Assembly: GCA_027061845.1 (NCBI GenBank)
Contig: JAMOVS010000037.1
Span: 1-56,377, forward strand
Direction: 5' to 3'
Source of the DNA: Thermaceae bacterium
GTDB taxonomy: Bacteria > Deinococcota > Deinococci > Deinococcales > Marinithermaceae
Length of the DNA: 56,377 nucleotides
Below, in pieces: positions 1 to 56,377 of the stretch (position 1 is its first letter; every line of letters begins with the position of its first letter). The notes under the pieces are model-generated. The model was not told the DNA's origin, did no database searches, and worked only from the letters and a program-made list of their open reading frames with translations. A program made the position numbers and the translations under genes.

Positions 1-317
1 AGCCCACCCGCTGCCTGATCTGGCGCTACCACACCTACTTCTCGCCGCCCGAGCTGGTCAAGGAGGTGATCGAGCCCGAGTGCCGGCGGGCGGGGATCGG
101 CTGCGTCGAGTGCAAGCGGATGCTCTTCGACTCGATGATGAAGGAGCTCGGCCCCATTCAGGAGCGGGCCGCCGAGCTTAGGGCCCACCCCGAGCGGGTG
201 CTGGAGGGGCTGGAGGAGGGCCGGAAGCGGGCCGCCGCCATCGCCGAGCCGGTGATGGAGGAGGTGCGGGAGAGGATCGGCCTCCTGCGGCCGGGGGCGC
301 GTCCTTGGGAAGACTAG
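1..317 (+). CDS. trpS: Tryptophanyl-tRNA synthetase, C-terminal fragment (5' end outside window)
   Basis: This open frame enters from the left edge (first whole codon at position 3) and stops with TAG at 315-317. It encodes about 104 residues that match the end of class I tryptophanyl-tRNA synthetases, including the stretch C-x-x-C-K-x-x-L near the middle and the helical C-terminal tail. The enzyme charges tRNA-Trp in the cytoplasm. The Rossmann fold with HIGH and KMSKS motifs would lie upstream and cannot be checked. The gene overlaps the following scpA by 13 nt, so the two are probably co-transcribed. Identification rests on the C-terminal part only. Confidence 0.8.
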   Translation, partial: PTRCLIWRYHTYFSPPELVKEVIEPECRRAGIGCVECKRMLFDSMMKELGPIQERAAELRAHPERVLEGLEEGRKRAAAIAEPVMEEVRERIGLLRPGARPWED

Positions 318-979
318 TCCTCCGCTTCGGGGAGTTCGAGGGCAGCGCCCGGGAGCTGAAAGCGGCGCTTTTGAAGGGGGAGATCGCCCCCGAGGCGATC
401 CCGCTGGCGTCGCTGGTCGAGGCGGCGCTTTCCCAGGCCGAGGGCTGGCCCCTGCTCGAGCGGGCCCGGCTCGCCCCCGAGCTGGCCGCGCTCTTGCTGC
501 TTCGCTTTTCGCTGCCGGAAGAGGAGGAGGCCGACCCGGAGGCGGCCGCCCACCGCACCGTGGGGGCGCTCTTCGACCTCGAGCGGGCGGCCGAGCTGCT
601 CGCCGAGCGGGCCCGCTCGCGGGGGGATCGGCTTCCCGCGCGTCCGCCGCCGCTGCCGCCGGACCCGCGAATCGCCCGGGTCGAGGTGCGGCGGCTCGCC
701 CGCTTGGCGCCGCCGGCGCGGCCCCGGCTTTTGCTCGGGGCGATCGCGGGCTTCGGCCTGCGCGAGGCCTGGCGGCGGATGCGGGCCCTTCTCGCCCACA
801 CCCCGAGGCTTTCCTTCGACCGCCTCGCGCCCCGGCGTTTCTTGCCCCGGGCGGTGCACCTGGCGGCGCTTTTGGAGGCGGCCCGGCGGGGCTGGGTCGA
901 GCTCTGGCAGCCGGAGCCCTACGGCCCCATCGAGGTGCTGCGGAGGGCCCCCGGGGAGGAGCTCGACGACGCGGTATAG
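305..979 (+). CDS. scpA: Segregation and condensation protein A
   Basis: The 224-residue protein resembles ScpA, the kleisin subunit of the SMC-ScpA-ScpB condensin that compacts and segregates the chromosome. Seen: an N-terminal SMC-binding region beginning RFGEFEG, an acidic and proline-rich middle (about residues 70-120), and a C-terminal winged-helix region ending in a segment with ARRGWVELWQPEPYGPI, typical of the family. The start is TTG at 305, inside the trpS end, because it precedes the conserved FEG motif and no later start does. scpB, often next to scpA, does not follow here. Its stop codon is embedded in the candidate -10 box of bcp. Confidence 0.75.
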   Translation: MGRLVLRFGEFEGSARELKAALLKGEIAPEAIPLASLVEAALSQAEGWPLLERARLAPELAALLLLRFSLPEEEEADPEAAAHRTVGALFDLERAAELLAERARSRGDRLPARPPPLPPDPRIARVEVRRLARLAPPARPRLLLGAIAGFGLREAWRRMRALLAHTPRLSFDRLAPRRFLPRAVHLAALLEAARRGWVELWQPEPYGPIEVLRRAPGEELDDAV

Positions 980-980
980 T
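975..980 (+). promoter_or_regulatory. Candidate -10 box for leaderless bcp
   Basis: The hexamer TATAGT, which overlaps the TAG stop of scpA, lies 7 nt before the ATG at 988. That spacing would put the transcription start at or next to the A of the start codon. No convincing -35 box is visible. The same geometry recurs before many operon-leading genes in this window, which is the main support. Confidence 0.45.
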
Positions 981-987
981 GGCGGCG

Positions 988-2394
<1,407 letters not shown>

Positions 2395-2406
2395 GGAGGT
2401 GGCAGC

Positions 2407-2682
2407 ATGCAGCGTTGCTACGTGGACGTCCAGAAGGCCGAGGGCTGCAAGACCGAGATCGCGGAGCGCATCCGGACCTGGTTGCGGGAGCACGGCTTCC
2501 AATCGGTGGAGCTCCGGCCGGTGAGCGGGCATCGCTACTACGCGATCCACCTGAACGGGCTGCCCGACCCGGTGCCCGGGGTGGTGCTGGCGGAGGAGGA
2601 CCTCGAGGACCCCGAGGTGCTCATCGCCACCCTCGAGGCCGCCCGGGTCGTCTTCGACCACGAGACCGGCAAGGCCGACTAG
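2407..2682 (+). CDS. Conserved hypothetical protein, second of two tandem 91-aa paralogues
   Basis: This 91-residue protein is the partner of the preceding gene, with identical length and ungapped similarity in the C-terminal half. It differs in having two cysteines near the N terminus (C4 and C14). The ATG at 2407 is preceded by a strong ribosome-binding site, GAGGAGGT at about 2394-2402, so it may be translated more strongly than its upstream copy. Function is unknown. The conserved VPGV and DPE segments are probably structural. Confidence 0.8.
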   Translation: MQRCYVDVQKAEGCKTEIAERIRTWLREHGFQSVELRPVSGHRYYAIHLNGLPDPVPGVVLAEEDLEDPEVLIATLEAARVVFDHETGKAD

Positions 2683-2692
2683 GGGGAGACCG

Positions 2693-3040
2693 GTGGTGAC
2701 CTTTTACTGCAAGAAGGGCTGCCGCACCTGCCAGAAGGCCCGGGACTGGCTGGAGGCGCACGGGGTTCCCTACCGCTTCGTCGACTACACCAAGGAGCCG
2801 CCGCCGGAGGAGCTCGTCCGAAAGATCATCGCCGAGTTCGGCGAGGGGGCGCTCCGCCGCCGCCACAAGCGCTTCAAGGAGCTCAAGGACCGGGGCCCAA
2901 AGGCCTGGATCGAGGCCATCCGCGAGGATCCCGGGCTCCTGATCCGCCCCATCCTGGTCTTCGAGGACGGCCGCTACGCGGTGGGGTTCGACCCCGAGTA
3001 CTGGGAATCGCTCTTCGGTGATACGCGTTCGCGGGCTTAG
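2693..3040 (+). CDS. ArsC/Spx-family thioredoxin-fold protein
   Basis: The 115-residue protein resembles the ArsC/Spx/YffB family. The N terminus carries cysteines C6, C10 and C13; C10-R-T-C13 is a CxxC pair in the position of the Spx redox switch. RPILVFEDGR near residue 85 matches the conserved cis-proline segment of this fold. It could be a glutaredoxin-linked reductase (arsenate type) or an Spx-like regulator, and sequence alone does not decide. AGGGGGAG at 2681-2688 supports a start at GTG 2693 (GTG 2696 is also possible). The 3' end overlaps the ABC ATPase by 23 nt. Confidence 0.75.
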   Translation: MVTFYCKKGCRTCQKARDWLEAHGVPYRFVDYTKEPPPEELVRKIIAEFGEGALRRRHKRFKELKDRGPKAWIEAIREDPGLLIRPILVFEDGRYAVGFDPEYWESLFGDTRSRA

Positions 3041-3749
3041 AAAGCACTACCGCCGGACGCCGGCCCTCTTGGGGATCGACTTCGAGGTTCGGGAGGGGGA
3101 GGTTTTCGCCCTCCTGGGTCCCAACGGGGCCGGCAAGACCACCACCTTGCGGGCGCTCGTGGGCCTGATTCGAAGCCAGGCCGAGGAGCTCTACGTCGCC
3201 GGCGCCGACCCCCGGAAGGATCCCCTCATGGTGCGCCGGCGGGTGGGCTACGCCACCGGCGGGATGGGCCTATACGAGCGGCTTACCGGTCGCGAGCACC
3301 TGGTCTTCTTCGGCCGTTTCTACGGGCTTACAGGTCCAGAGCTCGCCGAGCGGATCGCCGAGCTCGACCGCGCCTTTGGCCTGGGCGAGGCCCTCGACCG
3401 TCAGGTCCAAGCGATGTCCAGCGGGATGCGGCAGAAGATCCTGGTGGCCCGGGCCTTCCTGCACCGGCCCCAGGTCCTGCTCCTCGACGAGCCCACCGCC
3501 GCCCTCGACGTCTTCGCCCGCCGGGCGCTTTTGGACCGGGTGCTGGAGGAGAAGCGGGAGGGGAAGGCGGTGCTCTACTCCACCCACGTCCTTCCCGAGG
3601 CCGAGGAGATCGCCGACCGGGTGGGCTTCCTCTACCGCGGGCGGCTCGTCTTCACCGGCAGCATCCCCGAGGCCAAGGCCCGCTACCGGGCCCCCACCCT
3701 GGAGCACGCCTTCATCCAGGCGGTGCGGGAGGTCGAGGATGCCGCCTAG
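3018..3749 (+). CDS. ABC transporter ATP-binding protein, NatA-like
   Basis: The 243-residue ATPase energises an ABC-2 type exporter together with the next gene. Visible motifs are Walker A GPNGAGKTT near residue 34, a signature MSSGMRQK replacing the classical LSGGQ, Walker B VLLLDEPTAALD, and a switch histidine in STHVLPEAEE. This pattern is typical of NatA/CcmA-type subunits. The GTG start at 3018 lies within the preceding gene. The substrate is unknown: NatAB of Bacillus exports sodium, but homologues carry varied substrates. Confidence 0.88.
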   Translation: MIRVRGLRKHYRRTPALLGIDFEVREGEVFALLGPNGAGKTTTLRALVGLIRSQAEELYVAGADPRKDPLMVRRRVGYATGGMGLYERLTGREHLVFFGRFYGLTGPELAERIAELDRAFGLGEALDRQVQAMSSGMRQKILVARAFLHRPQVLLLDEPTAALDVFARRALLDRVLEEKREGKAVLYSTHVLPEAEEIADRVGFLYRGRLVFTGSIPEAKARYRAPTLEHAFIQAVREVEDAA

Positions 3750-4899
3750 CCGAAACGTCTTCTGGAAGGAGCTTCTGAGCTTTCTACGGGACCGCCGGAC
3801 GCTTTTTAGCCAGGTGCTCCTGCCCTTTTTCCTGATGCCCTTCTTCATGTTCGCCCCCGGCTACCTGGTGGAGCGGCTCAGCCAGCAGACCGCCGCCGAG
3901 GTCCAGAAGGTGGCGGTGAAGGGGATCCCCGCCGAGCTCGAGGAGGCGCTCTCGAAAGCCGGGCTCTCGGTCTTCCCGGACCCCGACCCCGCCCGGGCGG
4001 TGCGCGAGGGCCGCGCCGACGCCGGCCTGGTCTACGACGGGCGGCGCTTCGTCCTCTACCTGAAGCTGGCCCAGGAGGGGATGCGGGCCGAGGTGCTCCG
4101 GGGCCGGATCCGGGCGGTGCTCGAGGACTACAAGACCCGCCTGGTGGAGCGCCGGCTCGCCCAGGCGGGGCTCGATCCCAAGGTGCTCGAGCCCTTCTCC
4201 GTCGAGGTCGCCGACGTCTCCCCGCCCAAGGCCCAGGGCACCAGCGTCTTCGCCTACCTGGTGCCGATGATGCTCCTGATGTTCATCCTCTCGGGGGCGA
4301 TGCCGGTGGTCACCGACGCCACCGCCGGCGAGAAGGAGCGGGGCACCCTCGAGGTCCTGCTCGCCACCCCCACCACCCCCCGGGAGATCCTCCTGGGCAA
4401 GGCGGCGGCGGCGATGGTGGCGGCGTTGCTGTCCACCGCCAGCGGCATCGGTGGCTTGCTGCTGGGCGGGGCGGTGGCCGCCCGCTACGCGGAGAGCCCC
4501 GAGCTGGAGGCGTTTTCCTTCCGCCTCGGGGCCGAGGCGCTTTGGGCCACCTTCGTCACCGGGGTGCTCTTCGCCGCCTTCGCGGTGGGGGTGATGATCT
4601 TCCTGGGCATGCTGGCGCGCTCCTACCGCGAGGCCCAGACCTACATGGGGTTCCTCTACATGGCGCTGGTGCTGCCGGCGGTGCTGGTGGGGATGGCCTC
4701 GAGCTTCCTCGAGCCGACGCCGGCCTACTACCTGATCCCGGTGGCCGGGCCGATGATGCTTCTGGACGCGGTGTTTCGCGCCAAGGCCGACCTGCTCGCC
4801 TACCTCTTCGCCTGGGGCTCGACCCTGCTTTACGCCGCCCTCGCCCTGGGGCTCGCCGCCTGGGCGTTCTCGCGGGAAGAGATCGTCTTCAAGAACTAG
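3739..4899 (+). CDS. ABC-2 type permease, NatB-like
   Basis: The 386-residue membrane protein has one N-terminal membrane segment (about residues 20-40), a large extracytoplasmic region of some 140 residues, and about five C-terminal membrane segments. The sequence DATAGEKERGTLEVLLATP around residues 190-210 is the hallmark of NatB/ABC-2 permeases. ATG 3739 overlaps the ATPase gene by 11 nt, so the two form one exporter. No terminator follows; the ilv promoter starts one base after the stop codon. Confidence 0.87.
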   Translation: MPPSRNVFWKELLSFLRDRRTLFSQVLLPFFLMPFFMFAPGYLVERLSQQTAAEVQKVAVKGIPAELEEALSKAGLSVFPDPDPARAVREGRADAGLVYDGRRFVLYLKLAQEGMRAEVLRGRIRAVLEDYKTRLVERRLAQAGLDPKVLEPFSVEVADVSPPKAQGTSVFAYLVPMMLLMFILSGAMPVVTDATAGEKERGTLEVLLATPTTPREILLGKAAAAMVAALLSTASGIGGLLLGGAVAARYAESPELEAFSFRLGAEALWATFVTGVLFAAFAVGVMIFLGMLARSYREAQTYMGFLYMALVLPAVLVGMASSFLEPTPAYYLIPVAGPMMLLDAVFRAKADLLAYLFAWGSTLLYAALALGLAAWAFSREEIVFKN

Positions 4900-4900
4900 C

Positions 4901-4929
4901 TTGACAGCCGCCCCCAGCGGTTCTAGAAT
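4901..4929 (+). promoter_or_regulatory. Consensus sigma-70-type promoter of the ilv-leu operon
   Basis: A perfect -35 TTGACA (4901-4906), a 17-bp spacer and a -10 TAGAAT (4924-4929) give the strongest promoter seen in the window. The expected transcription start is about 4936-4937. That leaves only some 3 nt before the leader-peptide ATG at 4940, so the leader transcript would begin almost at its first codon. Confidence 0.85.
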
Positions 4930-4939
4930 CGCCGGCAAG

Positions 4940-5020
4940 ATGCCGTTCGCGACCGGTGGTTCCCTCGTCCTAGGCCTAGTACTCATTACCGGCCCGGGGG
5001 CGGGGGTCGCGCGCGTTTAA
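4940..5020 (+). CDS. Branched-chain amino acid leader peptide (ilv attenuator)
   Basis: This 26-codon ORF starts at ATG 4940 just downstream of the ilv promoter and ends with TAA at 5018-5020. Codons 9-16 (4964-4987) encode Leu-Val-Leu-Gly-Leu-Val-Leu-Ile: seven of eight are branched-chain residues, and some use CTA or GTA codons that are uncommon in the surrounding genes. A terminator hairpin follows at 5036-5069. The arrangement matches leader-peptide attenuation known for ilv and leu operons of other bacteria: ribosome stalling at these codons when charged tRNAs are scarce would favour antitermination. Translation is inferred, and no Shine-Dalgarno site is possible if the transcript starts near 4937. 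Confidence 0.78.
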   Translation: MPFATGGSLVLGLVLITGPGAGVARV

Positions 5021-5035
5021 AGAGAGCGGCATCCC

Positions 5036-5069
5036 AGGTCCCCGGGAAGACCCCGGGGACCTTTCGTTT
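5036..5069 (+). terminator. Attenuator: intrinsic terminator in the ilv leader
   Basis: A perfect 11-bp stem pairs AGGTCCCCGGG (5036-5046) with CCCGGGGACCT (5052-5062), with a 5-nt loop, followed by TTTCGTTT. A competing pairing is available: 4993-5001 (CCCGGGGGC) can pair with 5038-5046 using one G-U pair, which would destroy the left arm. A ribosome stalled on codons 9-16 of the leader peptide would leave 4993-5001 free. A ribosome at the leader stop codon would cover it and let the terminator form. The terminator itself is clear; the switch is inferred. Confidence 0.8.
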
Positions 5070-5083
5070 AGGGGAGGCGGGAG

Positions 5084-6766
5084 ATGACGGGAGCAGAGGT
5101 TCTTTTGGAGGCGCTGGTCCGGGAGGGGGTCGAGGTCATCTTCGGCCACCCCGGGGGCGCGATCATGCCGGTCTACGACGCGCTGTATCGTCGGCGGGAA
5201 CTCAGGCACGTGCTCACCCGGCACGAGCAGGGGGCGGGCCACGCCGCCGCCGGCTACGCCCGCGCCAGCGGCCGGGTGGGGGTGGTGATGGCGACCAGCG
5301 GGCCCGGGGCGTTGAACCTGACCACCGCCCTGGCCGACGCGATGATGGACGCGACGCCGCTCGTGGCCATCACCGGCCAGGTGCCCACCACCGCGGTAGG
5401 CACCGACGCCTTCCAGGAGGCCGACGTCACCGGCGTGACCATGCCGATCACCAAGCACAACTACCTGGTCGCCGAGGTCAACGACCTGCCCCGGATCGTG
5501 AAGGAGGCCTTCTACATCGCCAAGACGGGGCGCCCCGGTCCGGTGCTCATCGACCTCCCCAAGGACGTGCAAAACGACGAGTTCACCGGCGGTTTCCCGG
5601 AGGCGATCGACCTCCCCGGCTACCGGCCCACCTACAAGGGTCACCCGCGGCAGATCGAGCGGGCGCTGGCGGCGCTCTCGAAGGCCCGGCGCCCGGTCCT
5701 GATGGTGGGCGGGGGCGCCCAGCACGCCGCCGAGCCCATCCGCCGCTTCGTCGAGACCACCGGCATCCCCACCATCGCCACCCTGCAGGGGCTCGGGGTG
5801 GTGCCGGCGGACGACCCCCGTTTCCTGGGGATGCCGGGGATGCACGGCACGGTGGCCGCCAACCGGGCCATCCACGAGGCCGACCTGATCCTCGGGATCG
5901 GGCTCCGCTTCGACGACCGGGTGACCGGCGACGTGGAGCGCTTCGCCCCCAACTTGAAGACCCTGATCCACGTCAACATCGAGCCCGCCGAGATCGGCAA
6001 GGTGATCGAGGCCCAGATCCCGGTGGTGGGGGACGCCGCCTGGGTGGCCGAGCGGCTGGCGGAGGGGGCCCGGCCCCTCGAGATCGCCGACTGGTGGCAG
6101 CAGATCCGCCGCTGGCAGGAGGAGAACCCGCTGCCCTTCCCCGACGACGGCGAGCTCCGCAGCCAGGCGGTGATCCGGGCCTTCGGCCGGGCCACCGGCG
6201 GCGAGGCGGTGGTGGTCACCGGGGTGGGCCAGCACCAGATGTTCGCGGCCCAGTTCTACCCGGTGAAAAAGCCCCGGAGCTTCATCAGCTCGGGGGGGCT
6301 CGGCACCATGGGCTTCGGCCTGCCGGCGGCGATCGGGGCCCAGGTGGCCAGGCCCGAGGAGACCGTGATCCTCTTCGACGGCGACGGCTCCTTCCAGATG
6401 ACGCTGCAGGAGCTGGCCACCATCAAGAAGTTCAACCTGCCGGTCAAGATCGTGCTCTTGAACAACGGCTTTCTCGGCATGGTGCGGCAGTGGCAGGACC
6501 TCTTCTACGAGGACCGCTACAGCGAGGTCTTCCTCGACGACTCCAACCCCGACTTCACCAAGCTGGCCGAGGCCTACGGCATCCCTGCCTTCGCAGTGGA
6601 GCGGCGGGAGGAGCTGGAGGAGGCGGTTCGGCGGGTGCTCGCCGAAGAGGGCCCGGTGCTGGCCGAGTTCCGGGTCAAGCCCGAGGAGGGGGTCTACCCC
6701 ATGATCCCGGCCGGCGGCAGCGCCGAGGACATGATCACCAAGCCCCCGAAGGAGGCGCGGGCATGA
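5084..6766 (+). CDS. ilvB: Acetolactate synthase, large (catalytic) subunit
   Basis: This 560-residue ThDP enzyme condenses two pyruvates, or pyruvate with 2-oxobutyrate, in the first common step of valine, leucine and isoleucine synthesis. The catalytic glutamate is E48 in RHEQGAGHAA. The C-terminal third holds the ThDP/Mg motif, from GDGSF to the pair NN about 28 residues later. The ATG at 5084 is preceded by GGGGAGGCGGG. It is the first structural gene after the attenuator, and its stop overlaps ilvN by 4 nt. Confidence 0.96.
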   Translation: MTGAEVLLEALVREGVEVIFGHPGGAIMPVYDALYRRRELRHVLTRHEQGAGHAAAGYARASGRVGVVMATSGPGALNLTTALADAMMDATPLVAITGQVPTTAVGTDAFQEADVTGVTMPITKHNYLVAEVNDLPRIVKEAFYIAKTGRPGPVLIDLPKDVQNDEFTGGFPEAIDLPGYRPTYKGHPRQIERALAALSKARRPVLMVGGGAQHAAEPIRRFVETTGIPTIATLQGLGVVPADDPRFLGMPGMHGTVAANRAIHEADLILGIGLRFDDRVTGDVERFAPNLKTLIHVNIEPAEIGKVIEAQIPVVGDAAWVAERLAEGARPLEIADWWQQIRRWQEENPLPFPDDGELRSQAVIRAFGRATGGEAVVVTGVGQHQMFAAQFYPVKKPRSFISSGGLGTMGFGLPAAIGAQVARPEETVILFDGDGSFQMTLQELATIKKFNLPVKIVLLNNGFLGMVRQWQDLFYEDRYSEVFLDDSNPDFTKLAEAYGIPAFAVERREELEEAVRRVLAEEGPVLAEFRVKPEEGVYPMIPAGGSAEDMITKPPKEARA

Positions 6767-7277
6767 AGCAACGTCACCTGGTCAGCGTTCTGGTCGAGGA
6801 CCACCCCCGGGTGCTCACCCGCATCACCTCGATGTTCGCCCGCCGCGGCTTCAACATCGACTCGCTGGCGGTGGGCCGGACCCACCTGCCGGGGGTGAGC
6901 CGGATCTCGTTCGTGGTCGAGGGCGACGACCGCACCATCGAGCAGGTGGAAAAGCAGCTCAACCGCCTGGTCGAGGTGCTTAAAGTCGTGGACCACACCG
7001 GGCCCCGGCTGGAGCGCGAGCTGGCGCTGGTCAAGGTGCGGGTGGAGGGAATCGAGGAGCGGCTCGAGCTCAAGGAGATCGCCGACGCCTTCCGGGCCCG
7101 CATCGTCGACGTCGCCCGCCACGCCCTCACCTTCGAGGTGACCGGGCACCCGGCCAAGATCGACCGCTTTTTGGAAGAGCTTTCGAACTACGGCGTGTTG
7201 GAGACGATGCGCACCGGGGCGGTGGCGATGGACCGGGGCGAGCGGGTGATTAAACTGAAACCCCGAAGGGAGGCGGT

Positions 7278-7281
<4 letters not shown>
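6763..7281 (+). CDS. ilvN: Acetolactate synthase, small (regulatory) subunit
   Basis: The 172-residue protein carries an N-terminal ACT domain (about residues 5-78, starting [17 protein letters not shown]) and a C-terminal ACT-like domain typical of IlvN/IlvH. It activates IlvB and confers feedback inhibition by valine. ATG 6763 overlaps the ilvB stop as ATGA, and its own end overlaps ilvC the same way, so the three genes are translationally coupled. Confidence 0.95.
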
Positions 7282-9812
<2,531 letters not shown>

Positions 9813-9816
<4 letters not shown>

Positions 9817-9974
9817 CCGAGGGGCGGCCCGGCGGGGCGCAGGCGTTCCACCAGGTAGCGGTAGAGGGCTTCCAACGAGGATAGGGTTTGTTCGGGTCCG
9901 TCCGGGGGACGGACCCGGATCTCCAGGCGGCCGCCGGCCCGCTTGCGGATGACGATCACGTACCCCCGCTGCAC
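9813..9974 (-). CDS. Small ORF (53 aa) downstream of the SARP regulator
   Basis: A minus-strand ORF runs from GTG at 9974 to TAG at 9813-9815. It would encode 53 residues beginning [15 protein letters not shown] and ending [14 protein letters not shown]. The start is 24 nt after the stop of the SARP regulator, with TGAGG about 5 nt before the GTG. The pattern (basic beta-strand start, then a short SLEALYRYL helix) looks protein-like, not random. Against it, a strong hairpin at 9893-9917 lies inside. I recognise no family; a small partner of the regulator is possible but is inference. Confidence 0.5.
9893..9917. terminator. Perfect inverted repeat between convergent leuA and SARP transcripts
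   Basis: CGGGTCCGTCC (9893-9903) pairs with GGACGGACCCG (9907-9917) across a 3-nt GGG loop, an 11-bp perfect stem. It sits where convergent leuA and SARP-gene transcripts meet and could end both. No T-tract follows on either strand, so a classical intrinsic terminator is not shown. It lies within the 53-codon minus-strand ORF, so one of the two interpretations may be wrong. Confidence 0.45.
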
Positions 9975-9998
9975 GGCCTCAGGTTGGCCGGGGGAGCG

Positions 9999-12900
9999 TC
10001 ACCGGTCCGTCACAAGCCGGGCGGCGAAGGTCTTCCGGTGGCCGGCGCGGAGTTCCGGCGGGATCCGGGCGGCCTCCGCCTCCAGGAGGGCCCGGGCCTC
10101 CTCCCCGGCGGCGGGGTGGAAGCGGGCGTAGACGGCGTAGACCAGCAGGCGCTCGGGCACCCCGGTGCGCCAGCCGTCGGCGTGGCGCCGGGCGGTCTCG
10201 GCGTGGCGCCGGGCGGCCTTTGGGTCCGTCGCCTCGAGGGCCAGGGCCATGAGCGCGTGCGCCCGGGCGGCGTGCCCGCCCTCGCCCCGCTCCTCCCAGT
10301 GGCGGATCGCCCGCTCCAGCCAGGGGATCGCCTCTTCGGGCCTTCCCTGGCGGTAGCGCAGCTCGCCGAAGGCGGTGTAGACGTGGCCGATCTTGGCCTG
10401 GTCGCCGAGCGCCCGCATCCCCGCCAGCGCCTCCTCCAGGGCGGCCTCGGCCTCCTGGAAACGGCCCATCTCGATCAGGGGCAGGGCCCGCTCCGAGGCG
10501 AAGAGCGCGTTCTCGCGGGGGGTGCCCACCGCCTGGGCCAGCGTCTTTCCCTGGTCGAAGGCAAAAAGCGATTCCCGGTAGCGGCCCAGCTTCCATTCCG
10601 CCAGGCCGATGAGCTCGAGCGCGTCCATCTGGGCCGGCAGGTCGGCGGCCCGCCGGGCCTCGGCGAGCAGCCGCTGGGCGCCCTCGAGGGCGGCGTGGTA
10701 GTCCCGGTGGAGCCAGCGACCGGTCAGCCGGTCGGCCCAGACCCGGCGGTAGGTGACCGGGTCGGGGTGCTGGCTCAGGGTCTCCAGCACCCGCCGCTGC
10801 TCCCGCTCGCCGGTCTCGTGGTCGCCGAGGCGGAAGGCCAGGGCGGCGAGGTTGCGCCGCACCCGGGCGCTCTGGCGGTGGTCGCCGGCCCGGGTGAAGG
10901 CCTCGAGGGCGGCCTCGAGGTGCTCCCGCTGCCGCCAGGGGTCGCCGGCGCGGTACTCCACCCAGGCGAGCAGAAAGCGGGCCCGGGCGGTGGCGGCGTC
11001 GCCGGCGGAGAGGCCCCAGGCGGCCTCGGCGTGCTCCCGGGCGGTCTCGAAGCGGCCCTTCTTCAGCGCCGCCTCGGCCGCGGCCAGGTGCCAGCGGGCC
11101 TCCAGGCCGGGGTCGGGCCGGGGCGGGGGGCCGAGCTCGAGGAGGTTGTCCAGGGTGTCGCGGCCCAGCTCGGTCTCGAGCTCCAGGCGTTCCAGCCGGA
11201 CCCGGTAGCGCTCGGCCTCGGAGAGGCCGGGACCGCGCTCGGCCCGGCGGTAGAGCACCACCGCCGTCGCCGGGTGGGGGCCGGTCCGGGCCTTCCGGGC
11301 GGCCTCGAGGTAGGCCGCCTGGGCGAGCTCGGCCCGGCCCCCTTCGGCCAGGTGCTCGGCGATCAGCAGCGGGTGCCCCCCGAGCTCGGCCAGGGCCGCC
11401 GCCCAGCGGCGGTGCACCGTCTTCGCCAGCGGCTGGGGAACGGTTTCCCGGAGTTCCGGGTAGCGGGGGAGGTAGCCCTGGGCCACGCGGTAGAGGAGCC
11501 CCGCCCGCTCGCCCTCGAAGAGCGCCGCCGCCGCCGCTTCCTCGCCGAGGCCGAGGGCGCGGGCGGCCAGCTCCGGGGTGGCCGGGCCCTTGGCGAAGAG
11601 CAGGAAGCGCACCACCCGCTGGCTCTCGGGGCCGAGCTCCTGCCAGCGCCGGAGCAGCGCCTCCCGGACCGAGCGGGGGAGCCGGAGCTCCAGGTAGTCC
11701 GGGGTGCGGTCGTAGGGGGTGGACCAACCCCCGGCGCTCAGGCGCAGCTCGCCGCTTTGGAAGAGGTCCTTGATGGTCTCGGTCAGGAAGCGGGGGTTGC
11801 CGCCGGTGGCCCGGTGGAGCCGGGCCGCGAAGCGGCGCCCGCCGGGGCTGCCGGAGAGCGCCTGGATCAGGGCGTGCACCCCGGCCTCGCTCAGGGGGCG
11901 GAGGGGCAGGGCGGCGACCAGACCCTCCGCCACCAGCTCGGCCGGTGGCGGGGTGCGGGCGGTCACCACCCAGGTCAGGCCCAGGGCAGCGGAGCGCCGG
12001 GCCAGGTAGGGGAGGAACTCGAGGAAGGCGGCGTCGGCGTTTTCCAGGGCGTCGAGCACCCCGCCGGGGGCGACGGCTTTGAGCCCGGCGACCAGCGCCT
12101 CGAAAAAGCGTACCCGGGCCTCGGGCTCGGTGATCGGGTGGGGGGAGGCCGGCCCCAGCTCGGGGAGGATCCGGGCGAGCTCGGAGCGAATCTCCTCGGG
12201 AAGCGTGCGGAGTTTCTTCTGGTGGGGTCGGAGCGCCTCGGCCAGGGCGCCGTAGGGGAGCTCGCTCAGGCTGGGGTAGAACCGGATCCAGAGCGCCCGC
12301 GGCCCCAGGTAGGCCTGGGCCAGCCGGGTCTTGCCCACGCCCTCCTCGCCGTGGATCCAGCGGAGCGGCTCCGGGGCCCTCTCCAGGGCGGCGAGCTCCG
12401 CTTCCCGCTCGACCAGCGGCGGGTTCTCCAGCGATGGCGGCGCGGGGGCGGCCTCGGGGCGGCGGGCCTCCCCCTTGCGGGCGGCCTGGAACTGGCGCTC
12501 GGTCTCGGGGCTGGGGGGGATGCCAAGCTCCTCCTGCAGCATGCGCTCCAGCCGGCGGTAGCGGGCCTCGGCCTCGCTCTTGCGGCCGGTCTTGGCCAGC
12601 AGGGGGAAGAGCCGCTGGTAGGCGAGCTCGAGGAGGGGGTCCCAGGCCAGGGCGGCCTCCAGGTGGCCGATCGCCGCCTCGGGGTCCTCGGCCTCGAGCT
12701 GTTCGGCGAGCCGGAGGTGGAGGGCGATCACCGCCTCCTTGAGCCGCTCGTTTTCCAGGTAGCGCCAGTCCTCGAAGCCCGAGGCCTCGGGGTGGAGCCC
12801 CTCCAGGAAGCTCCCCCGCACCAGCGCCAGCGCGGCCTGGGGACGTCCGCTGTGGTAGTGCCGCCAGAAGCGGTGGTAGTCGCTTCGCAGGTTTTGCAGC

Positions 12901-13157
12901 TCGATCCTGCCCTGCTGCTCCCGGAGGTAGGGGGCGAGCCCCCGCTGCCGCAGGCGGTAGAGCTCCTGGCGCAGGTTCCGGCGGGCGCGGGCGTCCGAGG
13001 CGTCCCAGAGCAGGGCGGCCAGGCGTTCGCGCTCGGCCGGGCCGCTCGCCGCCAGGTAGGCGAGCAGCGCCTGGCCTTTCTGGGTGAGCCCCGAAAGAGG
13101 CCGCCCGCCGGTGCTGGCGGCAAACGGCCCCAGGAGCCTAAGCTCCAGCGGGCGCAT
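9999..13157 (-). CDS. SARP-family transcriptional regulator with BTAD, ATPase and TPR domains
   Basis: The 1052-residue protein resembles AfsR/SARP-type regulators. Domains in order: OmpR-like DNA-binding domain (about 1-90, with the typical LLW and NLRQELYRLR segments); BTAD helical domain (about 95-215); linker; P-loop ATPase with Walker A GEEGVGKTR (G270, K276, T277); and a long run of TPR-like helices to the C terminus. Such proteins couple an NTP-dependent or ligand-dependent signal to promoter activation. Target genes are unknown; neighbours are the ilv-leu operon (convergent) and a TagA-like gene 13 nt upstream. Start ATG 13157. Confidence 0.85.
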   Translation of the reverse strand: MRPLELRLLGPFAASTGGRPLSGLTQKGQALLAYLAASGPAERERLAALLWDASDARARRNLRQELYRLRQRGLAPYLREQQGRIELQNLRSDYHRFWRHYHSGRPQAALALVRGSFLEGLHPEASGFEDWRYLENERLKEAVIALHLRLAEQLEAEDPEAAIGHLEAALAWDPLLELAYQRLFPLLAKTGRKSEAEARYRRLERMLQEELGIPPSPETERQFQAARKGEARRPEAAPAPPSLENPPLVEREAELAALERAPEPLRWIHGEEGVGKTRLAQAYLGPRALWIRFYPSLSELPYGALAEALRPHQKKLRTLPEEIRSELARILPELGPASPHPITEPEARVRFFEALVAGLKAVAPGGVLDALENADAAFLEFLPYLARRSAALGLTWVVTARTPPPAELVAEGLVAALPLRPLSEAGVHALIQALSGSPGGRRFAARLHRATGGNPRFLTETIKDLFQSGELRLSAGGWSTPYDRTPDYLELRLPRSVREALLRRWQELGPESQRVVRFLLFAKGPATPELAARALGLGEEAAAAALFEGERAGLLYRVAQGYLPRYPELRETVPQPLAKTVHRRWAAALAELGGHPLLIAEHLAEGGRAELAQAAYLEAARKARTGPHPATAVVLYRRAERGPGLSEAERYRVRLERLELETELGRDTLDNLLELGPPPRPDPGLEARWHLAAAEAALKKGRFETAREHAEAAWGLSAGDAATARARFLLAWVEYRAGDPWRQREHLEAALEAFTRAGDHRQSARVRRNLAALAFRLGDHETGEREQRRVLETLSQHPDPVTYRRVWADRLTGRWLHRDYHAALEGAQRLLAEARRAADLPAQMDALELIGLAEWKLGRYRESLFAFDQGKTLAQAVGTPRENALFASERALPLIEMGRFQEAEAALEEALAGMRALGDQAKIGHVYTAFGELRYRQGRPEEAIPWLERAIRHWEERGEGGHAARAHALMALALEATDPKAARRHAETARRHADGWRTGVPERLLVYAVYARFHPAAGEEARALLEAEAARIPPELRAGHRKTFAARLVTDR

Positions 13158-13170
13158 CGGTATCCCCAGC

Positions 13171-13884
13171 TTACCGCCGTCGCTGCCGTTCTACCAGGAG
13201 CACGAAGCGGACCAGCCGGAGGCCCCGCCGCCAGCGGCGGGGGTCGCGGCCCACCCGCCAGGCCCACTCGAGGCCGAGCCTTTGGGTCCAGCCGGGGGCG
13301 CGGCGGGCGGTGCCGGCGAGGACGTCCAGGGTGCCGCCCACCCCGATCGCCACCCGGGCCCCGAGCGCCTCGCGGTGGTCCTCGACGAAGACCTCCTGGC
13401 GCTCGCCCAGGCCGACGAGCAGAAGGTCGGGGCTTGCCTTTCGCACCGCTTCGACGACCGGCTCGGGGTCTTCGAAGTAGCCGTGGTGGGTGCCGGCGAC
13501 CCGGGTACGGTAGCGGCTCTGGGCGTACCGGGCCGCCCGTTCGGCGACCCCGGGGCGGCCGCCCAGGAAGAAGACCGAGCGGTCTTCCCCCCCGCGCTCG
13601 AGCAGCGCCAGGGTGAGCTCCACCCCGGGGACCCGCTCCCGGAGGTCGAGCCCATGAAGCCGCCGGGCCGCCCAGAGGATGCCCACCCCGTCCGGGGTCA
13701 CCAGGCTGGCCCGCCGCACCGCCTGGGCCAGGCGGGGGTCCTCTTGGGCGCGGACGACGATCTCGGGGTTCAAGGTCACCACCGGGTCCAGCTCCCGGGT
13801 CTGGAAGAAGCCCTCGACGCGCTCCAGGGCTTCCCCGAACCCCAGCGGGTCGAGGGGCAGGCCGAGGATCTCAATCCGGTTCAT
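13171..13884 (-). CDS. WecG/TagA/CpsF-family glycosyltransferase
   Basis: The 237-residue protein belongs to glycosyltransferase family 26, which transfers N-acetylmannosamine(-uronate) or related sugars to lipid-linked carriers for surface polymers. Seen: VVTLNPEIVVRAQEDP near residue 35, TPDGVGILWAARR near 63, and VGLGERQEVFVED near 160, where most members have a G-x-P-x-Q-E motif. The C-terminal segment rich in R and W (LGLEWAWRVGRDPRRW) is typical of membrane attachment. It overlaps comB by 14 nt. Confidence 0.85.
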   Translation of the reverse strand: MNRIEILGLPLDPLGFGEALERVEGFFQTRELDPVVTLNPEIVVRAQEDPRLAQAVRRASLVTPDGVGILWAARRLHGLDLRERVPGVELTLALLERGGEDRSVFFLGGRPGVAERAARYAQSRYRTRVAGTHHGYFEDPEPVVEAVRKASPDLLLVGLGERQEVFVEDHREALGARVAIGVGGTLDVLAGTARRAPGWTQRLGLEWAWRVGRDPRRWRRGLRLVRFVLLVERQRRR

Positions 13885-14593
13885 GGGGCAGAAAGCGGAA
13901 GAGGCCGACCCCGCGCACCTGGCGCCGCTCGGCCAGGCGGGGCACCTGCCGGGTGCGGCCGATGATGCTGGCGTGGGCCAGGTCCTCGGTGAAGCCGCGG
14001 GCGTGCAGCAGCTGGCCGCTCGCGGATTGCCAGAGCGCCTCCTGGGGGTCGGGAAAGGCCTTCAAAAGGGCGGTGGCGATGCGGGCGCCGTCGTTGACCT
14101 GGACCTCCTCCCGGCCGCGGATCAGCTTCTTGGCCAGGAAGCCACTGGCCAGCGCGTCGTCCAGCGCCTCCTCGCCGCCGTGCCCGGCGGCGACCACGGC
14201 GATCTCCTTCCCGGCGAGCCGGCGGGCGGCCTGCACCGCCGCCGGGGCGTTGACGAAGGCGCCCAGCAGCAGGTGCTTGGCGTCCCCGGCCCGCTCCAGG
14301 GCGCGGGGCAGGTTCTCGCTGGTGTAGGCGACCGACTTGCCGGCCAGGTCCAGGGAGAGGATCTCGGCCGGGCTGGTGCCGTGGGCGAAGCCCTCGGGGG
14401 GCAGCCCCTCGCGCTCGCCGAGGGTCAGGTCGGCCTCGAGCTCGCGGGCCAGGCGCAGGCTGCCGGTGACCCAGACCTCGCGGGCACCCTTTTCAAAGAG
14501 CAGCGCGATCGAGGTGGAGGCCCGAAGCACGTCGACCAGCAGGACGAGGTCAGCGTAGGGGCCGCGGGGCAGGAGCTCGACGCGCACGCGCAT
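13871..14593 (-). CDS. comB: ComB-family 2-phosphosulfolactate phosphatase-like protein
   Basis: The 240-residue protein matches the ComB family, named for 2-phosphosulfolactate phosphatase of coenzyme M synthesis. Seen: VDVLRASTSIALLFE near residue 20, GEREGLPPEGFAHGTSP near 60, and AAGHGGEEALDDALASG. Coenzyme M is not expected in this lineage, so the substrate may differ (sulfolactate or another phosphoester). An ATG at 14602 is also in frame, but ATG 14593 is preferred because a TAGAAT -10 box lies 7 nt before it, overlapping the upstream ATG. It is co-directional with the TagA-like gene and divergent from thiL. Confidence 0.75.
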   Translation of the reverse strand: MRVRVELLPRGPYADLVLLVDVLRASTSIALLFEKGAREVWVTGSLRLARELEADLTLGEREGLPPEGFAHGTSPAEILSLDLAGKSVAYTSENLPRALERAGDAKHLLLGAFVNAPAAVQAARRLAGKEIAVVAAGHGGEEALDDALASGFLAKKLIRGREEVQVNDGARIATALLKAFPDPQEALWQSASGQLLHARGFTEDLAHASIIGRTRQVPRLAERRQVRGVGLFRFLPHEPD

Positions 14594-14600
14594 CGGCGCC

Positions 14601-14615
14601 ATTCTACGGCATGAT
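14601..14615. promoter_or_regulatory. Back-to-back -10 boxes for comB (-) and thiL (+)
   Basis: On the minus strand TAGAAT occupies 14606-14601, 7 nt before the comB ATG at 14593. On the plus strand CATGAT occupies 14610-14615, 6 nt before the thiL GTG at 14622. The two boxes are 3 nt apart. Both genes would be leaderless, and no clear -35 boxes are seen. Confidence 0.4.
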
Positions 14616-14621
14616 GAGGGG

Positions 14622-15553
14622 GTGAGGATTGCCGAGTTTGGCGAGCGGGCGCTCCTTTCCCGGCTTTCCCGGGTGGGCTATCCCAAATCCGCCCCCCTGC
14701 CCCCGGGCGACGACGCCGGCGGCGTCTTTGCCCTGGGACGGGCGTTGCTCTTGAAGACCGACGGGTTTCGGGCGGCGGAGGTGCGGCTTTCCGGGATGCC
14801 CGAGGCGGCGATCGGCTGGCGGGCGGTGACCGCGGTGGCCTCGGACCTCCTGGCCAAGCTGGCCGGCCCCTTGGGGTTCGTGCTGGCGGTCTTCCTGCCT
14901 CCCGAGGCCGAGGTGGAAAAGGCGCTGGCCTGGACCCAGGGCGCCGCCCGGGCCGCCCGCGCCTACGGCGCCCCGCTGCTCGGCGGCGACACCAACGCCG
15001 GGGAGGAGGCGGTGGTGGCCTCGGGGTATGCCGTCGCCGAGCGGCCCCTGCCCCGGGGGGCGAGGGAGGGCGACCACCTGCTCCTGGTGGGCGACCGCTA
15101 CGGGCTCACGGGCGCCGCCATCGACGCCCACTACCGGGGTGCGGACCTCTCCCGCTACCCCGCGATCCGGGCCGCCGGCCACTGGCCGAGGGCGCGGCTC
15201 GCCCTGCTCGGCCTCGGCCCCTACCGGCGCTACCTCTCGGGCTCGGCGGACAGCTCGGACGGGCTCGCCCTCACCCTTTGGTTGCTGGCCGAGGCCGGCG
15301 GGGTGGGGGTGGAGCTTTTCTCGCTCCCCTTCCACCCCGAGCTCCTCGCCTACGCCCGGGAACACGGTCTCGCGCCCGAGTCCCTGGTGCTCTACGGCGG
15401 TGAGGAGTACGAAGCGGTCTTGGCCGTGCGGCCCGAGGGGCGGCCCTTCGTCGCGGCCTGGCTGGAGGAGCACGGGGTGCCCCACCACTGGGCGGGGCGG
15501 TTTTCCGGCCCGGTGGGGGTGCGCTTTTCCGACCTTCCGGTGGCCCGGAAGGG

Positions 15554-15572
<19 letters not shown>
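14622..15572 (+). CDS. thiL: Thiamine-monophosphate kinase
   Basis: The 316-residue protein resembles ThiL, which phosphorylates thiamine monophosphate to the active diphosphate cofactor (used here by IlvB). Motifs: PPGDDAG at residues 27-33 for Mg-nucleotide binding, AVASDLLAKLAG at 71-82, GGDTN at 121-125, and GSADSSDGLA near 210. GTG 14622 is preceded both by GAGGGG and by a -10-like CATGAT. The 3' end overlaps the minus-strand carbonic anhydrase gene by 19 nt. Confidence 0.87.
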
Positions 15573-17275
<1,703 letters not shown>

Positions 17276-17280
17276 ACGAC

Positions 17281-17313
17281 CAAGGCTACCAGGCGGGGCG
17301 CCCGGTAGCCTTG
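17281..17313 (-). terminator. Hairpin between slyD and the DUF1028 gene
   Basis: CAAGGCTACC (17281-17290) pairs perfectly with GGTAGCCTTG (17304-17313), leaving a 13-nt GC-rich loop. It lies 14 nt after the slyD stop on the minus strand. No T-tract follows, so it is a weak intrinsic terminator at best. Its distal arm contains TAGCCT, which may also be the -10 box of the DUF1028 operon. Confidence 0.5.
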
Positions 17314-17326
17314 GGTTCGCCGCCGG

Positions 17327-17800
17327 TCAGTGGTGGTGGTGTCCGTCGGGGCCGTGGGCGTGGCCGTGGGCCAGCTCTTCCGGGGTGGCGTCGCGGACGT
17401 CGAGGATCTCCACCTCGAACTCGAGCGTCTTGCCCGCCAGCGGGTGGTTGAAGTCGATGGTGACGTCCTCCCCCTCGACCTTGGTGATGGTGAAGGGAAG
17501 CGGCTGGCCGGAGGCGTCCTGGGCGTAGAACTGCTCGCCGACCTCGATCTTGCTGCCCTCCGGGAAGGCCGACTTGGGCACCACCTGGACCCCTTCCGGG
17601 TTGGGCGCGCCGTAGGCCTTCTCCGGGGGCACGGTGACGGTGAGCTTCTCGCCGGCCTGGTGGCCTTCGAGGGCCTCCTCGAGGCCGGGGATCAGTTGTC
17701 CGTGCCCGTGCAGGTAGGGAAGCTCGCCCTGGTCCACCACCTCGCCGTCGACCTTCAGGGTGTAGCGGATCGTGACCACCTTGTCCTTTTCTACTTTCAT
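17327..17800 (-). CDS. slyD: SlyD-type FKBP peptidyl-prolyl cis-trans isomerase
   Basis: The 157-residue protein is a cytoplasmic folding factor with an FKBP domain split by an insert-in-flap chaperone domain (about residues 65-125). Typical sequences: VTIRYTLKVDGEVVD, YLHGHGQLIPGLEEAL, and DFNHPLAGKTLEFEVEILDV. The C-terminal tail HGHAHGPDGHHHH is a metal (nickel) binding tail characteristic of SlyD. ATG 17800 is preceded by AAGGGAG. It is divergent from cysK. Confidence 0.93.
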   Translation of the reverse strand: MKVEKDKVVTIRYTLKVDGEVVDQGELPYLHGHGQLIPGLEEALEGHQAGEKLTVTVPPEKAYGAPNPEGVQVVPKSAFPEGSKIEVGEQFYAQDASGQPLPFTITKVEGEDVTIDFNHPLAGKTLEFEVEILDVRDATPEELAHGHAHGPDGHHHH

Positions 17801-17837
17801 GCCATTCGCTCCCTTCCCTTCCGCGGGGAAGCCCTTT

Positions 17838-17846
17838 AAGTATAGT
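17838..17846. promoter_or_regulatory. Overlapping divergent -10 boxes between slyD and cysK
   Basis: The sequence AGTATAGT contains TATACT on the minus strand (17843-17838) towards slyD and TATAGT on the plus strand (17841-17846) towards cysK. The boxes share three base pairs, so RNA polymerase could open only one direction at a time. Clear -35 boxes are not visible. Confidence 0.4.
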
Positions 17847-17865
17847 GCGGGCCGGGGGAAGTCCG

Positions 17866-18780
17866 GTGAGGATCGAGGACGCGATCGGCCACACCCCGAC
17901 GGTACGGGTCTTGAGGCTCGTGCCCGAAGACGCCGCCGAGGTCTGGGTCAAGCTCGAGGGCAAGAACCCCGGCGGCTCGGTCAAGGACCGGGCGGCGCTC
18001 TTCATGATCCGGGACGCCGAGGAAAGGGGCCGGATCCGCCCCGGGCGGGGTGACCTCCTGGTCGAGCCCACCTCGGGCAACACCGGCATCGCCCTGGCCA
18101 TGCTGGCGGCCAGCCGGGGCTACCGCCTGGTGCTCACCATGCCCGCTTCCATGAGCGAGGAGCGCCGCCGCATCCTCAAGGCCTACGGGGCCGAGCTGGT
18201 GCTCACCGACCCCGAGGGCCGGATGCGGGAGGCCCTCCGGGTGGCCCGCGCGATCGCCGAGCGGGAGGGCGGCCTGATCCTGAACCAGTTCGAAAACCCG
18301 GCCAACCCCCGGGCCCACTACCAGACCACCGGCCCCGAGCTCCTCGCCGCCCTCCCAGGCGGCCTCGACGCCTTCGTCTACGGCTACGGCACCGGCGGCA
18401 CCCTTTCCGGCGTCGGCCGCTACCTCAAGGAACGGCTACCCTCGGTTCGCCTCTACGCCGTCGAGCCCGCCCGCCTGCCGGTGCTCGCCGGCGGGCGGGG
18501 GTCGGGAAGCCACGGCTTCATGGGGATGGGGCCGGGGTTTTTGCCCAAGAACCTGGACACCCGCCTGCTCGACGGTGCCATCCCGGTATCGGAAGAGGAG
18601 GCCTTTCCCCTGGGACTCCGCCTGGCCCGGGAGGAAGGGCTCTTTCTCGGGCTTTCGGCGATGGCCAACCTGGCCGCTGCCCTCCGGCTGGCCCGGGAAC
18701 TGGGACCCGGCCGCCGGGTGGCGACGATCGCCCCCGACGGCGGCGAGAAGTACCTCTCGGTCCCGCCCTACGCCGACTAG
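17866..18780 (+). CDS. cysK: Cysteine synthase (O-acetylserine sulfhydrylase)
   Basis: The 304-residue PLP enzyme makes cysteine from O-acetylserine and sulfide. The PLP lysine is in GGSVKDRAA near residue 37. The substrate loop PTSGNTGIALAM and the phosphate-binding loop GYGTGGTLSGV are intact. GTG 17866 is chosen because GGGGGAAG ends 5 nt upstream and the protein then starts MRIEDAIGHTP as in Thermus homologues; GTG 17845 is an upstream alternative. A CysM-type enzyme cannot be excluded. It converges on ftsZ with a 4-nt overlap. Confidence 0.88.
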   Translation: MRIEDAIGHTPTVRVLRLVPEDAAEVWVKLEGKNPGGSVKDRAALFMIRDAEERGRIRPGRGDLLVEPTSGNTGIALAMLAASRGYRLVLTMPASMSEERRRILKAYGAELVLTDPEGRMREALRVARAIAEREGGLILNQFENPANPRAHYQTTGPELLAALPGGLDAFVYGYGTGGTLSGVGRYLKERLPSVRLYAVEPARLPVLAGGRGSGSHGFMGMGPGFLPKNLDTRLLDGAIPVSEEEAFPLGLRLAREEGLFLGLSAMANLAAALRLARELGPGRRVATIAPDGGEKYLSVPPYAD

Positions 18781-19817
18781 CCGTCGCCGTAGCGGATGAA
18801 GGCGGGGATCTCGAAGTCGCTGGGGTCGACGCCCCGGCCCGGGGCGGCGGCGCGCGCCGGGTAGCCGGGGGCGGCCTCGTCGAATCCGGAGGCGATCAGG
18901 ATGACCCGGAGCTCGTCGCTGGCCCGGGGTTCGTAGGTGACCCCGTAGAGGATGTCGGGCTCCTCCACCCCGGTGGCGGCGCGGATCTTCTCCACCACCT
19001 GGGAGGCCTCCTCCAGCGTGATGTCCTCGTCGCCCACGACGTTGATCAGGAGGTTCTTGGCGCCCTCGATGCTGCGGTCCAGGAGCGGGCTGGTGATGGC
19101 GCTTTCCGCCGCCTGGTCGACCCGGTTTTCCCCCTTGCCGGCGCCGATGCCCATCAGCACCTGGCCGGCGCCCTGGAGCATGTTCCTGAGGTCGGCGAAG
19201 TCGACGTTGATCAGCCCCGGCAGGTTGATCACGTCGGAGACGCCCTTGACGCCGTGGTAGAGGACCCGGTCGGCGATCAGGAAGGCCTCCTTGAGGCTCA
19301 CCTTCTTGTCCACCGCCTGCAGCAGGCGGTCGTTGTTGACCACCACCATCGCGTCGACCCGGTCGCGGAGCTTCTTGATGCCCTCCTCGGCGACCCGGCG
19401 ACGCTTGGGCCCCTCGAAGGTGAAGGGCCGGGTGACCACCGCCAGCGCCAGCGCCCCCTGCTTGCTGGCGATCTCGGCCACCACCGGGGCGGCGCCGGTA
19501 CCGGTGCCGCCGCCCATGCCGGCGGTGATGAAGACCAGGTCGGCGCCGTCCAGGTGCTCGGCGATCAGATCCTGGCTCTCGAGCGCCGCCTTCTCGCCGA
19601 TCTCGGGGTCGGCGCCGGCGCCCAGCCCCCGGGTCAGCTTGTCGCCCAGCTGAATGCGGATGTCGGCCAGGGATTTCGAGAGCACCTGCGCGTCGGTATT
19701 GGCGGCGATGAACTCCACCCCGGAAAGCCCCGCCTCGATCATGCGGTTGATGGCGTTGTTGCCTGCGCCTCCGAGCCCAATAACCTTGATAACCGCTCCA
19801 CCCATCTTCGTCTCCAT
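18777..19817 (-). CDS. ftsZ: Cell division protein FtsZ
   Basis: The 346-residue tubulin-like GTPase forms the division ring. The signature [12 protein letters not shown] lies near residue 104, with [10 protein letters not shown] near the N terminus. The unstructured linker after the globular domain is only about 15 residues, and the conserved C-terminal peptide [10 protein letters not shown], which binds FtsA, is near the very end. It is the last gene of the dcw cluster, and its ATG overlaps the ftsA TAA by one base. Confidence 0.97.
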
Positions 19818-21082
19818 TAAAAGAAGTCTTTGAAAAAGGCTTTGATTCGTTCCCAGACGCCGGTTCCCGGGGCCCCGGCCTCGTTCTTCCGGACCTTGGG
19901 GCGGACCGGCAGCTTGAACCGCTGCCCCGAGGGGGGCGTTTCGGCGTGTTCCTCGCCGTAGTGGATCAGGCCGACGGCGGCGGCGTAGGCCGGCGAGGCT
20001 ACCAGGTCGGCCAGGCCCTCGACCCCGGTGGGACGCCCCAGCCGGACCGGCAGGCCGAAGTCGCGGCGGGCGAGCTCGTCGGTACCGGGGAGCAGGGCGC
20101 TGCCGCCGGTGAGCACCAGCTTGCTGGCGTTGACCTCCAGGGGGCCGATGGCGTTCTCCAGCGACTTCCGCGCCAGCATGAAGATCTCCCGCACCCGCGG
20201 CCGGATGATGCGGGCGAGCTCGGGGGCGGGGATGCCGCCGGCGGCGTGGCCCGGAGGGGTGACCTCGAGCACCAGCTCGGGGTCGGCGAGCTCGGGGAGG
20301 GCGGCGCCGTACTTCTTCTTGATGCGCTCCGCTTCCTCGAAGGGGATCTTGAGCAGCTTGGCGATGTCCGAGCTGACCAGCTCCCCCCCGAGCGGCAGCA
20401 CCTCGGCGTAGGCCAGCCGGCCCTCCTTGAAGTAGGCCACCCCGGTGGTGCCGGCGCCCAGGTCGAGGACGACGGTGTTCATCTCCCGCTCTTCCGGCAG
20501 CAGGACGCCCAGGCCGGCGGCGTAGGGGGCGGCGGCCAGGCCCCCGATCCTGAGCCCGGCGGTCTCCACCGCCCGCTTCAGATTGGCCAGCGGCCCGGCG
20601 GCGGTGGAGACCAGCAGGACGTCGACCTCGAGGCGCACCCCGGTCATCCCCACCGGGTCGTGGATGCCCTCCTGACCGTCCACCCGGAACTCCAGCGGCA
20701 CCACGTGCAGGAGCTCGCGGTCGGTGTCGAGCGGGTAGGCGCGGGCCTGTTCGATGGCCCGCTCCACGTCCTCCGGCTTGATCGTCTGGCCGCGGCGGAT
20801 GGCCGCCAGCCCGTTGGAGGTGTGGCTCTGCAGCTGGGGGCCGCCCACGGCGACGAAGACCTCGTCGGTTTCCACGCCGGCGACGCGCTGGGCGGCCTGG
20901 ACCGCGCGCTGAATGGCGTCGGCGGCCTTTTCCAGGTTGACCACCGCGCCCCGGCGGATGCCCTCCGACGGGACGGTGCCTTGACCGATAATGTCGAGCA
21001 CGCCATCGGCGGCCCGCTCGCCGATGACGGCGGTGACCTTGGTGGTCCCGATATCGAGTCCGACCAATAGACGTTCGTTCAT
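19817..21082 (-). CDS. ftsA: Cell division protein FtsA
   Basis: The 421-residue actin-like ATPase tethers FtsZ to the membrane. N-terminal VGLDIGTTKVTAVIGE and the later DLGAGTTGVAYF are the two phosphate loops. The last residues, GVWERIKAFFKDFF, form the amphipathic membrane-targeting helix. ATG 21082 is chosen because it overlaps the ftsQ stop as ATGA; an in-frame TTG at 21103 is less likely. Confidence 0.96.
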   Translation of the reverse strand: MNERLLVGLDIGTTKVTAVIGERAADGVLDIIGQGTVPSEGIRRGAVVNLEKAADAIQRAVQAAQRVAGVETDEVFVAVGGPQLQSHTSNGLAAIRRGQTIKPEDVERAIEQARAYPLDTDRELLHVVPLEFRVDGQEGIHDPVGMTGVRLEVDVLLVSTAAGPLANLKRAVETAGLRIGGLAAAPYAAGLGVLLPEEREMNTVVLDLGAGTTGVAYFKEGRLAYAEVLPLGGELVSSDIAKLLKIPFEEAERIKKKYGAALPELADPELVLEVTPPGHAAGGIPAPELARIIRPRVREIFMLARKSLENAIGPLEVNASKLVLTGGSALLPGTDELARRDFGLPVRLGRPTGVEGLADLVASPAYAAAVGLIHYGEEHAETPPSGQRFKLPVRPKVRKNEAGAPGTGVWERIKAFFKDFF

Positions 21083-21684
21083 GGGCCTACGCTCACCCCC
21101 CAAGCATACACATGACCGCGCGGCGGGCTGGGGGCCGGCACCTCCGGTCGGGCCAGCCAGAGCCGACGCTTCTCAAAGTCTAGGGTATACCCCGCCGGAC
21201 CTACGGTCACCGCCCGGGCCCGGGGGTAGCGGGCGAGCAACCGGAGGCCGGCGTCCAGCTCCGATTCGGGGCCGCGAATCGCGCGCGGGGCGCGGGAGGC
21301 CAGCAACGGGTGGGCCTCGGCGTCGAGCACCACCCCCCGCCGGCGGTAGCCGGGGAAGCCCAGCGGGTCCTCCCATACCGCGAGGGGTAGCCGCTCTTTC
21401 ACCTCCAGGCGGAGCACTCCCTGCCGCTGCCGGCTAAGGCGCACCGCGGCGATCTGGGGGTGGGCGGCGATCCTTTTTTGCGCCCAGAAGGGGGCGTACA
21501 GCCAGGGGGCCCCGGCGTAGAGGTGGCCCAGTCGGGCCAGCGCTTCCGGGGGCAGCTGGCGGGCCCCCACCACCTCCACCCGGCGTACCGGCAGGGCGAG
21601 CCAGCTCGCCAGGAAGGCGAGGGCGAGGAGCAGCGCGGCGGCCAGCAGCAGGGTTACGGTTCGAACGTTCCCCAGATTTCCCAT
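21079..21684 (-). CDS. ftsQ: Cell division protein FtsQ/DivIB
   Basis: The 201-residue protein has a short cytoplasmic start, one membrane segment (about residues 10-33, rich in Leu and Ala) and a POTRA-like domain starting PVRRVEVVGARQLPPEALARL. It links early and late divisome proteins. ATG 21684 overlaps the murB end by 31 nt and is the only start that leaves the membrane segment intact. The family is divergent, and cluster position gives much of the confidence. Confidence 0.87.
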   Translation of the reverse strand: MGNLGNVRTVTLLLAAALLLALAFLASWLALPVRRVEVVGARQLPPEALARLGHLYAGAPWLYAPFWAQKRIAAHPQIAAVRLSRQRQGVLRLEVKERLPLAVWEDPLGFPGYRRRGVVLDAEAHPLLASRAPRAIRGPESELDAGLRLLARYPRARAVTVGPAGYTLDFEKRRLWLARPEVPAPSPPRGHVYAWGVSVGP

Positions 21685-22463
21685 TCCAACTCCAACCCCA
21701 ATTCCTCCTGAATGCGCCGGACCAGACTCCAGACCTCGCGCGCCGTGGCTCCCCCCAAGTTTACGACGAAGTTCGCGTGCTCCGGGCTGACCATGGCCCG
21801 GCCCACCCGGATGCCCTTGAAGCCGGCTTGGTCGATCAGCCTGCCGGCGGCGTCGCCGGGGGGGTTCTTGAAGGCGCAACCGGCGCTCTTGCGCTTGGGC
21901 TGGCGCTTGCGGGCGGCGTCGACCCGGGCCATCCGCTCGGCGATCTCGGCGGCGGGGCGGCGCTTGAGGTCGAAGCGGACCCGGGTCACGATCGCCCCCG
22001 GGGGGAGCTCGCTCTTGCGGTAGCCGAGCCCCAGGGCCTCGGGGGGCAGACGCCGGAGCTCGCCCTGGTGGAAGACCTCGACCTCGGCCAGGGCGTCCTT
22101 GATCTCGCCGAAGCGGGTGCCGGCGTTCATCCGGACCGCCCCGCCGACGCTGGCGGGGATGCCGAGCAGGGGCTCCAGGCCGGAGAGCCCCTCCTTGGCG
22201 GCGGTCTGCACCCAGAGCGGGAGCAGGCTGCCGGCCCCCACCCAGCCGGAGAGCTCGCCCTCGAGGAAGCGGCCGCCGAGCTTGATCACCCGTTCGGGGA
22301 CGCCGGCGTCGGAGACCAGGAGGTTGGAGCCGTTCCCCAGCACGCGGTAGGGGGCCTCGGTGGCCCGGAGCAGGTCGTCCTCGTTCTCGACGATCCAAAG
22401 CTCCGCCGGCCCCCCCACCGCCAGGGTGGTGTAGTCCTTGAGCTGGACCTTCCTCACCTCCAT
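21654..22463 (-). CDS. murB: UDP-N-acetylenolpyruvoylglucosamine reductase
   Basis: The 269-residue FAD enzyme reduces enolpyruvyl-UDP-GlcNAc to UDP-MurNAc in the cytoplasm. Seen: YTTLAVGGPAELW at the start, VLGNGSNLLVSD near residue 42, IPASVGGAVRMNAGT near 103, and CAFKNPPGDAAGRLID near 196 containing the proton-donor region. It is 10 nt overlapped with murC upstream. Confidence 0.95.
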   Translation of the reverse strand: MEVRKVQLKDYTTLAVGGPAELWIVENEDDLLRATEAPYRVLGNGSNLLVSDAGVPERVIKLGGRFLEGELSGWVGAGSLLPLWVQTAAKEGLSGLEPLLGIPASVGGAVRMNAGTRFGEIKDALAEVEVFHQGELRRLPPEALGLGYRKSELPPGAIVTRVRFDLKRRPAAEIAERMARVDAARKRQPKRKSAGCAFKNPPGDAAGRLIDQAGFKGIRVGRAMVSPEHANFVVNLGGATAREVWSLVRRIQEELGLELEWEIWGTFEP

Positions 22464-23818
22464 GGCACGGTCTTCTCCTCGTCGGCGAGGGTGCGGGCCA
22501 GCTTCCCCACGTCTCCGGCCCCCAGGGTGATCAGGAGGTCGCCCTCGTCCAGGGTTTCCGCCAGGTAGCGAAGCGCCTCCTCCGGTTCCAGGTAGCGGGC
22601 GTTGGCGCCCAGTTCCCGGGCCCGCTCGGCCAGCGCCCGGCCGCTGACGCCGGGGAGGGGCTCCTCGCCGGCGGCGTAGACCTCGAGCACCAGGGCCTCG
22701 TCGGCCAGGCGGAGGGCGTGGGCGAACTCGTCGAAAAAGCGGGCGGTACGGAGGTAGCGGTGGGGCTGGAAGACCGCCCGCACCCGCCGCCCCAGGCCGC
22801 GGGCGGCCTCCAGGGTGGCGGCGAGCTCGGTGGGGTGGTGGGCGTAGTCGTCGAAGATCAGCGCCCCCCCGCGTCGGCCCACCGGCTCGAAGCGGCGGCC
22901 GGTGCCCCGAAAGGCGGCGAGGCCCTCGAGGACCGCGTCCGGTGCCACCCGGAAGAGGAGCCCCGCGGCGGCGGCGGCAAGCGCGTTTTTGACGTTGTGA
23001 CGGCCGGGAACCGCGAGCGCGACCTCGCCGAGGCGGTACTCCCCGGCCCAGAGTTCGAAGCGCGTTCCGCCCGGCTGGACGGCGAGCTTTTCCGCCCGCA
23101 CCTCGCCGCGGTCGATGCCGAAGTTGAGGGCGGCGCGCTTGGGCGGGACCAGGGGGCGGAGGGTCTCGTCGCCGGCCGGGTAGACCACCATCTCGGAGGC
23201 GGCGAGCCAGGCCGCCATGGCCTGTTTCAGGGCCTCGAAGCTCGGGTGGTAGGTGGGTTTTTGGGGGTCGCCGACGTGTTCCTCCTCGAGGTTCGTGACC
23301 ACCGCGAGGTCGACCCGGGCCTTTGGAAAGCGGCGGTCGGACTCGTCGATCTCGGCCACCACCGGCCCCGCCCCGGGGCGGTAGCCGCCCCGCCAGCCCG
23401 GGACCCGGGCCCCGACCAGGGCCATCGGGTCCTTGCCGCCGGCCTCGAGCACCAGGGCCAGCATGGCGCTGGTGGTGGTCTTGCCGTGGCTGCCGCTGAC
23501 CCCCAGGCTCTTGCGGGCGGCGAGCACCCGGGCCAGGGTCTCGATCCGCCGCTCCACCGGGATCCCCCGGGCCCGGGCGGCGGCGACCTCGGGGTGGCTC
23601 TCGGGGATCGCGTTCGAGATCACCAGCAGGTCGGCGGCGGCGAGGTGGGCGGGGTCGTGCCCGCGGTGGACGGGAATGCCGCTTTGCTGCAGGCGCTCGG
23701 CGTTCTTGCCCGGGGCCAGGTCGCAGCCGCTGACCTCGGCCCCCAGGTCGAAGAGGGCCTCGGCCAGGGCGTTCATGCCCACGCCTTCGATGCCCACCAG
23801 ATGGTAGCGACGGCTCAT
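22454..23818 (-). CDS. murC: UDP-N-acetylmuramate-L-alanine ligase
   Basis: The 454-residue ATP-dependent ligase adds L-alanine to UDP-MurNAc. It has the N-terminal GIEGVGMNALAE Rossmann loop, the P-loop GVSGSHGKTTT near residue 110, and the C-terminal DDYAHHPTE motif diagnostic of MurC. Its start overlaps the murG stop by 4 nt. Confidence 0.96.
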   Translation of the reverse strand: MSRRYHLVGIEGVGMNALAEALFDLGAEVSGCDLAPGKNAERLQQSGIPVHRGHDPAHLAAADLLVISNAIPESHPEVAAARARGIPVERRIETLARVLAARKSLGVSGSHGKTTTSAMLALVLEAGGKDPMALVGARVPGWRGGYRPGAGPVVAEIDESDRRFPKARVDLAVVTNLEEEHVGDPQKPTYHPSFEALKQAMAAWLAASEMVVYPAGDETLRPLVPPKRAALNFGIDRGEVRAEKLAVQPGGTRFELWAGEYRLGEVALAVPGRHNVKNALAAAAAGLLFRVAPDAVLEGLAAFRGTGRRFEPVGRRGGALIFDDYAHHPTELAATLEAARGLGRRVRAVFQPHRYLRTARFFDEFAHALRLADEALVLEVYAAGEEPLPGVSGRALAERARELGANARYLEPEEALRYLAETLDEGDLLITLGAGDVGKLARTLADEEKTVPWR

Positions 23819-24831
23819 GCTTCCTCCTCGATGCGATCGGCGATCTTGGCGGCGCTGCCGGCAGGGTCGAAGGCCGCCAGCGCCCGCCGCATCGCCGCCC
23901 GCGCGTCCTCGTCGAGCAACTGGGACAGGGTTTCGCCGAGGTTGGCGATCGCCGCTTCCTCGACCCAGCGGGCGGCCCCGGCCTCGGCGTAGCGGCGGGC
24001 GTTCTTCCGCTGGTGGTCGCCGGCGGCGTGGGGGTAGGGGACGAGCAGCAGGGGCACCCGGTGGTAGGCGGCCTCGGCCAGGGTCATCGCCCCCGCCCGG
24101 GTGATCGCCAGGTCGGCCGCCGACCAGGCCAGCGGCCCCGCGACGAACTCCCGCACCTGGTAGCCGGGCCCGGGGGCCCGGACCTCGCCGGCGCGCCCGC
24201 GGCCGGCCAGGTGCAGCACCTGGAGCTCGCCCAGGAAGGGGGCCAGCAGCTGGGGCAGGCGCTCGTTGAAGACCCGTGCCCCCTGGCTCCCGCCCATGAC
24301 CAGCAGGGTGAGCCGGTGGGGGTCGAGGCCGAGCGCCCGGCGGGCCTCCTCCGGGGGATGGCGGGTCTCGTCGATCGGCATCCCCACCGCCCGGCCCCGG
24401 GCCGTCGGGCCCGGCATGGCCAGGAAGACCTCGTGGGCCAGCGGCGCGAGCAGGCGGTTGGTCAGCCCCAGGGCGGCGTTTTGCTCGTGCAGGAAGAGCC
24501 GGGCGCCGAGGAGCCGGGCGGCCAGGGCGAAGGGGAAGGCGGCGTAGCCCCCGGTGGCGAAGACCGCCTCGGGGCGGAGCCGGCGCGCCAGGCCCAGCGC
24601 TTGGGCCAGGCCCCGGGCGGCCTTCCCGAACTCGCCGGGGCGGAAGGCGGTGCGGTCCAGCTTGCCGGCCGGGATCCGGTGGAAGGGCAGGCGGCCCGGC
24701 ACCACCTGGGCCTCGAGGCCGTCGGCGCCCACGTAGACCACCTCGTGTCCCCGGCGGCCGAGCTCCTCGCCCACCGCCAGGGCGGGGAAGACGTGGCCTC
24801 CGGTACCGCCTCCGGTCACCGCGATCCTCAT
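23815..24831 (-). CDS. murG: UDP-GlcNAc:lipid I N-acetylglucosaminyltransferase
   Basis: The 338-residue GT-B enzyme converts lipid I to lipid II at the inner face of the membrane. N-terminal VTGGGTGGHVFPALA is the glycine-rich loop. LVMGGSQGARVFNE near residue 175 and ITRAGAMTLAEAAYHRVPLLLVPYP (shared with all MurG, here from about residue 238) form the donor site. It is coupled to ftsW and murC by 4-nt overlaps. Confidence 0.96.
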   Translation of the reverse strand: MRIAVTGGGTGGHVFPALAVGEELGRRGHEVVYVGADGLEAQVVPGRLPFHRIPAGKLDRTAFRPGEFGKAARGLAQALGLARRLRPEAVFATGGYAAFPFALAARLLGARLFLHEQNAALGLTNRLLAPLAHEVFLAMPGPTARGRAVGMPIDETRHPPEEARRALGLDPHRLTLLVMGGSQGARVFNERLPQLLAPFLGELQVLHLAGRGRAGEVRAPGPGYQVREFVAGPLAWSAADLAITRAGAMTLAEAAYHRVPLLLVPYPHAAGDHQRKNARRYAEAGAARWVEEAAIANLGETLSQLLDEDARAAMRRALAAFDPAGSAAKIADRIEEEA

Positions 24832-25868
24832 GCCGACTCCTCGGTCTGGACCGCCGCCCGGCGGGCCTCGCGGGCGGCGGCGTGCAGCAGGCCGAGCGCG
24901 ATTCCGTGGGCGATCATGGCGCTGCCACCGTAGCTCACCAGCGGCAGCGGCAGCCCGGTGGGGGGGAGGAGGCCGAGGTTGACCGCCACGTGCAGGGCGG
25001 CCTCCAGCAGGATGGTGGCGGTCACCCCCAGCGCCACCAGGCTGGTGGCCCCCTCGGTGGCGAAGGCGATCTGCAACCCCCGGCCCAGGATCAGGGTGTA
25101 AGCGAGGAAGAGCACGATCACCCCCACCGCCCCCAGCGCGAAGGCCAGGGCGGCGAAGGCGGAGTCGTTGTAGGCGTAGGGCACCGGGGGGTAGAGGGTG
25201 GCGCCGGGGCCCTGGCCGAAGAGCCCGCCCTCGTGGATGGCCTTGAGACCCTGCCGGATCTGGTAGACGTCCTCGCCGCTGAAGAACGCCTGCAGGCGCT
25301 CGAAGACGTGGGCCAGCCGGCCGGCGAAGATGCCGCTCACCGCCAGGGCGGCGAAGAGCGCCGAGGTGCCGATGGCGATCAGGCGGCGGGCCGGGACCCC
25401 GGCGGCGATGAGCAGCAGGGCGGCCAGCCCCAGCAGGAAGATGGCGCTGGTGAAGTCGGGTTGCAGCAGCACCAGCGCCGCCCCCACCCCCACCAGCCCC
25501 ACCGGCCCGGCGATCGGGTAGTCGGGGCCGTGGCGGTCGAGGTAGCGGGCCAGGTAGAGGATCAGGAAGATCTTGGCGAACTCCGAGGCCTGCAGCGAGA
25601 AGCCCTTGATGTCGAGCCAGCGCTGGGCCCCGTTGGTCAGCACGCCGAAGAAGAGGGTGGCGACGAGCAGCACCAGGCTGGTGAGGTAGAGCAGTGGCGA
25701 GGCCTGGAGCCAGAGCCGGAGCGGGGTCCGGGCCACCCCCAGGGTGATGACCAGGGCGAGCCCGGCCCGGAGGAGATGACCGGGGAGGAGCTCGGGGGCG
25801 CTCACCGCCACCGCGTTGGCCCCGAGCGCGAGCAGGAGCAGCTGGCTCATCAGGAGGAAGGGGTCCAT
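24828..25868 (-). CDS. ftsW: FtsW/RodA-family lipid II polymerase
   Basis: The 346-residue SEDS protein has about ten membrane segments. Conserved elements include NGAQRWLDIKGFSLQASEFAK near residue 78, LQPDFTSA near 135, and the C-terminal GLLPPTGLPLPLVSYGGSAM. Position between murD and murG makes FtsW (division) more likely than RodA. The start ATG 25868 overlaps the murD end by 19 nt. Confidence 0.93.
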   Translation of the reverse strand: MDPFLLMSQLLLLALGANAVAVSAPELLPGHLLRAGLALVITLGVARTPLRLWLQASPLLYLTSLVLLVATLFFGVLTNGAQRWLDIKGFSLQASEFAKIFLILYLARYLDRHGPDYPIAGPVGLVGVGAALVLLQPDFTSAIFLLGLAALLLIAAGVPARRLIAIGTSALFAALAVSGIFAGRLAHVFERLQAFFSGEDVYQIRQGLKAIHEGGLFGQGPGATLYPPVPYAYNDSAFAALAFALGAVGVIVLFLAYTLILGRGLQIAFATEGATSLVALGVTATILLEAALHVAVNLGLLPPTGLPLPLVSYGGSAMIAHGIALGLLHAAAREARRAAVQTEESA

Positions 25869-27085
25869 GCCACCTCCCGCACCGCTTCCCGGAAGGCCCG
25901 GGAGCGCTCCTGGTAGCTCTCGAACATGTCGAAGGACGCCGCCATCGGGGCCAGCAGGACGCTTCCGCTCTGCAGCCGGCCGAGCGCTTCTTGCACCGCC
26001 CGGACCAGCGCCGCCTTGCCCCTCTCCTCGATCGCGACCACCGGCACCAGGTCGCGGTAGGCCTCGGCCAGGCGGGGGCCGTCTCGGCCGATGGCGAGGA
26101 TCAACGCCACCTTTTCCTTCACCAGTTCCCGCAGCCGCTCGGGCTCGCTGCCCTTGTCCAGCCCCCCCAGGATCCAGGCGACCGGCGCCGGCGCCCGCCG
26201 GAGCGCCGCCTCCACCGCCAGGGTGCGGGTGGCGATCGAGTCGTCGATGAAGACGAGATCGCCGTGGCGGGCGAAGGCCTCGAAGCGGCCGGGTACCGGC
26301 GGCGCCTTCCCGGCGGCCTCGGCGAGCGCGGCCGGGTCGTGGGGCCGGCCGCTGAGCTCGAGGTAGGCCGCCGCCGCCAGCCGGGCCGCCTCCCGGTTGG
26401 CGGCGTCGGCGTCGGGGCCGGGGAAGAAGGGGTAGGTCCTGGCCGGCACCGCCGCCACCGCCCGGGCGATCTTCTCGTCGGCGGCGTTGTAGACCACCGC
26501 GTCCTCGGCGGTGAGGTTTTCCAGGATGCGGAGCTTGGCGCGGTGGTAGGCCGCCAGGCTCCGGTGGCGGTCGAGGTGGTCGACGCCCAGGTTCAAGATC
26601 ACCGCCACCCGCGGGCGAAAGTCCCGGATGCGCTCGAGCTGGAAGCTGGAGAGCTCGGCCACCGCCACCTCGGCCCGGTCCACCACCTCGACCAGCGGGG
26701 TGCCGATGTTGCCGCCGGCCATGGCGTTCACCCCGGCGGCCTTCAATATCTCGGCCAGGTAGTGGGTGGTCGAGGTCTTGCCGGCGGTGCCGGTGACCCC
26801 GAGGATCTCGGCCGTTCCCTCGCGCCAGGCCAGCTCGGCCTCGCCGATCACCGGCGCCTTCAGGGCCTTGAGCTTGGGGTGGTCGAGGGGCACGCCGGGG
26901 GCGGCGATTACCTCCCGGTAGCGGCCCGGCGCCGGGTCGGGGTCGGGGACGTGCCCTAAGGCGGTGGCCTCTTTAAACTCCTCGGGCCTCGGGCGGTCGT
27001 CGTAAAAGGCCGCCCGTTCGCCTCGGCGGGCGAGGAAGCGGAGCACGCCGAGGCCGCTCCTGCCGAGCCCGAAGACGAGCCTCAT
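25850..27085 (-). CDS. murD: UDP-N-acetylmuramoylalanine-D-glutamate ligase
   Basis: The 411-residue Mur ligase adds D-glutamate to UDP-MurNAc-L-Ala. Seen: N-terminal VFGLGRSGLGVLRFL, P-loop GVTGTAGKTSTTHY near residue 97, NLGVDHLDRHRS near 190, and the C-terminal LLAPMAASFDMFESYQERS. ATG 27085 overlaps the mraY stop as ATGA. The frame stays open further upstream inside mraY, but that stretch shows no Mur ligase features. Confidence 0.95.
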   Translation of the reverse strand: MRLVFGLGRSGLGVLRFLARRGERAAFYDDRPRPEEFKEATALGHVPDPDPAPGRYREVIAAPGVPLDHPKLKALKAPVIGEAELAWREGTAEILGVTGTAGKTSTTHYLAEILKAAGVNAMAGGNIGTPLVEVVDRAEVAVAELSSFQLERIRDFRPRVAVILNLGVDHLDRHRSLAAYHRAKLRILENLTAEDAVVYNAADEKIARAVAAVPARTYPFFPGPDADAANREAARLAAAAYLELSGRPHDPAALAEAAGKAPPVPGRFEAFARHGDLVFIDDSIATRTLAVEAALRRAPAPVAWILGGLDKGSEPERLRELVKEKVALILAIGRDGPRLAEAYRDLVPVVAIEERGKAALVRAVQEALGRLQSGSVLLAPMAASFDMFESYQERSRAFREAVREVAWTPSS

Positions 27086-27948
27086 AACCCCCTCCAAAGC
27101 GCCACCGCCAGGGCCACCAGGACGGCGGTCAGGGCGGCGAAGCGAAAGACGATCTTGGCCTCGCTCCAGCCCGAGAGCTCGAGGTGGTGGTGCAAAGGCG
27201 CCATCTTGAGGATGCGCTGGCCGCCGGTGGCGCGGAAGTAGAGCACCTGCGCCACCACCGACAAAAGCTCGGCGATGGGCACCGCCGCCGCCAGCGCCAG
27301 GTACCAGCCGCCGCCGCCGGCGAGCCAGTAGGCGGCGATCAGCGCCCCCAGGGCCTCGGAGCCGGCGTCGCCCATGAAGACCCGGGCGGGCGGGGCGTTG
27401 TGCCAAAGGAAGCCGAGCAGCGCTCCGATTGCCGCCGCCGCCAGGGGATCGCCGACGAAGGGAAGGAGCAGGATCGCCCCGACGCTCGCCGCCAGGCCGT
27501 CGACGCCGTCGGTGAAGTTCATCGCGTTGGCGGCGCCCACCACCACCAGCACGACGAAGAGGGTGTCGAGCGCCGGGTGGGGCAGGTAGCCGGGGTTCGG
27601 CAGCCCGTAGAGGGCGAAGGCAAAACCGGCGAGGAACTGCAGGACGAGCTTCTCCCGCGCCCTCAGGGGACGGTTCCAAAGCCGCGGCGAGAGGTCGTCC
27701 AAAAGCCCGATCAGCAGGAAGGCGAGCGCCACCCCGGCGAGGGCGGCCGGCACCCTTCCCGAGAGCAGGACCACCGCCAGCGCCGCCAGCGCCATCGGGA
27801 CCCCGGCCATGCTCGGCGTTCCCGCCTTGGCCAGGTGGCTCCGGGGGCCGTCGGTCCGCACCTGCTTGCCCAGGCCCAGGTTCCGGAGCGCCTTGATCCA
27901 GACGCCCACCAGGAACCAGGAAAGCACGAAGGCGGCGGCGATCGTCAT
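27082..27948 (-). CDS. mraY: Phospho-N-acetylmuramoyl-pentapeptide transferase
   Basis: The 288-residue polytopic membrane enzyme makes lipid I. It contains GTPSMAGVP near residue 44, the catalytic-aspartate segments GLLDDLSPRLWNR and NFTDGVDGLA, and MFMGDAGSEALG followed by HHHLELSGW near residue 255. It is shorter than the typical 320-360 residues, mainly from shorter loops. Start ATG 27948 overlaps the upstream lipoprotein stop by 4 nt. Confidence 0.95.
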   Translation of the reverse strand: MTIAAAFVLSWFLVGVWIKALRNLGLGKQVRTDGPRSHLAKAGTPSMAGVPMALAALAVVLLSGRVPAALAGVALAFLLIGLLDDLSPRLWNRPLRAREKLVLQFLAGFAFALYGLPNPGYLPHPALDTLFVVLVVVGAANAMNFTDGVDGLAASVGAILLLPFVGDPLAAAAIGALLGFLWHNAPPARVFMGDAGSEALGALIAAYWLAGGGGWYLALAAAVPIAELLSVVAQVLYFRATGGQRILKMAPLHHHLELSGWSEAKIVFRFAALTAVLVALAVALWRGL

Positions 27949-28676
27949 GGCCTTTCCTCCAGATCGTGGTCCAGGCGGACGAGCCGGTTTTCCGCGTCGA
28001 GAAGCCAGACCCCGCCGGCGTCCACCGCCAGGTCCCGGTAACGGCCGCGGCGCTCGCCGAGCCGGAGCCCGCTCAGGCTGTAGCGGAGTACGGCGGCGTC
28101 GGTGAGCAGGTAGAGGTCTTCGTAAAGTTCCCCCTTCCGGTACTCGGGGAGGGTAAAACGCGACCCCCCCGGCAGCCAGGCCTCGGGGCCCAAAAAGGCA
28201 AGCCGCTCCTGGTCGGCGACGACCGCGCGAAACCTCTCCTGGGAAAGCGGGGTTTCGTCTCGGTAGGGGTGGCCCTTCGGGTCCAGCCAGTAGACCTGGC
28301 CCCGGAAGAAGCGGGCGTCCTTCGCCGGGTAGGGAAGGAGCCCGGCGTCCTCGGTGAAGAGGCCGGCGTCAGTGCCGAGCGCCAGCCCGGGGCGGGCGTG
28401 CAGGAAGCGGGGGACGCCGGGGAGGTCGAAGACCGCGCTCAGCTCGCCGTGCTCGAAGACGTCGAGCTCGAAGGGGTAGGCCAGGTAGAGCCGGTCACCC
28501 CGGCGGTCGGCGAAAAGCGGCGGCGCCGGCAGGGGAAAGCCGCCCTCGAGCTCGGCCCAGGCCCCGACGATGCGGCCGCCGGGAACCAGCAGCACCGCCG
28601 GGGTATCGGCGGCGCGCGGGGCGCAGCCGACGAGGAGCAAAAGCAGCATGAAGAATGCCTGGAGCCTAGCCGGCAT
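27945..28676 (-). CDS. Predicted lipoprotein inserted in the dcw cluster
   Basis: The 243-residue protein has a lipoprotein signal: MPARLQAFFMLLLLLVGC with the lipobox cysteine at residue 18. The mature part shows repeated short strand patterns (DRLYLAYPFELDVFE, ALGTDAGLFTEDAG, LYLLTDAAVLRYS, GGVWLLDAENRLVRLD) suggestive of a small beta-propeller. No named family is recognised. It overlaps murF by 11 nt and mraY by 4 nt, so it is an integral part of the wall-synthesis operon and is predicted to sit at a membrane facing the periplasm. Confidence 0.8.
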   Translation of the reverse strand: MPARLQAFFMLLLLLVGCAPRAADTPAVLLVPGGRIVGAWAELEGGFPLPAPPLFADRRGDRLYLAYPFELDVFEHGELSAVFDLPGVPRFLHARPGLALGTDAGLFTEDAGLLPYPAKDARFFRGQVYWLDPKGHPYRDETPLSQERFRAVVADQERLAFLGPEAWLPGGSRFTLPEYRKGELYEDLYLLTDAAVLRYSLSGLRLGERRGRYRDLAVDAGGVWLLDAENRLVRLDHDLEERP

Positions 28677-29961
28677 CGAAGACCTCCAGGAGCTTTTCGA
28701 AGCCGAGCGCCCGCGAGGCCTTCAGGTAGACGCTGTCCCCGGGGCGGAGGTGGGCCTTGAGGAGGGTGCTCGCCTCCTCGGTGCTTTGGGCGGCGAGCCC
28801 CCCCGCGACCTCGGCCATCAACTCGGCGTAGCCGCCGACGAAGACGACGAGATCGGCGACGCGGGCGGCCTCGAGGGCGGCCCGCTGGTGGTAAAGCGGC
28901 GCCTTTTCCCCGAGCTCCTTCATCTCACCGATCACCGCGACCTTGCGCCCCGGCTGGCGGGCGAGCACCTCGAGGCCCGCCGCCAGCGAGGCCGGGTTGG
29001 CGTTGTAGGCGTCGAAGAGCACCCGGTAGGGGCCGCGCCGCTGCACCTCCATCCGGCCGGGGGGAAGCTTGAGCCCGGCCAGGCGTTCGGCCACCTCGGC
29101 CGGCGGCCGGCCCAGGAGCTCGGCCACCGCCAGCGCCGCCAGGGCGGCCAGCGCCACCCCCCGGCCGGGGTAGGGGAGCCGGACCCGCAGGTTCTGGTAG
29201 CGAAACTCGCTGGCCTCGGGCAGGAGTACCAGGTCGCGCCCGGAAAAGCGCGCCCCGGGGGAAAACCCGTAGGTCTCGGCGGCGAGGCCGAGCCGCTCGG
29301 CGAGTTCGTGCTCCGCCAGCTTGAGGGGCGCGTGGCGGAGGAGCTTCGTCTTTTCCCGGGCCACCGCCTCCAGGCTCCCCAGGCCCTCAAGGTGGGCCGG
29401 GGCGACGGCGGTGAGCACGCCCAGGGTGGGGTCGGCGAGCGCCAGCAGGTCGTCCATCTCGCCGGGGCGGTCGATGCCGAGCTCGACCACGGCGCCCTGG
29501 GGGCGGCCTAAGTGCAGGAAGAAGCGGGCCAGCGCCGGCGGGGTGTTCAGGTTGCCCTCGGGGGCGGAAAAGCCGAGCCCCTGGGCGATCGCCTCCTTGG
29601 TGCTGGTCTTGCCCACGCTGCCGGTGACCCCGATCACCGGGTTCGGGAAGCGGTCGCGGAGCGCGCGGCCGAGCCGGACGAGCGCCCGGTAGGCGTCGGG
29701 GACGCGGACGGCCCGGGGGTGGGCCTGGTCGGTGAGCAGGAAGGCCGCCCCCTTGGCCGCCGCCTCGGCCAAGAAGGCGTTGCCGTGGGTCCTGGCCCCG
29801 GGCAGGGCGACGAAGGCCTCGCCGGCGGCGAGCTCCCGGGTGTCCCAGCGGAGGTCGCGCGCCGGCGCCGCTTCCGGCCCCGGCCGCCCGCCGGTCACCG
29901 CCGCCACCCAGGCGGGGTCGAGCTTGCCCTGCGTGCTTTGAGTATGTTGAGTCATATACAC
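28666..29961 (-). CDS. murF: UDP-MurNAc-tripeptide-D-Ala-D-Ala ligase
   Basis: The 431-residue Mur ligase adds D-Ala-D-Ala to the UDP-tripeptide. It has DTRELAAGEAFVALPGARTHG near residue 46, P-loop GVTGSVGKTSTKEA near 112, ELGIDRPGEM, and FDAYNANPASL near 308, which marks MurF. GTG 29961 is preferred because AGGTGAG lies 6 nt upstream, overlapping the ftsI stop; ATG 29955 is an alternative. No murE lies between ftsI and murF, where it is commonly found. Confidence 0.94.
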   Translation of the reverse strand: MYMTQHTQSTQGKLDPAWVAAVTGGRPGPEAAPARDLRWDTRELAAGEAFVALPGARTHGNAFLAEAAAKGAAFLLTDQAHPRAVRVPDAYRALVRLGRALRDRFPNPVIGVTGSVGKTSTKEAIAQGLGFSAPEGNLNTPPALARFFLHLGRPQGAVVELGIDRPGEMDDLLALADPTLGVLTAVAPAHLEGLGSLEAVAREKTKLLRHAPLKLAEHELAERLGLAAETYGFSPGARFSGRDLVLLPEASEFRYQNLRVRLPYPGRGVALAALAALAVAELLGRPPAEVAERLAGLKLPPGRMEVQRRGPYRVLFDAYNANPASLAAGLEVLARQPGRKVAVIGEMKELGEKAPLYHQRAALEAARVADLVVFVGGYAELMAEVAGGLAAQSTEEASTLLKAHLRPGDSVYLKASRALGFEKLLEVFDAG

Positions 29962-29968
29962 AACACAC

Positions 29969-31329
29969 TCACCTAACGCCTAGCTTAGCACGATCCGGCG
30001 GCTGGCCCCAGAGGCTCAGAAGGCCGGCCGCCACGTCCTTGAACACCGGGGCCGCGAGCTTCGAGCCGTAGCGCTCCTCCGGCGGCACCTGGGGGTCGTA
30101 GAGCACCACCACCACGGTGGCCTGGGGCCGGTCGGCGGGGACGAAGCCGGCGAAGAGGGCCACCACCCGCTCGGGGTCGTAGCCCCCCTGGACGGCGATC
30201 TGGGCGGTGCCGGTCTTGCCCGCCAGGCGGTAGCCGGGGAGCCGGGCGGCGCGGGCCAGCCGGCGTTCGAGCATGCCCCGCAGCGCGCGCACCGTTTCCG
30301 GCCGGAAGACGCGCACCGAGAGCTCGGGCTCGTTGGCGTAGAGCCGCGGCGGGTGGTAGGTGCCGTCGGCCAGGGTGTTCATCGCCGCCGCCAGGTGGAG
30401 GGCGGTGACCGCGAATCCCTGACCGAAGGTGGCGTTGGCGTACTCCACCGGGCCCCAGGCCTCGAGCTCGGGGAAGAGCGGGCGGGCGGTCTGGCCCTGC
30501 AGCAGCCCGGGGTCGCTCAGGTGGAGCCGCTCGAAGTAGCGGTGCAGGGTGGACCGGGGCAGGCGCTCGGCCAGCAGGCTGATGCCGACGTTGGAGGAGT
30601 GGGCGAGGATCTCCTCCAGGGTCCAGCGCTCGGTCTTGTGCCAGCGCCAGTCGTGCACCCGCCGGTCGGCCACCTCCCGCCGGTAGGGCACCTCGATCCG
30701 CTCCTCCGGCCGGACCGCGCCGGTCTCCAGGAGCACCGCCGCGGTCAGTGCCTTGATCGTCGAGCCGGGTTCGATCAGGTGGAGGAAGGCGTAGTTGACC
30801 AGGCGGGGGTCCTCGTCGGGGGCGCCGCGGGGGCTTTGGGGGTCGAAGAAGGGGGCGTTGGCCGCCGCCAGGATGCGCCCGTCCCGGGCCAGCACCACCA
30901 CCGAGCCCCACTTCGCCTGGGCCCGCGCCATGCCGCGGGCCAGGGCCTCCTCGGCGATCGCCTGCACCCGCGAGTCGAGGGTGAGGACCACGTCCTTGCC
31001 CTGGGCCAGGACCAGGTTGCGCCGGCCCTCGACGCCGGCCAGCCCCTTGCCGTAGGTGCCGTGGGCCCGCTCGGTGTAGCCGACGACCTGTCCCGCCAGC
31101 TCGCCGAGCGGGTAGCGCCGCTCCCCCCGCCGCGGCGAGGTGGCCAGCACCGCCCCGTCGGCGCTCAGGATCCGGCCCCGGGGCTGGACCACCGGCGGCG
31201 GGGGCTGCAGGCTGGGGAAGACCTTCAGCTGCGGCAGGGTGAGGACGTAGGCGGCCCCGTAGAGGAGGACCACCAGCCAGGAGGGCAGGATGAAGAGGAT
31301 CGCCCAGACGCGGTGCAGGCCCACCCGGT

Positions 31330-31342
<13 letters not shown>
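29969..31342 (-). CDS. ftsI: Division-specific peptidoglycan transpeptidase (PBP2/3 type)
   Basis: The 457-residue class B penicillin-binding protein has one N-terminal membrane anchor (about residues 14-36), a dimerisation region, and a transpeptidase domain. The active-site motifs are S194-T-I-K197, S249-S-N251 and K376-T-G378. It cross-links septal peptidoglycan in the periplasm. The protein is shorter than the roughly 580 residues of E. coli FtsI. It overlaps the FtsL gene by 13 nt. Confidence 0.94.
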
Positions 31343-32854
<1,512 letters not shown>

Positions 32855-32877
32855 GGACCGACTCCCGATAACCCCTC

Positions 32878-32946
32878 GTGGGAAAGGTTAACACATTTTC
32901 CCACTTGGTTCTCCTTTTTTACCACAGGTCTACCCCAATTTCCCAC
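32878..32946 (-). promoter_or_regulatory. Candidate MraZ operator and dcw promoter
   Basis: On the minus strand three direct repeats occur: GTGGGAAA (32946-32939), GTGGTAAA (32925-32918) and GTGGGAAA (32904-32897). Their spacing is exactly 21 bp, or two helical turns, each time. A fourth, inverted copy lies at 32878-32885. A plausible -10 box, TAACCT, occupies 32890-32885, giving a leader of about 24 nt before mraZ. MraZ of other bacteria binds GTGGG-type repeats at its own promoter, so autoregulation is the likely use. Confidence 0.65.
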
Positions 32947-32964
32947 CGGCGGGAGTCGGCAAAG

Positions 32965-32988
32965 CAAAACCGGGCCCGAAGGCCCGGT
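32965..32988 (-). terminator. Intrinsic terminator of rnpB
   Basis: On the minus strand, ACCGGGCC and GGCCCGGT form a perfect 8-bp stem around a stable TTCG tetraloop (32988-32969), followed directly by a short T run (TTTTGC with the last stem base). It lies immediately after the 3' end of RNase P RNA and separates it from the dcw promoter. Confidence 0.85.
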
Positions 32989-32989
32989 C

Positions 32990-33357
<368 letters not shown>

Positions 33358-33363
33358 AGGTAT

Positions 33364-33392
33364 ATTTTAGCGGAAACATGGGCTTTTGTCAC
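33364..33392 (-). promoter_or_regulatory. Promoter of rnpB
   Basis: On the minus strand GTGACA (33392-33387) and TAAAAT (33369-33364) are separated by exactly 17 bp. The predicted start, about 33357, agrees with the 5' end of the P1 helix of RNase P RNA. Confidence 0.75.
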
Positions 33393-33416
33393 CCTCGGCT
33401 CGGCTAGCATGGGGCC

Positions 33417-33929
33417 ATGCAAGGGCTGTTTTGGGGGCTCTTGGCGGCCCTCCTGACCGGCCTCCTCGCCGTCGGGCTCCGGATTCCCGGGGGCGCGGTG
33501 GTGGGGGCGATGCTGGGGGCCGCCCTGTACAACTTCTCGGGGGCGCCGCGGGCCGAGTTCCCGGGCTGGGCGACGCTTTCGATCCAGCTTCTGGTGGGGG
33601 CGATGATCGGGTTTTCCGCCCGGCGGGAGCTGGTGCCGGTGCTGCTCCGGGTGCTGCCCATCGCCCTCTTGGGGGTGGCTACCTTCCTGCTGGTGGGCGC
33701 CCTGCTCAGCTACCTGGTGGTGCGGCTGGGCTGGCTGGACCCGGTGAGCGCGCTCTTTGGCTTCGTCCCCGGGGGCATCTCGGTGATGAGCGTGGTGGCC
33801 GAGAGCGAGGGGGGCAAGGGGGCGGTGGTGGCGGCGATGCACTTCGTCCGGGTGGTGACCATCCTGCTGCTCGCGCCCTGGCTGGCCCGCTTCCTGATCG
33901 CGCTCAATCGAGCAGGCCCAAGGCTTTGA
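33417..33929 (+). CDS. AbrB-family integral membrane protein (single repeat)
   Basis: The 170-residue protein has about five membrane segments and carries sequences typical of the membrane AbrB family (IPGGAVVGAMLGAALYN, then QLLVGAMIGFSARRE, and FVPGGISVMSVVAESEG). Typical members are about 350 residues with two such repeats, so this is a half-length form that may dimerise. The family is sometimes annotated as a putative transporter; substrates are unknown. It is divergent from rnpB and overlaps the minus-strand Nudix gene by 26 nt at its 3' end. Confidence 0.78.
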   Translation: MQGLFWGLLAALLTGLLAVGLRIPGGAVVGAMLGAALYNFSGAPRAEFPGWATLSIQLLVGAMIGFSARRELVPVLLRVLPIALLGVATFLLVGALLSYLVVRLGWLDPVSALFGFVPGGISVMSVVAESEGGKGAVVAAMHFVRVVTILLLAPWLARFLIALNRAGPRL

Positions 33930-34455
33930 GCCGCGGCCGGGCGTAGAACAGGGTGAGGGCGGTGGCGCCGTCCTCGATCTCGCCGGCCTCGAGCCGCCGG
34001 TAGACCTCGGTAAGGGGAAGCTCCAGCGGGGTCAGGAGCTCCGAGCGCTCGAGCTGGGGCTCGCCCACCCGCCGCGCCTCCAGGGCGAGGTAGGGGCGAA
34101 AGACCACCGCGTTGAACGAGGGCTGGGGGTGGAAGGCGGGGAGGGCCAGCAGCCGGCCCGCCTCCGCCCCCACCTCCTCGCGCAGTTCCCGGCGGGCGGC
34201 GGCCTCGGGGCGTTCGCCGTCGTCCACCTTGCCGGCCGGGACCTCGAGCAGGAACTTGCCGGTGGGGTGGCGGTACTGGCGGATCAGCAGGGCGGTCCCG
34301 CCGGCGGTCACCGGCAGCACGAAGACCGCCTCCACCGGGCCCGGCCGGTAGATGTAGGTGATCTCGGCCCCGGTATGGGTTAAAAGGCGCTCTTTGACGA
34401 TGTGCACCGGCTCGGTGACCAGGTCCTCCAGGGAGAGCCGCTTCCAGGGTTTCAT
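33904..34455 (-). CDS. Nudix hydrolase, ADP-ribose pyrophosphatase-like
   Basis: The 183-residue protein has a complete Nudix box G75-KVDDG-E81-x7-RELREEVGA. The segment RQYRHPTGKFLLEVPAG before it is typical of ADP-ribose pyrophosphatases, and the whole resembles the Ndx2-type enzymes of Thermus. It would hydrolyse ADP-ribose or related nucleotides in the cytoplasm. ATG 34455 fits the family start (MKPWKRL) and sits 8 nt after a -10-like TATGCT; the frame is open further upstream but would run into trmN. Confidence 0.85.
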   Translation of the reverse strand: MKPWKRLSLEDLVTEPVHIVKERLLTHTGAEITYIYRPGPVEAVFVLPVTAGGTALLIRQYRHPTGKFLLEVPAGKVDDGERPEAAARRELREEVGAEAGRLLALPAFHPQPSFNAVVFRPYLALEARRVGEPQLERSELLTPLELPLTEVYRRLEAGEIEDGATALTLFYARPRLKALGLLD

Positions 34456-34463
34456 TCCCCTTA

Positions 34464-34471
34464 AGCATAAT
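34464..34471. promoter_or_regulatory. Overlapping divergent -10 boxes between the Nudix gene and trmN
   Basis: In the 22-bp gap between two divergent start codons, AGCATAAT holds TATGCT on the minus strand (34469-34464, 8 nt before ATG 34455) and CATAAT on the plus strand (34466-34471, 6 nt before GTG 34478). The two boxes share four base pairs. Both genes would be leaderless, and initiation in the two directions would be mutually exclusive. Confidence 0.5.
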
Positions 34472-34477
34472 GAACGG

Positions 34478-35497
34478 GTGCGGTTCCTACTCACCGCCGA
34501 CCCGGGGTTCGAGGACGTCACCCTGGCCGAGCTCGCCGAGCGGGGGCTCCCCGGCGCCCCCCGGCCCTTTGGCTACGCCGGGCTGGTGGTCGCCGAGGCT
34601 CCCGGACCCGAGCCGCTTTTTTCGCTGCGCTCGGTGCACCACCTGGTGCAGGACCTGGGCCGGGCCCGGCTTTCGGGGCCGGGCCTCGAGGACGCGCTTT
34701 CCGCCCTGGCCCCCTTCGCCATCCCCGGCCTGGGGCCGGAGACCTCGTTCGCCGTCCGGGTGCACCGGCGGGGCCGCCACGCCTTCCAAAGCCCCGAGCT
34801 GGAGCGGGCCTACGGCGCGGTCTTGGTGGCGCGCTACCGTGCCCCGGTGAACCTCACCCAGCCCGACCTCCTGGTGCGGGTGGACCTCTTTGAAGAGGCG
34901 CTCTTTTTGGGCATCCAGCTCACCCGCAGGCCGCTTTCGATCCGCTACCCCAAGGTCTACGCCCCGCCGGCCGCGCTCAAGGCCTCGGTGGCCTACGGCA
35001 TGCTGCGCCGGCTGGGGGTCTCCCGGGAGACCCGCCTGCTCGACGCCTTCGCCGGTTCCGGGACGCTGGCGATCGAGGCCGTCCAGGGGTTTTCGCTGCG
35101 CCGGGTGGTGGCGCTGGACAGGAATCCCCGGGCGGTGGCCGGCGGCAGGGAAAACGCGCGGCAGGCGGGGGTTTCCGAGCAGATTCGCTTCCTGCAGGGC
35201 GACGCCCGCAAATTGCGGCAGCTCTTCCCCCCGGCTCGCTTCGACGCGGTGGTTGCGAATCCCCCTTATGGCAAACGTCTCGGGCGCTCGGAGAACCTCT
35301 ACCGGATGTACCTGGAATTCTTCCAGGAGGCTAAAACGGTGTTGAAACCTGGAGGGGTCCTGGGGGTATTGGTCTTGAAGCGCGGCTGGATCGACCGGAT
35401 CGCCCGGCAGGTCGGGGGCTGGGTCCTGCTCGAGCGGCGAGTGATCGAACTCGGCGGCTTGTACCCGGGCTATTTCGTTTTTCGGTCGAAGGGGTAA
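34478..35497 (+). CDS. trmN: tRNA (guanine-N2) methyltransferase, TrmN-like
   Basis: The 339-residue protein has an N-terminal THUMP region (about residues 1-150) and a C-terminal SAM-dependent methyltransferase domain. Motif I is LLDAFAGSGTLAIEA near residue 186, and the catalytic motif is NPPYGKRLG near 265 (N-P-P-Y type for N2-guanine or amino groups). The architecture matches TrmN of Thermus thermophilus, which makes m2G at position 6 of tRNA-Phe. Start GTG 34478 is 6 nt after CATAAT, with no Shine-Dalgarno site. Confidence 0.8.
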   Translation: MRFLLTADPGFEDVTLAELAERGLPGAPRPFGYAGLVVAEAPGPEPLFSLRSVHHLVQDLGRARLSGPGLEDALSALAPFAIPGLGPETSFAVRVHRRGRHAFQSPELERAYGAVLVARYRAPVNLTQPDLLVRVDLFEEALFLGIQLTRRPLSIRYPKVYAPPAALKASVAYGMLRRLGVSRETRLLDAFAGSGTLAIEAVQGFSLRRVVALDRNPRAVAGGRENARQAGVSEQIRFLQGDARKLRQLFPPARFDAVVANPPYGKRLGRSENLYRMYLEFFQEAKTVLKPGGVLGVLVLKRGWIDRIARQVGGWVLLERRVIELGGLYPGYFVFRSKG

Positions 35498-35514
35498 AAA
35501 CCCCCGGGCGAATT

Positions 35515-35523
35515 TGTTAAAAT
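35515..35523 (+). promoter_or_regulatory. Extended -10 promoter before the PATAN/DUF4388-like gene
   Basis: TGT directly followed by TAAAAT (35518-35523) gives an extended -10 element (TGn-TAnnnT) without a recognisable -35 box. The ATG at 35532 begins 8 nt downstream, so the transcript should start one or two bases before the start codon. Confidence 0.5.
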
Positions 35524-35531
35524 CGCATCGC

Positions 35532-35867
35532 ATGTTCGGCGGCAGCCTGACGAACATCCGGCCGGCCGAGTTGCTGATCCTGCTCAAGGATCGCGACGGC
35601 GAGCTGATCCTGGCGGCCAGCGGCGACCCCCCGCTCCAGATCTACCTGGAGGAGGGGAAGGTCGCCTGCGCCCGCCTGGGGACCGACGCCCTAGCCTGGG
35701 ACGAGCTGGTGGCGGCGCTGATGCGGCTTTACGCGGCCGGCGAGATCGCCTTCCTCTACCGGCGGGGGATCCGCCCCAAGGACTGCCCCCTGCGCTTTGG
35801 CGTTCCCGCCGACCGCCTGATCCACGAGACCCTGACCCAGGGCGACGGCGCTAGCCCTGCTTCTTGA
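35532..35867 (+). CDS. Small PATAN/DUF4388-like protein
   Basis: The 111-residue protein starts MFGGSLTNIRPAELLILLKD, followed by GELILAASGDPPLQIYLEEGKVACA. This strand and helix order resembles PATAN (DUF4388) domains, which are usually fused to receiver or GAF domains in gliding, pilus and signalling proteins. Here the domain stands alone. There is no signal peptide or membrane segment. A TTG at 35514 would add 6 residues, but ATG 35532 fits the promoter. It converges on mscL with a 17-nt overlap. Confidence 0.65.
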   Translation: MFGGSLTNIRPAELLILLKDRDGELILAASGDPPLQIYLEEGKVACARLGTDALAWDELVAALMRLYAAGEIAFLYRRGIRPKDCPLRFGVPADRLIHETLTQGDGASPAS

Positions 35868-36282
35868 GCGCGTCGCGGATCTCCCGGAGGAGGACCACCT
35901 CTTCCGGCGGGGGCGGCGGCTCGGAGGGCGCTTCCTCCTCCTTGCGCCGCATGTTGTTCACCGCCTTGACCACCAGGAAGATGGCGAAGGCGATGATGAT
36001 GAAGTTCACCAGCTCGTTGACCCAGGCGCCCCAGGCCAGCACGGTGGCGCCTGCCTCCATGGCCGCCTTCAGGGTGGGGTAGGGGCCGGGGGTGGCGCCT
36101 TCCTTCAGGACGATGAAGAGGTTTTGGAAGTCGGTGCCCCCGAGCAAGAGCCCGATGGGGGGCATGAGGATGTTCTGCACGAACGACTTGACCACCGCCC
36201 CGAAGGCGGCGCCGATCACGATGCCAATGGCCATGTCGAGGACGTTGCCCCGCTGAATGAATTCCTTGAACTCCTTCAACAT
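35851..36282 (-). CDS. mscL: Large-conductance mechanosensitive channel MscL
   Basis: The 143-residue protein forms a pentameric membrane pore that opens under osmotic downshock. It has the N-terminal amphipathic helix FKEFIQRGNVLDMAIGI, membrane segment 1 with GAAFGAVV, a periplasmic loop, segment 2 (VNFIIIAFAIFLVVKAVN) and a charged C-terminal helix after a Pro/Glu linker. It probably has its own leaderless promoter downstream of the icd terminator. Confidence 0.95.
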   Translation of the reverse strand: MLKEFKEFIQRGNVLDMAIGIVIGAAFGAVVKSFVQNILMPPIGLLLGGTDFQNLFIVLKEGATPGPYPTLKAAMEAGATVLAWGAWVNELVNFIIIAFAIFLVVKAVNNMRRKEEEAPSEPPPPPEEVVLLREIRDALKKQG

Positions 36283-36288
36283 GCCCCT

Positions 36289-36294
36289 ATATTA
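36289..36294 (-). promoter_or_regulatory. Candidate -10 box for leaderless mscL
   Basis: TAATAT on the minus strand (36294-36289) ends 6 nt before the mscL ATG at 36282. AGGGG lies in the gap but would be upstream of, or at, the predicted transcription start. The icd terminator ends just upstream. Confidence 0.5.
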
Positions 36295-36304
36295 CCGAAG
36301 CCGG

Positions 36305-36338
36305 AAAAAGGCGGGCGGGCATTTCCGGCCCGCCCGCC
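36305..36338 (-). terminator. Intrinsic terminator of icd
   Basis: On the minus strand GGCGGGCGGGC (36338-36328) pairs perfectly with GCCCGCCCGCC (36320-36310) around a 7-nt loop, followed by TTTTT (36309-36305). It starts 17 nt after the icd stop codon and is a textbook intrinsic terminator. Confidence 0.92.
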
Positions 36339-36354
36339 TTGGGGTGTCCCCGCT

Positions 36355-37629
<1,275 letters not shown>

Positions 37630-37645
37630 GCTCTCTCCTCCGTTT

Positions 37646-38212
37646 TCAAGATACCGAGCCGGGGGGGACGGAGGTCCCCCTCCGGGCCTCGAGGAGGCCC
37701 TCGGCGTTGACCAGGTAGTGGGCCAGGATACCCGGGATCAGGGAGCCGGTGGCCAGGTAGGCGAGGCCGAAGAGGACCCCGGCCAGGCCGACGTAGAGCG
37801 GGTAGGCGTAGGCCCGACGGTCGGGCACCGGGTGGAAGAGGGCGAAGATCAGCGCCGAGAGCAGGAGCGCCGCCGCCTCCGGCAGCCCCCGGGCGAAGAG
37901 GGGGATCAGAAACCCCCGGAAGAAGACCTCCTCGGCCAGCGCGCTTAAAAGCGCGAGGGGCAAAAGGGCGGCCTCCGGCAGCGCCGCCGCCACCCGGCGG
38001 ATCAGCGCCTCGGCGACCCGGTAGGAGTCGGGGAAGAGCCGGGCGAAGAGGGCCTCGCCCGCCTTGAGCGCGAGGTAGAGGAGCAGGAAGGCCAGGGTGT
38101 CGCGGGCGGGGTCGGGCCGGGCGACCAGGGGGACCCGGAGGGCGTGCATTCCGGCGAGACCCAGGACGAGCAGGCCGGCCTCGGCCAGGAACAGAATGCG
38201 CAGGGGGTTCAC
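37646..38212 (-). CDS. CPBP-family intramembrane metalloprotease
   Basis: The 188-residue protein has about five or six membrane segments and the three CPBP/Abi motifs: EEVFFRG (near residue 93), FALFH (near 125) and ILAHYLVN near the C terminus, which together bind the catalytic metal. Relatives process CAAX-type proteins or act in bacteriocin immunity; its substrate is unknown. GTG 38212 overlaps the stop of the GH57-like gene, so the two are co-translated. Confidence 0.85.
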
Positions 38213-39561
38213 CGCAGGATCCGGATCTCCAGCCGGTGGCGGCGGGTCTTCCCGGGGGCGATCTCGGTGGCGAAGACCAGCCGGGCCCGGCTGCCCTCGA
38301 CCGCCAGCTGGAAGGGGCGGGGGGCCTCGAAGAGGAGGGCCAGCTGCTCGAGCTCGAGGATCTGCTTGGCCGATTCCTGCCGCAGCGGGCGGGGCTCCTC
38401 CGCCAGTTCCAGGTCAACCGCGAAGAAGCCCTGATAGCCCCCGTCGTCCTGGCGGCCGATCCGCCACTCGAGCTCCAGCGCCTGCTCCTTGGGGCGGGGG
38501 CGGTAGGTGGCCTTGAGGGTGAAGCCCCGGTGGCGGCCGGCCAGGTGCACCCGGTCGCGGTACTTGGTGGCCTCGAAGGGCACCCGGTGCCAGCCCCCCC
38601 GGTCGAGCGCGTCCAGCCGCTCGGCCAGGTGGGGCACCAGGCTGCGGCCGGCCAGCAGCGGCAACTCGACCTCGCGCACGTCGAAGGCGAAGAGCGCGCC
38701 GCCCAGGGCGGGGCGGAGGTAGAGGGTGAGGGTGTGGCTTTCCAGGATCGCCTCGGGGAAGCCGTCGGCGTCCATGTCCTCGAGGTAGAGCTCGAGCCAG
38801 GCGTACTTGCGGGGATCGCAGTGGTTCTCGGCGGCGAGCAGCTCGCGCCAGGCGAAGCGGTAGGCCTTTGGGTCCTGGCCCCGGTAGGCCCGTCCCCACT
38901 GCCCCCGGTAGAGCCGCTGGTAGGCTTCCTCGGGCGGCCGCTTGGCCTCTTCCAGCTTGTCCGAGACCCAGCGCATCTTGGCGAAGAGGTCGGCGGCCCG
39001 GGGGTTTTGACGGGGGAGGACCCGGGGGTGGTCCGCCCCCCGCACCCAGCCGGCGGGAAAGGGGGCACCGGGGTTCCGGGGGGCAAAGTAGGCGGTCTCG
39101 CCCCGGTAGGGAATCAGCCAGACCCCGGCCTCCTCGACCCCGGCGTAGGCGGGCTCGGCAAGCGCCTCCTGGGGCAAAAGGGCGTAGGTGTAGCCCTCCT
39201 CGGCCAGGCTCTCGACGCGGGTGAGGTCGAAGGCGCCGTCGGCCAGGAACGCCCCCTGCACCTCGACGCCGAAGAGCTCCTCCAGCCGGTCGGCCATGTC
39301 GGCGAGCTGCCAGGAGGCGTCGCGCTCGGGGAGGAGCGGCAGGTAGGGGGAGTAAAGCCCCCCGCCCAGGAGCTCGAGCTCCCCGCTGGCGGCCCGCTCG
39401 GCGATCGCCTCGGTGAGCTCCTCGGGGAGCCGGTCGAGGAGGAACCCCGAGAGGAAGAGGAGGCTCCCCTTCGGCATCTCGGGGAGCCGCTCGGCCAGGC
39501 GGCGGAGGGCCCCGTCCTCCTCCCCGGGCCCGGCGTCGTAGACGAAGAGCGGCCGTTCCAC
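38209..39561 (-). CDS. Degenerate GH57-family (DUF1925/DUF1926) protein, probably non-catalytic
   Basis: The 450-residue protein aligns, from memory of the family, with 4-alpha-glucanotransferases and amylases of GH57. The stretch SGELELLGGGLYSPYL (59-74), the helix KMRWVSDKLEEA, and the C-terminal beta domain remain. The N-terminal H-N-H region is gone. The nucleophile motif (W-L-T-E-R-V-W in active enzymes) reads FLADGAF at 105-111, with Asp108 in place of Glu. The F-H-D-D-G-E motif carrying the acid/base is deleted, and the protein is about 200 residues shorter. It may bind glycans without cleaving them. GTG 39561 lies 7 nt after a TAGCTT box. Confidence 0.75.
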   Translation of the reverse strand: MERPLFVYDAGPGEEDGALRRLAERLPEMPKGSLLFLSGFLLDRLPEELTEAIAERAASGELELLGGGLYSPYLPLLPERDASWQLADMADRLEELFGVEVQGAFLADGAFDLTRVESLAEEGYTYALLPQEALAEPAYAGVEEAGVWLIPYRGETAYFAPRNPGAPFPAGWVRGADHPRVLPRQNPRAADLFAKMRWVSDKLEEAKRPPEEAYQRLYRGQWGRAYRGQDPKAYRFAWRELLAAENHCDPRKYAWLELYLEDMDADGFPEAILESHTLTLYLRPALGGALFAFDVREVELPLLAGRSLVPHLAERLDALDRGGWHRVPFEATKYRDRVHLAGRHRGFTLKATYRPRPKEQALELEWRIGRQDDGGYQGFFAVDLELAEEPRPLRQESAKQILELEQLALLFEAPRPFQLAVEGSRARLVFATEIAPGKTRRHRLEIRILR

Positions 39562-39568
39562 CGCTTTG

Positions 39569-39574
39569 AAGCTA
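39569..39574 (-). promoter_or_regulatory. Candidate -10 box for the leaderless GH57-like/CPBP operon
   Basis: TAGCTT on the minus strand (39574-39569) ends 7 nt before GTG 39561. It lies in the 26-bp gap after the ABC ATPase gene. No Shine-Dalgarno site and no clear -35 box are seen. Confidence 0.4.
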
Positions 39575-39587
39575 CCACGAGCCGGCG

Positions 39588-40268
39588 CTAGCGGCGCTCC
39601 TCGCCCACCACCCGGCCGTCCTCCAGCCAGACCACGCGGCGGGCATGTTCTAGCAGGCGGGGGTCGTGGGTGGCGAAGACGAAGGTCATCCCCGCCTCCC
39701 GGTTGAGCCGCCGCATGGTCTCGATCAGCCGCAGCCCGGTCTTTTTGTCCAGGTTGGCGGTGGGCTCGTCGGCCAGCACCAAACGCGGCCGGGCGGCCAG
39801 CGCCCGGGCTACCGCCACCCGCTGCTGCTGGCCGCCGGATAGCTCGCTGGGCCGCCGGTTCGCGAGCTCGGCCATGCCCAGGGCTTGGAGCGCTTCGTGG
39901 GCCCGGCGGTTCCGCTCCCTTGGGGGCATCCCCCGGAGCTCGAGCACGAAGGCGGCGTTTTCCAGCGCGGTGAGGACCGGGATCAGGTTGTAGGCCTGGA
40001 AGACGAAGCCGATCTTGTAAAGCCGGAGCCTCGCCCGCTCGGCCCGGCTCAGGCGGTCGACGCGGGTGGCCTCGAGCCAGACCTCGCCCTCGCTCGGCAG
40101 GTCGAGCCCGCCGATCAGGTGGAGCAGGGTGCTCTTCCCCGAGCCCGAGGGCCCGGCGACGGCGGTGAACTCGCCGGCCTCGACGGCGAGGTCGACCCCC
40201 CGGAGCGCCGGGGTCTCGACCTTGCCCTGGCGGTAGATCTTGGCCAGGTTTTGGGTTCGTACCAGCAT
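39588..40268 (-). CDS. ABC transporter ATP-binding protein, LolD/MacB-like
   Basis: The 226-residue ATPase has Walker A GPSGSGKST near residue 41, the signature LSGGQQQRVAVARALA near 140, and Walker B LVLADEPTANLD. The GFVFQAYNLIPVLTALEN segment is typical of the LolD/MacB/FtsE subfamily that drives substrate extrusion without full transport cycles. It is the last gene of the exporter operon, 10 nt after the second permease. ATG 40268 is the conserved family start. Confidence 0.9.
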   Translation of the reverse strand: MLVRTQNLAKIYRQGKVETPALRGVDLAVEAGEFTAVAGPSGSGKSTLLHLIGGLDLPSEGEVWLEATRVDRLSRAERARLRLYKIGFVFQAYNLIPVLTALENAAFVLELRGMPPRERNRRAHEALQALGMAELANRRPSELSGGQQQRVAVARALAARPRLVLADEPTANLDKKTGLRLIETMRRLNREAGMTFVFATHDPRLLEHARRVVWLEDGRVVGEERR

Positions 40269-40278
40269 CGTTCCCCCT

Positions 40279-41475
40279 TCAGGCGGCGACGTAACGCAGG
40301 GCCCGGGCCGGCTCCAGCCGGGCCGCCAGGAAGGCCGGCCAGAAGGCGGCGAGGAGGGCGGCGGCCAGGGCAAAGAGCAGCACCAGCAGTACGTCCTGGC
40401 GGTGAAGCTCGCCGTAGAGCACCGGCGGCAGCCCGAACTCGGCGTAGCTCTCGGCGACCTCCGGGGGCAGGGCGAAGCCCCGGGCCAGGCGCAGGTGGAT
40501 CGCGCCCCCGAGCAAAAGCCCGAGGAGGGCGCCGACCAGGGTCAGCATCAGGGTCTCCAGGTAGACGAGCAGGAAGACCCGGCCCGGGGTCATCCCCAGG
40601 GCGGAGAGCAGGCCGAACTCGCGGACCCGCTCGCTCAGGGAGAGGTAGACGGTGTTCAAGAGGATCAGCGCCGCCAGCAGGAAGAAGATGCCCACGAAGA
40701 GCAGCATCATCCGGTGGAAGACCCGCACCATCCCGGAAAGGCCGGGCACGGTCTGGTCCCAGCGGAGGACCTCGAGGCCCCCCGGGAGGGCGGCGGAAAG
40801 CCTCCGCTGGGCCAGCTCCAGCCGCGCTTGCTGGGAAAAGCGCACCACCCCGGGCAGGAAGATCACCAGCTCGCTCACCATCCCGGGGGCGGCGAGCCGG
40901 GAGGCGGTCGCGAGCGGCAGCGCCAGGAACGCCCGCTCCTCGTTTTTCTCCAGGAGTTCGACCGTGGCCGCGACCGGCAGCAGGCCGCTGCCCTCGCCCA
41001 GGGCCTCGGGCAGGTAGAGGTAGACCAGGTCTCCGGGCCGCTTCTGGAGCCTGACCGCAAGCGCCCGCCCCAGCACCGCGCCCCCTTCCAGCGGCGCCCC
41101 CTTGAGCAGGCTTCTCGCCAGCCGGCCGCCGGGCTCGAGGCCGGTGAGCAGCGCCGGCTCCGAGCGCCGCTCGCCGGCGACCAGGGCCGGCCAGAGGAGC
41201 CTTCCCTCGACCCCGGCCCCGGGCAGCACCCGGAGGACCTCGGCCCGGGTCCCGGCGGGGAAGACCCGTTCGACGAGGGGGCGTTTCTCGTAGTTTTCCA
41301 CCCGCACCACCAGGTGCCCGATGCGGGCGGTGAAGGTGGCGAAGTAGCCGTTGACGGCGGCCCAGGTGAAGGAAAGGAGGGCGAGCCCCAGGGCCACCAC
41401 CAGCGCCACCACCCCGGCGGTGAGCAGGCTCCGCGCCCGGGCCCGCCAGAGGTTGCGCCAGGCGAGGGCGATCAC
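40279..41475 (-). CDS. ABC transporter permease, LolC/MacB type (downstream copy)
   Basis: The 398-residue protein has one N-terminal membrane segment (about residues 15-37), a periplasmic domain of about 220 residues, and three C-terminal membrane segments with the FtsX-family signature ERVREFGLLSALGMTPGRVF near residue 282. It would pair with the other permease (42203-43402) as a LolC/LolE-like heterodimer. GTG 41475 overlaps the LolA-like gene stop by 4 nt. Confidence 0.88.
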   Translation of the reverse strand: MIALAWRNLWRARARSLLTAGVVALVVALGLALLSFTWAAVNGYFATFTARIGHLVVRVENYEKRPLVERVFPAGTRAEVLRVLPGAGVEGRLLWPALVAGERRSEPALLTGLEPGGRLARSLLKGAPLEGGAVLGRALAVRLQKRPGDLVYLYLPEALGEGSGLLPVAATVELLEKNEERAFLALPLATASRLAAPGMVSELVIFLPGVVRFSQQARLELAQRRLSAALPGGLEVLRWDQTVPGLSGMVRVFHRMMLLFVGIFFLLAALILLNTVYLSLSERVREFGLLSALGMTPGRVFLLVYLETLMLTLVGALLGLLLGGAIHLRLARGFALPPEVAESYAEFGLPPVLYGELHRQDVLLVLLFALAAALLAAFWPAFLAARLEPARALRYVAA

Positions 41476-42200
41476 GGGCAGTCCTCCGGCAGCGCCTCGG
41501 GGGTGAAGCAGCCGGGGTCGATGGTCTGGAGCACCCGGAAGCGCTCGATGCGGAAACGGGTCCGCCAGCCTTCGTGGACGAGGTCCTCGGCCACCCCGGC
41601 GGTGACCAGGTAGCCCGTGTCCAGCCGGGCGAAATCGCTGAAGCGGACCCGTTTCACCTCGATCCCGCGCTGGTCGTAGTAGGAGATCGAGAGCGGCACC
41701 TTCCGGGCCTTTTCGATGACCAGTTCCAGCTTGCCGTAGGGGGTGGGGGCCTGGGGGCGGGGGGTGAGCAGGACGACGTAGCGGCGTTCGTCCTCGAAGG
41801 CGAGCTGGCTCTCGTAGTCCTCCAAAAGCCCCTGCCCGCTGAGCTCGAGGGCGGAGAGGTCCGAGCCCAGAAACCGCTGGTGGCCGCTGCTGGGCGGCAG
41901 CTCGACCACCCGGTCGAAGCGGGGGTCGTAGAGCCAGATGCCGTTTTCCAGAAAGAGGTAGGCCTCGCCCCGGCGGGCGGGGGGCTCGAGCACCCGTACC
42001 CGGCTTCTCCCCTCGCCGTCGGTGTAAAAGCGGAGGCGAAACCGCCTCGGGGAGCCGGGGCGTTCGATCTCGACGACCAGCTCCCCGGTCATCGGCGGAC
42101 CGGAGAGGGCCTTGAGCGCCGCTTTCACCAGGGCCTCGGTCGGGGGCGCGGCCCGGGCCGGGGCCAGGAGGAGGAGGGCGATCAAAAGGGCTTTCTTCAT
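41472..42200 (-). CDS. LolA-like outer-membrane lipoprotein-sorting protein
   Basis: The 242-residue protein has a cleavable signal peptide (MKKALLIALLLLAPARA) and a periplasmic domain of the LolA/LolB-like fold: GELVVEIERPGSPRRFRLRFY, then ENGIWLYDPRFDRVVELP, and a long region of alternating strands. Such proteins shuttle lipoproteins or lipids away from an ABC exporter. ATG 42200 is chosen because GAGGTG is well spaced; GTG 42206 overlaps the preceding stop. It sits between the two permease genes. Confidence 0.82.
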   Translation of the reverse strand: MKKALLIALLLLAPARAAPPTEALVKAALKALSGPPMTGELVVEIERPGSPRRFRLRFYTDGEGRSRVRVLEPPARRGEAYLFLENGIWLYDPRFDRVVELPPSSGHQRFLGSDLSALELSGQGLLEDYESQLAFEDERRYVVLLTPRPQAPTPYGKLELVIEKARKVPLSISYYDQRGIEVKRVRFSDFARLDTGYLVTAGVAEDLVHEGWRTRFRIERFRVLQTIDPGCFTPEALPEDCP

Positions 42201-42202
42201 GC

Positions 42203-43402
42203 TCACACCTCGAAGCGGAGCGCCCGCGGCAGGTCGAGGGCGTAGACGTAGCGGGCAGGGAAGAGGAGGGCCAGGAGGGCGGCCGCCGCCACCACCGAGG
42301 CGGTGGGGCCGAGGTAGCCCGCCCGTACCACCAGGTAGACCTCCTCGAAGAGCCCGGCTTCGGGCCAGATCTGGTTGCTGAGGGCGAAGATCGGGCCCAG
42401 CAGGTTGTGCTGGCTGCCGTAGTAGAGCAGGCCGTAGCCGAAGAGGAGTCCGGCGGTCCAGCCGATCAGACTGGCGAAGACGCCCTCGAGCACCACCATC
42501 CCCGCGAGCCGGGCGGGGTCGAGGCCGAGGGCGGCGATCACCCCGAGCTCCCGGGTGCGCTCGCGGACGCTGACGTAGAGGGTGCTGGTCACCGCCAGGG
42601 CCGAGAGCAGGGCCAGGAAGAGGTTGTAAAAGCGGGCCAGCGCCCGTCCCAGCTCGATGTCGGTCTTGACCGGGCCGACCAGCGCCCAGGCGTCCCTGGC
42701 GGCGTAGCCCGGGGGAAGCCGGGCGGCGATCTCCCCGGCCACGCGCGCCTCCCGGCCCCGGGGCGCGTCCACCGCCAGGTGGGTGGCGGTGGCCAGGCCG
42801 GTGAGCCGGCGGGCGTCCTCGAGGTGGAGGTAAAGGCGGTAGCGGTCCACCGCCCCCACCCGGGCCCGGAGGAGGCCGACCACCCGGAGTCCGGCGGAGC
42901 GCGGGCCGGCCAGGTGGGCGGCGGAGAGGACCAGGCGTTCCCCCACCCGGACGTCGAGCCTCTTCGCGAGCTCATGCCCTAAGACGACCTCCCCCGGGCC
43001 CTCCAGCCAGCGCCCCTTTTCCACCCGGCCGGGCACCCGGGAAAGCCGCCGCTCGGCCTCGGGCTCCACCCCGGTGGCCTCGACCCCCTCGCTCTGGTAA
43101 GGACTTTCGGCAAGGGCAGAAAAGCCGAGCCTTAGCGTATGAAGGCGGTCCCCGACCGCGGCCCGCACCGCCTCCAGGTCCTCGATCCCGTGCTCCGGGG
43201 CGGGGTCCTCGAACCACTCGGTCCTGGCCACCACCACCGGGGCGGCGATGAAGCGGGCGTAGGCATAGCGGACGCTTTCCTCGTAAGCGTCCATGACGCT
43301 CAGGTAGAAGAGGTTCGCCACCACCACGTAGGCCACCACCAGGGCCACCAGCAGGGTGCGGGTGGGGTGGCGGAGGAGGTTCTTCAGGGCGAGGCGGGCC
43401 AT
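42203..43402 (-). CDS. ABC transporter permease, LolC/MacB type (upstream copy)
   Basis: The 399-residue protein has an N-terminal membrane segment (about residues 15-38), a large periplasmic domain, and three C-terminal membrane segments. SVRERTRELGVIAALGLDPARLAG near residue 280 is the FtsX-type signature. It is homologous in layout, though clearly diverged, to the permease at 40279-41475. Its ATG 43402 overlaps the regulator gene by 19 nt, so it is the first structural gene of the exporter operon. Confidence 0.87.
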   Translation of the reverse strand: MARLALKNLLRHPTRTLLVALVVAYVVVANLFYLSVMDAYEESVRYAYARFIAAPVVVARTEWFEDPAPEHGIEDLEAVRAAVGDRLHTLRLGFSALAESPYQSEGVEATGVEPEAERRLSRVPGRVEKGRWLEGPGEVVLGHELAKRLDVRVGERLVLSAAHLAGPRSAGLRVVGLLRARVGAVDRYRLYLHLEDARRLTGLATATHLAVDAPRGREARVAGEIAARLPPGYAARDAWALVGPVKTDIELGRALARFYNLFLALLSALAVTSTLYVSVRERTRELGVIAALGLDPARLAGMVVLEGVFASLIGWTAGLLFGYGLLYYGSQHNLLGPIFALSNQIWPEAGLFEEVYLVVRAGYLGPTASVVAAAALLALLFPARYVYALDLPRALRFEV

Positions 43403-43830
43403 TCTTCCTCCAGGAGCTCCTTGAGCTTTTCGCCGTAGCGGCGGTAGACCCGGGCGAGCTCCGCGAGCCGGCCCCGGGCGCCCGGACCCGAGGGAGCCGC
43501 GGCCGCCTGCTCGGCGATGCCGGCGAGCTCCCGGACGAAGGCCAGGTCCTGTTCGATTACCCGCCGCCAGGCGTCCTCGGCCAGCCGGTAGTAGGCCCGG
43601 CGGTCGCCGGGCCGGTGCACCCGCTCGATCGCCCGGTAGCGCTCCAGCAGCCGGGTGGCCAGGCTGGCGCTGGCCTTGGAGAGGCCCAGCTCCCGGGCCA
43701 GGTCGGAAAGCGCCACCGGTTCCTCGTCGGCCACCACCAGGTAGCCGAGCACCAGGCCGGCGGTCCGGGGCAGCCCCAGGTCGGAGAAGAGCCGGCCCAG
43801 ACGCTCGGCGAAGGCCCGCTTCGCGTCCAC
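43384..43830 (-). CDS. GbsR/MarR-type transcriptional regulator
   Basis: The 148-residue protein has a winged-helix domain with LSDLARELGLSKASASLATRLLERYRAIERVHRPGDRR in two clear parts (recognition helix about residues 50-62, wing about 70-80), and a C-terminal helical dimerisation region. This layout matches GbsR-type MarR relatives. It leads the exporter operon and probably controls it through the AACGTT repeats overlapping its promoter. GTG 43830 begins 6 nt after TAAACT, so the mRNA is probably leaderless. Confidence 0.85.
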   Translation of the reverse strand: MDAKRAFAERLGRLFSDLGLPRTAGLVLGYLVVADEEPVALSDLARELGLSKASASLATRLLERYRAIERVHRPGDRRAYYRLAEDAWRRVIEQDLAFVRELAGIAEQAAAAPSGPGARGRLAELARVYRRYGEKLKELLEEEWPASP

Positions 43831-43836
43831 GGGTTT

Positions 43837-43867
43837 AGTTTAGCAAAACGTAAACGTTCAAAACGTT
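43837..43867 (-). promoter_or_regulatory. Promoter with candidate operator of the GbsR-led exporter operon
   Basis: The minus-strand -10 TAAACT (43842-43837) ends 6 nt before GTG 43830. Directly upstream, the plus-strand text has CAAAACGT twice (43844-43851 and 43859-43866) and the palindrome AACGTT twice (43853-43858 and 43862-43867), separated by CAA so that the pair forms an inverted repeat. This AT-rich block stands out in GC-rich surroundings and is the likely binding site of the regulator. Confidence 0.5.
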
Positions 43868-43872
43868 AAAAA

Positions 43873-44535
43873 CTACCCCGGCGCCGGCGGCACCGGCCGG
43901 GCCCAGAGGATGTAGGAGAGGTGGTTCAAGTAGGCGAGGGCGGGCTCCGGGAGCGGCCGGTCGATCTCGATCGCCATCATCGCCTCGCCCCCCTTCTTGG
44001 TGCGGCTCGAGGTCAGGTGGGCGATGTTGACCTCGTCGTCGGCGAGCACCCGGGCTACCCGGGCGATCACCCCGGGGGTGTCGACGTGCTTGACGAGAAG
44101 CGCCGGGGCCTCGCCGGTGAGGTGGATCTCGAAGTCGTCGAGCCGCCAGAGCTTGACCAGCCCGCCGCCCAGCGAGGAGCCGTAGACGACGACCCGCTCC
44201 CGCGGGTTTTCCAGGGTGATGCGGACGCTGTTGGGGTGGACGTCGCCGAGCTCGACGGTCTTGAAGGCGTAGTCCAGGCCCGCCTCCTGGGCCAGCTTCT
44301 CTGCCTCCTTGATCCGGGGGTCGTCCGGCGCCAGGCCCAGGACGCCGGCGAGCAGCGCCTTCTTGGTGCCGTGCCCCTCGCCGGTCTCGGCGAAGGAGCC
44401 GTGGAGGCCGAACTCCACCCGCTCGAGCTCGCCGGGGAGGAGCTTGCGCGCCAGCCAGGCGATCTTGGCGGCGCCGGCGGTATGGCTGGAGGAGGGGCCG
44501 ATCATGACCGGCCCGATCATATTAAAGAGGCCCAT
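43873..44535 (-). CDS. sdaAB: L-serine dehydratase, beta subunit
   Basis: The 220-residue protein is the beta chain of the iron-sulfur L-serine dehydratase, which deaminates serine to pyruvate. The N-terminal domain contains GPVMIGPSSSHTAGA (residues 8-22) and GSFAETGEGHGTKKALLAG. An ACT domain fills about residues 148-220. The alpha subunit gene is not in this window. ATG 44535 is preferred: TATGCT lies 6 nt upstream, and the longer open frame upstream shows no family similarity. Confidence 0.92.
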   Translation of the reverse strand: MGLFNMIGPVMIGPSSSHTAGAAKIAWLARKLLPGELERVEFGLHGSFAETGEGHGTKKALLAGVLGLAPDDPRIKEAEKLAQEAGLDYAFKTVELGDVHPNSVRITLENPRERVVVYGSSLGGGLVKLWRLDDFEIHLTGEAPALLVKHVDTPGVIARVARVLADDEVNIAHLTSSRTKKGGEAMMAIEIDRPLPEPALAYLNHLSYILWARPVPPAPG

Positions 44536-44541
44536 ACTCCG

Positions 44542-44580
44542 AGCATAGCGCTGGCGGCGGGGGGAGAAAGCGGTAAGAAT
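44542..44580. promoter_or_regulatory. Divergent leaderless promoters for sdaAB (-) and the membrane protein gene (+)
   Basis: On the minus strand TATGCT (44547-44542) ends 6 nt before the sdaAB ATG. On the plus strand TAAGAAT (44574-44580) ends 6 nt before ATG 44587. The 51-bp intergenic region holds both, with no clear -35 box on either side. Confidence 0.4.
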
Positions 44581-44586
44581 GAGCTC

Positions 44587-46410
44587 ATGCGACGTGGACT
44601 TTGGATGCTTTGGCTGTTGCTGCCGGCGTTGGCCCAGAGCCTGGTGGTGCCGCCGGGGGCCGAGCCCGGGGCGCCCGCCGAGGTGGTGGGCGAGGGGCTG
44701 CCGCCCGGCACCTACGCCCTGGAGATGGCGACCCCCGAGGGGGAGGAGAAGGTCTTCACCGTGGAGGCCCCGGACGGCCGCTTCCGGTTTACCTTCACCC
44801 CCGAGGAAGGGGGCGAGTACCGCTTTCGCCTGATGCTCGGGGAGAAACCCCTGGAGGCGGTGCTGGAAGTGGTCTTGCCGGCCCCGCACTTCAGCGAGAC
44901 CGGGCTCTGGTTGAGGCCCGGCCTCGAGGTCAAGCTGCCCGAGCCCGCCTCCTGGATGGGACCGGTGGTGGCGGGGGCCCAGGTCTACGTCGCCCGGCCG
45001 CTCTTGGTGCTGGAGATCCACCGCTTCACCGGGGCGATCACCCGCCACTACCCGCCCAACCGGGTGAAGGAGCTCCTCCCCGGTCCCGAGCTGGCCCTGG
45101 TCGACGGCCGCCGGCTGGGGCTCGAGGAGATTCGAACCCTGCCCTTCGAGGCGCCCTGGTCGGAGCTCGCTGCCCTGGCCAAGCTGGAGCGCTCGCTCGG
45201 CGACTACCGGGGCTACCGTCCCTACTGGAGCCTTTGGGCCGAACGCCGCAGCGACCCGGCGGCGCTTTCGGCCATGGGCAAGGACCTCTTTGCCCGGGGG
45301 CACCGGGTGGAGCTGGCCTGGGGCGAGGACCCGCCCTTTGGCTACCTGGTGGCGGCGGCCGAAAAGGCCCGGGGCGAGGGGATCGAGCAGAGCCTCGCCC
45401 TCACCCGCTTCCTTTTCGACCACCTGCCGCTCTTTCCCGGCAGCGCCGCCTTCTTCCAAGACGCCGCCGACTGGCTCTGGGCCCAGGGGCTGCGGGCGGA
45501 GGCCGCCCGCCTACGGACCGGAACCGGCTGGCTGGGGCACTACCGGCGCCTGGGGCTGGCCGGGCTGCTGGGTGGGCTCTTCCTCTTCTTCCTGGTGGCC
45601 TACCTGGCCCTCTTCTTGAAAGCGCTCTTCTCCGGCGGCCGCCCCTTTGGGGCGCGGCTTTTCTTCACCGAGCGGTTGCTGCTGCCGCTGCTCCTGCTGG
45701 GCGTCGCCGCCAGCGGCACCGGCTACCTCCTCGCCCGGCAGGTGGCGGGCGAGCTCGGAGAGAGCTTTTCCCGCGCCAGCCTACAGACGCTGGCGGCCCG
45801 GGAGGCGATCGCCGCCCTGCCGGAGGGTCCCGAGCGGGAGGCCCTTTTGTCCGGCAAGGGAGAACGGGTGCCCTCCGCCGCCCTGCGCCTGCGGGCCGGT
45901 CGGCCGGCGGCGGCGCTGGCCTGGGACCGGGACAGCGGCCCGGTGCTCGAGGCCCTGGCCCTGGGCGGCGACCCCTGGACCGCGGTCTACGCCGGCACCG
46001 GAGAGTCCCGCCCGCTCGGCCCCAGCGACCGCGAGCTCGAGCTGCTGCTCGCCGCCGCCCAGGCACGGGCCTTCGCGGCCCGGCCGCTGGCGACCCTGAA
46101 CCAGGCGGTAAAGAGCCCGCTCCTGCTGGGGCTCATGGCGGTGCTCGTCTTGCTTTTGTTCCTGCTTCACCTGCCCGCCCTCTTCCGGGGCTCGCCGGCC
46201 CGCCCCAACCTGCTGGTGCGGCTTTGGGAGCTTTTGGTCCCGGGGCTTTTGGGCTTCGGCGCCGGGGTCGGGTTGCTGCTGCTGGCGGCCGCCCTCTACG
46301 GCGCCTTCCGCCTCTACCAGGGCGGCGCCGACGGGGCCTTCTGGCTCGCCGCCGCCTACCTGCTCAACCTGATCTGGCTGGCCGCCGACTGGCGGGGGGC
46401 GAGGGCGTGA
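44587..46410 (+). CDS. Large membrane protein with extracytoplasmic N-terminal domain (unknown function)
   Basis: The 607-residue protein has an N-terminal signal sequence (MRRGLWMLWLLLPALAQ) and about 320 extracytoplasmic residues, the first 90 of which look Ig-like (PEGEEKVFTVEAPDGRF, then EEGGEYRFRL). Then follow a membrane segment (about 322-345), another near 363-383, a second soluble region, and three C-terminal segments. I recognise no family. It overlaps the aldolase gene by 4 nt and leads a four-gene operon, so a role at the cell envelope is possible but unproven. Confidence 0.75.
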   Translation: MRRGLWMLWLLLPALAQSLVVPPGAEPGAPAEVVGEGLPPGTYALEMATPEGEEKVFTVEAPDGRFRFTFTPEEGGEYRFRLMLGEKPLEAVLEVVLPAPHFSETGLWLRPGLEVKLPEPASWMGPVVAGAQVYVARPLLVLEIHRFTGAITRHYPPNRVKELLPGPELALVDGRRLGLEEIRTLPFEAPWSELAALAKLERSLGDYRGYRPYWSLWAERRSDPAALSAMGKDLFARGHRVELAWGEDPPFGYLVAAAEKARGEGIEQSLALTRFLFDHLPLFPGSAAFFQDAADWLWAQGLRAEAARLRTGTGWLGHYRRLGLAGLLGGLFLFFLVAYLALFLKALFSGGRPFGARLFFTERLLLPLLLLGVAASGTGYLLARQVAGELGESFSRASLQTLAAREAIAALPEGPEREALLSGKGERVPSAALRLRAGRPAAALAWDRDSGPVLEALALGGDPWTAVYAGTGESRPLGPSDRELELLLAAAQARAFAARPLATLNQAVKSPLLLGLMAVLVLLLFLLHLPALFRGSPARPNLLVRLWELLVPGLLGFGAGVGLLLLAAALYGAFRLYQGGADGAFWLAAAYLLNLIWLAADWRGARA

Positions 46411-47261
46411 TCCTGCCGGCCCTGCCCACCCCCATGGACGCCGCCGGCCGTCCCGACTGGGGGGCCTACCAGGCGGTGATGGACCGCCTCGCCGGGCAGG
46501 TGGACGGGTTTTTGATCTACGGCTCCAACGGCGAGGCGCCCCTGCTCTTCCCGGAGGAGCGAAGGGAGGGGCTTTCCAAGCTCAAGCCGCCCCAGCCCTT
46601 CCTGGTCGGGGTGGGCGACGAGAGCACTCCCCAGGCGCTTTTTCACCAGCAGGCAGCCCGGGAGGCGGGGGCCTTCGCCGGGCTCGCCTACCTGCCGCGG
46701 TTTTTCTTTGCGGCGCTCGACGAGGCGGCGGCGCTTCGCTACTTCGAGGCCCTCGCCCGGGTGCACCCGGTCTTCGTCTACCACGTGCCCGGCCTCACCC
46801 GCACCGAGCTCCCGCTCCCCTGGGTCCGGCGGATCGCCGAGATCCCCGGGGTGGTCGGGATCAAGGACTCGAGCGGCGAGGTCGCCCGGCTCGCCTACTA
46901 CCAGGCGGAGCGCCTGCCCCTGCGGGTGTTCACCGGCAGCGCCACGGTCTTCCTGGCGAGCCTGCTCCACGGCGCCGAGGGCGGGATCCTGGCGGCGGCC
47001 AACCTGGTGCCCGCCCTGATTCAAAAAATCCACGCCGCCTACCGCGCCGGCCGCCTGGACGAGGCGGTGGCGCTGCAAAACCGGCTCGATCCCCTGGCCC
47101 GGGCGCTGGGGGCGGGCGGGGTGGTGCTTTTGAAGCAGGCGATGCGCCACCTCGGCTTTCCGGTGGGCTTCCCGCGGCCGCCCCTGCCCCAGGAAAGCCC
47201 GCTCTGGGCGGAGTTTGGTCCGCTGCTCGAGGCCTTCCGGGAAGAGGGCCTGACGGCATGA
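46407..47261 (+). CDS. DapA/HOGA-family aldolase
   Basis: The 284-residue TIM-barrel class I aldolase has the Schiff-base lysine in VVGIKDSSGE (near residue 154) and the catalytic tyrosine in FVYHVPG (near 128). The loop GSNGEAPLL has Ser-Asn where true dihydrodipicolinate synthases have two threonines. That pattern fits 4-hydroxy-2-oxoglutarate or 2-keto-3-deoxy sugar-acid aldolases better than lysine synthesis. GTG 46407 overlaps the preceding stop. Confidence 0.8.
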   Translation: MILPALPTPMDAAGRPDWGAYQAVMDRLAGQVDGFLIYGSNGEAPLLFPEERREGLSKLKPPQPFLVGVGDESTPQALFHQQAAREAGAFAGLAYLPRFFFAALDEAAALRYFEALARVHPVFVYHVPGLTRTELPLPWVRRIAEIPGVVGIKDSSGEVARLAYYQAERLPLRVFTGSATVFLASLLHGAEGGILAAANLVPALIQKIHAAYRAGRLDEAVALQNRLDPLARALGAGGVVLLKQAMRHLGFPVGFPRPPLPQESPLWAEFGPLLEAFREEGLTA

Positions 47262-47287
47262 GGGAAAATGGGGCGAAGGAGGTAAGT

Positions 47288-48109
47288 ATGCGCGGACGTT
47301 GGTTCCTCGGATTGCTCCTGCTCTTGGGGCTTTTCGCCTGTGCCCCCCGGCAGGGCCAGCTGGCGGCGCCCAAGGCGCGCCTTCTAGGGAGCGAGCTGCT
47401 GGCGGTGGACCCCTTCCAGGACCGGCTCTCCCTGCGGCTCCAGCTCGAGCTCTCGAACCCCAACCCCTTCGACCTCCCCCTCTTGGAGAGCGAGCTCACC
47501 GCCCGCCTGGGCGACTGGAGCACCCGGGCGATGCTGCCCTCGCTCACCCTGCCCAAGAACGGGCGGACCCAGGTCTCGCTGCTGCTCGAGGGCAGCCTCT
47601 ACGGGGCCGCCAAGACCGTCGCCGACCTGCTCTCGGGCCAGGAGCTGCCGCTCAGCCTGACCGGCAAGCTCTGGGTGGAGGCCTTGGGGCAGCGGATGGC
47701 GCTCGGGCCCTACACCCTGCTGCAGGACCGGGTCCGCTTCGACCTCGCGCTGACGCCGCCGGAGATCCACCCGCTCAAGACCGAGGTCAAGCTCGGCTTC
47801 GGGACGCTCACCTTCCAAGTGCGTTTCCTGGCCAAGAACCGGCTGCCGGTGGGTTACCGGCTCGAGGGCGCCCTGCTCGCCGAGGTCGGCGGCTTCCCGC
47901 TGGGCGAGGCGCCGCTTTCGCTGAACCTGCCGCCCCTGGGCGAGGAGGAGGGGAGCCTGGGCCTGACCGTCTCCCTGGTCTCGCTGCCGGGCATCGTGCA
48001 GGCGGTGAAGAACGGCACCGACTACCAGCTCGCGGGCACGCTCCGGGCGGTGATCCCGGGAATCTGGGACCGCCCGCTCCAGATCCGCCTGGCGGGCCAC
48101 CTGCCCTAG
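47288..48109 (+). CDS. Predicted lipoprotein with LEA14/WHy-type domains
   Basis: The 273-residue protein has a lipoprotein signal ending LFAC at residues 14-17. The mature part contains two LEA2/WHy-like modules: the first around LSLRLQLELSNPNPFDLPLLES, with the family's N-P-N-P-F motif, and a second after residue 150. WHy/LEA14 domains are linked to desiccation or stress tolerance and surface proteins; the role here is unknown. ATG 47288 is preferred over ATG 47258 because GGAGGT precedes it at 47277-47282 and the signal peptide then starts normally. Confidence 0.78.
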   Translation: MRGRWFLGLLLLLGLFACAPRQGQLAAPKARLLGSELLAVDPFQDRLSLRLQLELSNPNPFDLPLLESELTARLGDWSTRAMLPSLTLPKNGRTQVSLLLEGSLYGAAKTVADLLSGQELPLSLTGKLWVEALGQRMALGPYTLLQDRVRFDLALTPPEIHPLKTEVKLGFGTLTFQVRFLAKNRLPVGYRLEGALLAEVGGFPLGEAPLSLNLPPLGEEEGSLGLTVSLVSLPGIVQAVKNGTDYQLAGTLRAVIPGIWDRPLQIRLAGHLP

Positions 48110-48116
48110 CCGCTCC

Positions 48117-48722
48117 GTGTCCCGCTTCGACCGGTTGGGAAGGCTGTTCGAGCGCCACGGCCACCGGGTCTACCCCGGCTGGGCGCGGGCCTCGCTCTTG
48201 ACGTTCGCCGGCCGGCTTCCGCCCCGCGCCCGGGTCCTCGACCTGGGTGGGGGCACCGGCCTGCTCGCCGGCTGGATGCGCGCGGTCCGGCCCGACCTCG
48301 AGCTCGTCGTGGCCGACGCCTCCCGGGGGATGCTGGCCCGGGTGCCCGAGGGTATCCAGGCGGTTTACGCCCGGGCCGAGGCGCTGCCCTTCCCGGACGC
48401 CGCCTTCGACGCGGCGGTCCTGGGGGAGGCGCTGCACCACTTCGCCGACCCCGAGGCGGCCCTTTCCCAGCTGGCCCGGGTGCTCGCCCCCGGCGGGCGG
48501 CTCTGGCTCTATGACTTCGACCCCCGTCCCCTGGGCGGGCGCTTGCTCCGGGTCTTGGAACGCCTTTGGGGGGAGCCGGGGGCCTTCTACCCGCCCGAGG
48601 CACTGGTTCAAAGCCTCGCCGAGCGGGGGATCGAGGCCCGCGCCGAGCCCCGCGGGTTTCGCTACGTCTTGTTGGGCGAGCGCAAGGAGAACGCCTCCGG
48701 GAGCAGCTCCCCGAGCCGGTAG
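48117..48722 (+). CDS. Class I SAM-dependent methyltransferase
   Basis: The 201-residue protein has motif I VLDLGGGTGLLAG (residues 40-52), an acidic motif II (LVVADAS), and ALPFPDAAFDAAVLGEALHHF, as in UbiE/Methyltransf_11 proteins. The substrate is unknown. GTG 48117 starts 7 nt after the lipoprotein gene. The last 61 nt overlap the convergent cdd gene; the C-terminal residues NASGSSSPSR look like non-conserved tail sequence. Confidence 0.82.
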   Translation: MSRFDRLGRLFERHGHRVYPGWARASLLTFAGRLPPRARVLDLGGGTGLLAGWMRAVRPDLELVVADASRGMLARVPEGIQAVYARAEALPFPDAAFDAAVLGEALHHFADPEAALSQLARVLAPGGRLWLYDFDPRPLGGRLLRVLERLWGEPGAFYPPEALVQSLAERGIEARAEPRGFRYVLLGERKENASGSSSPSR

Positions 48723-49057
48723 CGGCGTTCCTCCCCCCGGTCGTTGACGCAGACCACCAGCGCCTCGGGCCCGGCGAACTCGGCCAGCACCTGACGGCAG
48801 GCGCCGCAGGGGGCGGCCGGCGGCGAGGAGGTACTGGCCACCACCACCGCCTCGATCTCGCGCTCGCCGGCGGTGACCATCGCCCCCACCGCGATCTGCT
48901 CGGCGCAGCGGGAGAGGGGGTAGGCGCTGTTTTCCACGTTGGCACCGGTAAAGACCTTGCCCGAGCGGGTCTGGATGGCGGCCCCCACGGGGAAGCGGGA
49001 GTAGGGGGCGTAGGCGTTCTTCTGCGCTTTCTTGGCGGCCTCAATCAGCTTCTTCAT
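48662..49057 (-). CDS. cdd: Cytidine deaminase
   Basis: The 131-residue enzyme deaminates cytidine and deoxycytidine for pyrimidine salvage. Zinc ligands and the catalytic Glu are visible: C-A-E near residue 52 (SRCAEQIAVGA) and P-C-G-A-C near 84. YAPYSRFPVGAA is the typical N-terminal motif. The homotetrameric short form is about this length. It is the last gene of the phoH-ybeY-dgkA cluster, a neighbourhood common in many bacteria. Confidence 0.94.
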   Translation of the reverse strand: MKKLIEAAKKAQKNAYAPYSRFPVGAAIQTRSGKVFTGANVENSAYPLSRCAEQIAVGAMVTAGEREIEAVVVASTSSPPAAPCGACRQVLAEFAGPEALVVCVNDRGEERRYRLGELLPEAFSLRSPNKT

Positions 49058-50414
49058 GGACGTCTTCCTCCCGCGGCTTGGGCTCGGCCCGCACCAGCGT
49101 CACCTTGCGCTCGTCGGCCTCGGCGATCAGAAAGCGCCAGTCGCCGTGCTCGGTGACCTCGCCCTCCTTGGGGATGTAACCGAAGCGATCGTAGAGAAAG
49201 CCCGAGAGGGTCTCGTACTCGCCGTCCGGGAACTCGGTCTTGAGGGCGTCGGCGACGTCGTCCAGAGGGGTCTGGGCGTCGATCAGAAAGGCGCCGTCGG
49301 CGAGCTTCTTGATGTCCTGCTCCAGCTCGTCGGTCTCGTCGTAGATCTCGCCGATGATCTCCTCGATCACGTCCTCCAGGGTGACCAGCCCGGCGGTGCC
49401 GCCGAACTCGTCGACCACGATCGCCATGTGCATCTTGCGGCGCCTGAGCTCGCGGAGGAGGTTCCAGACCGGCATGCTCTCGGGGACGAAGTAGGCGTCG
49501 TGGGCGATCGCCCGCACCCGCACCTCCTCCAGGCGGCCGTCGTCGACGTAGTCGAGCAGGTCCTTGATCAGGGCGATGCCGATGATGTGGTCGATGTTCT
49601 CCTCGTAGATGGGGTAGCGGGAGAAGCGGTATTCCCGCACCAGGTCGAGAAACTCCCGCAGCGAGGCGTCGGCCTGCACCGCCACGATCTCCACCCGGGG
49701 GACCATGATCTCCTTGACCTGGGTCTCGCCCAGCTCGAGGACCCCCTGGATCATGTCCTCCTCGGCTTCCTCGATCGCCCCCGAGCGCTCGGCGCCGGCC
49801 AGGATCAGCCGCAGCTCGTCCTCGGTCACCAGCGGCTCGTGCCGCGGCTCGAGCCCCAGGGCCCGCAGGATCAGGGTCGAGGCCCAGGTGAAGAAGCGGC
49901 CGATGGGGTAAAGCAGGATCGAGAGCCAGTAGATCGGCCGGATGACGATCCGGGCGATGCGGTCGGCGTGGTGCACCGCCAGCGACTTGGGGGTGATCTC
50001 GCCGAAGAAGAGCACCAGGAAGGTCATCGCCCCGGTGGCGATCCCCACCCCGGCGTCGCCGAAGGCCTTGGTGGCCAGGTCGGTGACCAAAGCGGTGGCG
50101 GCGATGTTGACCAGGTTGTTGCCCACCAGGATGGTGGTCAGGAAGCGGGTGATGTCGCGCTCGAGCAGGCTGAAGGGGCCGCTGCCCCCCTCCTCCTCGG
50201 CGAGCTCCTTGACCTTCCAGGGCCAGAGGGTGGTGATCGCGGTCTCCGAGGCCGAGAAGAAGGCCGATAGGGCGAAGAGCGCGATCAGCAGCAGGATCTC
50301 CCAGGGGCTGACCGAGGCCCCCGGGCCGGCCGCCAGGGCCGGGGCGAGGACCGGGCTCAGGGCCAGGATCCAGCGGATTTTCCTAGAACTCGGAGGGTGT
50401 TCGTGTTCGCCCAT
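49041..50414 (-). CDS. CBS-domain membrane protein of the CorC/HlyC family
   Basis: The 457-residue protein has a DUF21/CNNM membrane domain with about four segments (residues 35-200; AFFSASETAITTL is diagnostic), two CBS domains (about 225-345; VLELGETQVKEIMVPRVEI and GGTAGLVTLEDVIEEIIGEI), and a C-terminal CorC/HlyC domain. Relatives take part in magnesium or cobalt efflux, although many are called hemolysins. It overlaps cdd by 17 nt. Confidence 0.9.
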   Translation of the reverse strand: MGEHEHPPSSRKIRWILALSPVLAPALAAGPGASVSPWEILLLIALFALSAFFSASETAITTLWPWKVKELAEEEGGSGPFSLLERDITRFLTTILVGNNLVNIAATALVTDLATKAFGDAGVGIATGAMTFLVLFFGEITPKSLAVHHADRIARIVIRPIYWLSILLYPIGRFFTWASTLILRALGLEPRHEPLVTEDELRLILAGAERSGAIEEAEEDMIQGVLELGETQVKEIMVPRVEIVAVQADASLREFLDLVREYRFSRYPIYEENIDHIIGIALIKDLLDYVDDGRLEEVRVRAIAHDAYFVPESMPVWNLLRELRRRKMHMAIVVDEFGGTAGLVTLEDVIEEIIGEIYDETDELEQDIKKLADGAFLIDAQTPLDDVADALKTEFPDGEYETLSGFLYDRFGYIPKEGEVTEHGDWRFLIAEADERKVTLVRAEPKPREEDVHEEAD

Positions 50415-50418
50415 CGTG

Positions 50419-50778
50419 TCACCTCACCAGGCGTTCCCAAAGGGGCGGAAGGAAGAGGAAAAGCCCCAGCAAAAGCGCCGCCAGGCTGGCCAGCAGCACG
50501 GCGGCGGCGGCGGCGTCCTTGGCGGTCTTGGCGAGCGGGTGGAGCTCCGGGCTGGCCAGGTCCACCAGCGCCTCGACCGCGGTGTTCACGAGCTCGAGCC
50601 CCAGCACCAGCCCGATTGCGAGCAGCACCGGCACCGGGCTCACCCCCAGCCACAGGGCGAGCAGCAGGGCGGCGAGGCCGATCAGGGCCTCCAGCCGGAA
50701 GTTGGGCTCGGTCTTCCAGGCCTGGGCCAGGCCGGCGTAGGCGTGGCGGAAGGCGTCGAGGAGCCGCGAAAGCCTCAA
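50419..50778 (-). CDS. dgkA: Diacylglycerol/undecaprenol kinase
   Basis: The 119-residue membrane kinase has three membrane segments and the catalytic motif GLELVNTAVEALVD near residue 60. It phosphorylates diacylglycerol or, as in many non-proteobacterial members, undecaprenol. TTG 50778 is chosen because it overlaps the ybeY stop (TTGA) and leaves the usual short start before FRHAYAG; ATG 50820 would add 14 residues. It follows ybeY, as in many genomes. Confidence 0.85.
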   Translation of the reverse strand: MRLSRLLDAFRHAYAGLAQAWKTEPNFRLEALIGLAALLLALWLGVSPVPVLLAIGLVLGLELVNTAVEALVDLASPELHPLAKTAKDAAAAAVLLASLAALLLGLFLFLPPLWERLVR

Positions 50779-51194
50779 AGTTCTCGAATCCGCCTTTGCA
50801 CCTTGCGAAAGCCTTGCCATTCGTCCTCCGTGGTGTGGTCGTGGCCCAAGAGGTGCCAGAGCCCGTGGGCGGCCAGCGTCCAGACCTCGGGCCAGAGCCC
50901 GTGCCCGGCCGCCTCGCCCTGGCGCCGGGCGGTGTCCAGGCTGATCACGATGTCGCCGAGGTGGGGGGGCACGAAGGGGTCGCCGGGCTCGAAGGTGGGG
51001 AAGCTGAGCACGTCGGTGGCGGCGTCCTCCCCCCAGTGCTCGCGCTTCAAGGCGCGGATGCGGGGGTCGTCGGTGAGGATCACGGTCACCGCCCGGTCGC
51101 CCACCCCGAGCTCCTGCATCAGCCGCTCGAGCTTGGCCTCGAGCTCGTAGACCCGTTCGGGGTCCACCGGCACCTCGGCCACCAGGTCAACCAC
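50775..51194 (-). CDS. ybeY: Endoribonuclease YbeY
   Basis: The 139-residue metalloprotein matures 16S rRNA and takes part in ribosome quality control. The zinc motif H-x3-H-x5-H appears as AAHGLWHLLGHDH near residue 109, and DVLSFPTFEPG near 60 is also typical. GTG 51194 overlaps the phoH end by 8 nt. Confidence 0.94.
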   Translation of the reverse strand: MVDLVAEVPVDPERVYELEAKLERLMQELGVGDRAVTVILTDDPRIRALKREHWGEDAATDVLSFPTFEPGDPFVPPHLGDIVISLDTARRQGEAAGHGLWPEVWTLAAHGLWHLLGHDHTTEDEWQGFRKVQRRIREL

Positions 51195-52182
51195 TTCGGC
51201 GTTCCGCCTCCTCGTAGGCGCGCACGATCCGGGCCACCAGGGGATGCCGGACGACGTCCGCCTCGCTGAAGTAGACGAAGGCGATGCCCTCGATCCCCTT
51301 GAGGATCTTCTCGGCCTCGACCAGCCCCGAGCGGGCCGCCTTGGGCAGGTCGATCTGGGTGACGTCGCCGGTGATCACCACCTTGGAGTTGAAGCCCATC
51401 CGGGTCAGGAACATCTTCATCTGCTCCGGGGTGGTGTTTTGCGCCTCGTCCAGGATGATGAAGGCGTCGTTCAGGGTGCGGCCCCGCATGAAGGCCAGCG
51501 GCGCCACCTCGATCACCCCCGACTGCAGGTAGTTGTCGAAGCGGTCGGGGTCGATCATGTCGAAGAGGGCGTCGTAGAGCGGCCTCAGGTAGGGATCCAC
51601 CTTGGCCTGCAGGTCGCCGGGCAAAAACCCAAGCCGCTCGCCGGCCTCGACCGCCGGCCGGGTGAGGATGATGCGCTTGATGTGGTGGGCCTTGAGGGCG
51701 GCGACCGCGGTGGCCACCGCCAGGTAGGTCTTGCCGGTGCCGGCGGGGCCGATCCCGAAGGTGATGTCGTTCTCGGCGATGGCCTCGACGTAGCGCCGCT
51801 GCCCCGGGGTCTTGGGGCGGAGCTTGCGGGGCAGGACCAGCCCGCCGGGCCGGGGCTCGGTCTCCCGCACCAGGCTCTTGCCCGCGAGCGCGAGCTCGAC
51901 CGCCTGCTCGATCGTGGGTTCGTCGAGCTCGGCGCCCTGGCGGACGAGGGCGAGCAGGTCCTTGATCACCTGTTCCGCCAGGGTGACCTCCTCCAGGTCC
52001 CCCTGAATCTTGACGGTGTTGCCCCGGGCGACGATCTTGGCGCCGAGCCGCTCCCGGAGCGCCTTGAGCCAGACGTCCCCGCGGCCGAGCAGGGCCATCG
52101 CTTCCTCGGGGCCTTTGATCTCGACTACCGCTTCGGCGGCCACCGGCGCTTGGCCCTCGGCTCGGAGAGAATCTCGTGCCAT
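51187..52182 (-). CDS. phoH: PhoH-like ATPase
   Basis: The 331-residue protein has an N-terminal KH-like region (about 20-90) and a P-loop domain with FGIGPAGTGKTYLAVA near residue 142 and Walker B FIILDEAQNTT near 238. It is an NTPase linked to RNA metabolism with YbeY. ATG 52182 lies 58 nt inside the preceding gene; GTG 52143 would also keep the conserved domain. Which is used cannot be told here. Confidence 0.92.
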   Translation of the reverse strand: MARDSLRAEGQAPVAAEAVVEIKGPEEAMALLGRGDVWLKALRERLGAKIVARGNTVKIQGDLEEVTLAEQVIKDLLALVRQGAELDEPTIEQAVELALAGKSLVRETEPRPGGLVLPRKLRPKTPGQRRYVEAIAENDITFGIGPAGTGKTYLAVATAVAALKAHHIKRIILTRPAVEAGERLGFLPGDLQAKVDPYLRPLYDALFDMIDPDRFDNYLQSGVIEVAPLAFMRGRTLNDAFIILDEAQNTTPEQMKMFLTRMGFNSKVVITGDVTQIDLPKAARSGLVEAEKILKGIEGIAFVYFSEADVVRHPLVARIVRAYEEAERRSG

Positions 52183-52487
52183 ACGATCCCTTTCACGATA
52201 GCATTCCGGGTCAGGCGGAGCCCGAGCTTCTTGGGCCGGCGGGCGGGCGGGGGCTCCTCGGCCGCCGGGGGTGCCGGCTCGCTAGGGGCGGGCGCCACCG
52301 CCACCGGCCGCACCGGGACGGGCTCGGGCTTCCGTTTCTCCCGAGGGGGGACCTCCTCCTCGGGGGGCTCGGGGAAGGCCTCCTCGAGGATCTCCGGGAC
52401 CCGTTCCTTCTGGAAGAGCCCCTTCAGCACCGGGCCGACGATGAAGAAGAGGACGAAGAGCAGACCCAACAGGTCGTCGAGCTTCAA
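52125..52487 (-). CDS. Small membrane-anchored proline-rich protein
   Basis: The 120-residue protein has one N-terminal membrane segment (LLGLLFVLFFIVGPVLKGLF), then a charged, proline-rich linker (about residues 30-85), and a basic C-terminal motif NAIVKGIVWHEILSEPRAKRR. A similar tail (W-S-E-I-L-G-x-P-R) ends small proteins in other bacteria, as I recall, so the tail may be a conserved interaction motif. TTG 52487 follows GGAGGAG by 6 nt. Its 3' end overlaps phoH by 58 nt. Confidence 0.7.
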   Translation of the reverse strand: MKLDDLLGLLFVLFFIVGPVLKGLFQKERVPEILEEAFPEPPEEEVPPREKRKPEPVPVRPVAVAPAPSEPAPPAAEEPPPARRPKKLGLRLTRNAIVKGIVWHEILSEPRAKRRWPPKR

Positions 52488-52490
52488 GGG

Positions 52491-53465
52491 CTACTCCTCC
52501 TCGCCCTCTTTGGCCGCCCGGCTGATCGACTCCCGCATGTCGGTGTCGGCCTCGATGTTCTTGAGCTGGTAGTAGTCCATCACCCCGAGCCGGCCCTTCT
52601 TGAGCGCCTCGGCCAGCGCCAGCGGCACCTGGGCCTGGGACTCGACCAGTTTGGCCCGCATCTCCTCCACCTTGGCCCGCATCTCCTGCTCCGCCGCCAC
52701 CGCCATCGCCCGGCGCTTTTCCGCCTGGGCCTGGGCGATCTTCTTGTCCGCCTCGGCCTGGTCGATCTGCAGCTGGGCGCCGATGTTCTTGCCCACGTCG
52801 ACGTCGGCGATGTCCACCGAGAGGATCTCGAAGGCGGTGCCGGCGTCCAGGCCCTTCTCCAGCACCACCTTGCTGATGCGGTCGGGGTTTTCCAGCACGT
52901 CCTTGTGGCTTTCCGCCGAGCCGATGGTGGTGACGATGCCCTCGCCCACCCGGGCGATGATCGTCTCCTCGCCGGCGCCGCCCACCAGCCGGTCGATGTT
53001 GGCCCGCACCGTGATGCGGGCGACCGCGATCAGCTGGATGCCGTCCTTGGCCACGGCGGCGATCCGGGGGGTCTCGATGACCTTGGGGTTGACCGAGACC
53101 TGGACGGCCTCGAGCACGTCCCGGCCGGCCAGGTCGATGGCCGCTGCCCGGTCGAAGGTGAGGTCGATGCCCGCCTTCTGGGCGGCGATCAGGGCGTCCA
53201 CCACCCGGTCGACGTTGCCGCCGGCGAGGTAGTGGGCCTCGAGCTTCTCCAGCGGTACCTCGATCCCGGCCTTGGTGGCCTTGATCAAGGGGTAGATGAT
53301 CTTGGCCGGGGGGACCCGCCGGAGCCGCATGGCGATCAGGGTGATCAGCGGTACCCGGACGCCGGCCGCCCAGGCCGAGATCCAAAGCCCCACCGGCACG
53401 ATGCTGAAGAGCACGAAGAGCGCGATCAGTACCAGACCCGCGATGAGCACTAGGGTGAGATCCAT
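52491..53465 (-). CDS. floA: Flotillin-like protein FloA
   Basis: The 324-residue protein has an N-terminal membrane hairpin (about residues 5-30), a PHB/SPFH domain, and a coiled-coil region rich in Ala, Glu and Lys (about 230-285). [28 protein letters not shown] is the YqfA/FloA signature, read here in two parts around residues 26-52. It organises membrane microdomains. It directly follows the NfeD-type protease gene, a well-known pairing (nfeD-floA). Confidence 0.94.
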
Positions 53466-54737
53466 TTACTCCTCCTTCCGTACCACCACGCGCACGCCCT
53501 CCACCCGGACGACGCGCACGGTGCTGCCTTTTTCGATGTACTCCCCTTCGGCGACGACGTCGACCTTGCGCTCGCCGAACTGGGCGACCCCCGCCGGCCG
53601 GAGCGGGGTGAGGGCCTTACCGATGGCGCCCGTCAGGGGTTTCAGTTTTTCCTCGGGCGGGGCCTCGCCGGCGATCGCCGACTCCAGGACCAGCGCCCGG
53701 CCGGTGCGGGTTCGGGGCAGGAAACGGAGGGCGAAGACGAGGCCGACGGCGGTCAAGATCACCGCCAGCGAGGCGACGTAGAGGGTCTGTTCCCCGAAGG
53801 TGAGGTAGATCGAGGCGAGCAGGGCGGCGATGCCGCCGATCCCGGCGACCCCGAAACCGGGGATCAGGAAGATCTCGGCGAGCAGGAGGAGCACCCCGGT
53901 CAGGAAGAGCAGCACCTCGACCACCCCGCTCATCCCCGCCAGGTAGCCACCCAGGAAGTAGAGCCCCAGGGCCAGGAGACCCACCAGGCCAGGGATGCCG
54001 AATCCGGGGGTGAAGGCCTCGATCAGCAGGCCGAGCACGCCCACCGCCAGCAGCACCGCCGCCACCGTGCTCGAGGTCAACGTCCGGGCCACCCGCACCC
54101 GCACGCCCGGCTCGATGCGCTCCACCTCGGGGTCGAACCCCGCCTTGACGAGGGCCTCGGCCAGGGTGGCGGCGATGAAGTCGGCGATGCCGAGCTCGAC
54201 CGCCTTTTCGGCGGAGAGGGTCAAGGGTTCGCCCTTCGGGGTCAGTCCCTCGATTTCGATCTCGGGATCGACCATGGCCTCGGCGATCTCGGCGGGGCGA
54301 CCGCGGGCCTCGGCCACCGCCCGGAACTTGGCCTTGAAGCCGCTGACGATCTTGCGGTCGGCGGCCTCGTACTTCACGCCAGGGATGTACTGGACCGGGA
54401 GCGCGGCCCCGATCTCGGAGCCGGGGAGCATGGCGATCCGCTCGCAGGAGAGGGCGATCAGCGCTCCGGCGGAAAAGGCGTTCTTAACCACCGCCAGGGT
54501 GGGCAGCGGGCTTTCCAGGATGCGGTCCGAGATCTTGATGGCGGCGTCCAGCCGCCCGCCGGGGGTGTCGATAAGGAACGCCACCCCGCTGGCGCCGGCG
54601 TTCTCCGCCCGGGAAAGCGCCTGGTCGACGAACACCGCCAGGGCGGGGTCGATCTCGCCTTCGATGGGGATGAGGTAGGTCTTTGCGAGCCCCAAAGGAG
54701 CGAGCCAGAGGAGCAGGATCAACAGGCCCGATCTCAC
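53466..54737 (-). CDS. NfeD-family membrane serine protease (ClpP-class)
   Basis: The 423-residue protein has a signal sequence (VRSGLLILLLWLAPLGLA), a ClpP-like protease domain (about 20-210) with the nucleophile serine in NAFSAGALIALSC, several membrane segments (about 225-350), and a C-terminal OB-fold NfeD domain. Relatives such as archaeal PH1510-N cleave stomatin C termini, consistent with floA next door. GTG 54737 is chosen because it gives a normal signal peptide and lies 8 nt after TATCCT; an upstream TTG (54755) is less likely. Confidence 0.9.
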   Translation of the reverse strand: MRSGLLILLLWLAPLGLAKTYLIPIEGEIDPALAVFVDQALSRAENAGASGVAFLIDTPGGRLDAAIKISDRILESPLPTLAVVKNAFSAGALIALSCERIAMLPGSEIGAALPVQYIPGVKYEAADRKIVSGFKAKFRAVAEARGRPAEIAEAMVDPEIEIEGLTPKGEPLTLSAEKAVELGIADFIAATLAEALVKAGFDPEVERIEPGVRVRVARTLTSSTVAAVLLAVGVLGLLIEAFTPGFGIPGLVGLLALGLYFLGGYLAGMSGVVEVLLFLTGVLLLLAEIFLIPGFGVAGIGGIAALLASIYLTFGEQTLYVASLAVILTAVGLVFALRFLPRTRTGRALVLESAIAGEAPPEEKLKPLTGAIGKALTPLRPAGVAQFGERKVDVVAEGEYIEKGSTVRVVRVEGVRVVVRKEE

Positions 54738-54745
54738 TACGTTCC

Positions 54746-54766
54746 AGGATACCAAACGGGTAAGCT
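54746..54766. promoter_or_regulatory. Divergent leaderless promoters for the NfeD gene (-) and aroE (+)
   Basis: On the minus strand TATCCT (54751-54746) ends 8 nt before GTG 54737. On the plus strand TAAGCT (54761-54766) ends 7 nt before ATG 54774. The two -10-like boxes are 9 bp apart in a 36-bp intergenic region with no obvious -35 boxes. Confidence 0.4.
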
Positions 54767-54773
54767 ACCGGCG

Positions 54774-55565
54774 ATGCAGCTCGGCATTCTCGGCGATCCC
54801 GTGGAGCACTCGCTCTCGCCCCGGATGCACCAGGCCGCCCTCAGGGCGCGGGGGATCGAGGGCCGCTACCTGCTCCTCGCCACCCCGCCCGAGCGCCTAC
54901 CCGCCCGGATCGAGGAGGTCCGCGCCCGCTTTCGCGGGGTGAACGTCACCGTGCCCTTGAAGGAGCGGGTCCTCGCCCACCTCGACCTTCTCTCGCCGGC
55001 GGCCGAGGCGATCGGGGCGGTAAACACGGTAATCAACGAGGGGGGCCGCCTCCTGGGGGAGAACACCGACGCCGCCGGGTTCTTAAAGAGCCTGGAGGAG
55101 GCCGGGGTGACCGGCGAGCGGGCCTTCGTTCTGGGCGCTGGGGGCGCCGCCCGGGCGGTGGTCTACGCCCTCAAGACCGCCGGTTTCGAGGTCGACCTCT
55201 ATAACCGCACCCGGGCCCGGGCCGAGGCGCTGGCGCGGGCGTTCGGGGCCCGGGTGACGGAACTTTCGGAAGCGCGGGGGGCTGACCTGGTGGTCAACGC
55301 GACCTCGGTAGGGCTCGCCGACCCCGGGGCCACCCCGCTGCCGGCGGAGTTTTTCCCCGAGCGGGGCTTTGCCGTCGACCTCGTTTACCGTCCCCGCAAA
55401 ACCCGCTTTTTACGGGAGGCCGAGGCGCGGGGGCTCACGCCGGTGGACGGGGTGGGGATGCTGCTCTGGCAGGGGGCGCTCGCCTTCGAGCTCTGGACCG
55501 GGGAAGAGGCCCCCATCGAGGTGATGCGGCGGGTACTCGACGATGCCCTCGGAGCCGCTTCCTGA
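54774..55565 (+). CDS. aroE: Shikimate dehydrogenase
   Basis: The 263-residue NADP enzyme reduces 3-dehydroshikimate in aromatic amino acid synthesis. Seen: GDPVEHSLSPRMHQAAL (residues 7-23), NVTVPLKERV with the catalytic lysine near 65, GAVNTV, ENTDAAGF near 97, the dinucleotide loop LGAGGAARAVVYAL near 122, and NRTRARAEAL, whose Asn-Arg-Thr supports NADP. It overlaps the next gene by 23 nt. Confidence 0.95.
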   Translation: MQLGILGDPVEHSLSPRMHQAALRARGIEGRYLLLATPPERLPARIEEVRARFRGVNVTVPLKERVLAHLDLLSPAAEAIGAVNTVINEGGRLLGENTDAAGFLKSLEEAGVTGERAFVLGAGGAARAVVYALKTAGFEVDLYNRTRARAEALARAFGARVTELSEARGADLVVNATSVGLADPGATPLPAEFFPERGFAVDLVYRPRKTRFLREAEARGLTPVDGVGMLLWQGALAFELWTGEEAPIEVMRRVLDDALGAAS

Positions 55566-56238
55566 CTTCGCCTTAACGCCCGAGCGATGGCAGCGCGAGC
55601 TGCGGGCGCTTGGGGTCCTGGCGCTGGCGTTCTCCGCCGGCTTCTGGCCCAGCCCGCTGCGCGAGGCCTTTTGGCTTTTGCTCTTTCTTTTGCTGCGGCG
55701 CGGCTTTTTAACCGAGCTCTCGCCCGTTTACTACCGCCAGGGCTGGCTCGTTCGACAGGGCCGGCGGCGCCGGGCGGAAGAAGTGCGCGATCTTATTGGC
55801 GCCGTCGTCTGGGGCCTCTGGCCTCGCTTTGGCCTGCGCTTCGAGGACGGCGAGCGCTGGTGGTTGCCGCTCGGGCGGGGCTGGACGCTTTTGTGGCAGG
55901 AGCTCCGGCGGGTGAGGCCGGAGCTTCCCGACTGGCGCAGGACGCCGCTTTGCCCCTACTACCTCATGCTGGCAACGTCGGAGTCGCCGCCCGAGTCGGT
56001 GCCGGGGGAGCTGATCGAGCTCGCCGCTTGGGCGCAACTTAAGGGAAGGGCGGGGGCGGGCTTTTTCGCGATGCTGTTGGTTTCCGCCGTCGGTGGGGTC
56101 CTTTCCGGGCTGCTGACCTCACCCCGGATGGGGCACTGGGGTGAGCTGGGGTTGGTGGTCGCGCTGGCGTTTTTCGTCGAGGGAGCGGTGCGCGTTTGGG
56201 ATCAGTCCCGTTTGCGGCGGTATTGTAAAGACGCATGA
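55543..56238 (+). CDS. Hypothetical membrane protein
   Basis: The 231-residue protein has two adjacent hydrophobic stretches near the start (about residues 21-50) and two near the end (about 171-215). The soluble middle starts with PVYYRQGWLVRQGRRRRAEEV and is rich in Trp and Arg, which resembles a PH-like domain of small membrane proteins, although I do not recognise a family. It overlaps aroE by 23 nt and the next gene by 4 nt. Confidence 0.7.
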   Translation: MPSEPLPDFALTPERWQRELRALGVLALAFSAGFWPSPLREAFWLLLFLLLRRGFLTELSPVYYRQGWLVRQGRRRRAEEVRDLIGAVVWGLWPRFGLRFEDGERWWLPLGRGWTLLWQELRRVRPELPDWRRTPLCPYYLMLATSESPPESVPGELIELAAWAQLKGRAGAGFFAMLLVSAVGGVLSGLLTSPRMGHWGELGLVVALAFFVEGAVRVWDQSRLRRYCKDA

Positions 56239-56377
56239 CTTGCCGCGTCGACCTTACCCGCGAGCTTCTTCGCGGGCTCGGAATCGCCCTGGGTTTGATC
56301 TTGCTCATCACCGGGCCCTTCTTCAGTCTGCTCTCGTCCTGGTTGGGTCCCGCGCTTTTCGCCTTGGGGGCGGTGCT
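56235..56377 (+). CDS. Hypothetical membrane protein, N-terminal fragment (3' end outside window)
   Basis: ATG 56235 overlaps the previous stop as ATGA, and the frame stays open to the right edge (47 whole codons). The visible part has a short polar start (MTCRVDLTRELLRGLG) followed by a long hydrophobic stretch rich in Leu, Ile and Gly that should cross the membrane. Too little is present to name a family. Confidence 0.55.
   Translation, partial: MTCRVDLTRELLRGLGIALGLILLITGPFFSLLSSWLGPALFALGAV

Follow-up and report, generated by a model that had tools for sequence, protein, structure and literature searches.

The window analysed here is a stretch of 56,377 nucleotides from a Thermaceae bacterium (GenBank contig JAMOVS010000037.1). 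It contains an operon for branched-chain amino acid synthesis whose four genes were confirmed as ilvB, ilvN, ilvC and leuA. The original prediction, made from the sequence of this region, was that the DNA in front of ilvB houses a leader-peptide attenuator. The elements on which it relied were all recovered (Table 1). The promoter and the ATG that follows it were found by direct reading, as was a 26-codon ORF with a Leu-Val-Leu-Gly-Leu-Val-Leu-Ile run at positions 9-16; an 11-bp terminator with a T-rich tail and a competing 9-bp pairing, which includes one G-U pair, were also present. Two further helices, P1 and P2, had been overlooked, and the mechanism considered below uses both. With these two additions, the attenuator reading was largely upheld by comparison of 95 homologous loci.

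Table 1. Features read or predicted in the ilvB leader region and the downstream operon (window positions)
Feature	Position	Strand	Details
-35 element TTGACA	4901-4906	+	adjoins the stop codon (4897-4899) of an upstream ABC-transporter-type ORF
-10 element TAGAAT	4924-4929	+	17-nt spacer to the -35 element
P1, 5′ strand GAUGCCGUUC	4939-4948	+	G, start codon and next 6 nt; pairs with 5024-5033
Leader ORF MPFATGGSLVLGLVLITGPGAGVARV	4940-5020	+	ATG 4940-4942, 26 codons, TAA 5018-5020; homologues in 95 loci
P2, 5′ strand	4962-4971	+	inside the control codons; pairs with 4997-5006; inner helix 4973-4976 with 4991-4994
Control codons CTC GTC CTA GGC CTA GTA CTC ATT	4964-4987	+	codons 9-16, LVLGLVLI; CTA at 4970-4972 and 4976-4978, GTA at 4979-4981 (codons 11, 13 and 14)
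Antiterminator, 5′ strand CCCGGGGGC GGGGG	4993-5006	+	4993-5001 with 5038-5046; extension 5004-5006 with 5033-5035
P1, 3′ strand GAGCGGCAUC	5024-5033	+	between leader stop codon and terminator
Intrinsic terminator	5036-5062	+	11-bp stem 5036-5046/5052-5062, 5-nt loop; T-rich tail 5063-5069
ilvB, acetolactate synthase large subunit	5084-6766	+	Shine-Dalgarno-like GGGGAGG upstream
ilvN, acetolactate synthase small subunit	6763-7281	+	start codon deduced from the 172-aa protein
ilvC, ketol-acid reductoisomerase	7278-8291	+	
leuA, 2-isopropylmalate synthase	8284-9816	+	

A promoter next to the leader start codon

A promoter scan of 600 bases returned a single site, matching 11 of 12 consensus positions, against a mean of 0.0 sites in shuffled sequences. 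Transcription is expected to start at about position 4937, 7-8 nt after the -10 element, which would leave a 5′ untranslated region of ca. 3 nt (AAG-AUG). No Shine-Dalgarno site would be possible for the leader ORF in such a transcript. The stop codon of the upstream ABC-transporter-type ORF lies directly before the -35 element (4897-4906). Since that ORF ends right at the promoter, readthrough from upstream would yield a leader that is not leaderless.

ilvB was found in 105 of 111 Deinococcota genomes, and 95 leaders were parsed from the regions upstream of it. The -35 element was TTGACA in 92 of them and TTGACG in the other three. The distance between the -10 element and the leader start codon was 7-12 nt over all 95 loci (a few leader starts were set by eye from the promoter): Thermaceae and the window's family have 9-12 nt, most often 10, clade f5 has 7-9 nt, and clades f2/f3 have 7-10 nt. 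Nearly all leaders in the first two groups carry CAAG immediately 5′ of the start codon. GTG is the start codon of 12 leaders. A Shine-Dalgarno-like match is present upstream of ilvB in 91 of the 95 loci; the absence of such a site is therefore specific to the leader.

A terminator follows the leader stop codon and precedes ilvB at every one of the 95 loci. The leaders vary in length from 16 to 36 codons, and the position of the start, the rare codons and the order of stop codon and terminator are kept. Thus, attenuation of branched-chain amino acid synthesis, with a leader started near the transcript 5′ end, is probably conserved throughout the Deinococcota, as judged by comparison of these sequences. 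A search of the 111 genomes with covariance model R1 retrieved the ilvB leader; its other matches were weak hairpins rich in GC. Six of the weaker matches were considered as further leaders and rejected, as none had a short ORF at promoter spacing.

Rare leucine and valine codons in the leaders

In four genes of the window, CTA and GTA make up 1.4% and 1.3% of their synonymous codons, respectively, and the leader ORF carries two CTA codons and one GTA codon within its control region. The presence of a Leu/Val/Ile codon run was checked in the homologous leaders: CUA was found in 94 of 95, and nearly all are rich in Leu, Val and Ile codons. Codon usage in leaders was compared with that in ilvB for 31 genomes in which ilvB was full-length. 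CTA accounted for 53% of leucine codons in leaders and 0.7% in ilvB (odds ratio 150, p ~3e-81, a value that counts codons over related genomes and not independent events, since the sequences are related). GTA usage was 30% vs. 2.3%, and that of ATT 41% vs. 11%. Overall, 49% of Leu, Val and Ile codons in leaders end in A or T, as do 11% of those in ilvB, a much larger shift than that seen for other amino acids (21% vs. 10%). The fraction of Leu, Val and Ile residues was 0.40 in leaders and 0.24 in ilvB.

Some f5 leaders (L153, L154, L158, L163, L166 and L169) contain few Leu, Val or Ile codons; each of them keeps the usual promoter spacing, a single CTA and a terminator. Control in these leaders may be different.

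Alternative helices and the modelled switch

The leader RNA (4937-5069) folded with an energy of -74.9 kcal/mol (z = -5.2), and none of 200 shuffled sequences was as good. The free fold consists of P1, P2 and the terminator, and in it, P2 locks the antiterminator strand. Alignment across families was too uneven to treat P1 and P2 in all clades at once, and we therefore folded the clades apart. P2 stood above shuffled sequences in nearly all leaders of the window's family, all Thermus leaders and most Meiothermus-type leaders; the test was not significant in f5 (3 of 27) or f2/f3 (0 of 7). Thermus leaders pair CCCUA in the control region with UAGGG close to the stop codon, as would be expected if, within an attenuation mechanism, the rare CUA triplets were kept for P2 pairing and not as control codons. 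We consider this unlikely, since CUA is also present in the f5 and f2/f3 leaders, where P2 did not reach significance, and since GUA and AUU are enriched too.

The antiterminator, formed by the leader 3′ end and the 5′ arm of the terminator, was examined by swapping partners between leaders. Own partners paired better than swapped ones: none of 2000 permutations was as good, either in the phylum as a whole or within the window's family, and 1 of 2000 was in f2/f3; in f5, the signal was weak (368 of 2000). For P1, own energies were equalled by 0 of 2000 permutations in the phylum, 0 of 2000 in the window's family and 2 of 2000 in its genus. When Thermaceae were taken alone, 1573 of 2000 (P1) and 1099 of 2000 (antiterminator) permutations were as good, values that are uninformative, since the sequences barely vary there.

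P1 also showed covariation. In alignment A1, 88.9% of P1 cells pair, and four of eight pairs have changed on both sides. The covariation score of P1 and the terminator, 0.146, was higher than in any of 500 shuffles (mean 0.099) or in any slid register, where it reached at most 0.084. Compensatory pairs are GAUGCCG:CGGCAUC in the window and GAUGCGC:GCGCAUC in Thermus, with GAUGUCGC:GCGGCAUC as a further example, and the GUG-start lineages L132 and L133 have GGUG opposite CACC. GCGCAUC or CGGCAUC is kept in the P1 3′ segment of most Thermaceae and relatives from the window's genus. The shuffle test was passed by 6 of 7 leaders of the window's genus, 19 of 26 of Thermus and 7 of 17 of the Meiothermus type. 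Elsewhere it was mostly not significant (4 of 27 in f5, 1 of 7 in f2/f3 and 0 of 6 among the remaining members of the window's family). P1 was absent from the consensus fold of the window's genus, in which three of the seven sequences were out of register at this helix. P1-like pairing was seen in single f5 lineages, namely L153 (GUGAACCG:CGGUUCAC, where the equilibrium fold favours another hairpin), L174 and L175. Since most f5 leaders fall below significance, we claim P1 for Thermaceae and the window's genus only.

To model the switch, we folded a transcript that stops after the 5′ arm of the terminator, in which ca. 31 nt were masked as the ribosome footprint; equilibrium folding of this shortened RNA gives a rough approximation of folding during transcription. 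In Thermus, mean antiterminator pairing was 0.01 in free RNA, 0.72 with a ribosome at the first CUA and 0.00 with a ribosome at the stop codon, while P1 pairing was 0.99, 0.0 and 0.95, respectively. For Thermaceae, the model therefore yields both steps of the switch, with the antiterminator favoured by a stalled ribosome and disfavoured by one at the stop codon. In the window, antiterminator pairing was 0.0 in free RNA, 0.77-0.81 with a ribosome on the CUA codons and 0.59 at the stop codon; the mean for the window's genus at the stop codon was 0.45, so that the antiterminator is not shut out in the model. Modelled free RNA of f2/f3 leaders prefers the antiterminator (0.62).

The ribosome geometry originally proposed thus held in part. 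If the usual footprint of ca. 15 nt to either side of the P site is assumed, a ribosome stalled at codons 11, 13 or 14 of the window leader ends before 4993 and leaves the antiterminator strand free. A ribosome at the stop codon covers this strand in Thermus, but not in the window, where it spans ca. 5000-5030, leaving 4993-5001 mostly exposed. High temperature combined with very GC-rich stems, previously noted as unusual, is not a difficulty: the modelled switch was nearly unchanged at 65 °C.

The strongly terminating fold of the ribosome-free RNA, the link that P1 makes between the decision and the moment of initiation, and the scarcity of Leu, Val and Ile codons in some f5 leaders would also suit a leader that is mainly a constitutive terminator with a translated upstream ORF, in which ilvB expression is set by the general supply of ribosomes and not by branched-chain amino acids. 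For such sensing, an enriched and well-placed CUA, at which a stalled ribosome frees the antiterminator strand, would be needless, and this makes the explanation very unlikely. The compact and conserved P1/P2/terminator fold might suggest a metabolite-binding riboswitch or a leader bound by a protein, the ORF being incidental. This is extremely improbable, given that leader length varies while start position, rare codons and the order of stop codon and terminator stay constant, and that no Rfam family reached its gathering score at the leader in a search of the window and the leader (the best weak match scored 18.5 bits, compared with 106). The search also returned a full-length match to the bacterial class A RNase P RNA at 32985-33356 on the minus strand.

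Proposed mechanism and relation to known leaders

We conclude that the region upstream of ilvB is very probably a ribosome-mediated transcription attenuator of ilvBNC-leuA whose leader peptide is begun on a near-leaderless transcript. A ribosome would load the start codon at the transcript 5′ end while RNA polymerase is still within the leader. Shortage of charged Leu-tRNA (especially the species that decodes CUA) or of the GUA-reading Val-tRNA would stall the ribosome at codons 11-14. In this position it would hide the 5′ strand of each of the helices P1 and P2, so that the G-rich stretch closing the ORF would pair with the terminator 5′ arm, and ilvB would be transcribed. When amino acids are plentiful, the ribosome would reach the stop codon, and the terminator would form. 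In the window's genus, exclusion of the antiterminator at this point would require either a steric block imposed across the ribosome or its rapid release followed by refolding. If no ribosome loads, P2 would lock the antiterminator strand and P1 would clamp the start codon to the segment before the terminator, again leading to termination. P1 would also bar later ribosomes from loading the finished leader.

Attenuators of this general kind are well known. The enteric leucine operon has a leader peptide with rare CUA leucine codons and alternative terminator and antiterminator structures, and enteric leaders have a normal 5′ untranslated region with a Shine-Dalgarno site. Compared by description, the Deinococcota leaders share the CUA control codons with the enteric leucine attenuator and differ in the 5′ untranslated region. 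Within the phylum, Tsubouchi et al. (J Biol Chem, 2005) reportedly described a leader-peptide attenuator for the lysine cluster of Thermus thermophilus; that system likewise has a leader peptide with control codons and a terminator, and differs in responding to lysine instead of branched-chain amino acids and in its short leader of 12-15 codons.

A close likeness is to the ilvBNC attenuator of Corynebacterium glutamicum, which serves the same operon with a Val/Ile/Leu-rich leader peptide, a terminator, an antiterminator and an anti-antiterminator. There, the leader ATG is one nucleotide from the transcript start, so that no ribosome binding site is present (Morbach et al. 2000, as given in PMC11857589), and hairpin H1 is proposed both as the anti-antiterminator and as a shield of initiation. 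In the Deinococcota, the shield would be split between P2, which involves the control codons and the antiterminator strand, and P1, which joins the start codon to the post-stop segment; shielding of the start region by P1, a structure of the anti-antiterminator type, is significant only in Thermaceae, the window's genus and isolated lineages elsewhere. The control codon kept in the Deinococcota is CUA, a rare one, and the comparison with C. glutamicum is one of descriptions. A leaderless leader also precedes ilvB of C. diphtheriae (PMC5784534), and leaderless, cysteine-rich small ORFs of mycobacteria were proposed as attenuators (PMC4633059); the latter are likewise enriched for the amino acid of the operon and differ in using cysteine codons. 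In view of these precedents, neither the mechanism nor the leaderless start is new. The lack of a Shine-Dalgarno site, which had been singled out as unusual, is conserved across the loci but has its counterpart in C. glutamicum. New here are the phylum-wide ilvB member, P1 in its present form and the near-universal CUA. We found no description of a Deinococcota ilv attenuator in the literature, including PMC2965389 and PMC4833913, although this absence is weak evidence, as most subscription papers lay outside the search.

Similar arrangements were seen when four genomes were searched with the pattern TTGACA-N16..18-TANNNT-N6..10-ATG, with one or two members of each downstream gene family checked. 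Short promoter-spaced leaders with Lys-Lys codons, of the same type as in the lysine cluster attenuator and followed by terminator-like hairpins, precede homocitrate synthase-type genes in all four genomes (L190 (1500 onward, G000:C10), L192, L201 and L213; MARFAKKSGAGGAT, MAWLAKKLSAGG, MKYREAKKLYAGGAG and MLALEKKLGRRGVG). Promoter-spaced leaders with Tyr, Phe or Trp codons precede DAHP synthase genes in three (L191, L202 and L207; e.g., MRTYGRYFGFYYPAGGALRSA), and short basic leaders with a hairpin precede LysJ/ArgD-type transaminase genes in two (L205 and L214; MKALKPRKPEVRGKP and MAARGKT).

In Thermaceae and the window's genus, the start codon is itself part of the P1 helix, and leaderless initiation requires an unobstructed 5′ end, so that leader translation might be possible only in the brief time before the pre-terminator segment is made. 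We tentatively suggest that the ilvB leader there may act as a sensor that works once, responding to a ribosome that initiates during transcription, and that such leaderless attenuators may serve several amino acid pathways across the Deinococcota. The ilvB leader offers a compact system in which to study the timing of leaderless initiation relative to transcription, in organisms that include well-studied thermophiles, and it carries a clear prediction, namely that one rare leucine codon would be the sensor.
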